Below, piece by piece: positions 1 through 57,611 of a stretch of DNA of 57,611 bases. This DNA comes from Komagataeibacter nataicola (GTDB lineage: Bacteria; Pseudomonadota; Alphaproteobacteria; Acetobacterales; Acetobacteraceae), in assembly GCF_003207795.1 (NCBI RefSeq), contig NZ_NIRT01000020.1:1-57611 (forward strand). The letters run 5' to 3'. Every line of letters begins with the position of its first letter. Positions within the stretch are counted from its first letter, which is position 1. The position numbers were made by a program, and so were the translations under genes. The notes below the pieces were generated by a model that did no database searches, was not told where the DNA came from, and saw nothing but the letters and a program-made list of their open reading frames with translations.

Positions 1-374
1 CAGTCTGCGTGGCCTTGCAAAAGTCACGACTGAATGGACCCTCGTCGCTCTCGCATACAACTGCAAAAGAATGGCACGGCTTCAGGCAGCATAAGCCGGT
101 CAGCCTCGGCGTTATCAGCCGCAAAATGCCCAACCCGACAGGCTGTTAAATCACTATTTCCATGCCTCATCGCAAATGATGCCGCGATCGACATAATTTG
201 TAACGTGCCAGCCAGCCTGGAATGCTGTTCTGCGGGGAGTGTCACCCTGCGGTATATAGAGGCATTCAATGAGGAATAATTGTGACTTTTTTATGACATG
301 AGCCTTTAACGCTCATTCCGCCCGCGGGTTGCGCAGGGCGCGCGATTTAAATTCGGCTTTGATGGCGGATATGC
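1..374. other. Non-coding stretch, nothing recognised
   Basis: No open frame here has convincing codon bias, a ribosome binding site or a recognisable product. Base composition is less GC-rich than in the flanking genes. A 17-base string at 129-145 also occurs on the minus strand at 57,532-57,516 inside the damaged dehydrogenase; this is treated under findings. Confidence 0.5.
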
Positions 375-412
375 AAAAACACACCTGCCCCCGGTGGGGT
401 GATGTGTTTTAT
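375..412 (-). terminator. Terminator of tRNA-Leu
   Basis: Read on the minus strand, arms AAAACACA and TGTGTTTT enclose an inner GC-rich hairpin (ACCCC / GGGGG) and the second arm ends in a run of T. It lies about 30 bases downstream of the tRNA 3' end, so it fits an intrinsic terminator for that gene. Confidence 0.6.
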
Positions 413-440
413 CTCGCATCAATTTTCAGAAAAAAATCAG

Positions 441-526
441 TGGTGCGGCCAAGAAGACTCGAACTTCCACGGGGTTGCCCCCACAAGCACCTCAAGCTTG
501 CGCGTCTACCATTCCGCCATGGCCGC
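441..526 (-). tRNA. tRNA-Leu (anticodon GAG)
   Basis: On the minus strand the sequence begins GCGGCCA and ends TGGCCGC-A-CCA, giving a 7-base-pair acceptor stem with an encoded CCA. The anticodon loop TTGAGGT is closed by CAAGC/GCTTG, so the anticodon is GAG (reads CUC and CUU). The long variable arm and T-loop TTCGAGT fit a class II leucine tRNA of 86 nt. Confidence 0.95.
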
Positions 527-586
527 AACGTGACAACGAGCATCGAGTGAGCGATACCGTCATGACGATGAAAGGGCGTATAACCG

Positions 587-1279
587 ATGGAAGACGAACG
601 GGCAATGACCGAAAACAACTTTTTATGGGATAAATCGCCAGAACAGGTGTCCTACCCCACCGCATTGGCTCAAATGGAGGCCCAGGCGCGCGGAATTCGG
701 GCTGGCACGCACCCCGAGCGCGTGTGGCTGCTCGAACATCCTCCCACATACACCGCCGGAACCTCGGCGAAGGATTCGGACCTGTTCAACCCGCGCGGCT
801 ACCCTACCTACCCTGCCGGGCGCGGCGGGCAGTGGACCTATCACGGTCCTGGCCAGCGCGTGGCCTATGCCATGCTCGACCTGACCCGCCCGCGCGCCAT
901 GGTGCCGCCGCGCGACCTGCGGGCCTATGTCCATGCGCTGGAGGAATGGATCATCCGCACCCTCGCCCGCTTTGACGTAACGGGAGAGCGGCGCGCGGAT
1001 CGTATTGGCGTGTGGGTGGTCGATCCTGCCACGGGGCGGGAGGAAAAGGTCGCGGCGATTGGCGTGCGGGTCTCGCGCTGGGTGAGCTGGCACGGAATCG
1101 CGATCAATGTTGACCCCGAGCTGAGTGATTTTGGGGGAATCGTGCCCTGTGGCATCAGCGAATACGGTGTGACCAGCCTGGCGAAGCTGGGCAGGCAGGT
1201 GCGCATGGAGGACGTGGATGCGGCGCTGGCCGAGACATGGGAATCCTGTCTCGGCCCGATTCGTGGCGCGCGGGAGTAA
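587..1279 (+). CDS. lipB: Octanoyl-[acyl-carrier-protein]-protein N-octanoyltransferase LipB
   Basis: Transfers octanoate from octanoyl-ACP to lipoyl domains of dehydrogenase E2 and glycine-cleavage H proteins, the first step of de novo lipoate attachment. Family signatures are visible: [12 protein letters not shown] near residue 80, the lysine-containing [14 protein letters not shown] block with WHGIAIN after it, and the catalytic cysteine in [16 protein letters not shown] near residue 185. Length (230 aa) is normal. The first ATG has a weak AAGGG about 12 bases upstream; ATG at 605 is a possible alternative. It stands alone, downstream of and divergent from tRNA-Leu. Confidence 0.93.
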
Positions 1280-1299
1280 GGCCGCGCGCCGTCCTGCGT

Positions 1300-1926
1300 T
1301 TAATTGCTGGAGCTGAGGGTAAACATTGTGTCAGGCCAGGCCTGGCCGCTGACCGTGGTATCGGTCAGGTCGAGGCGGATGTGCTGGCGTTCCACATCCG
1401 TCATTTCAATGACCAGCAGCGACAGCTTGCCCCCGATATCGGCGAATCCGAGGGTCAGGATGCCCTGCGATTCGCTGTCACGGCGCCCCAGCGAGACCTG
1501 CAGGCTGTTCTGGCCGTGCTGCACCGCCGTTACCGAAATCTGGCCAGACAGGTGCACCGGCTGGTCGAGCAGCAGGCCGAGCGGCTGCCGCCCAAGCGAC
1601 ATGCGGGTGACCGATTCGCGCCGGTGGTCGACAAAAAGCAGGTGGCCATCCGCCGCCACCAGCTTCATGCTGCCCGGCGTGGCATAATCCAGCCGCAGGC
1701 GGCCGGGGTCGTAATGCATGATCCCCTGCCCCTTGCCGCCATCGGGCCATGTCTGCACGAAATTGGCCTGTAGCCCGTGTGAGGTGTTGAGGTAGGTCTC
1801 GACGCGGGCGATGTCATCGGCCTGATTGGGTGTTGTGGTGGCAGGCGTGCCCGCGCAGGCGGCGAGCAGCGTGAGCAGGCCACCCATCATCAGCCGCCGC
1901 GTGGTGAAGGGAAAGGCGGGCTTCAT
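1300..1926 (-). CDS. LolA-like outer-membrane lipoprotein carrier family protein, itself a predicted lipoprotein
   Basis: The product resembles LolA, which ferries lipoproteins across the periplasm: LQANFVQTWPDGGKGQGIMHY is followed by the RLRLDYATPG strand and further beta-strand blocks. Unlike classical soluble LolA, the N-terminus (twin Arg, hydrophobic stretch, LLAAC near residue 24) reads as a lipoprotein signal with a lipobox, so the protein is probably membrane tethered. Its ATG overlaps the stop of the upstream bolA gene by four bases, so the two are translationally coupled. It could instead be a LolA-fold protein of another function. Confidence 0.75.
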   Translation of the reverse strand: MKPAFPFTTRRLMMGGLLTLLAACAGTPATTTPNQADDIARVETYLNTSHGLQANFVQTWPDGGKGQGIMHYDPGRLRLDYATPGSMKLVAADGHLLFVDHRRESVTRMSLGRQPLGLLLDQPVHLSGQISVTAVQHGQNSLQVSLGRRDSESQGILTLGFADIGGKLSLLVIEMTDVERQHIRLDLTDTTVSGQAWPDTMFTLSSSN

Positions 1927-2267
1927 GCCGTGGCCATCCGTGCCTGCTCGTCTGGCGTGCGCAGCACGAGCGAGAGCGCATGCATGCCGCCTGCAAATTC
2001 ACCCGCCAGCAGGTCATGCACCAGGCGCGAGCGCTGCACGCGGCCCACACCCTCGAAGGCGGGGCTCACGATCAGCACGTTATAGTGACTTTCCCCCGCC
2101 TGCACGCCGTTGTCGCGCACATGCACGTGGTGGGCGTGGCGGGCACTGTCATCGTGGATGGTGAGTTCCACCGGGGCGAGGTGTTCGCGTATGATGCGGT
2201 CGATCCGTCCGGCCCGGCCGGTTGCGTGCTGTTCCATTGGCGGCTCCATGATAGCGGGATCATTCAT
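1923..2267 (-). CDS. bolA: BolA family protein
   Basis: BolA proteins act with monothiol glutaredoxins in iron-sulfur cluster traffic and stress response. The conserved core is visible: RIDRIIREHLAPVELTIHDDS, then HHVHVRDNG, GESHYNVLIVSPAFEG and the helix RLVHDLLAGEF with a histidine available for cluster ligation. I chose the ATG at 2267 (MNDPAI...), giving 114 aa; an upstream in-frame start would add a hydrophobic, cysteine-rich segment not expected for BolA. It overlaps the LolA-like gene by four bases and is divergent from the J-domain gene. Confidence 0.88.
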   Translation of the reverse strand: MNDPAIMEPPMEQHATGRAGRIDRIIREHLAPVELTIHDDSARHAHHVHVRDNGVQAGESHYNVLIVSPAFEGVGRVQRSRLVHDLLAGEFAGGMHALSLVLRTPDEQARMATA

Positions 2268-2316
2268 TGCACAGCTTCGCTCTTGCACGAAGCATGGACA
2301 GGCGCACATAACGGGA

Positions 2317-2946
2317 ATGATGAAGAGAAGGAACACCCGGCACCGCGCCTTTGACCCCGATCCCGATGCGCCGGACCGCTGCTGCGACATGCATGACTGC
2401 GACCAGCCCGCAGGCTACCGGGCCCCGCGCTCGCGTGATGCACTGAACAAGTATTTCTGGTTCTGCCTTGAACATGTGCGTGAATACAATTCACGGTGGG
2501 ACTATTATCGCGGCATGTCACCCGGCCAGATCGAGGCGCATATACGCGCTGATGCCTCATGGGACCGTCCTTCGTGGAAGCTTGGCCAGGGCAGCGCCGC
2601 CCGCGCGTTCAGCGAGGATGACGTGATCGACCCGCTCGACCTGCTCAAGGGGGCGGCCCGGGCGCGCGCACGCACCCGTACCCGCCGCCAGCACGATGAG
2701 GACCGCCGGGCCGACGCACCCCAGGCGCTGCGCTACCCGCTTGGCGTGCTCGACCTGGGCTGGCCCGTGTCGATGGAGGAACTCAAGACCCGCTACAAGC
2801 TGCTCGCCCGCCAGCATCATCCCGATGCGAATGGCGGCGACCGCAAGGCCGAAGAGCGCTTCAAGGGCATCAATATCGCCTACACCACTGTGCGTGCGCA
2901 TCTGATCGCCACCAGCGGGCGCGAGGACGTGGCCCGGCGCGCCTGA
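2317..2946 (+). CDS. J-domain (DnaJ-like) protein
   Basis: About 210 aa. The C-terminal part is a J domain with YPLGVLDLGWPVSMEELKTRYKLLARQHHPDANGGD; the HPD tripeptide that stimulates Hsp70 ATPase is intact near residue 170. The N-terminal 100 residues carry two CxxxHxC-like clusters (CCDMHDC) and aromatic-rich sequence typical of an alphaproteobacterial single-J-domain family. There is no G/F region or zinc-finger domain, so it is a specialised co-chaperone rather than DnaJ itself. Start taken at the first of two adjacent ATGs. Confidence 0.85.
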   Translation: MMKRRNTRHRAFDPDPDAPDRCCDMHDCDQPAGYRAPRSRDALNKYFWFCLEHVREYNSRWDYYRGMSPGQIEAHIRADASWDRPSWKLGQGSAARAFSEDDVIDPLDLLKGAARARARTRTRRQHDEDRRADAPQALRYPLGVLDLGWPVSMEELKTRYKLLARQHHPDANGGDRKAEERFKGINIAYTTVRAHLIATSGREDVARRA

Positions 2947-3067
2947 AACGGGCCGCGCCATCATATGGCCGATCTGTTACAGATATGTTTATACTTAAAG
3001 CCCGATATGCCGCCCTGCGCTGTCATGGTGGGCCCTAACAGACGAAGTGACGGACGAGATAAAGCAG

Positions 3068-4093
3068 ATGAACGAACCAGCAGACCTGACAACTGCCGCC
3101 GTGGATGCCAACGGCACGCCCCTTCCCGCCATTTCGAGCGTCAATGCGCCAGACCTGCAGGTTACGGCGCGCGATGTGTTCGGCATTGACAGCGACATGA
3201 AGGTGCCTGCCTTCTCGGTGCGTACGGATCACGTGCCTGATATCGACCCGTCGTATAAATTCGACCATGACACCACGCTGGCCATCCTGGCGGGGTTTGC
3301 CTTCAACCGCCGCGTCATGGTGCAGGGCTATCATGGCACCGGCAAGTCATCGCATATCGAGCAGGTCGCCGCCCGGCTCAACTGGCCGAGCGTGCGCATC
3401 AACCTTGACAGTCACATCTCGCGCATCGACCTGATCGGCAAGGACGCGATCGTGCTGAAGGACGGCCAGCAGATTACGGAATTCCGCGAAGGCCTGCTGC
3501 CATGGGGCCTGCAGCACCCCTGCGCTCTGGTGTTTGATGAATATGATGCCGGCCGGCCTGACGTGATGTTCGTGATCCAGCGCGTGCTTGAGGTGGAAGG
3601 CCACCTGACGCTGCTCGACCAGAACCGTGTGATCCGCCCGCACCCCTTCTTCCGCCTGTTCGCCACGGCCAACACGGTGGGCCTGGGCGATACGACGGGC
3701 CTGTATCATGGCACGCAGCAGATCAACCAGGGCCAGATGGACCGCTGGAACATCGTGACCACGCTCAACTACCTGCCCCATGCGCAGGAAACCGCCATCG
3801 TGCTGGCCAAGATGGGCATCGACCCCAAAAAGGACGAAGCGGGCCGCAAGCGGGTGGAAAGCATGGTGGCGCTGGCCGACCTCACGCGCTCGGGCTTCAT
3901 CGCGGGTGACATTTCCACGGTCATGTCGCCGCGCACGGTCATCAGCTGGGCGGAAAATTTCCGTATTTTCAACGATCTTGCTTTCGCTTTCCGCGTTACG
4001 TTCCTCAACAAGTGCGATGAGGCGGAGCGCCCCACGGTGGCGGAGTATTACCAGCGCTGCTTTAACGCCAGCCCGCTGGCGCCACGGGGCTGA
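3068..4093 (+). CDS. cobS: Aerobic cobaltochelatase subunit CobS (AAA+ ATPase)
   Basis: CobS and CobT form the ATP-driven chaperone module of the CobNST complex that inserts cobalt into hydrogenobyrinate diamide. Visible are the N-terminal [16 protein letters not shown] signature, Walker [10 protein letters not shown] near residue 90, Walker [12 protein letters not shown] near 157 and the [10 protein letters not shown] sensor block. About 341 aa, the usual size. A GTG at 3047 could extend it by seven residues. Its stop overlaps the cobT start by one base. No cobN is in the window, so the large subunit must be encoded elsewhere. Confidence 0.94.
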
Positions 4094-6006
4094 TGACAGG
4101 GCAGGCACGCATGCGCGAGAACCGGAAAAAGACCCCCACCCCGCAGGCCGAGGATGAGGCCCGCACCGCCGAGCGCTTCAAGCGCGCCACGGTTGGCGCC
4201 GTGCGGGCCGTGGGCGGACAGACCCAGACCGAGGTCTCGTTCCTCAACGGTCCCGTGCCTTCCGGCGTGTCGGTTACCGGCACGCATGTGCGCCTGCCCC
4301 ACCCCTCGCGTCGCATGACCGAGGCGGAAATGACCCGCATGCGCGGTGCCGCCGATGCCGCCGCCCTGCGCCTGCGCCATCACAACGCCCCCGTGCATGA
4401 AAGCGCGCGCCCGCCCGCCGGTGAGGCGCGTGAAGTATATGACATGCTCGAGCAGGCCCGGGTGGAAAGCCTTGGCGCCCGCCACATGGCTGGCGTTGCC
4501 GCCAATCTCGATGCCCGCCTGGCGCAGGAATGCGCCGATATGGGCCTTGACCGCCTGCCCAGCCACACCAGGCTGCCCACCCCCTTCGCGCTGGGGCTGC
4601 TGGCGCGTGAGCGCATGTCTGGCCATCCGGTGCCGCAATCCATGCGTGAACTCATGGCGCATTGGGCCGATGACCTGCCACCTGCTGCCCGCCGCGCCCT
4701 TGACGAGATGGCGGCGCGGCAGGACAGCCAGCAGGAATTTGCGCAGGCCGCGCGCAGGCTGCTCATGGCATGCGATCTGCTCCAGCAGGAAACCACGCCC
4801 GAGGAAGAGGCGGATGACGGCACGAGCGAGGCCGAAGCCGCCAGTAGCGATGATGAGGAACCGGCCGACGACACCACCCCCGATGCCCAGGAGGAAGGCC
4901 CGGAGGAGGATGACAACAGCCAGCCCATGCAGATGTCGCAAGGTACGGGCGCCAGCGATGATGAACCCGATGATGGCGAACAGGGTGGCTCGGCCAGCGG
5001 GTCGGAAGAGGCTGGTGGCCCTGCCGAGGATGAGGCCGGTGAAGCGGAACCACAACGTGGCTACCATGCCTTCACTACCGTTTATGACGAGGAAATTGCC
5101 GCCGAGGATCTGTGCGACGCGGAAGAACTGTTCCGCCTGCGCCAGACGCTCGACCAGCAGCTTGTCAGCATGCAGGGCGTGGTTTCCAAGCTGGCCAATC
5201 GCCTGCAGCGCAAGCTTATGGCGCAGCAGACCCGCGCGTGGGAGTTCGACCTTGAGGAAGGCATGCTCGATGCCGGGCGGCTTTCGCGCATCGTGGTCAA
5301 TCCCATGCTCTCGCTGTCCTACAAGCGCGAGCGTGATATGGATTTCCGCGATACGGTGGTCACGCTCCTGATTGATAATTCGGGCTCCATGCGCGGTCGC
5401 CCCATCTCGGTGGCTGCCATGTGTGGCGATATTCTGGCCCGCACGCTCGAGCGCTGCGCGGTAAAGGTGGAGGTGCTCGGCTTTACCACCCGTGCGTGGA
5501 AAGGTGGCCGCAGCCGCGAGGCATGGGTGCAGGCGGGCAAGCCTGAAAACCCTGGGCGGCTGAATGACCTGCGCCATATCATCTACAAGGCGGCCGACAT
5601 GCCGTGGCGGCGCGCGCGGCGCAACCTTGGCCTGATGCTGCGCGAGGGGCTGCTCAAGGAAAACATTGATGGCGAGGCCCTGCTCTGGGCCCAGCGCCGC
5701 CTTGCCGCCCGCCCGGAAGGCAGGCGCATCCTGATGGTGATCTCCGATGGCGCGCCGGTGGATGACAGCACGCTCTCCGCCAATCCCGGCTCCTACCTCG
5801 AGAATCACCTGCGCGAGGTCATTGCCCATATCGAGACGCGCACCAGCACCGAACTGCTGGCCATCGGCATCGGTCATGACGTGACGCGTTATTACCGTCG
5901 CGCCGTGACCATTACCGACCCCGAGGAACTTGGTGGCACGATGATGAAGAAGCTGTCCGAGCTGTTTGGCGAGGAATCTGCCCGGGGCGCGTGCCGCAGC
6001 CGCTGA
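4093..6006 (+). CDS. cobT: Cobaltochelatase subunit CobT
   Basis: Partner of CobS in the cobalt chelatase. About residues 215-330 form a very acidic, Glu/Asp/Gly-rich linker, and the C-terminal third is a von Willebrand A domain with a MIDAS motif DNSGSMRG near residue 427 and a later [11 protein letters not shown] block. Length (637 aa) is normal. Start ATG overlaps the cobS TGA, so synthesis is coupled. A strong terminator follows immediately. Confidence 0.94.
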
Positions 6007-6024
6007 AGGCTCCCGGCTCCCCTG

Positions 6025-6055
6025 CCCCGCGCCATGTCTGGCGCGGGGCTTTTTT
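6025..6055 (+). terminator. Intrinsic terminator of cobS-cobT
   Basis: Arms CCCCGCGCC (6025-6033) and GGCGCGGGG (6040-6048) with a six-base loop, followed by CTTTTTT. It lies 18 bases past the cobT stop and touches the end of the convergent decarboxylase gene. Confidence 0.9.
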
Positions 6056-7530
6056 CAGGCCGCGACCAGCCTGCGGTCGGCGAGTTCGAGCAGGGCTTCG
6101 AGCATGCGGTCGACATCCGCATTGGTGGTGCGGTGGTTGACGATGGCCGCCCGCACGGCCTTGTGCCCGTTGATGATGGTGGTCGAGGGGGCTGCGATCC
6201 CGCTTTCATGCAGGTCTTTCACCACCTCGCCATTGAAGTGGTCCAGATCCTCCACGGGTGCGATGATGCGGAAGCACACGATGTTCAGGGTCACGGGAGC
6301 CAGCAGTTCCAGTCGGGGATTGGCCTCCACGCGGGCGGCAAGATGGCGGGCGATGGCGCAGCAGTTGGCGATCATGTCGCCCATGCCATCAGCCCCATAG
6401 GTGCCCAGCGTCATCCATACTTTGAGCGCCCTGAACCCGCGTGACAGGTCGGGGCCAAGGTCGCAGTACCACGGGCCATTGGTGGCAAGGCCCCGGTCCT
6501 CGCGCGCAAGATAGGCGCGGGACTGGGCAAAGGCGTCAACCTGAGCGCCAGGACGGCGGACGAGGATGCAGCCCGCATCGTACTGCACCTGCGCCCATTT
6601 ATGGAAGTCGAATGCCACGCTATCGGCCCGTTCCAGCCCGCGCAGCATGGGCCGCAGCGTGTCGGACAGCATGGCGAGGGCGCCGAATGCGCCATCGACA
6701 TGGAACCAGATGTCTTCGCGCGCGGCGATGTCGGCAAGCGTGTTCAGGTCGTCAATCGCGCCGGTATCGACCGTGCCTGCCGTGCCGATCACCATAAACG
6801 GCTCAAGACCCGCCGCCCGGTCGCGCGCAATCGCGCGTTCCAGTTCGGACAGCACCATGCGGTTGTGTTCATCAACCGGGATCACGCGCAGGCTGTCCGT
6901 GCCCAGCCCGGTCAGGTCGAAAGCGCGTGCAATGCAGCCATGCGCGGTTGCGCCGGCATATCCCACCAGCCTGCGGCTGCCCACGCCCGCGGCGCGCATC
7001 TTCAGCCCATCGGGCACGGCGCGGCTGGCGGTGATGACGGCAATCATGTTGGCCATGGAGGAGCCGGTGACCAGCAGCCCCGTCGTCTCGGCAGGGAAGC
7101 CGCACATCTCGGCGGCCCAGCGGATCACTTCGCGCTCGACCTCGATGGGCGCATGGTCGCGACCACCGCAATTGGCGTTCAGCCCGCCCACCAGCAGCTC
7201 CGACAGCATGCCCACCGCCGTGCCGCCGCCATGCACCCAGCCCATGAAGCCGGGATGCACGTTGCCGGTGGAATAGGGTTCGACCAGTTCGCGAAAGCGG
7301 GCGTAAAGTTCTTCCGGCGGGGTGGGCGCGTGCGGCAGGCCAGTGTGCAGCCGTTCGCGCAGGGCGGTCGGCATGGGCTGCCACACCGGGCGCTCGCGCA
7401 GGGTGGACAGGCGGTCCATCATGTCATCAACCATCTGGTGGCCCAAGGCCCGTAGCGCATCCCAGTTATCCGGGTCCAGTCCTGTCATCTCTCTCCACCA
7501 TTTTGTGTGGTTGTCATGCCCGGCGGGCAT
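6055..7530 (-). CDS. Pyridoxal-phosphate-dependent decarboxylase (group II, aromatic amino acid type)
   Basis: Type I-fold PLP enzyme of the DOPA/tryptophan/glutamate decarboxylase superfamily. Visible are the HPGFMGWVHGGG substrate loop, the GLLVTGSSMANM block that binds the cofactor phosphate, the aspartate of HVDGAFGALA and the Schiff-base lysine in FDFHKWAQVQYDAG. Substrate cannot be decided from sequence; amine production or acid tolerance are possible roles. The ATG at 7530 avoids overlap with the upstream transporter gene; 7488 (MTGLDPDNW) is another option and a longer frame to 7608 is unlikely. Confidence 0.85.
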   Translation of the reverse strand: MPAGHDNHTKWWREMTGLDPDNWDALRALGHQMVDDMMDRLSTLRERPVWQPMPTALRERLHTGLPHAPTPPEELYARFRELVEPYSTGNVHPGFMGWVHGGGTAVGMLSELLVGGLNANCGGRDHAPIEVEREVIRWAAEMCGFPAETTGLLVTGSSMANMIAVITASRAVPDGLKMRAAGVGSRRLVGYAGATAHGCIARAFDLTGLGTDSLRVIPVDEHNRMVLSELERAIARDRAAGLEPFMVIGTAGTVDTGAIDDLNTLADIAAREDIWFHVDGAFGALAMLSDTLRPMLRGLERADSVAFDFHKWAQVQYDAGCILVRRPGAQVDAFAQSRAYLAREDRGLATNGPWYCDLGPDLSRGFRALKVWMTLGTYGADGMGDMIANCCAIARHLAARVEANPRLELLAPVTLNIVCFRIIAPVEDLDHFNGEVVKDLHESGIAAPSTTIINGHKAVRAAIVNHRTTNADVDRMLEALLELADRRLVAA

Positions 7531-7585
7531 TATCGGCCTGCCTACATACCGGGCCGTGCCGCCATGCGCGAGGGGGAAGATGGGA

Positions 7586-8539
7586 TCAATCCGCCTTCTC
7601 CGCGCCAAAGCGCCGCGCCAGAGTGGCGCAGGCGAAAAGCTGGATCTGGTGGTAGATCATGAGCGGCAGCACGATCAGCCCCACATCGGTGGGTGCAAAC
7701 AGCACGCTGGCAATCGGCACGCCCGAGGCCAGTGACTTCTTGGAGCCACAGAACACGATGGCAATCCGGTCAGGCCGGGCAAAGCCGCCCGCGCGCCCGA
7801 CCAGCAGGGTCAGCCCCAGCACAAGCGCCAGCAGCCCTGCATCGGCCAGCGCCACGCGGCCAAGCTGGGTGGCTGGCAGGCGGTGCCACAGCCCCTGCGT
7901 CACCGCCTCGCTGAAGGCGGTATAGACGACCACCAGGATCGACCCCCGGTCGGAAAAGGAAAGCAGCTTCTTGTGCCGGTGCGCCCAGCCGCCGATCCAC
8001 GGCTGAAGGACCTGCCCCGCAATAAAGGGCACGAGCAGTTGCAGCACGATGGGCATGATCCCGCCGCCGCCCCCGCTGGCATGGCGGCTGAACACGATGC
8101 CCACCAGCACGGGTGTGATGAAAATGCCCAGTATGTTGGACAGTGTGGCCGAGCAGATGGCCGCCGCCACGTTGCCGCGGGCAATCGAGGTAAACGCGAT
8201 GGAGGACTGCACGGTGGAAGGCAGGCAGCACAGGAACAGCATGCCGGCCCACATCGGGGCATCAAGCAGGCCGGGAAATGCGGCATGCAGGCCCGCGCCA
8301 AGGAGCGGGAACATGACGAACGTGCAGAGCAGGATGGCGAGATGGATGCGCCATCCGGTCACCCCCTCCACTACCGCCCGGCGCGACAGGCGCGCGCCCT
8401 GAAGGAAAAACATGTTCGCAATCATGATGATGGCGAGGATATTGAAGACCCTCACCCCTTCCCCCCGGCACGGAAGCACGCTGGCGATGCCAACGGTGGC
8501 CACCAGGCATACCAGAAAGGAATCAAGTCTGCGGAGCAT
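7586..8539 (-). CDS. SBF-like (bile acid:sodium symporter superfamily) membrane transporter
   Basis: 317 aa with about nine or ten hydrophobic segments and no signal peptide. Conserved features of the SBF-like/YfeH family include FFLQGARLS after the second segment, LPSTVQSSIAFTSIARGN in the middle and FCGSKKSLASGVPIA in the C-terminal half. The transported solute is unknown. It ends 55 bases upstream of the decarboxylase in the same orientation, so the two may be co-transcribed, for example as exporter or importer of the substrate or product; this is inference. Confidence 0.82.
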   Translation of the reverse strand: MLRRLDSFLVCLVATVGIASVLPCRGEGVRVFNILAIIMIANMFFLQGARLSRRAVVEGVTGWRIHLAILLCTFVMFPLLGAGLHAAFPGLLDAPMWAGMLFLCCLPSTVQSSIAFTSIARGNVAAAICSATLSNILGIFITPVLVGIVFSRHASGGGGGIMPIVLQLLVPFIAGQVLQPWIGGWAHRHKKLLSFSDRGSILVVVYTAFSEAVTQGLWHRLPATQLGRVALADAGLLALVLGLTLLVGRAGGFARPDRIAIVFCGSKKSLASGVPIASVLFAPTDVGLIVLPLMIYHQIQLFACATLARRFGAEKAD

Positions 8540-8628
8540 GGTGAAGGAGATGGCCTGATGCTAAAGGGATGATGCGCAGATTATACCGGATTGCATTCGT
8601 TGCCTATTCACGCCAACTTGTACTGCAC

Positions 8629-9561
8629 ATGAAGAAAATATTCATCACTACGGTCCTCGCCGCCCTGTCATGCGCGGGTTCGGCGCAGGCGGCGGCCCTG
8701 CCCGATACCTGCGCCAGCGCACAGCTTGCCAGCAGCCAGCCACATGGCGACAGTGCGCTTGCAGGCCACAACTATGATCTGGCCCTGGCAGGGAATGTGC
8801 ACCAGACCTTTCACGCGGGCGACATTGCAGCCAGCGGCACGGGGCTGGGTCCGCAGGCCCTGCGCGATATGGAGGACGTGGCCTCGCTCGTGCTGCTCGC
8901 CACCCTGACCGGCCACCACTCGCAGGGGTGCGCGCAGGATTATTTCGTGTCCGCCGCAACCCCCATCATGGATGGGCTGCGCGCGGGCCGCAGTTATGAT
9001 CTGGTCTGGCAGGACGGGTTGCTGAACAGCGGGGAGACGAAGCTCTCCTTCCATCGCGCGCATCTGCACCTTGCCGGTGCCAAAGGCGATACCGTTCCCG
9101 TCACCCTTACGCTCGATACGCAGGGCCTCGGCATCGCCGGCTCGCACAACACGCTTCTGGTCAATGCCCTGCCCCAGCAGGCCACGGCCAATGCCTCTGT
9201 GCCCAGCGCATCACTCGTGCCTCTCGCCGCAGCCATTACCGGCCACCCGACCGAGACCGTCGTGGTGCCGCTGCATGTCTCATCGCTCACCGCCCAGCGC
9301 GGCGCCATGCAGATTACCGGCAATGGTGACGCCAGCCTGACGGGCAATACCGATGCATCATCCGCCAATGGTCATATTCAGGTACAGAACCTCGATGCCG
9401 TGATCGAAACCCTGCGTAATGCGGGCCAGACCCGTGCCAGCGCGACGCTGGTCCTGGCCAAGCTGTTTGGCCACAAATCGGCCTCCGGCGGCACGGGGTG
9501 GGATGTGAGCTGGCAGGGCGGCGTCATGACCGTCAATCACATTCCGCTGCCCATTCACTGA
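8629..9561 (+). CDS. Secreted protein of unknown function
   Basis: The start MKKIFITTVLAALSCAGSAQA is a clear Sec signal peptide with an AQA-A cleavage site near residue 20, so the mature protein is periplasmic or exported. The rest (about 290 aa) is Ala/Thr/Ser-rich, with repeated short beta-type blocks such as DGLRAGRSYDLVWQDGLL and later GGTGWDVSWQGGVMTVNHIPLP. I do not recognise a family. An upstream in-frame ATG (8569) would bury the signal peptide, so 8629 is preferred. Divergent from the SBF-like gene. Confidence 0.75.
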   Translation: MKKIFITTVLAALSCAGSAQAAALPDTCASAQLASSQPHGDSALAGHNYDLALAGNVHQTFHAGDIAASGTGLGPQALRDMEDVASLVLLATLTGHHSQGCAQDYFVSAATPIMDGLRAGRSYDLVWQDGLLNSGETKLSFHRAHLHLAGAKGDTVPVTLTLDTQGLGIAGSHNTLLVNALPQQATANASVPSASLVPLAAAITGHPTETVVVPLHVSSLTAQRGAMQITGNGDASLTGNTDASSANGHIQVQNLDAVIETLRNAGQTRASATLVLAKLFGHKSASGGTGWDVSWQGGVMTVNHIPLPIH

Positions 9562-9629
9562 GGCGTGGCGGGGTGATGGCCTGGAGGCTGTTTGAAAAAA
9601 CAGGCTCGATAATACTCTGAAATCATAAA

Positions 9630-9708
9630 AGGTTTTGGTGAAGTTTTTCCAAAAAGCGTCAAGGGGTGCAGCCTTTGTGAAGAAAAAGGCCGCACCCGGA
9701 AGCTTTTG
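9630..9708. repeat. Intergenic palindromic repeat element
   Basis: Between the secreted protein and the 3' end of mfd. Two consecutive imperfect hairpins: one around GGTGAAG-TTTTTcc-AAAAAG, and one with arms GGGTGC (9664-9669) and GCACCC (9692-9697) enclosing GCCTTT/AAAGGC. The outer ends AAAAGGTTTTGG and GGAAGCTTTTGTC are roughly inverted. Related strings recur at 17,731, 23,754 and 36,186, so it appears to belong to a dispersed family, probably doubling as terminators. Confidence 0.5.
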
Positions 9709-9734
9709 TCAGTGCGTTATTTCCGCACCCGCCC

Positions 9735-12700
9735 TCACGCCGGAACGCCTGCTTCGTCATGCACCATCCGCACCAGCGCGCCGAGCACCTTGCGGGCCTG
9801 CGTAATGCGCTGGGCGTTGGTCATTTCGCGTATGATCGCAAGCTTGTGGTCAGGCCGCAGGCGTACATTGGCTTCCTTCTGCCTTGCAATCCATGCCACC
9901 AGCCCCGCCGGGTTGGCGAAGGTGTTGCCCCGGAACTGGATGACCATGCCCTTGGGGCCAGCTTCGAGCCGTTCCACCCCGGCCTCGCGGCACAGGCGCT
10001 TGAGCGTCACGACATCAAGCAGGTTGCGAACCTCATCGGGCAGCGTGCCGAAGCGGTCAACCAGTTCGGCTTCCATGGCCTCGACCTCGGCATCATTGGC
10101 CAGGGCTGCAATGCGGCGGTACAGGCCAAGGCGCACCGGCAGGTCGGTCACGTAGCTGTCGGGTATGAGCACCGGCAGCCCAAGGATGATGTTGGGCGTC
10201 CAGTCCCGGTCCTGCAGTTTGCGCCGCCCCTTTTCGGTGCGCAGGTCGGCCACGGCGTCTTCAAGCATCTGCTGGTACAGCTCGATGCCGACTTCGCGGA
10301 TATGCCCCGACTGCTCATCACCCAGCAGGTTGCCCGCTCCGCGCAGGTCGAGGTCGTGCGAGGCCAGCGTGAAGCCTGCGCCCAGCGTGTCCAGCGTCTG
10401 CATGACTTCCAGCCGCTTCTGCGCTGCGGCCGAGAGCACATGTGTCTGCGGCCAGGTCAGGTAGGCATAGCCACGCTGCTTGCCACGGCCCACGCGCCCG
10501 CGCAGCTGGTAAAGCTGGCCGAGGCCAAACATGTCGGCGCGGTGGATGATGAGCGTGTTGACCGCAGGCATGTCCAGCCCGCTTTCCACAATGTTGGTGG
10601 AGAGCAGGATGTCATATTTGCCATCGCTGAACTCGGTCATCACCCGTTCCAGCTCGGTTGGCGTCAGGCGACCATGGGCCTGCACCAGCCTTGCGTCGGG
10701 CACGATCTCGTGCAGGCGGGCGGCTATGCGGTCGAGATCCTCGATGCGCGGCACCACGCAGAACACCTGTCCGCCACGGAAGCGCTCGCGCTGGATGGCC
10801 TCGCGGATGACCACGCTGTCGAATGGCATGATGAAGGTGCGCACCGCCAGCCGGTCGGTCGGAGGTGTTGCGATCAGGCTCATCTCGCGCACGCCGGTCA
10901 GGGCGAGTTGCAGCGTGCGCGGCAGTGGTGTTGCAGAAAGCGTGAGCACATGCACGTCCTCGCGCAGGGCCTTGAGCTTTTCCTTGTGGGCCACGCCAAA
11001 ATGCTGCTCCTCATCCACGATCAGCAGGCCAAGGTCAGCGAACCTGACCGTTTTGGCCAGCAGGGCATGGGTGCCGATCACGATATTGACCGTGCCATCG
11101 GCCAGCCCCTTGCGCACGGCGCTGGCCTCCTTGCCCGTAACCATGCGCGAAAGCTGCGCCACATTGACCGGCAGCCCGGCAAAGCGGGCGGAGAACGTGC
11201 GGTAATGCTGGCGGGCCAGCAGCGTGGTGGGCACGACCACCGCCACCTGAGCGCCCGACATGGCGGCAACGAAGGCGGCACGCAGGGCCACCTCGGTCTT
11301 GCCAAAGCCCACGTCGCCACACACGAGCCGGTCCATCGGCTTGCCTGATGCCATGTCATCGAGCACATCGGCAATGGCGCGGGACTGGTCCTCTGTCTCG
11401 ATAAAGGGGAAGCGGGCGCAGAATTCATCCCACAGCCCCTCTTCTGGCGTAAGCGCCGGGGCTTCACGCAGGGCGCGCGCGGCGGCAGTGCGGATGAGCT
11501 CGCCCGCCATGTCGCGGATGCGCTGCTTCATCTTCGCCTTGCGCGACTGCCACGACACGCCACCAAGCCTGTCGAGCGCCACATGCGCCTGGTCGGAGCC
11601 AAAGCGGCTGAGCAGTTCGATGTTCTCGACCGGCAGGAACAGCTTCTCGTTGCCATCATAGATCAGGCGCAGGCAGTCATGAGGCGCGGTGCCCACGCCG
11701 ATGGTCTCCAGCCCGTCATAACGGCCAATGCCGTAATCCTGATGAACGATCAGGTCGCCTTCCGCGATTTCGGAGGCTTCGGAGATGAACTGATCCGCCT
11801 TCTTGCGCCGCCGGGGCGGGCGCGAGATCCGCTCGCCGAGCAGGTCCTGCTCGGATATGAAGGCGAAGTTATCGGCAACAAATCCGCGCTCCAGCCCCAG
11901 TGTCAGCAGCCCCACCGTGCCGGGCTTGAGCTTCTGCGCCTCTTTCCATGTGGCGAAAGTCTGTACCGGCAGGCGGTATTCGCGCAGCAGCACGCCAATG
12001 CGCTCGCATGAGCCGCGCGTCCAGGCCGTGACATAGGCCCGCCTGCCGGTCTGCGCCCATTCCTCAACGCGTGCATGCAGCATGGGGAAGACGTTCTCGC
12101 GCCCTTCGGTCACGGTCTTGGCGAACATCTGGCCCGGCCTGCCGCCTGCATCCATGCCCGGCGCGCCATCGGGCTGGGCGAAGGGCATGAACACGACGGC
12201 CTTCTTGCCCGCGATCATCGCATCCCACCCCTTGCGGTCGAGATACATCAGGTGCGGCGGCAGCGGGCGGTAGGGTACTTCTCCCTCACGCGTGGGCTGC
12301 TTGCGGGCGTCGTAATGATCCGCGATCATTTCCAGCCGGGTGGCCAGTACCTCTCCGGCCTGATTGGCCAGCGAGATGGTGACACCAGGCAGGTAGTCCA
12401 CCAGTGTTTCCATGTGTTCATGGAACAGGGGCAGCCAGTGCTCCATGCCCGCGTGCCGCCTGCCATCCGATACGTGCTGGTAGAGCGGGTCATTGGCGGC
12501 AGCAGGGCCAAACAGGTCGCGCCAGCCGGTGCGAAAGCGCGAGATGGAGGCGGGATCGAGGCTGAAATCGGCCACCGGGCGCATGGTCAGGCTGTCGATC
12601 TTCGCTGTCGAGCGCTGGGTGCCGGGGTCGAAGCGGCGGATGTTCTCCACCTCGTCGCCAAACAGGTCGAGGCGCACGGGTTCGGCCTCGCCCGCGGGGA

Positions 12701-13217
12701 AAATATCAAAAATACCGCCACGGGTGGCGAACTCGCCCTGTTCCATCACCGTGTCGGTGCGGTTGTAGCCGTGGGCGATGAGCAGTTCCATCAGGAACGG
12801 TGCGTCAAGGCTTTCGCCGGTCTTTATGGTGATCGACTGCCCGGAAAAGGCCGCGCGCGGGGCCACGCGCTGGATGGCGCCCATGACCGTGGTCAGCACG
12901 ATGCGGGGCGTGGTTGCCTTTTCCAGCAGTCGGGTCAGTGTCGCCACCCGCTCCGCGATGATGGCGGGGTTGGGGGAGACACGGTCATACGGCAGGCAGT
13001 CCCAGCCCGGAAAGCGGAGGATTTCCGCCTTCGGTGCGACAAAGGCCAGCTGGTCCGCAATGCGCGCCATGGAGGCATCATCACGGCACACATGCAGCAC
13101 GGGGCCTTCGTTCTCGCCCAGGCGGCGGGCGAGCAGGAAGGCGTCATACCCATCCGGCACGCCCCATACGGGAACGGGGGCGCCGGGTGCGAGCGAGAAA
13201 CCTGCCGTATCGTTCAT
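9735..13217 (-). CDS. mfd: Transcription-repair coupling factor Mfd
   Basis: 1160 aa, full length. Displaces RNA polymerase stalled at DNA damage and recruits UvrA. The N-terminal third is the UvrB-like module; then comes the RNA-polymerase-interacting block around HQDYGIGRYDGLETIGVG; Walker A CGDVGFGKTEVALRAAF near residue 636; the DEEQHFG helicase box near 733; the TRG motif and GRVGRGKQRGYAYL in motif VI; and the C-terminal UvrA-binding domain. Translationally coupled to sdhE upstream (ATGA overlap at 13,214-13,217). Confidence 0.97.
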   Translation of the reverse strand: MNDTAGFSLAPGAPVPVWGVPDGYDAFLLARRLGENEGPVLHVCRDDASMARIADQLAFVAPKAEILRFPGWDCLPYDRVSPNPAIIAERVATLTRLLEKATTPRIVLTTVMGAIQRVAPRAAFSGQSITIKTGESLDAPFLMELLIAHGYNRTDTVMEQGEFATRGGIFDIFPAGEAEPVRLDLFGDEVENIRRFDPGTQRSTAKIDSLTMRPVADFSLDPASISRFRTGWRDLFGPAAANDPLYQHVSDGRRHAGMEHWLPLFHEHMETLVDYLPGVTISLANQAGEVLATRLEMIADHYDARKQPTREGEVPYRPLPPHLMYLDRKGWDAMIAGKKAVVFMPFAQPDGAPGMDAGGRPGQMFAKTVTEGRENVFPMLHARVEEWAQTGRRAYVTAWTRGSCERIGVLLREYRLPVQTFATWKEAQKLKPGTVGLLTLGLERGFVADNFAFISEQDLLGERISRPPRRRKKADQFISEASEIAEGDLIVHQDYGIGRYDGLETIGVGTAPHDCLRLIYDGNEKLFLPVENIELLSRFGSDQAHVALDRLGGVSWQSRKAKMKQRIRDMAGELIRTAAARALREAPALTPEEGLWDEFCARFPFIETEDQSRAIADVLDDMASGKPMDRLVCGDVGFGKTEVALRAAFVAAMSGAQVAVVVPTTLLARQHYRTFSARFAGLPVNVAQLSRMVTGKEASAVRKGLADGTVNIVIGTHALLAKTVRFADLGLLIVDEEQHFGVAHKEKLKALREDVHVLTLSATPLPRTLQLALTGVREMSLIATPPTDRLAVRTFIMPFDSVVIREAIQRERFRGGQVFCVVPRIEDLDRIAARLHEIVPDARLVQAHGRLTPTELERVMTEFSDGKYDILLSTNIVESGLDMPAVNTLIIHRADMFGLGQLYQLRGRVGRGKQRGYAYLTWPQTHVLSAAAQKRLEVMQTLDTLGAGFTLASHDLDLRGAGNLLGDEQSGHIREVGIELYQQMLEDAVADLRTEKGRRKLQDRDWTPNIILGLPVLIPDSYVTDLPVRLGLYRRIAALANDAEVEAMEAELVDRFGTLPDEVRNLLDVVTLKRLCREAGVERLEAGPKGMVIQFRGNTFANPAGLVAWIARQKEANVRLRPDHKLAIIREMTNAQRITQARKVLGALVRMVHDEAGVPA

Positions 13218-13525
13218 TTTCCGCCCCGGATCGCGGCAAGGCGGGCGGGATCGGTGGCATCGGCCATGATTTCGCGCATCATGGGCGTGTTGAGTTCGGG
13301 CGGCACCGGGCGGCGGCCGCTCAGCCAGTCTGCCAGGTCGGCATCGGGCAGGTCCATCACGGCTTCGAGCGCGTCAAGCTCGGCTTCGGTCATGCTCTCG
13401 AGCCGGGGGGCGACGAACCCGCCGATCAGCACGTCGGTTTCATGCGTGCCGCGATGTGTGGCGCGGTAATAGATCTTGCGCCGCCGCGTATCGAGGCGGG
13501 AGAGATCAGGCGTTCTGGCTTCCAT
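13214..13525 (-). CDS. sdhE: Succinate dehydrogenase FAD assembly factor SdhE
   Basis: Small protein (103 aa) of the SdhE/Sdh5 family that helps attach FAD covalently to succinate dehydrogenase. The diagnostic RGxxE motif is present as RGTHE in YYRATHRGTHETDVLIGGF, followed by the helical LDALEAVMDLPDADLADWLSG segment. Next to mfd, with which it overlaps by four bases. Divergent from recG. Confidence 0.9.
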   Translation of the reverse strand: MEARTPDLSRLDTRRRKIYYRATHRGTHETDVLIGGFVAPRLESMTEAELDALEAVMDLPDADLADWLSGRRPVPPELNTPMMREIMADATDPARLAAIRGGK

Positions 13526-13594
13526 TGCGTTCCACCCCTGTATGGTTGTGTTTTGTTCCGTAACGCAGGTGTCCTATAGCCCTCATGCGGGCAT

Positions 13595-15778
13595 ATGTCA
13601 GCCCGCATGACAAGCATGCCACCCCGCAGGATGAATCGCCGCGTGTCCGATACCACGACCCTTCCCGCCAATTCCCTTCTCGCCCCGCTGCTTGCGGGGA
13701 TTGAAAGCCTGCAGGGCGTGAAACCGGCAACGGCGAAGCTTCTGGCGCGGGTGGCCGGGGGCGGGCGGGTGATTGACCTGCTGTTTCACCTGCCGGAATC
13801 GGTGGTGGACCGGCGTTACCGCCCTGCCCTGCGCCAGGCGGAAACCGGGCGGGTGTGCACGCTGCTGGTCACGATCGCGCGCGTGGTGCCCCCTGCCCCC
13901 GGCGGCGGGCGCGGCAGGCGGCCGTGGCGCGTGGTGGTGAGCGATGGCACGGCGGAGGCAGAGCTGGTGTTCTTCTCCCCCCATCAGGTGCGCAGGCTGG
14001 CGTCCGGGCAGGACATTGCCGTATCGGGCACGCTGGAGCGTTTTGGGGAGCGGCTGAGCATGGCCCACCCCGATTATCTGGTACCCCAGGCGCGACTGGC
14101 TGAAATTCCGCTGCTCGACCCGGTCTGGCCGCTGACGGCGGGGCTGTTTCCCAGTCAGGTGCGCAGCGCCATCCGGGCGGCGTTCGATGTGTTTCCCACC
14201 CTGCCGGAATGGCAGGATGCCTGCGTGCTGGCGCAGCGCAAATGGCCCGGCTTCGAGCAGGCGCTGCGCACGCTGCACCGCCCGTGTGACTTTCCCGAAC
14301 TGATGGAGGGCGAGGCGCTGATCGGGGCGTCCGAGCGGGCGCGGGCACGGCTTGCGTGCGATGACCTGCTGGCCCAGCAGGTTTCCATGGCGCAGGCGCG
14401 CAGGCTTAACCGGCTGCGGCCAGGGCGCAGCATTGTGGGTGATGGCAGCCTGCGCATGGTGGCGCTGTCGCGCTTTGGCCATGAACCCACCACGGCGCAG
14501 ATCCGCACGCTGGCGGAAATAGACGCCGACCTTGCCGCCCCCCGCCAGATGACGCGCCTTTTGCAGGGGGATGTGGGCGCAGGCAAGACGCTGGTGGCGC
14601 TGCTGGCCATGCTGGGCGCGGTTGAGGCAGGCCATCAGGCGGCCCTTATGGCGCCGACCGAAATTCTGGCCCGCCAGCATCTGGCTACGTTTGAAAAACT
14701 TTCCCCCGTGCCGGTGGCGTTCCTCAGCGGCAGCGTAAAGGGCAAGGCCCGGCGCGAAGCCCTGGCCAGCATTGCCGATGGCACGGCCCGGCTGGTGATC
14801 GGCACGCATGCCCTGTTTCAGGAAAGCGTGGTGTTTGAGGATCTTGCGCTGGCCGTAATTGACGAGCAGCACCGTTTTGGCGTGGAGCAGCGCGCCATGC
14901 TGGGCGAAAAAGGCAATCAGACCGATGTGCTGGTCATGACTGCCACCCCTATTCCCCGTTCGCTGCTGCTGACCCAGTGGGGCGACATGCTGGTCAGCCG
15001 GCTTGACGTGAAACCCGCGGGCCGCAAGCCGGTGCGCACCTCGCTACATGCGCTCTCGGCCATGGATGACCTGCTCGCGGGCCTTGAACGGGCTTTGGCG
15101 CGCGATGCGCGGATCTTCTGGGTCTGTCCGCTGGTGAGCGAGAGTGAAACCGTTGATATTGCCGCAGCCGAGGCCCGCCACCATGCCCTTGCCGCCCATT
15201 TTGGCGGTGATGCCGTGGGGCTGGCGCACGGCCAGCAGGATATTGCGCTGCGCGAGCAGGCCATTGCCGATTTTGCGGCCGGACGCACGCGTATCCTTGT
15301 CGCGACGACCGTGATCGAGGTTGGGGTGGATATTCCCGATGCGACGGTGATGGTGATCGAGCATGCCGAGCGGTTTGGCCTGGCGCAACTGCACCAGTTG
15401 CGCGGGCGCGTGGGGCGCGGGCAGGCGGAATCCTATTGCCTTTTGCTCCATGACAGCGCGCTCGGCCAGACCGCGCGGCGCAGGCTGGCGCTGCTGCGCG
15501 AGACGGAAGACGGATTCCTGATCGCCGATGAAGATTTCCGCCTGCGTGGCGGCGGCGACCTGACCGGCAGGCGGCAGTCCGGCCTGCCCGACCTGCGGTT
15601 GGCCAGCCCGCTTCATGTCGACATGCTGCTCAGGCTTGCCGCGCAGGATGCCCGCAGGCTGGTCGATACCCCCCCTGACAGCGCCCCCCCCGCCCTGCGC
15701 GGGCGCAGGCAGGCTGTCAGTTTGCTGCTTGAGCTGTTTGCCCGGGCGCAGGCTGTGCGGGCGATACGCGCGGGGTAG
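13595..15778 (+). CDS. recG: ATP-dependent DNA helicase RecG
   Basis: 727 aa. RecG remodels stalled replication forks and Holliday junctions. The N-terminal wedge/OB domain begins PLLAGIESLQGVKPATAKLL; Walker A GDVGAGKTLVALL is near residue 325, the DEQHRFGV box near 423, and motif VI QLHQLRGRVGRGQAESYC near 600. Several Met codons lie in the first 15 codons (13,595, 13,610, 13,619, 13,631), so the exact start is uncertain. The 3' end overlaps the convergent TetR gene by 62 bases. Confidence 0.95.
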   Translation: MSARMTSMPPRRMNRRVSDTTTLPANSLLAPLLAGIESLQGVKPATAKLLARVAGGGRVIDLLFHLPESVVDRRYRPALRQAETGRVCTLLVTIARVVPPAPGGGRGRRPWRVVVSDGTAEAELVFFSPHQVRRLASGQDIAVSGTLERFGERLSMAHPDYLVPQARLAEIPLLDPVWPLTAGLFPSQVRSAIRAAFDVFPTLPEWQDACVLAQRKWPGFEQALRTLHRPCDFPELMEGEALIGASERARARLACDDLLAQQVSMAQARRLNRLRPGRSIVGDGSLRMVALSRFGHEPTTAQIRTLAEIDADLAAPRQMTRLLQGDVGAGKTLVALLAMLGAVEAGHQAALMAPTEILARQHLATFEKLSPVPVAFLSGSVKGKARREALASIADGTARLVIGTHALFQESVVFEDLALAVIDEQHRFGVEQRAMLGEKGNQTDVLVMTATPIPRSLLLTQWGDMLVSRLDVKPAGRKPVRTSLHALSAMDDLLAGLERALARDARIFWVCPLVSESETVDIAAAEARHHALAAHFGGDAVGLAHGQQDIALREQAIADFAAGRTRILVATTVIEVGVDIPDATVMVIEHAERFGLAQLHQLRGRVGRGQAESYCLLLHDSALGQTARRRLALLRETEDGFLIADEDFRLRGGGDLTGRRQSGLPDLRLASPLHVDMLLRLAAQDARRLVDTPPDSAPPALRGRRQAVSLLLELFARAQAVRAIRAG

Positions 15779-16451
15779 CGGGCGGCTGGCACGCAGGCGG
15801 CCTGACCCCCAGAGAGGTTGCCGCCTGCGCCATGTAGAACGTGGTGAACAGGTCCAGCGGCTCGGGCGCATGTTCCATGCGCGAGCGCAGCACTGCCCCT
15901 TCCCACCCAATCCAGAAATAGCGGGCGAGTTGCGCGCAGGTACGCTTCTGCGCGGCGGTGGCCCGCGTGCCAAAACCTGCGAGCAGGCAGGCATTCACGC
16001 GCTTTTCCCACCCGTTCATGATCGTGAGCAGGAGCCCGTGGAACGAATCGGGCAGCATGTCGATTTCCTGCCCGAGGTTGCCGACCAGGCAGCCACGGCG
16101 GAAACCATGATGCTGCATGCTGGCGCGCCCATCATGCACGAAGTTGAGCAGGCGCTGCAGCGGGGGCGTATCTGGCTCGAGCAGCCACAGGTCAAGCCGG
16201 GCGTTGAAGGACGTGGCGTAGTCCTCGATCAGGACCTGCCCGAAATCCTCCTTGCTGCTGAAGCAGTAATAGAACGATCCCTTCGAGATGCCCGTGGCGT
16301 GCAGCACGTCATCCACGCAGGTGGCGGAAAAGCCTTTTTCTTTCAGTAAATCAACACCTGCGCGCACCAGCATGGCGCGTGTGCCCTCGGGTGCGCGGGC
16401 GGTCTTGGGCGGTCGGCCCCGACCGCGCCGGGGGGGAGGTATATCGGGCAT
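15717..16451 (-). CDS. TetR family transcriptional regulator (AcuR-like)
   Basis: The N-terminal helix-turn-helix is typical: MLVRAGVDLLKEKGFSATCVDDVLHATGISKGSFYYCFSSKEDFGQVLI, with the recognition helix at about residues 52-62, preceded by a basic GRGRPPKTARAPEG arm. The ligand domain starts DYATSFNARLDLWLLEP and continues HHGFRRGCLVGNLGQEIDMLP, as in AcuR/YxaF-like repressors. An in-frame start 87 bases upstream exists, but MPDIPPPRRGRGRPP is the usual N-terminus. No neighbouring enzyme reveals its target; the promoter region to its right is a possible autoregulatory site. Confidence 0.85.
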   Translation of the reverse strand: MPDIPPPRRGRGRPPKTARAPEGTRAMLVRAGVDLLKEKGFSATCVDDVLHATGISKGSFYYCFSSKEDFGQVLIEDYATSFNARLDLWLLEPDTPPLQRLLNFVHDGRASMQHHGFRRGCLVGNLGQEIDMLPDSFHGLLLTIMNGWEKRVNACLLAGFGTRATAAQKRTCAQLARYFWIGWEGAVLRSRMEHAPEPLDLFTTFYMAQAATSLGVRPPACQPPATPRVSPAQPAPGQTAQAAN

Positions 16452-16832
16452 GGCGTTTTTTCTTATCTCTGCAAGGGGGGCAAATGAATCAGGGATATGC
16501 CTCGATAATGTGCGACTGCGTCTAGAAATCAAGGACAATTGTGCATTTAATTTATATCTTTTCGTTCCCCCCTTTTTGCATTCCTGTCCCTCACAAACAG
16601 GTCAGGATGAAAATTCGTGTGGCAACCAAAGGCGGGAATATGCTTTGGTGTTGTTGATGCCGATGCGATTTATGCTAGGGTCACCGTAGGATGGAAAAAG
16701 TTTTCCTGAGCCGCATGCCGCCTAAACCCCGGCCCAAGGTCAGACAGGCCAGCCTCCATCCTGCAAACGTGCTTTCATTCGGTGGTGTTCCACAACGGAA
16801 CATCCGCCACCTAGACCTCGGGATTACGACCG
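16452..16832. other. Promoter and leader region between TetR gene and cold-shock gene
   Basis: A 381-base divergent spacer, AT-richer than its surroundings (for example around 16,530-16,570), with no convincing coding frame. It should hold the TetR-gene promoter leftward and the cold-shock gene promoter plus 5' leader rightward. A long leader would fit cold-shock genes, whose mRNA is often controlled by leader structure, but I cannot define the transcription start. Confidence 0.5.
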
Positions 16833-17516
16833 TTGAGAAGTAACAGGACCGACCGCAGCTCCCGCTCCCCGCGCCGCGGCGGGTTTGACGATGATTTCAT
16901 GTCGTCGCCTTCATTTGGTGATCGCGGCGCTCCGCCGCCGCGCCGCTCCTTTGGTGGTGGAGGTGGTGGTCCCCAGATCGTCGCATCCGGGCCGGAGATC
17001 AGCGCCACTGTAAAGTGGTTCAATAGCGAAAAGGGCTTCGGCTTCGTTGAGCTGTCCGATGGTTCGGGTGACGTGTTCCTGCACGCCAATGCCCTGAACC
17101 CCACCGGGCATGCCACGGTTGCGCCGGGCACCACGCTGGTTGTGCAGATCGGTCAGGGCCCCAAGGGCCGTCAGGTCGCCAGCGTCCTTTCCGTTGATGA
17201 AAGCACGGCACAGCCCGAGCGCCCCCGTAGCCCTGGCTTTGGCGCGGCTCCTGGCGCACGCGCTGGCTTCTCGCGCTCCGGTCGCCCTGCCCCTGACCTG
17301 TCGCATGCGCAGGATATGCGCGGCACGGTCAAGTGGTACAACGCGACCAAGGGCTTCGGCTTCATCACGCCCGAGAATGGTGGCAAGGACATCTTTGTTC
17401 ACGCTTCCGCCCTTGAGCGTTCGGGCCTGTCCGGCCTGACGGAAGGCCAGACGGCAAACGTGCAGGTTGTTGAAGGCCAGAAAGGCCCCGAAGCAGCCGC
17501 CCTGTCGGTCGACTGA
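16833..17516 (+). CDS. Cold-shock protein with two cold-shock domains
   Basis: Two OB-fold cold-shock domains are fused. The first has ISATVKWFNSEKGFGFVEL with DVFLHANAL (about residues 55-120), the second GTVKWYNATKGFGFITPE with DIFVHASAL (about 160-228). Both RNP1 (KGFGF) and RNP2 (VFLH, IFVH) motifs are intact. The first 50 residues are Arg/Ser/Gly-rich with a run of glycines (disordered, RNA-binding type), and a Pro/Gly/Arg linker joins the domains. The frame opens with TTG preceded by CGGGA; ATG at 16,899 is an alternative start. Confidence 0.88.
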   Translation: MRSNRTDRSSRSPRRGGFDDDFMSSPSFGDRGAPPPRRSFGGGGGGPQIVASGPEISATVKWFNSEKGFGFVELSDGSGDVFLHANALNPTGHATVAPGTTLVVQIGQGPKGRQVASVLSVDESTAQPERPRSPGFGAAPGARAGFSRSGRPAPDLSHAQDMRGTVKWYNATKGFGFITPENGGKDIFVHASALERSGLSGLTEGQTANVQVVEGQKGPEAAALSVD

Positions 17517-17574
17517 ATACTTTCCCCCTGCTCCATGCCAGTCTCTTGGCTGGCATGGTTGGGTGAATGGATAA

Positions 17575-17611
17575 AAAACAGGGCCATCCCTTGCGGGATG
17601 GCCCTGTTTTT
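17575..17611. terminator. Bidirectional terminator after the cold-shock gene
   Basis: Perfect arms ACAGGGCCATCCC and GGGATGGCCCTGT with loop TTGC, flanked by A-run on the left and T-run on the right, so it can stop transcription from both sides. A smaller hairpin (CATGCCAG / CTGGCATG) lies just upstream at about 17,534-17,557. Confidence 0.9.
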
Positions 17612-17714
17612 GTTGGCTGTCATGCCAGTGTGTTCAGTCTTGGTGCCGATGGGTCGTAGCGGATAGGGGTGCCTTGCTCGACACCCTGCGTGCCGTGTTG
17701 AAAGTCTTTGAAGG

Positions 17715-17760
17715 CTGCCGTTTTTTAAAAAAGCTTCACCAAAAATTTCTGATTTTTTAT
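17715..17760. repeat. Copy of the intergenic repeat, partial
   Basis: GCTGCCGTTTTTTAAAAAAGC is followed by TTCACCAAAAATTTC, i.e. the reverse complement of the GGTGAAG ... GGTTTTTGG half seen at 9630. It lies just before the 3' end of smpB (minus strand) and probably also serves as that operon's terminator. Confidence 0.4.
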
Positions 17761-17773
17761 GGAAACGGCTTTT

Positions 17774-18268
17774 TTAGTCTTCACGGCCCTTGTTGCGCAG
17801 CAGGCGGGCCTTGTCGCGGGCCCAGTCGCGCTCGGCTATGGCGTGGCGCTTGTCTTCCTTCTTGCGCCCCTCGCCTATGCCCAGTGTTAGTTTGGCAAGG
17901 CCACGGCTGTTGAAGTGAATGTCCAGCGGCACCAGCGTCACGCCGTTCCGCGCGGTCTCGCCAAGCAGCTTGTCCACCTGTTTCTTGTGCAGCAGCAGCT
18001 TGCGCGGGGCGCGCGGTTCGAAGCGTGATAATACGCCGCCCTGATATTCAGGGATGTAGCTGTTTATCAGCCACAACTCCCCATTGCGCTCACCGGCATA
18101 GGCCTCGTTGATGGTGGCACGCCCCATGCGCAGGCTTTTGACTTCCGGCCCCTTGAGCACCAGCCCCGCTTCCACCGTTTCAAGAATGGAGTAGTTGAAG
18201 CGGCCCTTGCGGTTCTGCGCGGCGATCCCGGTCGAGATCATGCCGCTGCCCTTGTTCTTGGATGCCAT
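17774..18268 (-). CDS. smpB: SsrA-binding protein SmpB
   Basis: Escorts tmRNA to stalled ribosomes for trans-translation. The 164 aa protein has the family hallmarks: AAQNRKGRFNYSILETVEAGLVLKGPEVKSLR at the start, NEAYAGERNGELWLINSYIPEY, and the basic C-terminal tail KKEDKRHAIAERDWARDKARLLR that enters the decoding centre. Three bases separate it from dapA upstream, so they share a transcript. Confidence 0.96.
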   Translation of the reverse strand: MASKNKGSGMISTGIAAQNRKGRFNYSILETVEAGLVLKGPEVKSLRMGRATINEAYAGERNGELWLINSYIPEYQGGVLSRFEPRAPRKLLLHKKQVDKLLGETARNGVTLVPLDIHFNSRGLAKLTLGIGEGRKKEDKRHAIAERDWARDKARLLRNKGRED

Positions 18269-18271
18269 GGT

Positions 18272-19150
18272 TCAGTCCAGCAGTCCGACGGCGTCGAGTG
18301 CTGCCTTCACCCTGGCGCGGCTGGCATCGGCCAGCGGGGCCAGAGGCAGGCGGCAGGTCTCGCCCATCAGCCCCAATACGCTTGCGGCGAACTTGACCGG
18401 CACGGGATTGCTTTCACAGAACAGGGAATCATGCAGCGGCAGCAGCCGGTCCTGCAGTTCCATCGCATCCATCACGTTGCCATCATTCCAGCTCTGCTGC
18501 ACCTGCGCACAGAGCGCGGGGGCGACATTGGCGGTTACGCTGATGCAGCCATCGCCGCCCGCCGCGAGGAACGAGACCGCGGTGCCGTCCTCGCCCGAGA
18601 TCTGGTTGAACTGCTTCTTTACCGCGCGGCGCACGAGCAGCGGGCGCAGCAGGTCACCGGTGGAATCCTTGACCCCGATGATGTTGGGGTGGAGCGCCAG
18701 CCGTGCCATGGTCTCGACCGAGATGTCGATAATGGAGCGGCCCGGAATATTGTACAGGATGACGGGAATGCTGATGGCATCGGCCACGGCCATGAAGTGG
18801 CGGTACACCCCTTCCTGCGTGGGCTTGTTGTAATAGGGTGTGACCACCAGCACGGCCGAGGCCCCGGCCTTTTGCGCCTGCTGGGCCATGCCCACGGCCT
18901 CGGCCGTGCTGTTGGAGCCGGCTCCGGCAATGACCGGCACACGGCCGCCAGCGGATTTTATGGTGAATTCAACGACTTTGGCATGTTCATCATGCGTCAG
19001 TGTCGGGCTTTCGCCCGTGGTGCCGACCGGTATCAGTGCGGATGTGCCCTGCTGGATCTGCCAGTCGATGAAGCGGCCCATGGAAGGCAGGTCAAGCGAC
19101 CCATCCGTATTCATGGGGGTAATAAGGGCGGTCATGGAACCCTTGAACAT
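18272..19150 (-). CDS. dapA: 4-hydroxy-tetrahydrodipicolinate synthase
   Basis: Condenses pyruvate and aspartate semialdehyde in lysine/diaminopimelate synthesis. Signatures include FKGSMTALITPM, GTTGESPTLTHDEH (pyruvate carboxylate binding), the tyrosine in VTPYYNKPTQEGVYRHF near residue 133 and the Schiff-base lysine in NIIGVKDSTGD near 161. ATG at 19,150 follows AGGTGGA at good spacing; the GTG at 19,162 is less likely. Immediately upstream of smpB. Confidence 0.95.
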   Translation of the reverse strand: MFKGSMTALITPMNTDGSLDLPSMGRFIDWQIQQGTSALIPVGTTGESPTLTHDEHAKVVEFTIKSAGGRVPVIAGAGSNSTAEAVGMAQQAQKAGASAVLVVTPYYNKPTQEGVYRHFMAVADAISIPVILYNIPGRSIIDISVETMARLALHPNIIGVKDSTGDLLRPLLVRRAVKKQFNQISGEDGTAVSFLAAGGDGCISVTANVAPALCAQVQQSWNDGNVMDAMELQDRLLPLHDSLFCESNPVPVKFAASVLGLMGETCRLPLAPLADASRARVKAALDAVGLLD

Positions 19151-19302
19151 GGTTGTTTCCACCTGGATCCTGTGTCGTGGCTATGCGTGCGCCGGTGTGT
19201 CCGGCACCATCGTTTTCATGGGCCCTGCCCCGGCGCGGGCGGGCAGGGTATCATACAGGCAATGCGGCATGAGGGGCAAAATATGCCCGCCTGCCCTGCC
19301 CC

Positions 19303-20148
19303 TCACGCCCCCCGCCGGAAGGGAGACGCGGGATAGACGCCCAGAATTTCCTGTCGTTCCGAAAAGAATGAAAGCTCGCGCAGCGCCTCGGCCAGCGGAG
19401 GCGCTTCGGGGTGGCCCTCCACATCCATCAGGAACTGCGTGGCCGAGAACGAGCCTTCCAGCATGTAGCTCTCCAGCCGGGTCAGATTCACGCCCGTCGT
19501 GGCCAGGCCGCCAAGCGCCTTGTACAGCGCGCCGGGCTGGTTGTTGACCCTGAACAGCAGCGTGGTCATGAAATCGGGACCCGGTTGCGGCAGCGTGTCC
19601 GGCCTGCGGGATGCGATGTAGAAGCGCGTGGTGTTGTGGGCGGCGTCCTCCACGTTGCGGCGCAGGATTTCAAGCCCGTTGAGTTCGGCCGCCAGTTCGG
19701 ATGCCACGGCCACGTCTTCCTTGCGGCCCCACGCGCGTACCATCTCGGCGGCGCCGGCGGTATCGAACTCCACAACCGGCTCCAGCCCCAACTCGCCAAT
19801 CACGCCGCGCACCTGCGCCATGGCGACCGGATGGGTGTGCAGCCGCCTTGCATCGCCCAGTTCTGTGCCGGGAATGCCCAGCAGGCAATGCTCCACGCGC
19901 TGGAAATGCTCGCCCACGATGAACAGGTCTGCCTGCGGCAACAGGGCGTGAATGTCGGGCACACGGCCCGCAAGGCTGTTCTCGCAGGCCAGCATGGCCA
20001 GTTCGGCCTGCCCGTCATGCACGGCGGCGATGGTCTGGGCAAAGGTCTGGCACGGCAGCGTGGCCCAGCCCGGTCGGGCCGTGCGGCAGGCAAGGTCGGA
20101 ATAGGCGCCAGGCCGACCCTGGAAGGCGATGATATGTTCCCCGCTCAT
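19303..20148 (-). CDS. pheA: Prephenate dehydratase
   Basis: Converts prephenate to phenylpyruvate in phenylalanine synthesis. The catalytic domain starts IAFQGRPGAYSDLAC and contains the conserved AHNTTRFYIASR block near residue 178. A C-terminal ACT domain follows (TLLFRVNNQPGALYKALGG, then NLTRLESYML), the allosteric phenylalanine site. No chorismate mutase domain is fused (281 aa), the usual alphaproteobacterial form. Its ATG overlaps the kdsB stop by four bases. Confidence 0.94.
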   Translation of the reverse strand: MSGEHIIAFQGRPGAYSDLACRTARPGWATLPCQTFAQTIAAVHDGQAELAMLACENSLAGRVPDIHALLPQADLFIVGEHFQRVEHCLLGIPGTELGDARRLHTHPVAMAQVRGVIGELGLEPVVEFDTAGAAEMVRAWGRKEDVAVASELAAELNGLEILRRNVEDAAHNTTRFYIASRRPDTLPQPGPDFMTTLLFRVNNQPGALYKALGGLATTGVNLTRLESYMLEGSFSATQFLMDVEGHPEAPPLAEALRELSFFSERQEILGVYPASPFRRGA

Positions 20149-20888
20149 GCCACTGCTCCCAGCATCTGGCGCGCGCGTTCAAGATCGGCGGGGGTATCAA
20201 CCCCAAAGGGTGCTGTGGGGACACGGGTGCAGCCGATGGTCATGCCAGCCTCAAGCGCGCGGAGCTGTTCAAGTTTTTCGCGCTGTTCCAGCCCGCTTTC
20301 GGGCAGGCTGACAAAACGGGCGAGTGCGGCGCGGCGATAGGCGTACAGCCCCACATGGTGCCACAACGGCCCGTACCCCCATGGTATGGGCATGCGTGAG
20401 AAATATAGCGCGCGAGTCACGGCTTCTGGTGCGTCGCTGCCAAAGGCGCAGGCCACCTTCACCACCGAGGCCGCTTTCGCTTCCGCATCATCGCACACGG
20501 GTGCAACAAGGGTTGCGATATCCACCGTGCTGTCGGCCAGTGGGCGCAGCACTGCGTGCAGGCAGTTGGAATCAATGCCCGGCAGGTCGCCCTGCAGGTT
20601 GATGACGGTGTCATGCCTGCCGGTCGGGTCAAGCGTGCCGAGCGCCTGCCAGATGCGGTCCGAGCCGGAGGGGAGATCCGGGTCGGTCAGGATGGCGGTG
20701 CCACCTGCGTGCGCCACCACATCGGCAATCGCGCGGTCGGCCGTGGCGACGGCCACAGGGCCGATGCCTGCGGCCTGCGCGCGCTCGAGCACATGCACGA
20801 TCATGGGGCGGCCCGCGATATCGGCAAGCGGTTTGCCCGGCAGACGGGTCGAGGCCATCCGGGCCGGAATCAGGACAATAGGGTTCAT
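20145..20888 (-). CDS. kdsB: 3-deoxy-manno-octulosonate cytidylyltransferase
   Basis: Activates KDO as CMP-KDO for lipopolysaccharide inner core. Visible are the nucleotide-binding start IVLIPARMASTRLPGKPLADI, the VATADRAIADVV segment, DLPSGSDRIWQAL, VINLQGDLPGID and the metal/sugar block HHVGLYAYRRAALARF. Start at 20,888 (MNPIVLIPARM) matches the family; upstream in-frame codons to 21,002 lack similarity. First gene of the kdsB-pheA pair. Confidence 0.93.
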   Translation of the reverse strand: MNPIVLIPARMASTRLPGKPLADIAGRPMIVHVLERAQAAGIGPVAVATADRAIADVVAHAGGTAILTDPDLPSGSDRIWQALGTLDPTGRHDTVINLQGDLPGIDSNCLHAVLRPLADSTVDIATLVAPVCDDAEAKAASVVKVACAFGSDAPEAVTRALYFSRMPIPWGYGPLWHHVGLYAYRRAALARFVSLPESGLEQREKLEQLRALEAGMTIGCTRVPTAPFGVDTPADLERARQMLGAVA

Positions 20889-21025
20889 GGGGTCTGGGTC
20901 TGGGCCATCCGTAATCTGTCGCGGCGGCACGGGCCGCCCGCCGCCCGTGCATGCTTCACACAGGGCGCGCGGCAGTCTAGGTAAGGAGCGGTTTACATGC
21001 AACCGTGGGAAGGACGCCCGACTTT

Positions 21026-21532
21026 ATGGACAGTACACGCCTTAACCAGATCGGGGTTGCCTGCCTCATTGCCGTGGGGGTGCTGGGCGCAAGCTGGGGT
21101 ATTGCCCACACGGCCGTGCCCGAGCCCCTGCCCGCAAAGGCTGGCGTGGCCATACCGCACCCGGCGGTCCCTGCGCCGGGCGCCTCCATTGATGACCTGG
21201 TGGCAAAGGCCAGCGTGGAAAAGGGCCATGCCCTGGCCGACAGGCAGTGCGCCATGTGCCACAGCATGGCGCCAAATGGCCCCTCCATCATTGGCCCGGA
21301 CCTGTTTGGCGTATTTGGCACGCATGTGGGCGATATTCCCGGCTATGATTTCTCGGACGCGCTCAGGGCGCACAGGGACGAGACCTGGACCAACGCCACC
21401 CTTTCGGCCTGGCTCAAGGGCCCTGCCGATTACGCATCGGGCACCAAGATGTCCTTCCCCGGAATCGCATCGGAAACCGACCGCGCGGACGTGATCGCCT
21501 ATCTGCGCTCGCTCAGGCCGGAGACCCCCTGA
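21026..21532 (+). CDS. Membrane-anchored mono-haem c-type cytochrome
   Basis: One haem attachment site CAMCH near residue 75 and a likely distal methionine in GTKMSFPGI near 143. The N-terminal hydrophobic segment (IGVACLIAVGVLGASWGIA) lacks an obvious cleavage site, so it probably stays as a membrane anchor as in CycM/cytochrome c552-type proteins of alphaproteobacteria. Role: electron transfer in the respiratory chain. ATG at 21,026 is preferred over GTG at 21,005. Its stop overlaps the hisN start. Confidence 0.88.
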   Translation: MDSTRLNQIGVACLIAVGVLGASWGIAHTAVPEPLPAKAGVAIPHPAVPAPGASIDDLVAKASVEKGHALADRQCAMCHSMAPNGPSIIGPDLFGVFGTHVGDIPGYDFSDALRAHRDETWTNATLSAWLKGPADYASGTKMSFPGIASETDRADVIAYLRSLRPETP

Positions 21533-22347
21533 TGAGCGCCCTGCCCGCCGGTTTCCCGCGTGATGCGGTGCTGGAAGCAGCCCTTGCCGCTGCCGATGTA
21601 GCGCGCAGCGTGGTGCTGCCCTTCTTTCGCCGTGGGGTCATGGCCCATGACAAGGCCGATGCCAGCCCCGTCACCATTGCCGACCGCACGGCGGAGCGCG
21701 CGATTCGGGCGGTACTGTCCGAGCGCCTGCCCGGTTTTGGCATTATGGGCGAGGAATTCGGCCTTGAAGGGAGCGAAAGCCCGTATCGCTGGGTTATCGA
21801 CCCGATTGATGGCACCCGTGCCTTCCTGACCGGTCGGCCGACCTTCGGCACGCTCATCGCGCTGCTGCACAACGATGTGCCGCTGCTTGGCATAATCGAC
21901 CAGCCGGTAACGGACGAGCGCTGGATTGGCCTGCGGGGCGAGGCGACGCGCTTCCTTTCCACCCTGCCCGGCCGGCCGCGCACGCGAGCCTGCGCCGCCG
22001 TGGAGCAGGCCGAACTCTCCTGCACCGCGCCTGAAATCCTTGATGCCCCGCACCGTCCCGGCTTTGACGCGCTGGCGGCAGCCGTCCGGCGCACAAGCTG
22101 GGGTGGCGACTGCTACGCCTATGGCCTGCTGGCGCTGGGGCAGATCGACATCATTGCCGAATGCACCATGAAGATATGGGACTGGGCCGCCCTCGTGCCG
22201 GTGGTGGAAGGCGCTGGCGGCTGCATGACCGACTGGGCAGGCCAGCCCCTGCGCGCCGATGGTGACGGCACGGTGCTTGCACTGGGTGATGCTGGCCTCC
22301 TGCCGCATGCGCGCAGTCTGCTTGTGCCGGGCGCGCACGCAGGCTGA
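21532..22347 (+). CDS. hisN: Histidinol-phosphatase, inositol monophosphatase family
   Basis: Metal-dependent phosphatase. Motifs: GEEFGLEG near residue 80, DPIDGTRAFLTGRPTFGTLIALL near 95, and WDWAALVPVVEGAGG near 217, all metal ligands present. The FLTGRPTFGTLIAL and GGDCYAYGLLALG blocks match the HisN-type histidinol-phosphatases rather than suhB. One-base overlap (TGATG) with the cytochrome gene. Confidence 0.85.
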   Translation: MSALPAGFPRDAVLEAALAAADVARSVVLPFFRRGVMAHDKADASPVTIADRTAERAIRAVLSERLPGFGIMGEEFGLEGSESPYRWVIDPIDGTRAFLTGRPTFGTLIALLHNDVPLLGIIDQPVTDERWIGLRGEATRFLSTLPGRPRTRACAAVEQAELSCTAPEILDAPHRPGFDALAAAVRRTSWGGDCYAYGLLALGQIDIIAECTMKIWDWAALVPVVEGAGGCMTDWAGQPLRADGDGTVLALGDAGLLPHARSLLVPGAHAG

Positions 22348-22440
22348 CGGCACGAATTCATCTTTCCCCCTAGCGATGGCGCGGCCAATCGGATAGGGAC
22401 GACCTACCTTCTTGACCGTATCAGAGCGGGAGCATGCGAT

Positions 22441-23706
22441 ATGACCAGCCCATCCACCGGCCACCTTTCCCTTCCCAAGGACAAGATCCGTATCCTGCTG
22501 CTTGAGGGCATTCATGACAGTGCCGTCAATCTGCTGAAGGAAAACGGATACGAGAACGTCACCCGCCTCAAGACGGCGCTGGAAGGCGAAGCCCTGCAGA
22601 AGGCGCTGGAAGGCGTGCATATCGTGGGCATCCGCTCGCGCACGCAGCTGACGCGCGAGGTGATCGAGAAGGCCGACCGCCTGATCGCCATCGGCTGCTT
22701 TTGCATCGGCACCAACCAGGTCGACCTCAACGCCGCGCGTGAGGGTGGTATTCCCGTATTCAACGCTCCCTACAGCAACACCCGTTCGGTGGCCGAACTG
22801 GTCATGGGCGAGATCGTGATGCTGATGCGCCGCATCTTCCCCAAGTCGGAAGAATGCAATGCCGGTATCTGGAAAAAATCCGCCACCAATAGCTGGGAAG
22901 TACGCGGCAAGACGCTGGGCATCGTGGGTTATGGTTCCATCGGTTCGCAGCTTTCCGTGCTGGCCGAAGCCTTCGGCATGCGCGTGTTCTATTACGACGT
23001 GATCGACAAGCTGGTGCACGGCAACGCAACGCCGGTCGATACGCTCGAAACCCTGCTGGCCCAGAGCGACGTGGTCAGCCTGCATGTGCCCCAGACCCCC
23101 GAGACTGCAGGCATGATTGGCGAAGCGCAGATCCGCGCGATGAAGAAGGGCTCCTTCCTCATCAACAACGCGCGCGGCAACGTGGTGGACCTCGATGCGC
23201 TGGCCGCAGCCCTGAAGGACGGCCACCTGCTTGGTGCGGCCATCGACGTGTTCCCCAAGGAGCCCAAGCAGGCTGGCGAGCCGCTGGAAACCCCGCTGCG
23301 CGGGCTCGATAACGTGATCCTGACGCCGCATATCGGTGGCTCCACGGCGGAAGCGCAGGAGCGCATCGGTGTGGAAGTGGCGCGCAAGCTGGTGGAATAC
23401 TCCGATATCGGTTCCACGCTGGGTGCGGTGAACTTCCCCACCGTACAACTGCCTGAAAACCCGCATGGCACGCGCTTCATGCATGTGCACCACAACGTGC
23501 CGGGCATCATGCTGCAGATCAACGAGATCTTCTCCAGGGAGTCCTGCAACGTCACCGCGCAGTACCTGCAGACGGCGGGTGAGCTGGGTTACGTGGTGGT
23601 CGAGGCTGATACCGGCCGCGATGTGGAAAAGGACAACCGCATCCTTGACCGCCTGCGCGCGCTCAAGGGCACGCTGCGCGCCCGCCTGCTGTACAAGCAG
23701 CAGTAA
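22441..23706 (+). CDS. serA: D-3-phosphoglycerate dehydrogenase
   Basis: First committed enzyme of serine synthesis. The 421 aa protein is the short (E. coli-like) type with a C-terminal ACT domain. Visible: IGCFCIGTNQVDL, NAD-binding GIVGYGSIGSQLSVLAEAFGM near residue 160, catalytic Arg in NNARGNVVDLDAL near 243, and the His in LTPHIGGSTAEAQ near 296. ACT domain about 345-421 (HHNVPGIMLQINEIFS). A GGGAG precedes the ATG. Confidence 0.95.
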   Translation: MTSPSTGHLSLPKDKIRILLLEGIHDSAVNLLKENGYENVTRLKTALEGEALQKALEGVHIVGIRSRTQLTREVIEKADRLIAIGCFCIGTNQVDLNAAREGGIPVFNAPYSNTRSVAELVMGEIVMLMRRIFPKSEECNAGIWKKSATNSWEVRGKTLGIVGYGSIGSQLSVLAEAFGMRVFYYDVIDKLVHGNATPVDTLETLLAQSDVVSLHVPQTPETAGMIGEAQIRAMKKGSFLINNARGNVVDLDALAAALKDGHLLGAAIDVFPKEPKQAGEPLETPLRGLDNVILTPHIGGSTAEAQERIGVEVARKLVEYSDIGSTLGAVNFPTVQLPENPHGTRFMHVHHNVPGIMLQINEIFSRESCNVTAQYLQTAGELGYVVVEADTGRDVEKDNRILDRLRALKGTLRARLLYKQQ

Positions 23707-23753
23707 AAACGCGTTTGCCGAGAACGCGTTGATAAAAGAATAAAGTGCCCGGG

Positions 23754-23780
23754 TGCCGCCTTTTTTCAAAAAAGGCGGCA
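23754..23780. terminator. Perfect palindromic terminator/repeat after serA
   Basis: TGCCGCC-TTTTTT, a single C, then AAAAAA-GGCGGCA: a perfect 13-base inverted repeat. The same core recurs after pgm (36,196-36,217). A second small hairpin formed by two copies of the palindrome AACGCGTT lies at 23,708-23,730. Confidence 0.7.
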
Positions 23781-23846
23781 TTCTGCTGCAGATACCCTTA
23801 TGATTGCAGGGTGTTCTCCAGGCAGTTTTTACGAATTCCTTCAGTT

Positions 23847-23881
23847 AAAGGGAGCATGCCAGACGACATGCTCCCTTTTTT
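23847..23881. terminator. Bidirectional terminator between serA and the convergent small gene
   Basis: Arms AAAGGGAGCATG (23,847-23,858) and CATGCTCCCTTT (23,867-23,878), eight-base loop, then further T residues. It sits between two convergent genes and has A and T runs on both sides. Confidence 0.85.
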
Positions 23882-23957
23882 ATTAAGGTGAATCCTTTAT
23901 TATTTCACGGTATTATTGGGCCTGACTGTTTGATGCAGCAACTCAGGCGACCTGAGC

Positions 23958-24266
23958 TCAGGGGAGCTGGACGATGCGACTCTCGGTGTTTTCATCACCC
24001 GGCCTGATTTCAACACTGCCCTTCGCACAGAGCGGGTAAGCCTTCACCACAGGCTCGATCAGGCGGAAGATGGCCTCGGCATCCGGTCCATAAAGAAAGA
24101 TCTGCGCGGCTTCGGGGCCAAATTCATGCCCGTCCAGAACGCCCGCATCGCCAAGCACGTCTTCTATTTCATCTTCAAGGGTGCAGAGGTCATATTCTTC
24201 ATAGACCTCCGGCGGCAGACCATTATTGTTCAGCGTAATGATGACGGCCTGCGTGTTGGAAGACAT
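23958..24266 (-). CDS. Acidic protein of unknown function
   Basis: 102 aa, strongly acidic (Glu/Asp-rich block EEYDLCTLEDEIEDVLGDAGVLDGHEFG), no signal peptide or membrane segment. The pattern VIITLNNNGLPPEVYEEYDL ... AAQIFLYGPDAEAIFRLIEPVVKAYPL looks like an alternating alpha/beta fold; I do not recognise the family by name. AGGAGA precedes the ATG. Monocistronic and convergent with serA. Confidence 0.7.
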   Translation of the reverse strand: MSSNTQAVIITLNNNGLPPEVYEEYDLCTLEDEIEDVLGDAGVLDGHEFGPEAAQIFLYGPDAEAIFRLIEPVVKAYPLCAKGSVEIRPGDENTESRIVQLP

Positions 24267-24353
24267 TTTCTTATTCTCTCCTGTATCGAAGTTAATATAT
24301 ACAATACAGAATAATAGGGCGGCAGGAAAGGACGGCCCTCTCGCCTGCGTGAA

Positions 24354-24683
24354 TTATGGCGCGGTCAGGAACGTGGCCGCTTCGCTCCGGCGCAGGCGCG
24401 CATGGCGGCTTGTATCGGTCTCGAGCAGGCAGGCCATGAGTAACGCAATCACCCACCCTGCCCCGGTCATGCCCAGGGTGCAGTTCACCACCGCCACGAC
24501 TGCCGCATTATGCACCTTGCGGCGGCACGCGATGAAGGTCGGCAGCAGGAACAGCACCATGCCGCAGGCCAGCATCAGCCCGGCGCCGACCAGCAGGGTC
24601 GTGCCGATCTCGAGCCCGGTACCCTGTATGGACTGCCAGCCACGGTAGACCTCATAGGTGGAGGGAACATGGATATTCATCAC
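24354..24683 (-). CDS. Superinfection immunity family membrane protein (Imm-like)
   Basis: Two transmembrane segments (about residues 26-50 and 62-85) with the family pattern FLLPTFIACRRKVHNAAVVAVVNCTLGMTGAGWVIALLMAC. That arrangement matches the superinfection immunity domain first described for phage T4 Imm, which blocks entry of DNA from a second phage. In bacterial chromosomes such proteins are common and mostly uncharacterised, so a defence role is only suggested. No phage genes adjoin it. Confidence 0.72.
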   Translation of the reverse strand: MMNIHVPSTYEVYRGWQSIQGTGLEIGTTLLVGAGLMLACGMVLFLLPTFIACRRKVHNAAVVAVVNCTLGMTGAGWVIALLMACLLETDTSRHARLRRSEAATFLTAP

Positions 24684-24828
24684 GCTTCATGCTAACCCTA
24701 AAGGCAGGCGTGCCGCCATATCGCATGGTACGTTGGGAACTGGCATGCAGCCCTTGCATGTTGGACGGCTTTGTATTTGTCGGGGTTTGCTACAGTGCAC
24801 GGTTATGTGGACCCTCAGGGGGTAACCT

Positions 24829-25335
24829 GTGATCTGGGGTGATTTCCAAGCGGTAATCCAGCTATCGGCTGGGCTGAACGTGGCCATTCTCAGCTTTGTC
24901 GATATCAGCCTGCCCGCGATAAAGGAACGCAGGCGCGTCTTTGCCAAGGCCCGGCAGGAACTCGAACTCCACCGCAGCGGCACCGACCACCAGCATCCCG
25001 ACGATGCCGAGGACTACGCCGCCGCCGTGCAGGAAATGGACCGCAAGCTTTTCATGTTATGGCAGGAATCCTCCACCTTCATCCGCGAGGAGGAATCCCT
25101 CATCCGCTCCACCGGTGTGCTCGGCGTGTTTGGCGCCGTGCTGAGCCTGGGGCTGCTGTGGTATTCGGCCGTGCATTACAGCGGGGTGATCTCGCTCATG
25201 GGGCGGGTGCTGATTATCCTGTCCTTCTGTTCGCTGCTTGGTGCGTTCCTGATCAATTTCATGACCGCGTCGCAGGCAGGCGTGTTTACCAAGAAATGCA
25301 ATTCCATCCGTGAGGAAATGCACAAGCGCCTGTAA
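24829..25335 (+). CDS. Membrane protein of unknown function
   Basis: 168 aa beginning with GTG six bases after a strong AGGGGG. Residues 30-95 are charged and helical (coiled-coil-like, KERRRVFAKARQELELH), then two transmembrane segments follow (about 100-125 and 127-148), and a short charged tail. Family not recognised. Divergent from the Imm-like gene. Confidence 0.7.
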   Translation: MIWGDFQAVIQLSAGLNVAILSFVDISLPAIKERRRVFAKARQELELHRSGTDHQHPDDAEDYAAAVQEMDRKLFMLWQESSTFIREEESLIRSTGVLGVFGAVLSLGLLWYSAVHYSGVISLMGRVLIILSFCSLLGAFLINFMTASQAGVFTKKCNSIREEMHKRL

Positions 25336-25425
25336 GACGCCCATTGCGCCATGTCCTGCCAGCCCACAATCTGGCTGGCGCGATGGGACAGGCAGCCCGG
25401 CGCGGGATGGCGGGGGCGGGCGTTC

Positions 25426-26787
25426 CTACTCTTTTCGCTCTGCCCGCTTCATGCGCCACAGGATGCGGGTGCCATGGAATACGAAGACCGCCACCAGCCC
25501 GGTGCCAATGCCATACCACAGCCCCTGCACGCCCATGCCCTCATCAAAGGCGAGGAATATCCCGGCAGGAAAGCCAAGCCCCCAGTAGCCGATAATGGCC
25601 AGCACCATGGGGATGGTGGTATCCCCCTGCCCGCGCAGGACGCCCGTGGCGATGGCCTGCAGGGCGTCAGGCACCTGAAAGGCCGCGCCGACCAGTAGCA
25701 GTGCAAGCGCCAGATGCACCGCCTGTGCGTTTTCCGGCAGGGTGGCGTCGAGATAGAAGCCGATGATGGTCTGCCGCCCCAGCGCCAGGATGAGGGTGAC
25801 CACACAGGCCACCATCAGGCCCAGCACCATGCCCGCCCCGGCAGTACGGCGCACCATGGTCGGGTCGTTGCGGCCCGTCCAGTACCCCACGCGTATGTTG
25901 CTCGCCTGCGCCATGGCCAGATACAGCACGAAGCACTGCATGCCGATGCCCAGCATGATCTGGAATGCGGCAAGTCCGGCATTGCCCAGTCTGGCGGCCT
26001 CGAAGCTGTTGGCCTGGAACAGCGTGACCTCCGCCATCGCGGCCGCCAGCATGGGCAGGCCCGTGCGCAGCAGGGCGGCCGTATGCCCCCAGTCATGCGC
26101 GCGCGGGCGCAGCGCGGTGCGCAGTTCGGGCCTGCGCGCCATGAACGCAAGCAGGATGGCGGGCATGCACCACAGGGTGATGACCGTCGCTACCGCCGAG
26201 CCGTGCAGCCCCAGCGCGGGCAGGCCAAGCCAGCCATGGATGAGTGTTGCGTTCAACACCCCGTTCACTACCGTGATGCACGGCATTACCCGCATGAGAA
26301 TGCCCTGAGCCCCCATGACCGGCAGCGCCGTGGTCAGCACGCCCTGGCCTAGCAGCGCAGGCGGCACCGCCCACATCAGGATATGCACGAAACCGGTTAC
26401 CGGCGCACGGATGGTCTCGGGCTCATGCAGCCATGCCAGCAGCGTATCGATATGGTACAGGCAGAACAGTTCCGGCCCGCATAGCACGATGGCAACCACG
26501 AGCATGGAGGTGATTGTGGTGCCAAGGCTTGCATGATCCTGCCGCCCGCGTGCCTGCGAAAGCAGGATGCCGCCAGCTTCGATCATGGCGGCGAGGATGG
26601 CGTTGAGCGTGAAGAACGTGCCTGTGGCCAGCCCGCCAATGGCAAGTGCCGCGGCGCCGAGGCTGCCGAGCAGCAGGTCATCGGTCAGCCCCATCAACAT
26701 CTGGGCGAACTGAGACAGGCCCATCGGTCCGGCAATGGCAAGGATGGAGCGGAACTCCGCCCCAAAGGATGTGTTTGGACGCGTCAT
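25426..26787 (-). CDS. MATE family multidrug/sodium efflux transporter
   Basis: 453 aa with about twelve hydrophobic segments in two similar halves. The N-terminus ILAIAGPMGLSQFAQMLMGLTDDLLLGSLGAAALAIGGLA is typical of NorM-type MATE exporters, and GILLSQARGRQD marks the end of the second segment. Substrate unknown. Monocistronic. Confidence 0.88.
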   Translation of the reverse strand: MTRPNTSFGAEFRSILAIAGPMGLSQFAQMLMGLTDDLLLGSLGAAALAIGGLATGTFFTLNAILAAMIEAGGILLSQARGRQDHASLGTTITSMLVVAIVLCGPELFCLYHIDTLLAWLHEPETIRAPVTGFVHILMWAVPPALLGQGVLTTALPVMGAQGILMRVMPCITVVNGVLNATLIHGWLGLPALGLHGSAVATVITLWCMPAILLAFMARRPELRTALRPRAHDWGHTAALLRTGLPMLAAAMAEVTLFQANSFEAARLGNAGLAAFQIMLGIGMQCFVLYLAMAQASNIRVGYWTGRNDPTMVRRTAGAGMVLGLMVACVVTLILALGRQTIIGFYLDATLPENAQAVHLALALLLVGAAFQVPDALQAIATGVLRGQGDTTIPMVLAIIGYWGLGFPAGIFLAFDEGMGVQGLWYGIGTGLVAVFVFHGTRILWRMKRAERKE

Positions 26788-27000
26788 GAACCCCCTGCTT
26801 CACTCATGGCCCCGCCGGGTATGGTGCTGGGGTGGGGTTTATACGACCCCACGGCGCACGGCCAGCAGCCATGCGGCGCAGAGGCCTGTCATAATGTATT
26901 TTTTTATATGACGGCCCAGCCACGACAAGGAGAAGGCATGGCGTGCGATGACAGCTTGCCTCCCATGATCGCTGGTGCCTTGATGCCGGGCGCGTGCCGT

Positions 27001-27540
27001 TCAGCCGCGCGCGGCGGGGCGTGCGGGCGGGGTCAGGCCGCTGATGGTTTGCACGATGTCACTGAATTCCACGGGCCGGTAATCCCATACGTCCACTCCC
27101 ACATCACAGGACAGGCTGGTAGGTGTGAACTTATCATGAACATGACCGTAAAAATGCAGGCTGTCGTGCCAGAAGCCATTCCATTCGGCAATGGGGTAAT
27201 GAAACAGCACCACCCTGCGGCCATCGAGCTTGAGTTCGGCATAGGCCTGTGAGGAAGCCCAGCCTGGCCAGGTCCGCACGGTCCCGCTGTCGTGGTTGCC
27301 CCAGATCAGGTGCTTGCGGCCATTCAGCCGGGCCAGAATCGCTTCGGCCCGCTGTGTGCCGTGCGCCACGTCGCCAAGGTGCCACACGTCATCATCCGGG
27401 CCGATGGTGGCGTTCCAGTTGCTGACCAGGGTTGCATCCATCTCGGCAACCGTTTCAAAGGGGCGCTTGCTGTAGCGGATGATATTGGCATGGCCGAAAT
27501 GGGTGTCGGCGGTAAAAAAGGTCTTTGGAGGGCGGGGCAT
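27001..27540 (-). CDS. Calcineurin-like metallophosphoesterase
   Basis: All five metal-binding motifs are readable: FFTADTHFGHANI, LGDVAHG, WGNHDS, FHYPIAEWNG and FYGHVHDK. At 179 aa it is a compact, single-domain enzyme like the phage/bacterial 'ADTHFGH' subfamily; substrate unknown. Start at 27,540 is the first ATG of the conserved block. Confidence 0.85.
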   Translation of the reverse strand: MPRPPKTFFTADTHFGHANIIRYSKRPFETVAEMDATLVSNWNATIGPDDDVWHLGDVAHGTQRAEAILARLNGRKHLIWGNHDSGTVRTWPGWASSQAYAELKLDGRRVVLFHYPIAEWNGFWHDSLHFYGHVHDKFTPTSLSCDVGVDVWDYRPVEFSDIVQTISGLTPPARPAARG

Positions 27541-27755
27541 GTCGCGTCGGAACAGTAAGGAGAATGAGCGGTTAAAGGACCAGTTTGCGCGCGCAGGAGC
27601 AAGATGGATCGTGTCCTGTTGTAAACCGGGTCTTTAACCCTGCGCTGCTATGACCGCAAGGATGTAGGCCAGCCATCTGCCACAACGCGCGGCCTGTCCC
27701 GTCATGGCGTTATATGGCAACCTTTTATGAACCCCAGCAGGATAGAACACACCAT

Positions 27756-28805
27756 ATGGAAGAAAACCGGAACCGGACCCAGTATATTGGCACCTTCATA
27801 TTTGTATGTGCAGTCCTGCTGTTTTCCGCATGGATCGAGCAGTCATTCCTGTTTGCCTTCGTGTGGGGGGGAATTCTCACCATCACCACCTTCCCGCTCT
27901 ATAACCGGCTGGTCGGGCGGGGCATGGGCCGTGGGGTGGCGGCAGGGCTGATCGCGACGGGCATTTTTGCGCTGCTGGCCGTGCCCATGATCGCCATGGC
28001 CGTGCGGGCCGGGCTGGAAATTCCCTCGCTCATGGCATGGGGGCGGACCGCGTTGCATGATGGCATTCCCGTCTCGCCGCAGATTGATGAAATTCCGCGC
28101 ATTGGCCCAAGGCTGGCCGGGCTGTGGCGGCGCTACCTGTCCGACCCCGATGAACTGCGGCACTGGACTGGCGTGGTGTCGCGCATGGTGGCCACCGGCG
28201 ATGGCCGCGAACTGCCGCATCGCCTCATGGGAATGACCGAAACCTTCGTCATCGCCACGCTGTCGGTCTATTTCTATCTTCATGCCTCGCAAACGCTCAT
28301 TGCCGATATCCGTGCGGTCGGGCAGCATTTCCTGGGTGGGCGCGCGCGTGATGTGATCCGCAACACCGTGGGCGCCGTGCGTGGCACGGTCGCGGGGCTG
28401 GTGCTGGTGGGGCTGGGTCAGGGCGTGCTGGTGGGCATTGGCTACTTCATTGCCGACACGCCGCACCCTGCCCTGCTCACGCTGGTGACGGCAGTGGTCA
28501 GCGTCATCCCGTTCTGCGGGCCGATCCTGCTCTGTGTGACCACGCTCATGACCTTCGCGGCCAATGGCGTGATGCAGGCGGTGATCGTGGGCGTGATCGG
28601 CGCCATCGCCTATGGCGCAGGCGACCATTTCGTGCGGCCCAAGCTGATCAGTGGCAGCACCAGCATTCCCTTCCTTGCGGTGCTGACGGCCATTCTGGGC
28701 GGCCTGCATGTCTTTGGCCTGCTCGGGCTGTTTATCGGGCCCGCGGTCATTGCGGTCGCGCTGTCGCTGTGGCGCACGGCGGCGGCAGAAGAACGCGCCC
28801 GTTAA
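27756..28805 (+). CDS. AI-2E family permease
   Basis: About 350 aa with eight hydrophobic segments in the PF01594 arrangement; diagnostic blocks include GGILTITTFPLYNRL, the long soluble loop after the third segment and SGSTSIPFLAVLTAILGGLHVFGLLGLFIGP near the end. Members export autoinducer-2 or act as Na+/H+ antiporters; which applies here cannot be told. ATG at 27,756 has AGGA upstream; a start at 27,714 has none. Confidence 0.85.
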   Translation: MEENRNRTQYIGTFIFVCAVLLFSAWIEQSFLFAFVWGGILTITTFPLYNRLVGRGMGRGVAAGLIATGIFALLAVPMIAMAVRAGLEIPSLMAWGRTALHDGIPVSPQIDEIPRIGPRLAGLWRRYLSDPDELRHWTGVVSRMVATGDGRELPHRLMGMTETFVIATLSVYFYLHASQTLIADIRAVGQHFLGGRARDVIRNTVGAVRGTVAGLVLVGLGQGVLVGIGYFIADTPHPALLTLVTAVVSVIPFCGPILLCVTTLMTFAANGVMQAVIVGVIGAIAYGAGDHFVRPKLISGSTSIPFLAVLTAILGGLHVFGLLGLFIGPAVIAVALSLWRTAAAEERAR

Positions 28806-28910
28806 ACCTGCTGTCAGCCGCGGTCATATGGCGCTTGCAGGCCTGTTGCGTTGCATGCCGCCATGACCCGGCTGATGGGCCTCATGTCCTGATGGGGCAC
28901 CTGAAAACGT

Positions 28911-30143
28911 TTATATGCCCTTCCTCTCGTTCTCGCCCAGGCAGGACAGAAAATCCGCAATCGTGCGCATGTCCGCAAGGTGGTCGAGCACGTAATAGGC
29001 GAAGGCCAGCGCCCCTGCGCGGCAGGTGGCCCGCAGGCGGAGATCGGTGATGGTGTCGAAATCCGCTGTATGGGCATAGCCGATGAGGCGGCGGATGATC
29101 TCGATGGCGGCAAAGCCGATGGTGTCGCCCATTACCTCATCCATGAAGGCCTGCTGCGCCACATGGGCCGCCGGGCCATAGGCCAGCGGGCGCAGGGTGC
29201 CGGGCGGCGGGGCGTCACTGGCGTTCCACAGCGCCATGAACTGCTCATGAAAGCTGTGCCAGAAACTGGCGATATCGCGCAGCACCGCCTGCCGGGCCGC
29301 AAGGTCGGGTGTTGCGAAGAAATGCAGCACCAGATTGCCCACGAACATGCCGCAGTCAAATCCGATAGGCCCATAAAGCGCGAACTCGCCATCGATCACG
29401 CGCGTATCTTCCGCCGTGCTCATGATCGAGCCGGTATGCAGATCGCCATGCAGCAGCGCCTGCGGTTGCGACAGGAAGCGCCGCCGCAGGTTTTCCACCG
29501 CCAGAAGCGCTGCGGCGCTAGTACGGATGTCCTGCACGATGGGGCTCAGGGCCGGGTCATGCCAGTGGTTGCGCGGGTGGTCGCGGTACGGGTCGTCAAA
29601 CACCAGGTCAAGCGTGATGCGGGTCAGGGCCTGGTTGGCGGCAAAGAGTCGGCGGGCGTCAAACACATCCTCGAACGGGCGGGCAAGCAGCGAAGTGCCA
29701 AAACAGGCCCGGGCCACGAACATGCCAATGCGCGGGGCCACCTCCGGCCAGTCCGCACCCTGCATCAGCGCCGTGCGCAGTACGGTGTGGCCTGACAGGC
29801 TCTCGACCACCAGCACATAGAGCACCGGGTCAAAATGCAGGTATTCGGTGGTCAGTCCGCCCACCAGCGGGCCGACGGCGGCAAGCCAGGCGGCCTCGAA
29901 ATACGTGCGGTCGAGCGGCATCTTCCAGCTCGGGTCCACGCGCACATGGGGCAATGACTGCTTGAGGCACACCTCCCCCGCAGGCCCGGTGACGAGAAAC
30001 ACGTTGTTGAGGTTGCCATCACTGACCTCACGCACCTGCCACTGTCCGGGCGGGCCGCCGAGGCGGGTGGCAATGGCGGACAGATCGGCGAGGAACGCGC
30101 GGATGCCGCCTGCATCAAGTGTGCGGTAGCTGGTCTGGTCCAT
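28911..30143 (-). CDS. mtnK: S-methyl-5-thioribose kinase
   Basis: Phosphorylates methylthioribose in the methionine salvage pathway. The fold is that of aminoglycoside phosphotransferases: LKQSLPHVRVDPSWKMPLDRTYFEAAWL carries the ATP lysine, LLHGDLHTGSIM the catalytic loop, and VIDGEFALYGPIGFDCG the metal-binding loop, all as in MtnK. Start at 30,143 (MDQTSYRTL). No other mtn gene is nearby. Confidence 0.85.
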   Translation of the reverse strand: MDQTSYRTLDAGGIRAFLADLSAIATRLGGPPGQWQVREVSDGNLNNVFLVTGPAGEVCLKQSLPHVRVDPSWKMPLDRTYFEAAWLAAVGPLVGGLTTEYLHFDPVLYVLVVESLSGHTVLRTALMQGADWPEVAPRIGMFVARACFGTSLLARPFEDVFDARRLFAANQALTRITLDLVFDDPYRDHPRNHWHDPALSPIVQDIRTSAAALLAVENLRRRFLSQPQALLHGDLHTGSIMSTAEDTRVIDGEFALYGPIGFDCGMFVGNLVLHFFATPDLAARQAVLRDIASFWHSFHEQFMALWNASDAPPPGTLRPLAYGPAAHVAQQAFMDEVMGDTIGFAAIEIIRRLIGYAHTADFDTITDLRLRATCRAGALAFAYYVLDHLADMRTIADFLSCLGENERKGI

Positions 30144-30277
30144 GTGGCTTACCCCCTGCCCTGCGTGGTGGCCGTGCCCTGGCGTGTGGCCCGGCCGCAG
30201 GGTCGCGCGCAGGGCATGGTTATGCAACGCTTTTTTGTAATTGCGTTGTGGCCTGTCAGGCAGTAACCCGTGAGGGG

Positions 30278-30283
30278 TATAAT
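30278..30283 (+). promoter_or_regulatory. -10 box upstream of bacterioferritin
   Basis: A consensus TATAAT stands 28 bases ahead of the bfr start codon in an AT-rich patch. A weak -35 (TGTCAG at 30,254) is 18 bases upstream. Confidence 0.45.
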
Positions 30284-30310
30284 ATATTCGACAGGACAGG
30301 AAGTACGGAC

Positions 30311-30799
30311 ATGCCCATCAAGGACCCCAAGGTCATCGAGCACCTGAACACCCAGCTGACCAACGAGCTGACGGCGATCAACCAGTATTACCTGCATGCC
30401 CGCACGCTGCGCCACTGGGGCGTGACCCTGCTGGGCAAGAAGGAATACGAGGAATCCATCGAGGAGATGAAGCACGCCGACTGGCTGATCGAGCGCATCC
30501 TCTACCTCGGCGGCCTGCCCAACGTACAGCGCTACAACACCATCCTCGTGGGCCAGGACGTTGAGGAAATCCTCAAATGCGACCTGAAGCTGGAAGAAAA
30601 GGCGATTGGCGACCTGCGTGAAGGCATCGCCTATTGCGAGAGCGTGCGTGACTATGTATCGCGCGACCTGCTGCTGCGCATTCTGGTGAACGAGGAAGAG
30701 CACGAAGACTTCCTCGACCGTCAGTTCGACCTCATCAAGCAGCTGGGCCTGCCGCAGTACATCAAGCTCAACTCCGCCCCTGCCCCTGATCAGGAATAA
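30311..30799 (+). CDS. bfr: Bacterioferritin
   Basis: Iron-storage 24-mer subunit, 162 aa. Ferroxidase ligands are present: Glu in NELTAINQYYLHA (about residue 19), EEMKHADWLIER with Glu, the haem-ligand Met (about 53) and His, Glu in KLEEKAIGDL, and Glu/His in NEEEHEDFL. ATG at 30,311 follows AGGA. Near fur and a Fur box, so it belongs to an iron-homeostasis block. Confidence 0.96.
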   Translation: MPIKDPKVIEHLNTQLTNELTAINQYYLHARTLRHWGVTLLGKKEYEESIEEMKHADWLIERILYLGGLPNVQRYNTILVGQDVEEILKCDLKLEEKAIGDLREGIAYCESVRDYVSRDLLLRILVNEEEHEDFLDRQFDLIKQLGLPQYIKLNSAPAPDQE

Positions 30800-30971
30800 T
30801 CTCGCTACCGTGCGGGTCCACCGGTCGTTCATGGCCGGTGGCGGGCGGCGCGCCTTCCTGCCAGGCAAGGATGTCGAGCAGGTCGAGGAAAGCGTTTTCC
30901 ATGAACCGGCGCGCCTGCCGGATCGATACGATGGGTGGCATTCCTGTCATCCCGCCATACTGGGGCTGCAC
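30768..30971 (-). CDS. Possible small protein antisense to the bfr tail
   Basis: A 67-codon frame with G/C-biased third positions; the segment RQARRFMENAFLDLLDILAWQEG would form an amphipathic helix. It starts 25 bases after the stop of the uncharacterised minus-strand gene and overlaps the last 32 bases of bfr. The start may be one of the internal Mets (30,941). Against it: the bfr terminator lies over its 5' end. Doubtful. Confidence 0.3.
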   Translation of the reverse strand: MQPQYGGMTGMPPIVSIRQARRFMENAFLDLLDILAWQEGAPPATGHERPVDPHGSEIIPDQGQGRS

Positions 30972-30997
30972 GTAAAGTGCGGCCCCTTTGGTTTTTT
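30962..30997 (+). terminator. Terminator downstream of bfr
   Basis: Arms GGGGCTGCAC and GTGCGGCCCC (one internal mismatch) with a short loop, followed by TTTGGTTTTTT. It would end the bfr transcript about 165 bases after its stop. Confidence 0.7.
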
Positions 30998-31628
30998 ACA
31001 GGCCACCCGTCTGCGCGGCGGCGGGGCTGGGCCACATGACCTGCGCGCGCCCCATGTCAGCATGGTGCCAGCGCATGGCTGCAAGGCACCCTGCCCCCAC
31101 GGGCTGGGCCTGCGGCGCATGGGGCGCGGGTGCGGGCTGCGCCGTAGCCGCCCTCATCTGGCGCGGCTGTGCTACGGGCTCCCGGCTGGATGCCGCCAGC
31201 ATGTTGCCCCGCCGTGGCAGCCAGTAGCCCGCCCCTGCAAGGCACGCGCCAAGTTGCGTAATGGCGGCGGCAAAGGGTGAGAGCACATGATGGTGAACGA
31301 AGATGGGCCGCAGCATGCGCCGTACCTCGCCCTCGCGCCCTTCCTGTGCGGCTGTGGCGGCGAGCAGAAAGCGGTTTTCCGTGCCGGTCAGGTGCGTGGC
31401 CGAGCAGATCGCCACGTCCACCGGGGCGCGCTGGTAGGCACGCAGGCGGTTCATGGCCATGTGGAAAGCCTCGATCACGGCAGCGAAATCAGCCCTGAAA
31501 CACGGCAGCGCCAGCCCCGGCGTGCCCCGCGTGGCATCGCCCTGCCCGCTCAGGCGGCGCACGCACCAGACCAGCAGGCGTTCGCTGGATGAAAGATCAT
31601 TCATGAAAACTGTGGTGTTGGTCATCAT
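30996..31628 (-). CDS. Uncharacterised protein, probably Fur-regulated
   Basis: 210 aa, no recognised domain. The N-terminal 130 residues look folded (SSERLLVWCVRRLSGQGD, then FHMAMNRLRAYQRAPVDVAICSATHLTGTENRFLLAA), while the last 70 are Ala/Pro/Gln-rich and probably disordered. Start at the double ATG (31,628); ATG at 31,604 also possible. Its promoter region contains a strong Fur box and it lies between bfr and fur, which suggests iron regulation. Confidence 0.65.
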   Translation of the reverse strand: MMTNTTVFMNDLSSSERLLVWCVRRLSGQGDATRGTPGLALPCFRADFAAVIEAFHMAMNRLRAYQRAPVDVAICSATHLTGTENRFLLAATAAQEGREGEVRRMLRPIFVHHHVLSPFAAAITQLGACLAGAGYWLPRRGNMLAASSREPVAQPRQMRAATAQPAPAPHAPQAQPVGAGCLAAMRWHHADMGRAQVMWPSPAAAQTGGL

Positions 31629-31684
31629 CCGCTCGGGCCATGGCGTGACCCGCTCCCTGAATGTGTTGGTGAGACCTTATTAAT

Positions 31685-31703
31685 GAGAAAGATTATCATT
31701 TGC
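31685..31703. promoter_or_regulatory. Fur box
   Basis: On the minus strand the 19 bases read GCAAATGATAATCTTTCTC, matching 15 of 19 positions of the classical Fur box GATAATGATAATCATTATC. It lies 57 bases upstream of the uncharacterised gene (minus) and 74 bases upstream of fur (plus), so it can serve either or both. Confidence 0.7.
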
Positions 31704-31776
31704 AATTAAAATCGACGCCCCGAACTGCTTATCCCTACTGGACCGGGGCGGTCTGTATGCATTATGCTATGAGGTG

Positions 31777-32226
31777 ATGAAAGAGCCGACTTTTCCCGAT
31801 TCTCCGCTGGCCGACCTGTGCCGTGAACGCGGCCTGAAACTGACAGGCCAGCGCAGGACGATTGCCTTTGTCCTGTCGGACAGTGATGACCACCCGGATG
31901 TGGAGGAGCTGTACCGCCGCGCGGTGGAAGTCGATCCGCGCATTTCCATCGCCACGGTGTACCGTACGGTACGCCTGTTCGAGGAAAACGGCATTCTCCA
32001 GCGCCGTGATTTTGGTGGTGGTCGGGCCCGCTATGAAGTGGCCGATGGCGATCATGGCGATCATTACCACCTGATCGACGCGGATAGCGGCAAGGTGATC
32101 GAATTCGAAAACCCTGAACTTGATGCCCTGCTCGAAAATATCGTGCGTGAGATGGGGTATGACCTTGTCACCACCCGCCTCTCCGTTGTGGGCCGCAGGA
32201 AGACCAAGCCGCGCGGCAATGGCTGA
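31777..32226 (+). CDS. fur: Ferric uptake regulator Fur
   Basis: Winged-helix repressor of 149 aa. DNA-binding part: RGLKLTGQRRTIAFVLSDSDDHPDVEELYRRA and ISIATVYRTVRLFEENGIL; metal site: GDHGDHYHLID and VIEFENPELD. The cysteine pair CxxC that holds structural zinc in E. coli Fur is replaced by DADS, as in many alphaproteobacterial Fur proteins. ATG at 31,777 has GAGG upstream. Confidence 0.9.
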   Translation: MKEPTFPDSPLADLCRERGLKLTGQRRTIAFVLSDSDDHPDVEELYRRAVEVDPRISIATVYRTVRLFEENGILQRRDFGGGRARYEVADGDHGDHYHLIDADSGKVIEFENPELDALLENIVREMGYDLVTTRLSVVGRRKTKPRGNG

Positions 32227-32279
32227 AAGCGGCCTTTTGCCCGCTTGCGTCCTTCTTCTGGCCGCCTGGCCTGACGCGC

Positions 32280-32516
32280 GTGTCTGACAACCCCGATAGC
32301 ACTCCTGAGCCGCTGCCTGCCACCACACCGCTTATACTGGGTGTGGGGCTGGGGCTGCCTTATGGGCTGGTTATTGGCGGCTTCATGCTGTTTGAGCATG
32401 TTGATGGCGCGGTCTTTGGCTTCCCACCGGCGGTGGCGTGGCTGTTTGCCTGCATGGTGCTGGTGCCGGGCTGCATGGCGGTGGCGTGGTGGCTGGGCCG
32501 GGTACGGGCGACCTGA
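32280..32516 (+). CDS. Small two-span membrane protein, partner of the symporter
   Basis: 78 aa starting with GTG; two transmembrane helices (about 18-38 and 47-70). Its TGA is followed directly by the ATG of the sodium:solute symporter, so the two are coupled. Many SSS transporters have a small accessory membrane subunit encoded just upstream; family name not assigned. Confidence 0.7.
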   Translation: MSDNPDSTPEPLPATTPLILGVGLGLPYGLVIGGFMLFEHVDGAVFGFPPAVAWLFACMVLVPGCMAVAWWLGRVRAT

Positions 32517-33881
32517 ATGGAATTCCTCAGCTTTGGTCTGGTCATTGCTGCCTCCGTTGCTCTGGCGGTGTACGCGCGGGTGCGGCGCGGCAGTGACAAT
32601 GCGCGTGATTTCTTTGTCGCGTCCGGGCAGCTTGGGGGGGTGCTGGTCTTTTTCCTGACCATTGGCGAGACCTACAGCATCGGCAGCGTGCTGGGCTTTT
32701 CTACCGGCGTCTACCTCCATGGCGCGGCGTTTGCCGGGTGGTTCATGGGGTATATCCTGCTATCCTACCCTGTGGGGTTCGTGCTTGCGCCACTGTTGTG
32801 GCAGTTGGGGCGCAGGACAGGCAGCATGACGCTGGCCGATATTTTTCGTGCGCATTTTGGCAGCCGCCTGCTGGAAATAGTAGTGGCGGCCAACGCCGTG
32901 ACCTTCCTGCTGCCATTGGGGCAGATGCAGTTCACCGGTCTGATCTCGGTCATGCGGAGCCTGCACTGGCATGTCACGCCCGCCGTGCTGGCCGGGGCGG
33001 GTGCTGGCATGACCTTTGGCTGGGTGGCGCTGGCGGGTGTGCGGGCCCCTGCCTATGTATCTGTGCTGAAGGATGTGCTGCTGGTGCTGGCCATCGTGGC
33101 CGGAGGGAGTGCCGCGCTGCTGGCCACGGGCCTGCCCGTTGCGTACCTGCCCATGCCCGCCGCCGCCGTGCCCGTGCGGCAGGACATGTTCGTGGTCTCC
33201 ACCATCCTGCTCCAGTCGCTGGGGCTGTGTATTACGCCGCAGGCGGTGGCCTTCGTGTTTACCGCACGCTCGGCGCGGATGGTGCGCCGTAACCAGATCC
33301 TCATGCCACTTTACATGCTCATGTTTCCCTTTCTGTACATGATCGCGGAATTCGTGCGGAAGCGTGGACTGGCCGTTTCATCCGCCAATGATGTGTTCAT
33401 GCTGGGCGTCACCACCACCCTGCCACCGTGGATGCAGGGTATCGTTGCGGGTGGGTGCGCGGTCTCGGCGCTGGTCATCCTCGCCGGCGTGTGCCTTGCC
33501 ATCGGGCCGCTGGTCTCGCGCAACATGCTGCATGGCCTGTCGGACCGTGGGCAGCGTGTGGGCGCGCAGGTCGTGATCGGTGTGTATCTGCTTGTGTCAG
33601 CCGCTGGCGCTGCGGGGCTGGGCAGTGTCATGGTCACGCTCAATAACCTGTATTATCTGGGCATGATCCAGATAGCACCCGGGCTGCTGGCAGCGCTGTG
33701 CGGGTGGCGTATTCCGCCCCTGGGGATTGCGGCAGGGCTTGTGGCGGGTGACGGGCTGGCGGTGGGTCTATACTGGGCGGGGCTCATGCCTGCCGGGGTC
33801 AATCCCGGCCTGATCGGGCTTGCGGCAAATGCCCTGATCGTGGCGGCTGCATGCCTACAGGGGCGGTCTTGCCCGCGTTAA
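32517..33881 (+). CDS. Sodium:solute symporter family transporter
   Basis: 454 aa, about twelve to thirteen transmembrane segments. The N-terminal RRGSDNARDFFVASGQLGGVLVFFLTIGETYSIGSVLGFSTGVY corresponds to the SSS first-helix region with the sodium site. LGLCITPQAVAFVFTARSARMVRRNQILMPLYML matches the mid-protein signature. Substrate unknown (PutP/PanF-like). The 3' end overlaps the convergent small membrane protein gene by four bases. Confidence 0.87.
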   Translation: MEFLSFGLVIAASVALAVYARVRRGSDNARDFFVASGQLGGVLVFFLTIGETYSIGSVLGFSTGVYLHGAAFAGWFMGYILLSYPVGFVLAPLLWQLGRRTGSMTLADIFRAHFGSRLLEIVVAANAVTFLLPLGQMQFTGLISVMRSLHWHVTPAVLAGAGAGMTFGWVALAGVRAPAYVSVLKDVLLVLAIVAGGSAALLATGLPVAYLPMPAAAVPVRQDMFVVSTILLQSLGLCITPQAVAFVFTARSARMVRRNQILMPLYMLMFPFLYMIAEFVRKRGLAVSSANDVFMLGVTTTLPPWMQGIVAGGCAVSALVILAGVCLAIGPLVSRNMLHGLSDRGQRVGAQVVIGVYLLVSAAGAAGLGSVMVTLNNLYYLGMIQIAPGLLAALCGWRIPPLGIAAGLVAGDGLAVGLYWAGLMPAGVNPGLIGLAANALIVAAACLQGRSCPR

Positions 33882-34234
33882 CCTGCATTCTCCCTGTCTT
33901 TATCATTTCCCGGTGGGATGGCGGGCGCAAGCCAGGAAGGGTGGCGGCGTTCGATCCATTCCAGCATGCGTGCGCTCAGCCTGCGCAGGAAAGGCACATC
34001 CTCCGCCAGCAGTACAATGCCGAGCGGAAGCATCCATAACCCCAGCACGGGCAGGAAGCCGAGCACGCCCCCCATTATCAGCAGCCCTCCCATGATGCCG
34101 CGTAATACAACCCTCTCGGGCTGAAGCAGCCAGCGCATGGCCTGTTCGCCGCGCGCGGGCAGGCGCCGGAGCAGGCGCTCGAGCCGGTCGCGGCGCAAAT
34201 GTTCGGCGTGATCGGAGGATGATGGTGTGTTCAT
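33878..34234 (-). CDS. Small membrane protein of unknown function
   Basis: 118 aa with an Arg-rich N-terminus, two close hydrophobic segments (about 45-78, GIMGGLLIMGGVLGFLPVLGLWMLPLGIVLLAEDVPFL) and a charged tail. This arrangement resembles small PGPGW-like membrane proteins of alphaproteobacteria, without a known function. Confidence 0.7.
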   Translation of the reverse strand: MNTPSSSDHAEHLRRDRLERLLRRLPARGEQAMRWLLQPERVVLRGIMGGLLIMGGVLGFLPVLGLWMLPLGIVLLAEDVPFLRRLSARMLEWIERRHPSWLAPAIPPGNDKDRENAG

Positions 34235-34513
34235 GCCTTGAGGATGGGCATGCTCCCTGCCCCATGCAACACATTTACGCGGGAACGTGATGGCGCGGGA
34301 ACATGACGGACGGCAAGGAAACGGAAAAGGTCCGAATTTTGATATAATTCAATGTCATTCCCGCAAAGCACGCGCCAGTGTCGTGGCATGATGCGTTTCC
34401 TTACCTCCCCGGTTTCATTTTCCTGCCTTGCATGGCTGGACGGCTGCCGGGGCGGGCTGTAAGGAAATTTGTTGGAATATGCGCTTTTTCATAATGTATT
34501 TCGGGAGCAGTCA

Positions 34514-36172
34514 ATGCCCAGCGTAAGCCCTTTTGCCGGCAAGCCGGTCGATCCGGACCGTCTTGTCAATATCGATGCCCTGCTTGATGCCTATTATACC
34601 CGCAAGCCTGATCCCTCCATTGCAACACAGCGGGTGGCGTTCGGCACCTCGGGGCACCGGGGCTCATCGCTGCATACCAGCTTCAATGAAAACCATATCC
34701 TCTCGATCAGCCAGGCCATTGCCGACTACCGCAAGAACGCGGGCATTACCGGGCCGCTGTTCATCGGCATTGACACGCATGCGCTCTCGCGCCCGGCGCT
34801 GAAATCCGCACTCGAAGTCTTTGCCGCCAACGGCATTGAAGTGCGCATTGATGACAAGGACGGCTACACCCCCACCCCCGTCATCTCGCACGCCATCCTG
34901 ACGTGCAACCGCGGCCGCAGCAGCGACCTTGCCGATGGCGTGGTGATTACGCCATCGCACAACCCGCCCGAGGATGGCGGTTTCAAATACAACCCGCCCC
35001 ATGGCGGCCCCGCCGATACCGACATCACCAAGGTGATCGAGAACGCGGCGAACGACTACATGGCCAAGGGCATGCAGGGTGTGGCCCGCGTATCGTTCGA
35101 GCAGGCGCTGGCCGCTCCCACCACCCGGCGGCACGACTACATCAACCCGTATGTGGATGATCTCGCCGCTGTGGTGGACATGGACATCATCCGTGAATCC
35201 GGCATTTCCATCGGCATCGACCCGCTTGGCGGGGCGGCGGTGGATTACTGGCAGCCGATCATTGACAAATACGGCATCAACGCCACCATTGTGAGCAAGG
35301 AAGTCGATCCCACCTTCCGTTTCATGACCGCCGACTGGGATGGACAGATCCGCATGGACTGTTCCTCCCCCTACGCCATGGCGCGCCTGGTGCAGATGAA
35401 GGACCGCTTTGACATCGCCTTCGCCAATGATACCGATGCCGACCGTCACGGCATCGTATCGGGCAAGTACGGGCTGATGAACCCCAACCATTACCTCGCC
35501 ACAGCCATTGAGTTCCTGTTCAACAACCGCGCCAACTGGAACCCCGCCGCAGGGGTTGGCAAGACGGTGGTCAGCAGCAGCATGATCGACCGCGTGGCCA
35601 AGGAAATCGGTCGCAAGCTGGTGGAAGTGCCGGTTGGCTTCAAGTGGTTTGTCGATGGCCTGTATAACGGCACGCTTGGCTTTGGTGGCGAGGAAAGTGC
35701 TGGCGCTTCCTTCCTGCGCCGCGATGGCACGGTGTGGAGCACGGACAAGGACGGCATCATCCTTGGCCTGCTGGCAGCCGAGATCACGGCCCGCACCAGG
35801 CAGACCCCCGGCGCGGCATACGAGGCCATGACCAAGCGCCTTGGCACGCCGTATTACGCCCGGATCGACGCGCCGGCCGACCCGGCGCAGAAAGCCATCC
35901 TCAAAAATCTCTCGTCCGAGCAGATCGGCATGAGCGAACTCGCGGGCGAGCCGATTGTCAGCACGCTGACCAATGCGCCGGGCAATGGCGCGGCCATTGG
36001 CGGGCTGAAGGTTTCGGCCAGGGATGGCTGGTTTGCCGCCCGCCCCTCCGGCACCGAAAATGTCTATAAAATCTATGCCGAAAGCTTCAAGAGCGAGGCC
36101 CACCTCAAGACCATCCAGACCGAGGCGCAGGATGCGATTTCCGCCCTGTTTGCCAAGGCGGCGCAGAAGTAA
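34514..36172 (+). CDS. pgm: Phosphoglucomutase (alpha-D-glucose phosphate-specific)
   Basis: 552 aa. Interconverts glucose-1- and glucose-6-phosphate and so feeds UDP-glucose for cellulose and other polysaccharides. Phosphoserine loop FGTSGHRGSS near residue 47, metal loop NDTDADRHG near 304, sugar loop GFGGEESAGAS near 395, phosphate-binding RPSGTENVYKIYAE near the end. ATG at 34,514 follows GGGAG; the frame opens earlier (34,469) without a ribosome site. Confidence 0.95.
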   Translation: MPSVSPFAGKPVDPDRLVNIDALLDAYYTRKPDPSIATQRVAFGTSGHRGSSLHTSFNENHILSISQAIADYRKNAGITGPLFIGIDTHALSRPALKSALEVFAANGIEVRIDDKDGYTPTPVISHAILTCNRGRSSDLADGVVITPSHNPPEDGGFKYNPPHGGPADTDITKVIENAANDYMAKGMQGVARVSFEQALAAPTTRRHDYINPYVDDLAAVVDMDIIRESGISIGIDPLGGAAVDYWQPIIDKYGINATIVSKEVDPTFRFMTADWDGQIRMDCSSPYAMARLVQMKDRFDIAFANDTDADRHGIVSGKYGLMNPNHYLATAIEFLFNNRANWNPAAGVGKTVVSSSMIDRVAKEIGRKLVEVPVGFKWFVDGLYNGTLGFGGEESAGASFLRRDGTVWSTDKDGIILGLLAAEITARTRQTPGAAYEAMTKRLGTPYYARIDAPADPAQKAILKNLSSEQIGMSELAGEPIVSTLTNAPGNGAAIGGLKVSARDGWFAARPSGTENVYKIYAESFKSEAHLKTIQTEAQDAISALFAKAAQK

Positions 36173-36179
36173 GGCCAGG

Positions 36180-36217
36180 TAAAAGTTTTTGGGTGCCGCC
36201 TTTTTTCAAAAAGGCGG
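36180..36217. repeat. Copy of the palindromic intergenic repeat after pgm
   Basis: AAAAGTTTTTGGGTG leads into CCGCCTTTTT-TC-AAAAAGGCGG (36,196-36,217), the same palindrome as after serA. Probably the pgm terminator. Confidence 0.6.
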
Positions 36218-36304
36218 TGTTCACAGCCTTCGTGCCGTCCGCTTCCCATGGAGCGGGCGGCATTTTTATATGAGGGGGCGCACTGTTTTACGCGCCCGCC
36301 GCAA

Positions 36305-36799
36305 TCATGCCGCTGGCGGCACGACAGGCAGCGGCCGCCCGTGCCCTGCCGCGCGTTTGCGGGCTTTGACCACGGCGGTATCAAGCGCTGAAAGAAACGT
36401 GGAGCGGTCGGCGCGGGTAAAGCCGCGATTGCTCTGGGTCACGACCCCGGTATCACGCAGGTCGGTCATGAGGTTGCGTACGGCCAGCGCCATGCCGATG
36501 GCGTTATCATCAAGAATGCGGCCCTTGGGGTCGAGCACGCAGGCCCCGCGCGCGACACAGCGCGCGGCCAGCGGAATATCGGCTGATATGACGATGTCAT
36601 GCGCGGCTGCATGCTCGGCAATCCAGTCATCAGCCACGTCCATGCCCTGTGTCACCACCACGCGTTCGATCAGCGGCGAGGCTGGCACGGCAAGCAGGCT
36701 GTTTGACACGACAAAGGTATGCAGCCCGTAGCGTTGCGCCACGCGGTAGGTCTCGTCGCGCACCGGGCAGGCATCGGCATCAATGAAGATGCGGGTCAT
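36305..36799 (-). CDS. yaiI: YaiI/YqxD family (DUF188) protein
   Basis: About 164 aa. PIN-like fold with acidic residues at the start (IFIDADACPVRDETYRVA) and VVVTQGMDVADDWIAEHAAAHDIVISADIPLAARCVARGACVLDPKGRIL, the conserved YaiI core. Biochemical role unknown; a nuclease-like activity is only inferred from the fold. Start at 36,799 (MTRIFIDAD) rather than the upstream codon at 36,868. Confidence 0.88.
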   Translation of the reverse strand: MTRIFIDADACPVRDETYRVAQRYGLHTFVVSNSLLAVPASPLIERVVVTQGMDVADDWIAEHAAAHDIVISADIPLAARCVARGACVLDPKGRILDDNAIGMALAVRNLMTDLRDTGVVTQSNRGFTRADRSTFLSALDTAVVKARKRAAGHGRPLPVVPPAA

Positions 36800-37143
36800 G
36801 GCATGTCTCCTTTTCCCTCGCGGGCGGGCGGGTGCATGGAACGGGCGGGGCTGTGCGGCAGGGAGCATGGCATGGCTTTTTCCTATGCCGTCGGGCAGGG
36901 CGCTGGCAAGGGAAGGCCATAATACTTCCTCAAAAAACGTCTTTCAGTGCCCAGTCAGTCAGCCCATGCGCATTCCGCCCTTCCCCCTGTTCGAAGGGGG
37001 CAGATTTTTTCAAAAAATACGCAACAATCGGCTCATCCGTGCGATGGGTTTGATATCGTGAAGAGCAGGGCAGGCGTTTTTACTTCCGCTGGCATGAATG
37101 ATGCGCCAGTATGAAACTGACAAGCCAAATGGAGGAGGCCGTT
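36800..37143. other. Intergenic region with a terminator-like hairpin
   Basis: No gene seen. A hairpin with arms CCCCCT (36,983-36,988) and AGGGGG (36,995-37,000) is followed by CAGATTTTTT and an A-run, so it can act as a terminator on the plus strand. The right end carries the promoter and GGAGGAGG ribosome site of the small gene at 37,144. Confidence 0.5.
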
Positions 37144-37245
37144 ATGCGTTACCTCATCGACCATACGCGCGAAGGCTTTGGCGTTGCGCTGTTGCTTGGC
37201 ATGCTGGCTGTCGAGCGTTTTTTCCGCAAGCAGGCTGTCCGCTAG
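37144..37245 (+). CDS. Very small protein (33 aa), possibly membrane-associated
   Basis: The frame encodes MRYLIDHTREGFGVALLLGM... ending in basic RFFRKQAVR. An unusually strong Shine-Dalgarno, GGAGGAGG, sits six bases ahead of the ATG, which is the main argument that it is translated. The centre (GVALLLGMLAV) is hydrophobic but short for a membrane span. No family recognised. Confidence 0.5.
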   Translation: MRYLIDHTREGFGVALLLGMLAVERFFRKQAVR

Positions 37246-37446
37246 GGCAGCCCCGAACAGACGGACGGACAGGCACCGGATGGAACATCCTTCCTTCCAG
37301 CCCCGCCATCGTTGCTGCATGCGCATGCGCGAAATGTGCGCCGCAGGCATGCTGGCGCAGCGCTGCCCTGTTTTCATACGCAACCGTGGCGCGGTCCGGC
37401 GGTTTACCCCTCTTGAAAGCCAGAATAGCTGGAGAGGAGAAAACCA

Positions 37447-37593
37447 ATGCGAAACCTTGCGCGGATGATGATGGCGGCTGCCGTTCTGACCTGCCTTGCC
37501 GGGTGCGACAAACCCAAGCCCGCCGGTGGCGGCTCGGATGGTGGGGGTGGACCCGGTGTCAGCACCCATGGCGGCACGGCGCCCCAGCAGTAA
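37447..37593 (+). CDS. Small predicted lipoprotein (48 aa)
   Basis: Signal MRNLARMMMAAAVLTCLAGC with lipobox LAGC; the mature part is only about 30 residues, rich in Gly, Pro and Lys (DKPKPAGGGSDGGGG). A strong GGAGAGGAG lies upstream of the ATG. This matches the entericidin-like or small Gly-rich lipoproteins in style; function unknown. Confidence 0.65.
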   Translation: MRNLARMMMAAAVLTCLAGCDKPKPAGGGSDGGGGPGVSTHGGTAPQQ

Positions 37594-37873
37594 AAAGGCG
37601 TAGCTCCCCTCTCCTTCTTCACAGCGCACCTGCTGATGCATGGTGGCGAAGGGCAACTGCCCTTTTGCCGCTGCCCTTTTGCCGCCGCATCAGTCGCGGG
37701 GGATGTGCCGGGGGTGATGGTTCGCCTCCGTCCGGCACGGTGTCCGGGTTGCCATGTGTTTCCCGGTATGGGTTTTTATCGGGGTGCGTGAAAAATCTCC
37801 TGTGCATGATCCATATCCTTCCTGTCAGGCCAGGCGTGCTTTACGGGCATGGGCCCAGACAGTAAGGATAATC

Positions 37874-38224
37874 ATGGAAAACGATCTCAAATGCCCCGAA
37901 TGCGGGTGCGCGCATGTCTACCCCGATGGCAGCCTGTGGACCTGCCCTGAATGTGGGTGTGAATGGAACCCGGCGGATAATGCCGGTGGTGCGGCGGAAG
38001 GCACGCGCGAAATACGCGATGCCAATGGCAATGTCCTGGCCGATGGCGATAGTGTTACGGTAATCAAGGACCTCAAGATCAAGGGGGCATCCTCCGTTAT
38101 CAAGGGCGGCACCAAGGTCAAGGGCATCCGTCTGGTCGATGGCACGGACGGGCATGATATTGCCTGTAAGATTTCTGGTATTGGCGCGATCAACCTGAAG
38201 TCGGAATTCGTAAAAAAATCCTGA
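37874..38224 (+). CDS. yjdM: Zinc-ribbon protein YjdM (PhnA family)
   Basis: 116 aa. N-terminal zinc ribbon with paired CPECGC and CPECGCEW motifs, then the conserved VRDANGNVLADGDSVTVIKDLKIKGASSVIKGGTKVKGIRLV-type SH3-like domain (here with EIRDANGN). Originally named alkylphosphonate utilisation PhnA, but the role is not established. ATG follows AAGGATAATC. Confidence 0.92.
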   Translation: MENDLKCPECGCAHVYPDGSLWTCPECGCEWNPADNAGGAAEGTREIRDANGNVLADGDSVTVIKDLKIKGASSVIKGGTKVKGIRLVDGTDGHDIACKISGIGAINLKSEFVKKS

Positions 38225-38252
38225 TTTATTTTCTGTTCCGGCCATATTGAAC

Positions 38253-38290
38253 AAAAAACGGGGTGAGGATTGCCTTCTCCCGTTTTTTTT
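38253..38290 (+). terminator. Terminator of yjdM
   Basis: AAAAACGGG ... CCCGTTTTTTTT with inner pairing GTGAGG/CCTTCT; followed by nine T. It lies about 30 bases after the stop. Confidence 0.8.
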
Positions 38291-38394
38291 TGGGGTCCTG
38301 TTAGCTGTATCTGATATTTTTTCCGTAATATGCTCAGGACCTGCATGCGCGACCCTGTTGCGGATTTTTATCCTTTACCTGTTAGGGAGCCATT

Positions 38395-39237
38395 ATGAGT
38401 TATGACCTGACCCTTGTTTTCAGACCGGCATTAGAAAAAGCAGATTTCGTGGATTTTCTGTCCATTCGCAAAAATTACGTCATTGGTGATGCACAGTGCG
38501 TATATAAAAACGAGAATACTGGCGTTTATTTTGGTATCAATCTTGAATATTCATCAGGTCGTGATGTCCTGGCGCAGGTTGTCTGTCACATAAACTATTG
38601 CCGCCCCAGTTTCTTCGGTCCTGAAGCCGAAGGGGAGATTGCGGCAATCGTGGCCCGTTTCTCCCCCACGATCAGAAACCCGCAGGGTAACGACACGCAG
38701 GGTAATCCCTATTCTGCTGATGAATTTCTGACCGGGTGGCAGGCAGGCAATATCCTTGCCATTGGGGTAATGGAATCTGCCAGCCCGGCCGAATGCGCCA
38801 TGCGCACAATACCGCATGATGTGCTGGTACGGAGCTGGGAGTGGAATGTCACGCTGGTCGCGCGCAGGGAACAGCTTGAGCGTGATCAGTTCATTCCCCG
38901 GATGATCTATCTGCTCATTGAAGGACAGGCCCGGACCGCCATCATATGGGGTGATGGCGTGGCTGCCGTGCTGCCACAGGTAGATTACGTGCTTGTGGCG
39001 CAGGTGCATGAGGGCGAACGGCGCTTTGGCTGTGTCAGCTGGGATTATTTCAGCACCGTGATGCAGCAGGCAGGCCATGCGGCTCATGAGGGCTTCGACC
39101 TGTATGAGCCACAGGGTCCGGGACTGGTCAGTGCCCTGATCGAGACGGCCATGCCCTTCAACCGTGAAACAATGGGCATCCTGCAGGCCGATGTGGTGCT
39201 GGATGAAGCCGATGTCAGGGCAGCGCTGGCAGCGTGA
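38395..39237 (+). CDS. Cytosolic protein of unknown function
   Basis: 280 aa, no signal or membrane segment. GGGAG precedes the ATG. Aromatic and acidic, with blocks CVYKNENTGVYFGINLEYSSG and NYCRPSFFGPEAEGEIAAI that recall SUKH/immunity-type or DUF proteins in size and style, but I cannot assign a family. Codon use is less GC-rich at its 5' end (38,395-38,560) than in the rest. Confidence 0.7.
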   Translation: MSYDLTLVFRPALEKADFVDFLSIRKNYVIGDAQCVYKNENTGVYFGINLEYSSGRDVLAQVVCHINYCRPSFFGPEAEGEIAAIVARFSPTIRNPQGNDTQGNPYSADEFLTGWQAGNILAIGVMESASPAECAMRTIPHDVLVRSWEWNVTLVARREQLERDQFIPRMIYLLIEGQARTAIIWGDGVAAVLPQVDYVLVAQVHEGERRFGCVSWDYFSTVMQQAGHAAHEGFDLYEPQGPGLVSALIETAMPFNRETMGILQADVVLDEADVRAALAA

Positions 39238-39349
39238 AAGGCGACGTTTCCCAGGCTTCCTGAAAACAGATTCGCCCAAGACGTTCTTTAAATTTAAAGC
39301 ACGATCATGAACTGATTTTTCTGGCAGTTCCTGATTGAATTGAACGACC

Positions 39350-39392
39350 GCGTTCCGATGAAGCGTTCTGGTCAATGCTTCATCGGAAAACG
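39350..39392. terminator. Hairpin between convergent genes
   Basis: Arms CCGATGAAGC (39,355-39,364) and GCTTCATCGG (39,377-39,386), extended outwards by GCGTT/AAACGC with a mismatch. There is no long T-run, so the terminator role is plausible but unproven. Confidence 0.45.
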
Positions 39393-39432
39393 CTTTCATC
39401 GCCTTTCAGGGCACTTCGTCCCCTGCCCCCGT

Positions 39433-41067
39433 TCAGCCAGCCGCAAGCCCTTCAAGCAGGCGGGCCACGGCCTCCGCGCCGGGGTCGGGCACGTTGCGCA
39501 CATGCTCGCTGGGCACGTAGGCGGCGCGGCCCGCGCGGGCGCTGTCCATGGTGGTGGTGGCATCGGCCCCCCTGCGCGCGGCCAGGGCAGCCTGTTTCAG
39601 GTCTTTCCCTGCAGCCAGCGCCTCAAGGGCGGGGTAGAGTGCATCGATCATGGTGCGGTCGCCCGGTTTCGCGCCGCCGCATTCCATCATATGGGCCAGC
39701 CCTTCGCGCAGGGCCTGCTGCCAGGGCTGCTTGCTGCGTCCTGCCGCCGAAAACATGATGGCGAACAGCACCCCGCTTGAGCCACCGGCATGCTGGGTCA
39801 GGATATTGCCGATGGTGGTCATGAGCTGGTGCGGGTCATTCATGGGCAGGCGGTCGCGCACGGCGGTGATGTCACGCGCGGCGCTGGCGAAGGTGGAGCC
39901 CGCATCGCCATCGCCGATCTTGCCATCGAGTTCGTTCAGCGCGGCCTCGTTGGCCACCAGCACGTCAGCACCCCGCGCCAGCAGGCTGGCTACCGCCGGG
40001 TCATGGCCGGGCGTGAAGGGAAAGGCATCGGGCATGGTGGGCATGGGGGCCACGCTGGGGCTGCCAAACGTGGTGATGCCGGGCCATGCGTGCGGCTGGG
40101 CGGGGGCCTGCAGGGCGGTGGTGATGGCCTCGTCAAGCTCGATCAGGGTGAGCGAGAAGCCGTTCATGTCCAGCGCCGTCATGAGCGGTGCCGGGCCGAT
40201 CACGTGCGAAATGCGGCGGGCGAGCGGCGTTTGGCTGAAGGCCTCGAGCAGCAGCGCCATCTCCACCTCAGGCACGGTGCCAAGGTTGTTGAGCACAAGG
40301 GCAAAGCGGGTGTTGCGCACGGTGGTGGGCAGGCTGGCCTCCAGCGTGCGTGCGGCGAGCGCCATCAGGTCATTCGCACCTGCCACGGCAATGCGCTGCG
40401 CGCCCGGTTCGCCATGAATGCCAAGGCCAAGCTCGGCCTGGTCAGCGGCAAGGCGGCTGGCGCGGGCGGGTTCATAGGGGTTGCAGTCCTCCAGCGCCAG
40501 GCCGATGGTGCGCATGCGCTTCGTGCCGTCGCGCACGAATTCGGTCACATGCTCAAGGGACCAGCCCTGTGCCGCACCATAGCCCGCCAGCTTGTGCGCC
40601 AGCACCGTGCCCGCAACGCCGCGCGGGGTGGCCGAGCCTGGCAGGGCGATGTCATCGCCCACGGTCACCATTTCCACCTTCTTGCCCAGCGCGCGGGCGC
40701 GCTCGGCGGCGAGGCCGAAGTTCAGCCGGTCGCCGGTATAGTTCTTGACCACCAGAAGGCAGCCTGCCTCCCCTGTCGTGGCCAGGATAGCAGCCAGGAT
40801 TGCATCGACGCAGGGAGATGCGAACAGCGCGCCACATACTGCGGCCGTCAGCATGCCATGCCCCACAAAGCCCGCATGCGCAGGCTCATGCCCCGAACCA
40901 CCACCCGAAATGACCGAAACCTCGCGGCGGTCGATCTCGCGGCGCATGATTACGCAGGTATCGGGGTAGCCATCCAGGCGGCACAGGTGATGGCCCGCGC
41001 TTGAGCGCAGAAACCCGTCCAGTGCTTCGGTTACAACAGTTTCGCGCGTGTTGAAAAAACGCTTCAT
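39433..41067 (-). CDS. ATP-dependent dihydroxyacetone kinase, fused DhaK-DhaL
   Basis: 544 aa. The N-terminal DhaK half has VISGGGSGHEPAHAGFVG and the histidine that binds dihydroxyacetone covalently in GLGIHGEPGAQ near residue 217. The C-terminal DhaL half has the ADP/Mg loop LDGKIGDGDAGSTFASAA and HAGGSSGVLFAIMFSAAG. Fusion marks the ATP-dependent rather than PTS-dependent type. Phosphorylates dihydroxyacetone, a major glycerol oxidation product in acetic acid bacteria. Downstream of an aquaporin gene in the same orientation. Confidence 0.93.
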   Translation of the reverse strand: MKRFFNTRETVVTEALDGFLRSSAGHHLCRLDGYPDTCVIMRREIDRREVSVISGGGSGHEPAHAGFVGHGMLTAAVCGALFASPCVDAILAAILATTGEAGCLLVVKNYTGDRLNFGLAAERARALGKKVEMVTVGDDIALPGSATPRGVAGTVLAHKLAGYGAAQGWSLEHVTEFVRDGTKRMRTIGLALEDCNPYEPARASRLAADQAELGLGIHGEPGAQRIAVAGANDLMALAARTLEASLPTTVRNTRFALVLNNLGTVPEVEMALLLEAFSQTPLARRISHVIGPAPLMTALDMNGFSLTLIELDEAITTALQAPAQPHAWPGITTFGSPSVAPMPTMPDAFPFTPGHDPAVASLLARGADVLVANEAALNELDGKIGDGDAGSTFASAARDITAVRDRLPMNDPHQLMTTIGNILTQHAGGSSGVLFAIMFSAAGRSKQPWQQALREGLAHMMECGGAKPGDRTMIDALYPALEALAAGKDLKQAALAARRGADATTTMDSARAGRAAYVPSEHVRNVPDPGAEAVARLLEGLAAG

Positions 41068-41193
41068 TCTTATGCACTCTCCCTCGGCCGCCCATGGCAG
41101 GCATGGCGGCGCGGCACTATGGCCGCTAATTCCCCCGTAGCAAAATAACGGAATATGTCACGTGTGGGTTGCGCCTTGCGCGGGCCTGCCTGT

Positions 41194-42117
41194 TCAGGCC
41201 GGTCCCGCGCCGGGGGGCACGTGGTCGGGGTCATCGGGGTGGTTGAGCTTGCGATGCGGGTCATCCAGCCCCGGTACGCGGCCATGGTGGCCAAAATTGA
41301 CCAGACGCGCCTCAAGCAGGTGCAGCTTGCCCAGCAGGTTCATGCGAATGGCCATGACCGCAAGTGACGCTCCGGCAAAAGGCCCTACCACGTAAATCCA
41401 CAGCCCCGACCATTGTCCGGCAAACAGTGCCGGAGCCAGCGTGCGTGCGAAATTGACGCTATTGCCCGAAAGCCATGCCGTAATCGGGTTGAGCACGAGA
41501 AAGAACAGCCCGCCCGACCACGGCGTGATGAACTTCCATCGCGGGTGGGCGGCCAGCCAGTACAGCATGGCGATCAGGGCGGCGGTCACGAACATTTCCG
41601 ACCACATGGCCCACCAGATCGAGATCTGGCCATACGGCACGGTGGCGCCATAATGCACTGCCACGGCCATGTTGCCCCACCATGCGATCAGCCTGCCTGC
41701 TTCATACACTACGGCCGTGCCCACAAAGGCGCCGATGACCTGCGCTATCATGTAATTGAGCGCATCCACCCCGCCGATGCGCCTGGCCAGCGAGAACGCC
41801 AGGGTGACGGAAGGGTTGATATGCGCCCCGCTGACCTTGCCGAACGGCGTCATGGCGGCCGCCGTGCCTGACAGGCCAAAGCACAGGCCGCACAGCGCGG
41901 TCTGGACATAGGGGTGATGCATGAGCGGGGCCGAGAACGGGCTGCCGGGCGCGGTCAGCAGGATGACCGCGCTCAGGCCGAGGATCATGAGGATGGCGGT
42001 GGCGATCGCCTCGCAGAAATACAGCTTCCAGTGAAACAGGTTGTGCGGGTGCGGGTCGCCTGCCAGCGGGCGGTCATGCACGTGGATGTGAAGGTACGGC
42101 AGGTGTGGCAGGCGCAT
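41194..42117 (-). CDS. MIP family channel (aquaporin/glycerol facilitator-like) with altered NPA boxes
   Basis: About 307 aa, six hydrophobic spans and a His/Pro-rich N-terminus and tail. The first half-helix box is GAHINPSVT (NPS) near residue 98; the second is GNSVNFARTLAPAL (NFA instead of NPA) near 221. Start at 42,117 (MRLPHLPY). Because the dihydroxyacetone kinase follows 126 bases downstream, uptake of glycerol or dihydroxyacetone is a reasonable guess. Confidence 0.85.
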   Translation of the reverse strand: MRLPHLPYLHIHVHDRPLAGDPHPHNLFHWKLYFCEAIATAILMILGLSAVILLTAPGSPFSAPLMHHPYVQTALCGLCFGLSGTAAAMTPFGKVSGAHINPSVTLAFSLARRIGGVDALNYMIAQVIGAFVGTAVVYEAGRLIAWWGNMAVAVHYGATVPYGQISIWWAMWSEMFVTAALIAMLYWLAAHPRWKFITPWSGGLFFLVLNPITAWLSGNSVNFARTLAPALFAGQWSGLWIYVVGPFAGASLAVMAIRMNLLGKLHLLEARLVNFGHHGRVPGLDDPHRKLNHPDDPDHVPPGAGPA

Positions 42118-42282
42118 GGCCGGGCATCCTTGTTTATGCAACATGGGTCCGGCGAAAGAAGCGTGTGGGAGGGGTCACGTCCCGGTGCGCGCCGGTGGTG
42201 GAGGCCACCATAGCAGCCCCCGCACCACCGGGGTCCGGTTTTGGCACAATCCAGTCATGCCATCACGAATTCGAAAGCGCCC

Positions 42283-42753
42283 CTACCCTTGCGGGATCGA
42301 GGCATCAAGGGCGGCCTGTAATATGTAGGCCGCCGCCATCTGGTCCACCACCTCGCCCCGGCGCTGGCGCGTCATGTCCGCCTCGGAAATCAGGAAGCGG
42401 TTTACGGCGGAGGAAGAAAGCCGTTCATCCCACATCGCCGCAGGCAGGCCGGTCATGGCAGACAGGTTCATTGTCCAGTCCCGCGCCGCCTGGGCGGCGG
42501 GGCCAAAGCTGCCATCAAGCGACAGCGGCAGGCCTACCACCAGGCCGCCCACATCCTGCGCGCGGGCGATCTTGCCGATTTCGGCCGCATTGACCGACAG
42601 TTTTGCGCGCCTGAGCGCCATGTGCGGGGAGGCGAGCATCAGGCCGACATCGGACAGGGCGATGCCGATCGTTTTTTTGCCGGGGTCAAGGCCAAGCAGG
42701 CGCTGGTCGCGGCGCAGGCCTGCGCGGAGATCGGATATGTTGAACAGGGGCAT
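42283..42753 (-). CDS. ruvX: RuvX/YqgF family putative Holliday junction resolvase
   Basis: 156 aa RNase H-like fold: LLGLDPGKKTIGIALSDVGL carries the first catalytic Asp, VGGLVVGLPLSLDGS the Glu region, and MWDERLSSSAVNRF the conserved DER. Implicated in pre-16S rRNA 5' processing. ATG at 42,753 (MPLFNISDL) fits the family. Divergent from gatC, a common arrangement. Confidence 0.93.
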   Translation of the reverse strand: MPLFNISDLRAGLRRDQRLLGLDPGKKTIGIALSDVGLMLASPHMALRRAKLSVNAAEIGKIARAQDVGGLVVGLPLSLDGSFGPAAQAARDWTMNLSAMTGLPAAMWDERLSSSAVNRFLISEADMTRQRRGEVVDQMAAAYILQAALDASIPQG

Positions 42754-42828
42754 GGTCGGGGGTATGTTCCTCAGCGGTCCTGCGTTGCAGGATATTCTGC
42801 CCCTGTTCTGATGGAAAGTTATTGCTTC

Positions 42829-43116
42829 ATGTCGCTTGATCCCGCGACCGTCCGCCGCATTGCCAGACTGGCACGGATTGGTATTGACGAGTCTGATGTT
42901 CCCGCCCTGCAAGGGGAGCTTAACGGGATCCTCGGCTGGGTCGAGCAGTTGAATGAGGTCGATGTCGAGGGGGTGACCCCCATGGTCGGCACGGGCCATG
43001 CCGCCCTGCGCACGCGCCCGGACGTGGTGACCGATGGCAACTGCCGCGATGCCGTGCTGTCCAACGCGCCTGACGGCGTTGGCCCCTTCTATACCGTGCC
43101 CAAGGTTGTTGAATAA
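42829..43116 (+). CDS. gatC: Asp/Glu-tRNA(Asn/Gln) amidotransferase subunit GatC
   Basis: 95 aa. Small stabilising subunit of Gat[43 protein letters not shown] is the conserved helix block, and the tail ends [12 protein letters not shown] at 42,829 has GGAAAG ten bases upstream; 42,811 is an alternative. One base separates it from gatA. Confidence 0.94.
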
Positions 43117-43117
43117 G

Positions 43118-44602
43118 ATGAGCCTGACCGAACTGACAATCGCCGATGCCGCCCAAGGCCTGCGTGCGCGCAAATTCAGCGCCGTGGAGCTGGTGCGCGC
43201 GCATACCGACGCCATCGATGCCCTGAACCCGCGCCTGAACGCCTACATCACCCCCACCAAGGATGCAGCGCTCAAGGCGGCGCAGCAGGCGGATGAAGCG
43301 CTGGCAAAAGGTGAGGCCCGCAGCCTGACCGGCATCCCGCTGGGCATCAAGGACCTGTTCTGCACCAATGGCGTGCGGACCACGGCCGCGAGCAATATCC
43401 TCAGGAATTTCGTGCCCCCCTATGAAAGCACGGTCACGGCCAACCTGCTGCGCGATGGCGCGGTGTTCGTGGGCAAGACCAACCTTGATGAATTCGCCAT
43501 GGGGTCGGCCAATATCACCTCTGCCTTCGGTCCGGTTGAAAACCCGTGGAAGCGCAATGGCGATGATGTGGCGCTGGTGCCCGGTGGCTCATCGGGCGGG
43601 TCGGCTGCCGCCGTGGCGGCAGGGCTGGCCATGGGGGCGACCGGCACCGATACCGGCGGGTCCATCCGCCAGCCTGCCGCCTATTGCGGCATTGTGGGGC
43701 TCAAGCCGACCTATGGAAGGTGCAGCCGGTTTGGCACCATTGCCTATGCCTCGTCGCTCGATCAGGCAGGGCCGATGGCGCGCAGCGTGCGTGACTGCGC
43801 CATCATGCTCCAGTCCATGGCCGGTTTTGACGAGCGTGACAGCACCAGCGTCAACTGCGACGTGCCGGATTATTCCGCAGCCATAGGCCGCAGCCTGAAG
43901 GGGCTTAAGGTTGGCATCCCGGCCGAATACCGCGCCGAGGGTCTCTCCGCCGAGATTGCGGCGGCATGGCAGCAGGGTATCGACTGGCTCAAGGCGGCAG
44001 GCTGCGAGATTGTGGATGTGTCCCTGCCGCACACCAAATATGGCCTTGCCACCTACTATATCGTGGCGCCCGCCGAGTGTTCGTCCAACCTTGCCCGCTA
44101 CGATGGCCTGCGCTTTGGCGAGCGCGTGCCGGGCGACACACTCGATGCCATGTATGAAGCAACGCGCCGCGCGGGCTTCGGCCCCGAGGTGCGCCGCCGT
44201 ATCATGATGGGCACCTATGTGCTCTCGGCGGGCTATTACGATGCCTATTACCTGAAGGCCCAGAAGGTCCGCACCCTCATCCGTCGTGACTTTACCGAAG
44301 CTTTCCAGAAGGTGGATGTCCTGCTCACCCCCACCGCGCCCACTCCTGCCTTCGCGCAGGGTGAACAGAGTGATGATCCGGTCCAGATGTACCTGAACGA
44401 TATTTTCACCGTGCCTGCCTCCATGGCCGGCATGCCCGCCATGTCCGTGCCTGTGGGGCTAGGTGCAACCGGCCTGCCGCTGGGCCTGCAGCTTATTGGC
44501 CGCCCGTTTGACGAGGAAACCCTGCTGGCCACCGGCAGCGCGCTGGAACAGGCCGCAGGCTTCACTCACCGTCCTGCCATCCGTGCGGAGGCCGCGAAAT
44601 GA
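43118..44602 (+). CDS. gatA: Asp/Glu-tRNA(Asn/Gln) amidotransferase subunit GatA
   Basis: Amidase that releases ammonia from glutamine. The Ser-cisSer-Lys triad is visible: Lys in [14 protein letters not shown] near residue 77, Ser in [12 protein letters not shown] near 155 and Ser in [12 protein letters not shown] near 179. 494 aa, full length. Overlaps gatB by four bases. Confidence 0.97.
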
Positions 44603-46047
44603 CCTACACGATCGAAGGCAAGACCGGCGCGTGGGAAATCGTGGTGGGTCTTGAGGTCCATGCCCAGGTCATCAGCCATTCCAAGCTGTTTTCCGGTGCA
44701 TCGGCCTCCTATGGCGGTGAGCCGAACACGCATGTGAGCCTGGTCGATGCAGGCTTTCCGGGCATGCTGCCGGTGCTGAACCAGGAATGCGTGGCCCAGG
44801 CCATCCGCACGGGGCTTGGCCTGCGTGCGCGCATCAATCTGGAAAGCCGGTTCGACCGCAAGAACTACTTCTATGCCGATCTGCCCACGGGTTACCAGAT
44901 CAGCCAGTTTACCCATCCGATCGTGGGTGAAGGCACGGTCGAGATCGAACTGAGCGATGGCACCGTGCGCCATATCGGCATCACGCGCCTGCACATGGAG
45001 CAGGATGCGGGCAAGTCCCTGCATGACCAGGACCCTGCCCGCTCCTTCATCGACCTCAATCGCGCCGGCGTGGCACTGATGGAGATCGTGAGCGAACCCG
45101 ATATCCGCTGCCCGGAGGAAGCAGGCGCCTACCTGCGCAAGCTGCGCCAGATCCTGCGTTATCTGGGCACATGCGATGGCAACATGGAAGAAGGCTCCAT
45201 GCGTGCCGACGTGAACGTGTCGGTGCGCAAGGCGGGTGAGCCGTTTCGCACGCGCTGCGAGATCAAGAACGTCAACTCGATCCGCTATGTCATGCACGCC
45301 ATCGAGGTCGAGGCCACGCGCCAGATCGAGGTGTGGGAAGACGGTGGCGAGGTGGATCAGGAAACCCGCCTGTTCGACCCTGCCCGCAACGAGACCCGCT
45401 CGCTGCGCAGCAAGGAAGATGCCCACGATTACCGTTACTTCCCCGACCCTGACCTGCTGCCGCTGGTAGTGGAACAGGCATGGGTGGACGAACTGGAGCG
45501 TGGCCTGCCCGAACTGCCGGATGACAAGCGCGACCGCTTCGTCAAGGAATATGGCATCCCCCGCTATGATGCCAGCGTGCTGGTGGCCGAGCAGGCCATT
45601 GCCGATTATTATGAGGAAGTGGCCAAAGGCCGCGATGCCCGCCTTGCCGCCAACTGGGTGACGGGCGACCTGTTTGGCGCGCTCAACCGCACCGGTCGCA
45701 CCATTGCCGACAGCCCCATTTCGGCCGCTGCACTTGGCGGCATGCTCGATCTGGTGTCGGACAAGACCATCAATGGCAAGATTGCCAAGGAAGTGTTCGA
45801 GGACATGCTCGAGACAGGCGACAGCGCTGCCGCCATTGTCGACCGCAAGGGCCTGAAGCAGGTAACGGATACGGGCGCGATCGATGCTGCTGTGGCCGAT
45901 GTGATGGCCCGTAATGCTGACAAGGTGGAAGAATACCGTGGCGGCAAGGATCGGCTGTTTGGCTTTTTCGTTGGTCAGGTGATGAAAGCCATGGCGGGCA
46001 AGGCCAATCCGGCCATGGTGAACGAAGCCCTGAAAAAAGTTTTGTAA
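44599..46047 (+). CDS. gatB: Asp/Glu-tRNA(Asn/Gln) amidotransferase subunit GatB
   Basis: 482 aa. Kinase-like module that activates the mischarged t[16 protein letters not shown], the [18 protein letters not shown]-type block ([19 protein letters not shown]) and [21 protein letters not shown]-type block, then a C-terminal YqeY-like tail (about 410-482). Together with gatCA it supplies Gln-tRNA(Gln) and/or Asn-tRNA(Asn). Confidence 0.97.
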
Positions 46048-46146
46048 AAACGGGCTTTAACGCATTTTAGGGCTTTGCAGGGTTGCCGCAACACGCTAGA
46101 AGCAGCCCTGCAAACGCCGTGTTACTTATAATGCGCGCTCTTCGGC

Positions 46147-46239
46147 GGAGGGGTGGCCGAGTGGCTGAAGGCGGCGGTTTGCTAAACCGTTATACGATGT
46201 CAAGTCGTATCGAGGGTTCGAATCCCTTCCCCTCCGCCA
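46147..46239 (+). tRNA. tRNA-Ser (anticodon GCU), integration target
   Basis: Acceptor GGAGGGG pairs with CCCCTCC, followed by G and an encoded CCA. The anticodon loop TTGCTAA gives GCU (reads AGC/AGU). A long variable arm (TATACGATGTCAAGTCGTAT) marks class II, and the T arm is GAGGG-TTCGAAT-CCCTT. 93 nt. From the first base of the anticodon loop onward it forms the left copy of the repeat that bounds the mobile element, so it stays intact after integration. Confidence 0.95.
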
Positions 46240-46240
46240 A
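46179..46240 (+). repeat. attL, left copy of the 62-base direct repeat
   Basis: Runs from the first base of the anticodon loop (TTGCTAA) through the CCA plus one A. Identical to 54,164-54,225 at 60 of 62 positions; the two differences are at 46,215 (G versus A) and 46,225 (C versus T). Confidence 0.95.
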
Positions 46241-46349
46241 CAAGCCTAATCTATTGACACCAATGAACAATGTTGTAAAAAACCCGAAATAATCGGCGGT
46301 TTTTCTGCATTTTTTTAGCGTGCTGTCAAGCCAAAAAAATCACCTGATA

Positions 46350-46376
46350 TCTAACAACAATTCAACAACAACAACA
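46350..46376. promoter_or_regulatory. Candidate integrase arm-type sites, left end
   Basis: TCTAACAACAA (46,350-46,360) is followed by CAACAACAACAACAG. The same 11-base string occurs near the right end at 54,104-54,114. Shared short repeats just inside both ends are what tyrosine integrase arm-binding sites look like. Confidence 0.5.
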
Positions 46377-46415
46377 GAATCCCCCTGCCCTGCTGTTGGT
46401 GGATTCGTCGTGTTG

Positions 46416-48344
46416 TCACCTGATTCGCAAGCCTTCGGATGCATCTTGTTCAGGCGTCTGATTTTGGTCTGTCTGATGGCCTGAAACCTGCTGATGATAT
46501 TCCTGCGCTTGTTGTGCAATCAGTTTATCCAGCGTCTTGTTTTCATCTTCAATGCGTATGTGTTCGCGGATTTCACCGTGCGCGTGCGTGATATGCGTTT
46601 TTAACCCGTCTATATCTGCGAATTGTGACTCATATTTTGATGTTTCACCGTTCCAAATCTTCCTTAATTCAATTAATGTCAATTTGTCGTATTCGTTTGC
46701 CGATTTATCTAATTCCTTCATATATAACTCAGGGAACAGATTCGCTATTTGTTCACTCATGTAGTCGTTTCCAAGGTCGTTTAACCATTCCTGAAATCCT
46801 GCATGTGGCACGTCATGTTTTTTGCATAAATTCGAATATGTCATATATGCCGAACGATATAAACCAAGTGCTTTATATGTCACCGTTTTCTTTTCTTGTT
46901 CGGTCATTAAATCAAAGTCTTCACGTGACACGGGTGGCTGAACATCTGGTTTTTTAATAATAGGTGTTGGCTTATTTTTTCTTATTGAATATCCGAATAA
47001 GCGCAGGAACATATCAACAAGTAACAAAGATACATTTGCATCTATAGATTTATTATATGTATCTATATGATACTCTTGGTCTTTTATATTTTTGTATTGT
47101 TCTCTATAAAAATCACGATTGCCCGTTTTTTCTTTTGCTAATTTATCTTTTATATTTTGTAAATATTCAGGCGTGATAATCGCAAACTTTTCCCTTTTTT
47201 TGAAATCCCCGCGCTTTCTTATTTTTGCTGATGCGATGACATTTTTAGAATGTGCGACTGGTTTTTTATAATCTCGTTGTTCTGTTCCGCTATCGTGTTC
47301 AACAGGTCTAAAATCTGCTGAATCGGGTCTGGCTGGTCGTTTTCTGGTTTGTCTGTTAGCAAATCCAAAATCTGTCCTGTGTCCGCTTTCACCTTCATCA
47401 ATGTCGGGTTTTCTTGTGGTCGTGTGGTCGTTTTTGGTTTTTGCTGAATCGGCTTTTTTGGTGTTGGTGTCGGTTTCTTTTTTTCTTCCGTTTTCGTTTT
47501 GTTCGGCCATAATTTCATTGGTCTGCTCCTTGTAATCATTAAACATTTTTGCAAAATCTTGTTTCTTAATTTTCAAAAGTCGGCTGGCTGAACCAACCAA
47601 GACACCGTCCCGCTCAATTATGAACGTGTCCTTTTTGATTCCTTTTTTTAGTAAAAATCCGTTTTCATTTAATGCGCTGATAAACGCTTTTATGCCGTCG
47701 CATTGTTTCCATATCGCTGATATGCGGGCCTTCTCATCTGGTAGTGATAAGCCCTGGCGCTCTGCTATTCTGCGGGTTTCTTCACCATATGATGCGTGCG
47801 GTAACGGTGCGCTTGTTGTGTGCTGTATGGCTTTCGCTTGTGCTGTTTTCCCCTCATCAAGCAACTGTTTAAAAACGGCTTTGTTGTGCTTGCCTGTTAA
47901 GATTTTCTGACCTGTTCGGATTTCGGACAAACGGCTAAGTTTCTCGTTTCTTTTGTAATTATTCCGCATATTTAAGGCTTTGCCTGTCTGCGGGTTTAGA
48001 TGCGGGGCAATTAAATGCCAATGTATCGGGCTGTTGCTTGCGGTTGCGCGTTTTTTGCGGTGTTCAACAATCACGCAATCATTTAATTCAAAGCCATACT
48101 CTTTTGATATCGCTTTAAAATCTTCTTGCGCTTGCTCTCTTGATATTTCTTTATCGGGGGAAATCTTAAAATGATGAAAGCCATACTTTAGCCCCGCATT
48201 GTGTGCATCTTGCATCATGTCTTCCATTGTTTCGGGACAACCCTGCAATGGTGTAATTTGTTCGTTTGCGGGTCCGCTGAATATGTGTTTTGCGGTCTTT
48301 TGGTGCCCCGCTGATGCCAATATTTGCCCGCCTTTTATAATCAT
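46416..48344 (-). CDS. mobA: Relaxase (MobA-like mobilization nuclease)
   Basis: 642 aa. The first 150 residues hold the relaxase-like domain: GLKYGFHHFKISPDKEIS and the metal-binding histidines in SPIHWHLIAPHLNPQTGKALN near residue 110. The middle (about 280-400) is a low-complexity Lys/Thr/Asp linker, the rest is helical and charged. Its ATG overlaps the mobC-like stop by four bases. A second gene is embedded in another frame at 47,219-47,518. AT-rich codon use. Would nick at oriT and pilot the strand for transfer. Confidence 0.78.
   Translation of the reverse strand: MIIKGGQILASAGHQKTAKHIFSGPANEQITPLQGCPETMEDMMQDAHNAGLKYGFHHFKISPDKEISREQAQEDFKAISKEYGFELNDCVIVEHRKKRATASNSPIHWHLIAPHLNPQTGKALNMRNNYKRNEKLSRLSEIRTGQKILTGKHNKAVFKQLLDEGKTAQAKAIQHTTSAPLPHASYGEETRRIAERQGLSLPDEKARISAIWKQCDGIKAFISALNENGFLLKKGIKKDTFIIERDGVLVGSASRLLKIKKQDFAKMFNDYKEQTNEIMAEQNENGRKKETDTNTKKADSAKTKNDHTTTRKPDIDEGESGHRTDFGFANRQTRKRPARPDSADFRPVEHDSGTEQRDYKKPVAHSKNVIASAKIRKRGDFKKREKFAIITPEYLQNIKDKLAKEKTGNRDFYREQYKNIKDQEYHIDTYNKSIDANVSLLLVDMFLRLFGYSIRKNKPTPIIKKPDVQPPVSREDFDLMTEQEKKTVTYKALGLYRSAYMTYSNLCKKHDVPHAGFQEWLNDLGNDYMSEQIANLFPELYMKELDKSANEYDKLTLIELRKIWNGETSKYESQFADIDGLKTHITHAHGEIREHIRIEDENKTLDKLIAQQAQEYHQQVSGHQTDQNQTPEQDASEGLRIR
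47219..47518 (-). CDS. Nested gene inside the relaxase, MobB-like by position
   Basis: A 99-codon frame lying wholly within mobA in another reading frame. It has its own AAGGAG seven bases before ATG at 47,518. The N-terminal half is Lys/Pro/Thr-rich (KKPTPTPKKPIQQKPKTTT); the C-terminal half is an amphipathic helix with regular Leu/Ile spacing (PIQQILDLLNTIAEQNNEII), suggesting an oligomerising coiled coil. In ColE1-type plasmids mobB is likewise nested in mobA. No sequence homology is claimed. Confidence 0.6.
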   Translation of the reverse strand: MKLWPNKTKTEEKKKPTPTPKKPIQQKPKTTTRPQENPTLMKVKADTGQILDLLTDKPENDQPDPIQQILDLLNTIAEQNNEIIKNQSHILKMSSHQQK

Positions 48345-48676
48345 GACAACCGCCCCCGCATTGATGCCGTTAGTTTTGCTAACTGCTTGCGTAAGCGTGT
48401 TATTTCTTTCAATTCGTCGTTTATGTTTCCTATTTGTTCGCCACCGTTCACGCGCTTTGCAATCTGATTCAGATTGTTGCCCTGTGCTGATAATTCGCGC
48501 CTAATCGCTTGTAATTCCGTGCGTATTTCGTCGCCTTTTGTGTTGGTTACAATGGCTTGCGTAATATGCTCACGGACAAGAACAGAAAGGCTTTTTTTTA
48601 TTGATTTTGCGTATGACTGCGCTTTTGCTTTTTCGTTGTCGGTCATACGGATATGCAATGTTGATTCGCGTATCAT
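48341..48676 (-). CDS. mobC: MobC-like relaxosome accessory protein
   Basis: 111 aa. The N-terminal part ESTLHIRMTDNEKAKAQSYAKSIKKSLSVLVREHI fits a ribbon-helix-helix DNA-binding fold; the later ELSAQGNNLNQIAKRVNGG is the characteristic MobC block (NNLNQIA). Its stop overlaps the relaxase start (ATGA), typical of mobCA operons. Confidence 0.8.
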   Translation of the reverse strand: MIRESTLHIRMTDNEKAKAQSYAKSIKKSLSVLVREHITQAIVTNTKGDEIRTELQAIRRELSAQGNNLNQIAKRVNGGEQIGNINDELKEITRLRKQLAKLTASMRGRLS

Positions 48677-48685
48677 TTTTGCAAA

Positions 48686-48859
48686 TCACAGTTTTATGCC
48701 GTGCGTATAATGTGCAAGCCACACGTCTATATTGCTTGCGTCATCTTTATTGAATTCAATATATTTCAATAATTCTTTTTTTTCTTGTCTTGATAAATGT
48801 GATACCCTCATATCAAAATATGTTATGTCATCATGTGATGTATTATTTTCCTTTTTCAT
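48686..48859 (-). CDS. Small protein of the mobilization operon
   Basis: 57 aa (MKKENNTSHDDITYFDMRVS...). A GGGGGA lies nine bases upstream of the ATG, and the gene ends nine bases before mobC, 12 bases after the next gene upstream ends. The central part SHLSRQEKKELLKYIEFNKDDASNIDVW is helical, in the manner of small RHH or accessory proteins. No family recognised. Confidence 0.6.
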   Translation of the reverse strand: MKKENNTSHDDITYFDMRVSHLSRQEKKELLKYIEFNKDDASNIDVWLAHYTHGIKL

Positions 48860-48871
48860 TATCATTCCCCC

Positions 48872-49357
48872 TTATTTATTATATTCTGCTAACTTTTTTA
48901 GAATTGTATTTTTTGCTATTCGTGTCGTTTTTTTTGTCTGCAATGTTCTTGAAAAAGCAGACCACCATCCTTTTGACATATATACATAGTTTGGTTGTAA
49001 TTCTTTCCATTTTTCACATATATATTCTTTCATTTCTTTTGATAATGTTGTGCTGTAACATTTTCCAGACATTGTGACACCGAACATTTTGAAACCATAA
49101 TATTGATTTACTGATTTCATAATTGCGTTTATTTTTGCATTTCTTCCTTGTTTTTCAAACGGTCTTATTTTTATAGAAAAATTAACCGTCTCCTGTGCTA
49201 TCTTTTTCAGTTTTATATCATCAAAAAATATCATGTCTTTCGTAATAAATTGCGTCGGCGTTTTATGTATTTGATAGACTGAAAACAAAGATTTGCCACC
49301 GATGATAGGCATACCGACGGTTTCCGTCATTGATGCTAAATAATTGTAATCAATCAT
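48872..49357 (-). CDS. Element protein of unknown function
   Basis: 161 aa, basic and Lys-rich at the C-terminus (LQTKKTTRIAKNTILKKLAEYNK). Blocks MPIIGGKSLFSVYQIHKTPTQFITKDMIFFDD and NQYYGFKMFGVTMSGKCYSTTLS look folded. AT-rich codon use like its neighbours. Co-oriented with the mob genes; no family recognised. Confidence 0.6.
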   Translation of the reverse strand: MIDYNYLASMTETVGMPIIGGKSLFSVYQIHKTPTQFITKDMIFFDDIKLKKIAQETVNFSIKIRPFEKQGRNAKINAIMKSVNQYYGFKMFGVTMSGKCYSTTLSKEMKEYICEKWKELQPNYVYMSKGWWSAFSRTLQTKKTTRIAKNTILKKLAEYNK

Positions 49358-49370
49358 ATCTTTTCCCCTT

Positions 49371-49634
49371 TTATATCTTGTTTCTTTCGTTAATATTTTG
49401 TGTGAAATTAGGTTTTTCAGGTGTTTTGATTTCTGGTTTCTTTACTTCTTCATCGGTCTTGATTTCTTCTTTTTTGTTTTCTGATTTGTGTATTTTCATC
49501 AAGTCTGTTTTAATTTTCTGCAAACTATTGATGTGTGTTATTGTGTAGCGGTTGCCCTGATTGTTCAGTTCGGCATTTTCAAAAATATTGATAATTTCAT
49601 TTAACTTGTTGATTAATATTGACGTGTTTGACAT
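49371..49634 (-). CDS. Small charged element protein of unknown function
   Basis: 87 aa from the ATG at 49,634, which follows GGAG; an upstream ATG at 49,661 lacks a ribosome site. N-terminal half helical (ILINKLNEIINIFENAELNN), C-terminal half Lys/Glu/Pro-rich and disordered (KKEEIKTDEEVKKPEIKTPEK). First gene of the putative mobilization operon; might be a regulator or excision factor, but nothing shows it. Confidence 0.55.
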   Translation of the reverse strand: MSNTSILINKLNEIINIFENAELNNQGNRYTITHINSLQKIKTDLMKIHKSENKKEEIKTDEEVKKPEIKTPEKPNFTQNINERNKI

Positions 49635-49656
49635 TGATGTATCTCCTTGCAATTTA

Positions 49657-49674
49657 TTCATGTGTATTCATGAA
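49657..49674. promoter_or_regulatory. Candidate operator upstream of the mobilization operon
   Basis: Inverted repeat TTCATG-TGTATT-CATGAA, 23 bases upstream of the first operon start. A possible promoter (TTGAGT, 17 bases, TTACAT, minus strand) lies to its right, so the palindrome would fall near the transcription start. Confidence 0.4.
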
Positions 49675-49740
49675 CTTCATACATCTATGTAAACAGATAT
49701 ATTCTTAATACTCAAGAAAATCGTGTATTGTTGTCTATAT

Positions 49741-49872
49741 TGCCAGGCATGGCGAATGTTAACACATTCACCAACTGGCAAAGGGGATAAAATCCCCTGT
49801 TGAACCCCTTTTCATCAGCATCATGACGCTGCGCGGGCTACGCCTGACGATTGCTCATCGTCATCCTGATGA
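49741..49872. other. Cluster of inverted repeats, candidate oriT or replication origin
   Basis: Successive stems: TGCCAG/CTGGCA (49,741-49,780) enclosing GAATGT/ACATTC; AGGGGAT/ATCCCCT (49,782-49,798); an interrupted long repeat TCATCAG ... CTGATGA (49,812-49,872) with ATGACG/CGTCAT inside; and TGACGAT/ATCGTCA (49,845-49,863). The second half is GC-richer than the rest of the element. It lies between the replication gene and the mob operon, where an oriT would be expected. Confidence 0.5.
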
Positions 49873-49947
49873 CCGCCGATATTTTGCCGTGTGCGCCTGC
49901 TTTTTGCTCATGGAAAGGCGAAGGAAGGGCGTCCCCTTCCGGTGCCT

Positions 49948-51495
49948 TCACAGCCTTCTACGGGCATCTGTGACGTATCGGGCATACTGGTGCTGTCTGC
50001 ATGGTGGCGGTATCCCCGTTATGTGTTTGTGTGACGTGTTTGTTTCCATATTTTGACTCCTTTTTTCTATTGACATGATTGCGTATTTTTGTATTTGTGC
50101 TATTGTTGGACCTCTTACGCGCACCCGTTCTTTTTTATTAATATTGTATACCTTATCGACTACACTACAGTTTCCGCCATTTTTGGAATGACCACTTGGA
50201 ATACAAAAACTGACGGCTTGAATCTTCGACGTTTCTGACGACAACCACGAACAACAACATTTTTTTAAATCTTTGAAAGCGCCAAGGTTATCAAGAACGG
50301 TCATCATGTTTCTTCGCTCTATGTGAAGCTTGATATATCGTTCCCTGTTGAATTGTTTTTTTTGTTCCGTTGTCATCCCTGCTTTGATTGATGCAAGCCT
50401 TTTGCGTCCAGCCTTTGACAACTTGTTATTATCGAAAACATTCACTTCGTGCGGGATTCTGAACATTCGGTCGTATGATTTGATGACGCCCTTTGGTATT
50501 CCGAAAAAGCGGGTTTCTGATGACACGACGAACTTTGATTCCTGTTTGTGGTGGTCATTGATGACATCAACTTTGGTGATGTATCGTGCCACGTGTTTTG
50601 CTGTTCCTTCGGTTATTCGTTGGATGCATTTTCCTTCACCAAAAGGATGATTTGCGTACTTTTTGTATAAGTTAAGTTCCATTTCATCGATTATGTCTGA
50701 TGGTGTAAATATGATGGCATGCATGTGCCATATTCCAGATGGCCGTTGTTCCATGGATTTCATGCCGAAGTTTTTGATATTTCGGTCATGTAGGGCTTTC
50801 TGCAATCCGTTCCATATGTCTGTGATGCATTGCTTTGATTGTCTGATGTTATTGCGGTCGCATGTTATTGTTAGGAACGTGCCCTTGTAGTCGTGACGTT
50901 GTGCGAACTCTTCCAAGCCACCAAGCAATGCGCGATTTCTGTACAATCTGGAACGCTTGGCGCGGTCGTTATCGGATAGGTCATATATTGGCTTAATGGT
51001 TTCCTGTTTTCCGTATTCATTTTTTCCAAAATGATACCAGTTGGTGGGCTGTTTGCTGTCATCATCTGTTATCGGTTCCTGGCCTGTTATCGGTTCGATT
51101 TCATTGAAATCAGGAAACTGTGACAAGACACGTGAAGCCCAGTCGTTTCCTTGTTTTTTGTATTCATTCAGGTGTGAAATCAGGCATGCCTTCAGTTCCC
51201 CGATTGTCCACCTTTCAGGTGTTCCGTCATCCCTGATTACGTCCACAGGGTCGGTATCGGATAACATTGATATGTTTGGTATGTGTTCGCGTCTTAGCCG
51301 TGTGACCTGTTGTTTGATAACGGGCTGTGCCTTTGCCATTTGCCACATTGATAACGGCGTATATGACGGGGCTGGTGGCTTGATGACGGGTTTTGATTCC
51401 TGTTCAGCCATCTGCCACATGCTGACGGGCTTAAACTTTTTTGCATGTGATTGATTTTTTTTCTTGATGTTTTCACATTTGTTTATTACATTCAT
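49948..51495 (-). CDS. HUH-type replication endonuclease (phage GPA/rolling-circle type)
   Basis: 515 aa. Rolling-circle motifs in order: motif 1 GTFLTITCDRN near residue 206, motif 2 IWHMHAIIF (HxH) near 257, motif 3 ARYITKVDV near 305 with Tyr and Lys. This matches phage replication gene A-type initiators. The N-terminal 50 residues contain a tandem duplication, KPVSMWQMA and TPLSMWQMA, about 23 residues apart. GAGGT precedes the ATG. Would nick an origin and allow replication of the excised circle. Confidence 0.75.
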   Translation of the reverse strand: MNVINKCENIKKKNQSHAKKFKPVSMWQMAEQESKPVIKPPAPSYTPLSMWQMAKAQPVIKQQVTRLRREHIPNISMLSDTDPVDVIRDDGTPERWTIGELKACLISHLNEYKKQGNDWASRVLSQFPDFNEIEPITGQEPITDDDSKQPTNWYHFGKNEYGKQETIKPIYDLSDNDRAKRSRLYRNRALLGGLEEFAQRHDYKGTFLTITCDRNNIRQSKQCITDIWNGLQKALHDRNIKNFGMKSMEQRPSGIWHMHAIIFTPSDIIDEMELNLYKKYANHPFGEGKCIQRITEGTAKHVARYITKVDVINDHHKQESKFVVSSETRFFGIPKGVIKSYDRMFRIPHEVNVFDNNKLSKAGRKRLASIKAGMTTEQKKQFNRERYIKLHIERRNMMTVLDNLGAFKDLKKCCCSWLSSETSKIQAVSFCIPSGHSKNGGNCSVVDKVYNINKKERVRVRGPTIAQIQKYAIMSIEKRSQNMETNTSHKHITGIPPPCRQHQYARYVTDARRRL

Positions 51496-51573
51496 AGTTA
51501 TAGACCTCGTGCTATTTTGGTGCGAATGTTCCTTTTGTCTGGGGGGATTGCGGGAACGGGTTAATTAGTTTGG

Positions 51574-51603
51574 GGCATCACCATTTTATGGTGGTGCCTT
51601 TTC
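51574..51603 (+). terminator. Terminator-like hairpin in the element
   Basis: GGCATCACC (51,574-51,582) pairs with GGTGGTGCC (51,590-51,598) with one G-T wobble and a seven-base loop, followed by TTTTCT on the plus strand. All neighbouring genes are on the minus strand, so what it terminates is unclear. Confidence 0.5.
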
Positions 51604-51698
51604 TATTATGAAACCAGATTTTTATGAAAAAGCAAAGAAAATTATTGACCTTTATGTTCAGGTCATTAGCATAAACGCCCTTAAAATGTAATTCTTTC

Positions 51699-51796
51699 GG
51701 CATCATGGTGTGGCACGTTGATTTTGTGAAAAATCAACTATGTCCCGAAGCGCCACGACAAGCATCACGTCAAGCGTGATGCTTGTGTTTGATGCC
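51699..51796. ncRNA. Multi-branched structured locus (candidate RNA or origin)
   Basis: Outer stem GGCATC (51,699-51,704) with GATGCC (51,791-51,796) encloses two arms. Arm A: GTGGC (51,710-51,714) with GCCAC (51,752-51,756) around the 9-base-pair hairpin GTTGATTTT/AAAATCAAC. Arm B: the perfect 11-base-pair hairpin CAAGCATCACG/CGTGATGCTTG (51,759-51,785). Together a closed three-way fold of 98 nt. Whether it works as RNA or as single-stranded DNA (for Rep or the relaxase) is not decidable here. Confidence 0.45.
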
Positions 51797-51854
51797 ACCC
51801 ACCTTCTAAATGGATTTCAAAAGTACGACTGATGTCATTTATTATTTTATATAT

Positions 51855-52862
51855 TTAGAACGGTATTTCATCATCGTCGCCAGGCGTATTTAATTCTACT
51901 AAACTTATTAAAGAATCATCCCAGTCGCCGGGAAGCATCGGCTTTAAAGATTTATTTTCATCAAATAGTGATTTTGACACTTGGAATATATAATGTGTAT
52001 CTTTACCCATACTGACATTGTAAACGGTAAAATCGTCTCTATCTTCTTCATCCCATAATTTGGGTGAAGAAACTAATTTTTTGCCTGCGCGAGCATAGCG
52101 AAGCCATTCGTCCATTTCATGTTCGTTGGTAAAAAATAGTCGATATCTCACACGTAAAAGTTTCCGCATTGCTGAAAATAAAGGATGATTTTGGATAAGG
52201 ATTTCATCCATCATGCGGTTCTTATCGTCTGAATCGCCACTTGTTGATGTTGTGCGGTAAAGTTCTGCTAATCCTTCTAAAGTGGATGTGACCTGTTCCA
52301 TTTTATTCATCATATCAACAAGTCGAACCTGCGCTTCTCCGTCAAGAAATCTTTCAAATAATCCAGCCCATTGTTCTCTTAAGTACGTAATAAGTTGTGG
52401 CATGCTATCAAACGGGAATATTTGATTATTCGCGCTCATGGCATATATTTCATCTATGAATTTATATACTCTAACATCATCAACATGTGAATATTGTATG
52501 CCCTTGACATCCTTGTTTTTTACGTATGTAAAATACTCAGACATGACACCAGATTCTATAAATATATAAACCTGCTTACCCTGCTTTTGTGCAGTTTTTA
52601 ATTCTATATTTGATATGGAATATTTATCTGATGCTTTGGATTGTGAACCAAACCGTCCCCCAATAATTGATATTAAGATATGTACTTTATTAATTTCATT
52701 GTAGCAGTAATCTTCCAGGGCAGATTCTTTTCCGTAGGGTATTTGTCCTCTTTCGTTTAATACTGGCTCATAACCCATATCTCTTATAAAGTGTTCGAGT
52801 TCCCCACGAGCCAGCCGTAAATCATAAAAAGTAGAACTAACAAAAATACGCGGTTTAGCCAT
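51855..52862 (-). CDS. DUF4062 domain protein, probable cargo
   Basis: 335 aa. The first 90 residues are the DUF4062 domain, a TIR-like Rossmann fold: PRIFVSSTFYDLRLARGELEHFI, NERGQIPYGKESALEDYCYNEI, HILISIIGGRFGSQS. The remainder has no recognised effector: a helical middle (about 160-230) and a mixed C-terminus. DUF4062 occurs in NTPase signalling proteins and in defence-like contexts, so an anti-phage or abortive role is a hypothesis. Not needed for integration or transfer, hence cargo. Confidence 0.75.
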   Translation of the reverse strand: MAKPRIFVSSTFYDLRLARGELEHFIRDMGYEPVLNERGQIPYGKESALEDYCYNEINKVHILISIIGGRFGSQSKASDKYSISNIELKTAQKQGKQVYIFIESGVMSEYFTYVKNKDVKGIQYSHVDDVRVYKFIDEIYAMSANNQIFPFDSMPQLITYLREQWAGLFERFLDGEAQVRLVDMMNKMEQVTSTLEGLAELYRTTSTSGDSDDKNRMMDEILIQNHPLFSAMRKLLRVRYRLFFTNEHEMDEWLRYARAGKKLVSSPKLWDEEDRDDFTVYNVSMGKDTHYIFQVSKSLFDENKSLKPMLPGDWDDSLISLVELNTPGDDDEIPF

Positions 52863-52934
52863 AAAAATGTGCCTTATTGAAGGGAATATATTTCCCCAAA
52901 AAAATATGTGTTATATCACAAAAAATCAACGATT

Positions 52935-54059
52935 TTATATGTCTTGTTCCAATTTGGCGCGGATGTCTTTTTCGCTGGCGTTCACATACCGCAACAGCGT
53001 TTGCATCGATTTGTGACCTGACTGGTTTGCGATAGCCCCGACCGATAGCCCTTTGTCTGCAAGCCTGCTGACTGCTTCGTGACGCAAATCATGAAGGCGT
53101 AGGTCTTTCAGTCCTGCTTTGTCACGCGCCCTGACAAACCAGTTTTCGACCGTATGTGATGAAATCGAAAACAGCGGTGTGTTGTCTGGTTTTGCCTTGA
53201 TGCCATCATATAATGGCTGGACTGCTTGAACTGCCCGTGATGATAGATATACGACGCGTCTGTGCCCGTTTTTCGTGTCTTTTTTCGTGACTGACCAGCC
53301 TCGCTTTGTTCGGCTGATTTCGTCTTTTGTGATGCTAAGGATTTCGGATTTTCGCATTCCTGTTTCGATGGATAATGTCATAAATGGCGTCATCTGGTCG
53401 GCATACATACCGTCTGCGATGGCATCCATTAAAACTTCTTCTTCATATTTGTTAAGTCGTCTTTGTCTGTTTCCGTGAACTGCGGGTAACGCAACGTCTT
53501 TGACGGGGTTTGAAATATCAAGCCCCCAGCCGTGTTTTGTCACTGGTTTTCCAGCAATTTCATAGATTGCTGAAATCCTATATATATCATTTCTGACGGT
53601 TGACGGTGACTTTGTTCTTGACCGTTCTTTAACCCATTCGGCTATCATGTGCGGTGTTATTTCGCAAAGTTTCATTTCTGAAAATCTTGATTGTTGCCAT
53701 GCGTTCAATCTTAATAATGCTTGCTTGAAACCTTTCAGCTTATCCAGTTCAGTTAGCTTATATTCTTGGATTGCGCGTGATAGCGTCCAGTCGATTGACG
53801 GCGTTGCGTCTTGCAGTCGTTCGTCTTCACGCTGTGCCTTCTTAGATTTTGCGGGTGCGGTCTTTTTCGGAATGTAGTCGTATTTATCAAACGGCTTGCC
53901 CGTTGCCAGTTCGTCCTTAATTGCGCGTTCAACTCGTTCCGTCCATTCCTTCGCCTGCGACCTAACTGGGAACGTAAGCGAAACTGAATGACCATTAAGC
54001 CTGACGGTCCCCGTATATTTCCAGGCTCCTACTTTCCCGCGTTTCTGAATCTGTTTCAT
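52935..54059 (-). CDS. int: Tyrosine integrase of the element
   Basis: 374 aa. An N-terminal AP2-like arm-binding domain (KVGAWKYTGTVRLNGHSVSLTFPVRSQAKEW) and SAM-like core-binding domain precede the catalytic domain. Catalytic residues: Arg in ETGMRKSEIL near 234, HDLRHEAVSRL near 324, SGHKSMQTLLRYVN with the nucleophilic Tyr near 357. Transcribed away from attR, 105 bases from the right repeat. Expected to recombine at the tRNA-Ser anticodon loop. Confidence 0.93.
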   Translation of the reverse strand: MKQIQKRGKVGAWKYTGTVRLNGHSVSLTFPVRSQAKEWTERVERAIKDELATGKPFDKYDYIPKKTAPAKSKKAQREDERLQDATPSIDWTLSRAIQEYKLTELDKLKGFKQALLRLNAWQQSRFSEMKLCEITPHMIAEWVKERSRTKSPSTVRNDIYRISAIYEIAGKPVTKHGWGLDISNPVKDVALPAVHGNRQRRLNKYEEEVLMDAIADGMYADQMTPFMTLSIETGMRKSEILSITKDEISRTKRGWSVTKKDTKNGHRRVVYLSSRAVQAVQPLYDGIKAKPDNTPLFSISSHTVENWFVRARDKAGLKDLRLHDLRHEAVSRLADKGLSVGAIANQSGHKSMQTLLRYVNASEKDIRAKLEQDI

Positions 54060-54103
54060 GGAATCCGCCTGTTTTTGGTTGTTGTTGCCCCTATAATTAA
54101 CAT

Positions 54104-54140
54104 TCTAACAACAAATACAAAAAAAAAGACAACAAATACA
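54104..54140. promoter_or_regulatory. Candidate integrase arm-type sites, right end
   Basis: Two direct copies of ACAACAAATACA start at 54,108 and 54,129, 21 bases apart (two helical turns), separated by an A-run. The first overlaps TCTAACAACAA (54,104-54,114), which also occurs at the left end. Confidence 0.55.
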
Positions 54141-54163
54141 GGAAATCCGTAGCTTAGGGGGAA

Positions 54164-54225
54164 TTGCTAAACCGTTATACGATGTCAAGTCGTATCGAGA
54201 GTTCGAATCTCTTCCCCTCCGCCAA
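54164..54225 (+). repeat. attR, right copy of the 62-base direct repeat
   Basis: Copy of the tRNA-Ser 3' half from anticodon loop to CCA-A without a tRNA 5' half in front of it. The T arm reads GAGAG-TTCGAAT-CTCTT, that is, an A-U pair where the functional gene has G-C, with pairing preserved. Confidence 0.95.
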
Positions 54226-54234
54226 TTAAACCAA

Positions 54235-54263
54235 ATAAGTTATTGTTTTAACTATAACTTATT
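54235..54263. repeat. Inverted repeat next to attR
   Basis: AATAAGTTAT and ATAACTTATT, a perfect ten-base pair stem with a nine-base loop, ten bases outside the right repeat. It may be the original tRNA-Ser terminator or a recombinase site of an older element; no T-run follows. Confidence 0.35.
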
Positions 54264-54447
54264 GGGCAGAGGTATTTCTGGCCCCAGACACAGCCCCAAA
54301 TCAATTTTTTATGTCCGCGTGCGTTCGTGGCCGTTCGTCATCTCGGATGAGCGATTTATGCCTTCCTCTTCCGCCAGAACTTATTGAAAAATAAGAAGAA
54401 ATTACTAAGCCCCCTACGGGGCGCTTTGGTCGTTTTGGGATGGTTTT

Positions 54448-54738
54448 TCAGGCTGGTGTGGTAGAAATTGTGGTACCTGCCTCGAAAATCTGCTCTGCCT
54501 GGAACTGGACACGCTCCTGTTCCTCCACGATCAGGAAGCCCAGATAGTTCTGCTCGGTCACCTTCACGGAACTGTGTCCGAGATGCCGGGACAGACGATA
54601 GATATTCCCCCCTTCCTTCAGCCAGCGCACCGCAAAGGCATGCCGCAGGCCATGCACCTTGAAGCGCCGCATGATCTGGATGTGGTTGGATGAGAAATTG
54701 GCGAACGGCCTGCCCGTGGTGCTGCTCGTGTGGAGCAA
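54448..54738 (-). pseudogene. C-terminal fragment of a second tyrosine recombinase
   Basis: Retains HGLRHAFAVRWLKEGGN, LSRHLGHSSVKVTEQNYLGF with box II histidine/arginine, LGHSS and the nucleophilic tyrosine, but the first catalytic Arg region and the DNA-binding domains are missing. It is GC-rich and unlike the element's integrase in sequence. The frame stays open for about 20 codons upstream of the TTG at 54,738 without an evident start. Same orientation as int, 223 bases outside attR: a relic of an earlier occupant. Confidence 0.75.
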
Positions 54739-54928
54739 GTCGGTTGCTACTCCTTGTTCCAGCGTCCACCCGCGACGGTTTGTTCTTCGATTTGGCCGGG
54801 CAGCGCTTTCAGCGTCTTCAGCGCAGGGTAGAAAACCTCTGAATTCGAGGGGTTTAATCGTTATTTTCCTACAAGGTAGATACCATCAGGCATGGAACCC
54901 ATATCTGGACTTGCGACAGGAAGATGTG

Positions 54929-55579
54929 ATGTGCAACCTCTATGCGATGACCAGTAGCCAGCAGGCGATCTGGGAGGCGGCTAGGGTCATGATAGACCGC
55001 ACCGGCAATCTCCGGCCGCTACCCGAGATCTGGCCCAACACCATGGCGCCCATCGTACGGAACGTGCCGGATGGACGGGAACTGGTCATGGCGCGTTGGG
55101 GCATGCCCACGCCGCCGGGATACCTGAAAGGCCACAGGGTCGATCGGGGCGTGACCAATATCCGCAATCCGACCTCGACGTGGTGGAAACGCTGGGAAGA
55201 TGTGGCGCATCGCTGTCTGGTGCCACTTACGGCTTTTTCCGAACCGGAGCGCCTGCCGGATGGCACCAGCAGGCCCGTTTGGTTTGCCCGTAGCGATGGT
55301 GAGCCGCTGGCTTTCTTTGCAGGAATCTGGTGCCAGTGGACATCGGTGCGGAAGCTGGCGGATGGTGAGACCACGGATGATCTGTTCGGCTTCCTGACCA
55401 CCTCCGCCAATCAGGAAGTAGGTGCCCTTCACCCGAAAGCCATGCCAGTCATCCTGATCCGGCCGGAAGAACTGGAACTGTGGATGAAGGCGCCCTTGGA
55501 GGAAGCCCTTCAACTGCAACGTCCCCTGCCCGATAATGCCCTAACAATGGTAAATGCTTCTGCTGGAGGTAATTATTAA
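54929..55579 (+). CDS. SRAP domain (YedK/HMCES-like) protein
   Basis: 216 aa. SRAP proteins crosslink to abasic sites in single-stranded DNA through the N-terminal cysteine, here MCNLYAM (Cys2). Other catalytic positions are recognisable: Asn in VTNIRNP, Glu in AFSEPERL, and His in GALHPKAMPVIL. A longer open frame begins at 54,659, but only ATG at 54,929 gives Cys2. It diverges in detail from E. coli YedK and lies next to the recombinase relic, so it may have arrived with an older element. Confidence 0.85.
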   Translation: MCNLYAMTSSQQAIWEAARVMIDRTGNLRPLPEIWPNTMAPIVRNVPDGRELVMARWGMPTPPGYLKGHRVDRGVTNIRNPTSTWWKRWEDVAHRCLVPLTAFSEPERLPDGTSRPVWFARSDGEPLAFFAGIWCQWTSVRKLADGETTDDLFGFLTTSANQEVGALHPKAMPVILIRPEELELWMKAPLEEALQLQRPLPDNALTMVNASAGGNY

Positions 55580-55845
55580 ATCTCGTACTCGGCGGGCTGG
55601 TGCGCGGTCGGCCATTGGACAGAAAATAGGATATAGCGGATATCCTGAACCATAACGAACCCGGGCCGTTACATACGCATCACCAACATCGTGCTGACCT
55701 GAACCGACATACCGTAAACGTGGCCTGTCTGGATGGGAGCAATCACCCGAAAGAGACGGGAAAGCCAGCGCAACTGGCCGGTACCTTGCATGTTGAAAAC
55801 GCATCGGAATATTGAAATGTCCCGGATCAGGGTAAGACACTGGTC

Positions 55846-57024
55846 TTATCCCGCACGCAGGCTGAAACGGGTGATTTCGGACGGCCTGCCCAACCGGAGT
55901 GCGAAGCCCGGCCATAGCCCGGTGCCATTACTGACGTAAAGCGTCATGCTCCCCACATCGTAGCGCCCGGAGACAAATCCGCTATTGCCACGTGCAACGA
56001 GACGGTCGAGGCCTGAAATCATCCCGCCATGTGTATGCCCCGATAGTTGAAGGGCGACACCCTGTGCTGCAGCGGCACGCGCCTCACCGGGTTGATGATC
56101 GAGCAGTATGACCGGCACCCCGGCGGGACAGCCTGCAAGGGCTGCCGCCAGATCCGGGCCAGCCTGCCCATGACCGGGTGCTGACCGGTCGGTGACGCCA
56201 GCAATGACCAGTCCGGTCTCTCCCCTTGTAATGACCGCATGGCCATTCAGCAGCATATTAAAGCCCAGTTCCGACAGGTGCTGCATCCAGTCGGCATAAT
56301 CAAAGAAATACTCATGGTTTCCCGGGATCGCCAGAACACCATCCGGCGCATGTAAGCCCGCAAGCGGTGCCACGTCGGCACGGCGCATGGCTACCGAGCC
56401 GTCGATGAAGTCGCCCGTCACGACAATCATGTCGGCGCCAGCCGCGTTGGTGCGGTCGACGACTGCCCTCGCCCATCTCGCGGGAAACAGCCGACTGATA
56501 TGCATGTCGGTCAACTGGACCAGCCGGTACCCGTCAAACGCGGGCGGGAGACCGGGAATGGTAACGCTCACGTCCCTGACCGGCGGTACCCGCAGCGCAT
56601 TGGCGACACCGATGGCGGCAAGCATCCCGGCAATACCGCCCACGGCCGCCCGCGCGCCCACCGGGATATGCACTGGCTGCCACGTCACCAGCGCAACCAG
56701 CAGTGCACCAAGATCAAGCGCGATCTGGAGCAGGGTGAGAAACACGATCGCCCCGAAGGCCCAGTTGAACGCGATGATAAGAGGCCGGGGGAATTCTGGC
56801 GCAAAGATGGACCCCGAAGAAAGCCGGGACCAGTAATGATAGAATGCGGCGACGACCACCAGTACAGCCGCTGGTATTTTCAGGCCCAGGGGAAGTGGTA
56901 ACGGCCAGAGCCAGTTCAGGATCACGACAAGAAGGGGTAGTCCAAAAACAACAAGGCGCATTACAGCCAGTATCCTCGCACGAAAGCGCAGGAAGACATC
57001 TTCCGTCCCCTGCGCCCGGGCCAT
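55846..57024 (-). CDS. Membrane-anchored metallophosphoesterase (YaeI-like)
   Basis: 392 aa. Residues 15-140 contain about four transmembrane segments; the C-terminal 250 residues are a calcineurin-like phosphoesterase with LVQLTDMHISRLF, VTGDFIDGS, GNHEYFFDYADW, LDHQPGEA and LSGHTHGGM. Similar proteins hydrolyse lipid A precursors or other lipids (YaeI removes UDP-2,3-diacylglucosamine moieties), but the substrate is unproven. Monocistronic. Confidence 0.85.
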   Translation of the reverse strand: MARAQGTEDVFLRFRARILAVMRLVVFGLPLLVVILNWLWPLPLPLGLKIPAAVLVVVAAFYHYWSRLSSGSIFAPEFPRPLIIAFNWAFGAIVFLTLLQIALDLGALLVALVTWQPVHIPVGARAAVGGIAGMLAAIGVANALRVPPVRDVSVTIPGLPPAFDGYRLVQLTDMHISRLFPARWARAVVDRTNAAGADMIVVTGDFIDGSVAMRRADVAPLAGLHAPDGVLAIPGNHEYFFDYADWMQHLSELGFNMLLNGHAVITRGETGLVIAGVTDRSAPGHGQAGPDLAAALAGCPAGVPVILLDHQPGEARAAAAQGVALQLSGHTHGGMISGLDRLVARGNSGFVSGRYDVGSMTLYVSNGTGLWPGFALRLGRPSEITRFSLRAG

Positions 57025-57093
57025 ACATATCGGTAAAATGTCTGTCAGGTTGTCAGGCGTGCCCGTTATGCCAGAAACAGGGGGGCGGATGCT

Positions 57094-57611
57094 TCAGGAG
57101 AATTTTTCCCCGACCATTTCCTCGCTTTTTGCCCACAAAGCTTCGGCATGTACGGGATCGACCGCGTAGGCCCGCACGCCTGCACTGACCAGGCTGCTCG
57201 GCTGGTCATCGGGCACGACCGGGCTTACGTGGCAGTCTTCGCAGTAATGACCGCCGATCGCATCCGCTTCCGCCACCACGCCCGCCCAGACTGATGTGGC
57301 CGCACCCTGCGGAATGGTCTTGAACCGGAATGGTGGCTTGCCGTCCGCCGCGGCCTGTTCATTGACCCGTGCCACCATCGCCTCAATGCCGCCTGCTGGC
57401 ATATAACGCGTCAGTTCGGTCAGGATGCCACCTGGATGCACCGCCGTGGCGCGCACCCCGCGTGCACGATGCCGTGCATCAAACGTAACGGCAAACAGAA
57501 TATTGGCCGTCTTAGCAGCCTGTCGGGTTGGGGTACCCTGTGAAGGGGTAAGGCTGTAGAGTGTCGCGATGAGCCGCTTCATCCCGTTTGACCGATCCCA
57601 GCCGTATCTTC
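57094..57611 (-). pseudogene. Short-chain dehydrogenase, cut by the window edge and probably inactive
   Basis: The right part is typical SDR sequence: KTANILFAVTFDARHRARGVRATAVHPGGILTEL with PG-motif, then a C-terminal extension EEMVGEKFS. Just before KTAN, where family members have YGQSK, this protein reads TRQAAK, so the catalytic tyrosine is replaced by arginine and the preceding residues do not resemble SDRs. The frame runs off the window at 57,611 with no Rossmann motif visible. Either a recombined pseudogene or an aberrant variant. Confidence 0.55.

Follow-up and report, generated by a model that had tools for sequence, protein, structure and literature searches.

The mobA locus and the frame within it

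The window analysed here is a stretch of 57,611 nucleotides of contig NZ_NIRT01000020.1 from Komagataeibacter nataicola. Positions 46179-54199 probably constitute an integrated element of about 8 kb, inserted in a tRNA-Ser gene and carrying an integrase, a Rep-like protein, mobC and mobA. The features on which the analysis rests are the following.

46147..46239, plus strand: tRNA-Ser (gct), the attachment target of the element
46179..46214, plus strand: 36-bp direct repeat within the tRNA-Ser, probable att site
46416..48344, minus strand: mobA, a relaxase of 642 aa with a MobA/VirD2-like nuclease domain (PF03432, E 1.4e-08), host of the nested frame
47219..47518, minus strand: nested gene of 99 aa in the +1 frame of mobA
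47526..47531, minus strand: AAGGAG, Shine-Dalgarno of the nested gene, 7 bases 5' of its ATG
48341..48676, minus strand: mobC-like gene (NikA-like PF21983, MobC PF05713), with a 4-base overlap with the mobA start
49948..51495, minus strand: replication-initiator-like protein (Phage_GPA, REP_ORF2-G2P)
52935..54059, minus strand: tyrosine integrase (PF00589)
54164..54199, plus strand: the other exact copy of the 36-bp repeat, probably marking the far end of the element

A DUF4062 protein (PF13271, E 8.1e-15) at 51855-52862 also lies within the element and is possible cargo. The named relative nearest to the mobA relaxase is from Komagataeibacter diospyri (62%), and IMG/VR, queried with mobA, gave none. 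A further relaxase of this genome shares 400 identical residues with a plasmid relaxase of Komagataeibacter nataicola.

The nested frame opens with an ATG at 47518-47516, at mobA codon 275, and the end of its stop codon is at 47219; in mobA, the middle base of this ATG serves as position 3 of an Asn codon. A sequence-only reading of this DNA had described an AAGGAG seven bases before the ATG of a 99-codon frame entirely within mobA, and both the coordinates and the spacing are right. Its account of the product, a Lys/Pro-rich half joined to an amphipathic helix, also holds. Residues 1-47 contain 13 Lys or Arg and 8 Pro, and the AlphaFold model places helices at 38-55 and 65-98, with the N-terminal half at low confidence and block pLDDT means of 78-94 over the second helix. 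The hydrophobic moment of helix 65-98 was matched by 4 of 2000 shuffles; the moments of helix 38-55 (514/2000) and of the last part of the protein, residues 80-98 (516/2000), were not significant. A fold search of the model against the PDB matched no solved fold, and sequence matches in the PDB were weak (best E 0.0016, to Nup62), the rest being mostly designed helical proteins.

The length of the frame was compared with shuffled versions of mobA. Synonymous shuffling left the nested interval open in the +1 frame in 424 of 5000 cases and produced a +1 run no shorter than the full open frame of 117 codons in 562 of 5000; permutation of whole codons gave such a run in 52 of 5000. Length alone is therefore weak evidence, and it is the comparison with relatives that decides. 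The sites at which synonymous choice in mobA could place a stop in the nested frame are used at 0 of 6 positions inside the interval, as against 38 of 81 elsewhere in the gene.

Homologues of the nested protein in two types of relaxase gene

Relatives of the relaxase were collected from 397 genomes of the family, 61 of which matched, and 19 genomes of the genus (7 matched), together with GTDB contigs (2 loci) and plasmids (9 records); only the best of these matches were retrieved as loci. When the first 32 loci were searched with a profile of nine nested proteins (A1), 12 gave a member, always in the +1 frame. Apart from these clear members there was one borderline case, L018, and 19 loci had no member; the nine plasmid records with relaxase relatives gave no convincing match to the profile. 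The nested gene is therefore accessory rather than universal. The sequence-only reading had set relaxase relatives without the nested frame as evidence against a gene, and we take these 19 loci as the mark of an accessory gene instead. A member in Paradonghicola (L032, E 1.6e-05) was recovered although it lay outside the nine-row profile.

Searched across the 397 family genomes, profile A1 matched 13 genomes in 14 places, which comprise 11 MOBP-type relaxase genes, one TraA-type gene and two decayed loci. A 12-row profile (A2) matched 33 of 375 genomes of the order, 3 of 385 of the class (one being the window's own genome and one a false positive) and 2 of 378 of the phylum (one again the window's own genome); these sets overlap, and some of the matched places were retrieved as loci. 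Over the 85 loci, 32 distinct open pieces matched the profile at E<=0.01, and 29 of them sit within relaxase genes, in the +1 frame, so that the search for the nested frame in related relaxases proposed by the sequence-only reading came out in its favour. Nineteen of the 29 are in MOBP-like and ten in TraA-like relaxase genes, nine of the ten TraA copies being nearly identical to each other. Among the MOBP-like hosts, 18 match mobA over residues 1-270, and that of L057 is cut at its 5' end and matches mobA further on; the ten TraA-like hosts match TraA. The nine-row profile matches all 29 members at 3.2e-05 or better, and 20 of the 29 are absent from that profile. Beyond the acetic acid bacteria, members occur in two further genomes of Alphaproteobacteria, G626 and Paradonghicola. 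An alternative-frame protein is conserved across relatives, as expected of an overlapping gene, and it sits in a relaxase gene in another frame, as a nested mobilization gene in the broad sense does.

Several frames were kept apart from these counts. The match in L084, within an unrelated frame of 622 aa, is a false positive. L018 was excluded as borderline (10.9 bits); it is a 136-aa +1 frame at relaxase codons 300-436 with GGAGG 5' of its ATG, possibly a distant member. L043, a +1 piece in a 158-codon remnant, and L044 are copies of the nested gene in decay, their frames interrupted and no full-length relaxase frame surrounding them. On a Marivivens plasmid (L051, 1726-2860) a listed gene in the +1 frame overlaps the end of a short relaxase at the corresponding place; it may be a half-nested state, is dissimilar by profile (about 0 bits) and was left out.

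In an alignment of 21 members, Pro at residue 65 is invariant and I50, L53, L73 and I76 are nearly so. An aromatic/lysine tip (e.g. MFNWMKK, MFGRKKK) opens six of the longer members, and the shorter members have no Lys/Pro-rich tail.

A different contig of the window's own genome carries a second member (L085; G000:C61, 10717-10974), nested in a Ti-type TraA relaxase gene with PF03389 and helicase domains. In TraA the nested gene falls between a HAHVMLS-type motif and a GFG-K stretch, within an insertion that is absent from three aligned relatives (Sphingobium pSY3, Ti C58 and Paracoccus). The MOBQ-type member matched seven named plasmids of Komagataeibacter and Kozakia by tblastn, where the listed feature is the TraA or MobA/MobL gene alone in a plasmid gene table that is incomplete; tblastn of plasmids with five MOBP-type members found nothing. 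A nested profile built from MOBP members only scored L045 at 29.6 bits, L085 at 26.4, L083 at 26.1 and L032 at 21.1, each above all 2000 plain shuffles and all 2000 shuffles that preserve the hydrophobic pattern, with a narrow margin for L085 (best patterned shuffle 25.3 bits). A relaxase-frame motif near the nested stop (e.g. LIAAARLR) was also considered as a shared feature of the hosts. Its regular expression, written after the sequences had been viewed, hit 6 of 21 hosts and none of 20 controls, and a MOBP-only profile failed to recover the MOBQ hosts at E<=1; we make no claim of it because it is partly forced by the nested stop codon.

The nested proteins had no convincing match in the family libraries searched. 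The best values were 0.033 in Pfam, 0.023 in NCBIfam and 0.022 in PHROGs for nine members and 0.02 in PADLOC for 21 members, all chance-like. Judged by their sequences, these proteins form a separate family embedded in two relaxase types.

Start signals and selection on the two frames

The members have their own, conserved ribosome-binding site and start, as an overlapping gene should. Of 21 members examined, 18 have a Shine-Dalgarno core of 5 bases or more ahead of the ATG, compared with 13 of 423 other out-of-frame ATGs, and all 21 have a match of at least 4 bases there, compared with 59 of 423; the count is somewhat inflated, because the ATG was picked with the site in view where several ATGs existed. 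In a non-redundant set the core of at least 5 bases was found in 12 of 15 members (p 2e-14).

Position 1 of a codon in the mobA frame is position 3 in the nested frame, and host position 3 is nested position 2. Four of the seven pairs of loci that carry the nested gene showed a shift between codon positions: outside the interval host position 3 changes most, and inside it position 1 does. The changes at relaxase codon positions 1/2/3 in these pairs, with the Fisher p, were as follows.

L001/L031: 44/26/29 inside, 164/110/278 outside, p 1.7e-04
L003/L069: 55/27/31 inside, 86/59/185 outside, p 1.2e-07
L006/L072: 44/33/18 inside, 196/126/279 outside, p 8.4e-06
L061/L062: 19/10/3 inside, 40/28/72 outside, p 1.1e-05

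Changes inside were few in L015/L016 and L059/L063, where the shift was not significant (p 0.13 and 1), and the very divergent pair L005/L006 showed neither a shift nor reduced synonymous change. The closest available pairs that lack the gene served as controls, seven in number and, since they were drawn from six loci, not independent; in these, position 3 was highest in codons 280-370.

The sequence-only reading had suggested a check of synonymous conservation. Synonymous change was reduced in L015/L016 and L059/L063 (p 0.0005 and 0.0004), but also in two of the seven control pairs (p 0.017 and 0.022), and in the 590-aa clade the stretches of low variation run past the nested gene. As reduced synonymous change is unspecific, the codon-position shift and dNN/dNS carry the argument. 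Pooled over five MOBP pairs (459 codons inside and 2695 outside, with L005/L006 and L059/L063 left out; 95% bootstrap intervals), the nested dNN/dNS was 0.39 (0.31-0.47) inside versus 0.76 (0.69-0.83) outside, and the relaxase dNN/dSN was 0.92 (0.73-1.18) inside versus 0.33 (0.30-0.35) outside. The pooled nested dSN/dSS was 1.08 (0.40-4.47) versus 0.76, and with so few doubly silent sites this ratio is uninformative. The only TraA (MOBQ) pair gave a dNN/dNS of 0.84 inside versus 1.01 outside, a weak frame signal. The purifying selection expected of an overlapping gene is thus found in MOBP hosts, is weak in the single MOBQ pair and is absent in L005/L006. On these ratios the nested frame is the selected one in the interval in the MOBP pairs and the relaxase linker frame is near neutral, which makes the relaxase residues of the interval look like a passenger. 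This result revises the picture of an alternative frame that evolved over a relaxase linker: the nesting in mobA stands, but it is the nested frame that is conserved.

Two explanations would remove the independent gene. The frame might be a chance opening over a low-complexity linker, untranslated, with the constraint coming from a nucleotide signal or from base composition. The 424 of 5000 synonymous shuffles that leave the interval open and the two control pairs with reduced synonymous change speak for such a view; against it speak a +1 protein conserved family-wide, MOBQ hosts included, the dNN/dNS shift together with the conserved Shine-Dalgarno sites, the seven control pairs (six loci, not independent) in which position 3 stays the fastest-changing, and an Rfam search of 46240-49400 that had no match. 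We consider it exceedingly improbable. Programmed +1 frameshifting into the nested frame, which would yield a short relaxase tailed by the nested helix, could draw on the members that are open for up to 28 codons 5' of the ATG. In L031 and L069, however, a single sense codon separates the upstream in-frame stop from the nested ATG, which argues against frameshifting, and the Shine-Dalgarno and ATG are conserved; this explanation is very unlikely. The claim of a nested protein-coding gene made by the sequence-only reading is strongly supported by the homologues, the conserved Shine-Dalgarno sites and the codon-position statistics.

Possible function and spread of the nested gene

The reading that we favour, at a probability of roughly 0.6, is that mobA contains a real gene whose product is a small helical accessory mobilization factor. 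The role in mobilization is suggested by the nesting parallels in ColE1, RSF1010 and pSNC3-Kan and by the helical model. The parallel with ColE1 had been drawn in the sequence-only reading, and it holds in layout: mbeB and mbeD, like the nested gene, lie wholly within the relaxase gene mbeA, in the +1 frame and with AAGGAG upstream. Homology was not found by the tests run. None of nine members matched MbeB_N (PF04837) or MbeD_MobD (PF04899), whereas the positive controls ColE1 MbeB and MbeD were detected at 3.6e-22 and 1.9e-35, and the nested protein has no detectable sequence similarity to either. ColE1 has two nested genes; here one was found, in other relaxase hosts. No transmembrane stretch is evident in the nested protein sequence, whereas ColE1 MbeB has such a segment; RSF1010 MobB has a transmembrane end. 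In plasmids of the RSF1010 and ColE1 types, nested MobB does a job of the kind proposed here, presenting the relaxase-oriT complex. The nested protein is thus probably analogous to nested MobB, MbeB and MbeD and not a member of those families.

RSF1010 has a like arrangement: according to a passage of one paper, its mobB too is encoded out of frame within the relaxase gene mobA/repB, and the proteins MobA, MobB and MobC are described there as essential to mobilization (PMC2200642). RSF1010 MobA is a MOBQ relaxase according to a passage elsewhere (PMC12857230). For pSNC3-Kan, a ColE-like plasmid of enteric bacteria and different in this respect, the relevant passage gives mobA at 1659-3212, mobB at 2347-2865 and mobD at 2872-3105 and calls MobB and MobD internally encoded (PMC9282650); from these coordinates the start offsets of mobB and mobD compute to +1, as for the nested gene. 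Among the papers that searches of an open library brought up, taken by their titles and the beginnings of their abstracts, none dealt with a gene nested in the relaxases of acetic acid bacteria.

The nested protein would be made from the mob mRNA by internal initiation along with the relaxase. The helix at its C-terminus, which follows the invariant Pro, probably forms a coiled coil through which the protein oligomerises, and the basic Lys/Pro-rich tail of the longer members probably contacts DNA or membrane. Most likely it would hold or present the relaxase-oriT complex to a helper type IV secretion system, and nesting would keep the gene linked to its relaxase at each transfer. A real nested protein might instead act outside the relaxosome, in mobilization entry exclusion or in the regulation of mob expression. 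Its size and helical character resemble those of MbeD, which is nested in the same frame and which the ColE1 record names a mobilization/exclusion protein; the lack of sequence similarity to MbeD, with PF04899 silent on all nine members, speaks against this role, and we judge it rather unlikely. The accessory mobilization factor remains our preferred reading.

On a relaxase-domain tree of 47 rows, which carries long-branch and composition warnings, the 18 nested rows require 5 changes, at least 4 of them forced by well-supported branches, and the distribution must therefore reflect repeated loss, repeated gain or both. The boldest account, which we hold tentatively and at somewhat less than even odds, is that a dual-coding cassette of the nested gene and its host stretch moved between MOBP MobA and Ti-type MOBQ TraA with the +1 register kept; a quieter one would have repeated loss and one transfer. 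If the cassette account is true, a relaxase linker has been repurposed as the carrier of an undescribed family of mobilization proteins.

Nested mob genes were already known from ColE1 and RSF1010; those described here belong to a separate protein family, embedded in two relaxase types of acetic acid bacteria, and conservation falls on the hidden frame instead of the listed one. The case suggests that mobilization genes lying within relaxases escape annotation by gene callers, and the role of a nested mobilization protein becomes testable by a single silent change.
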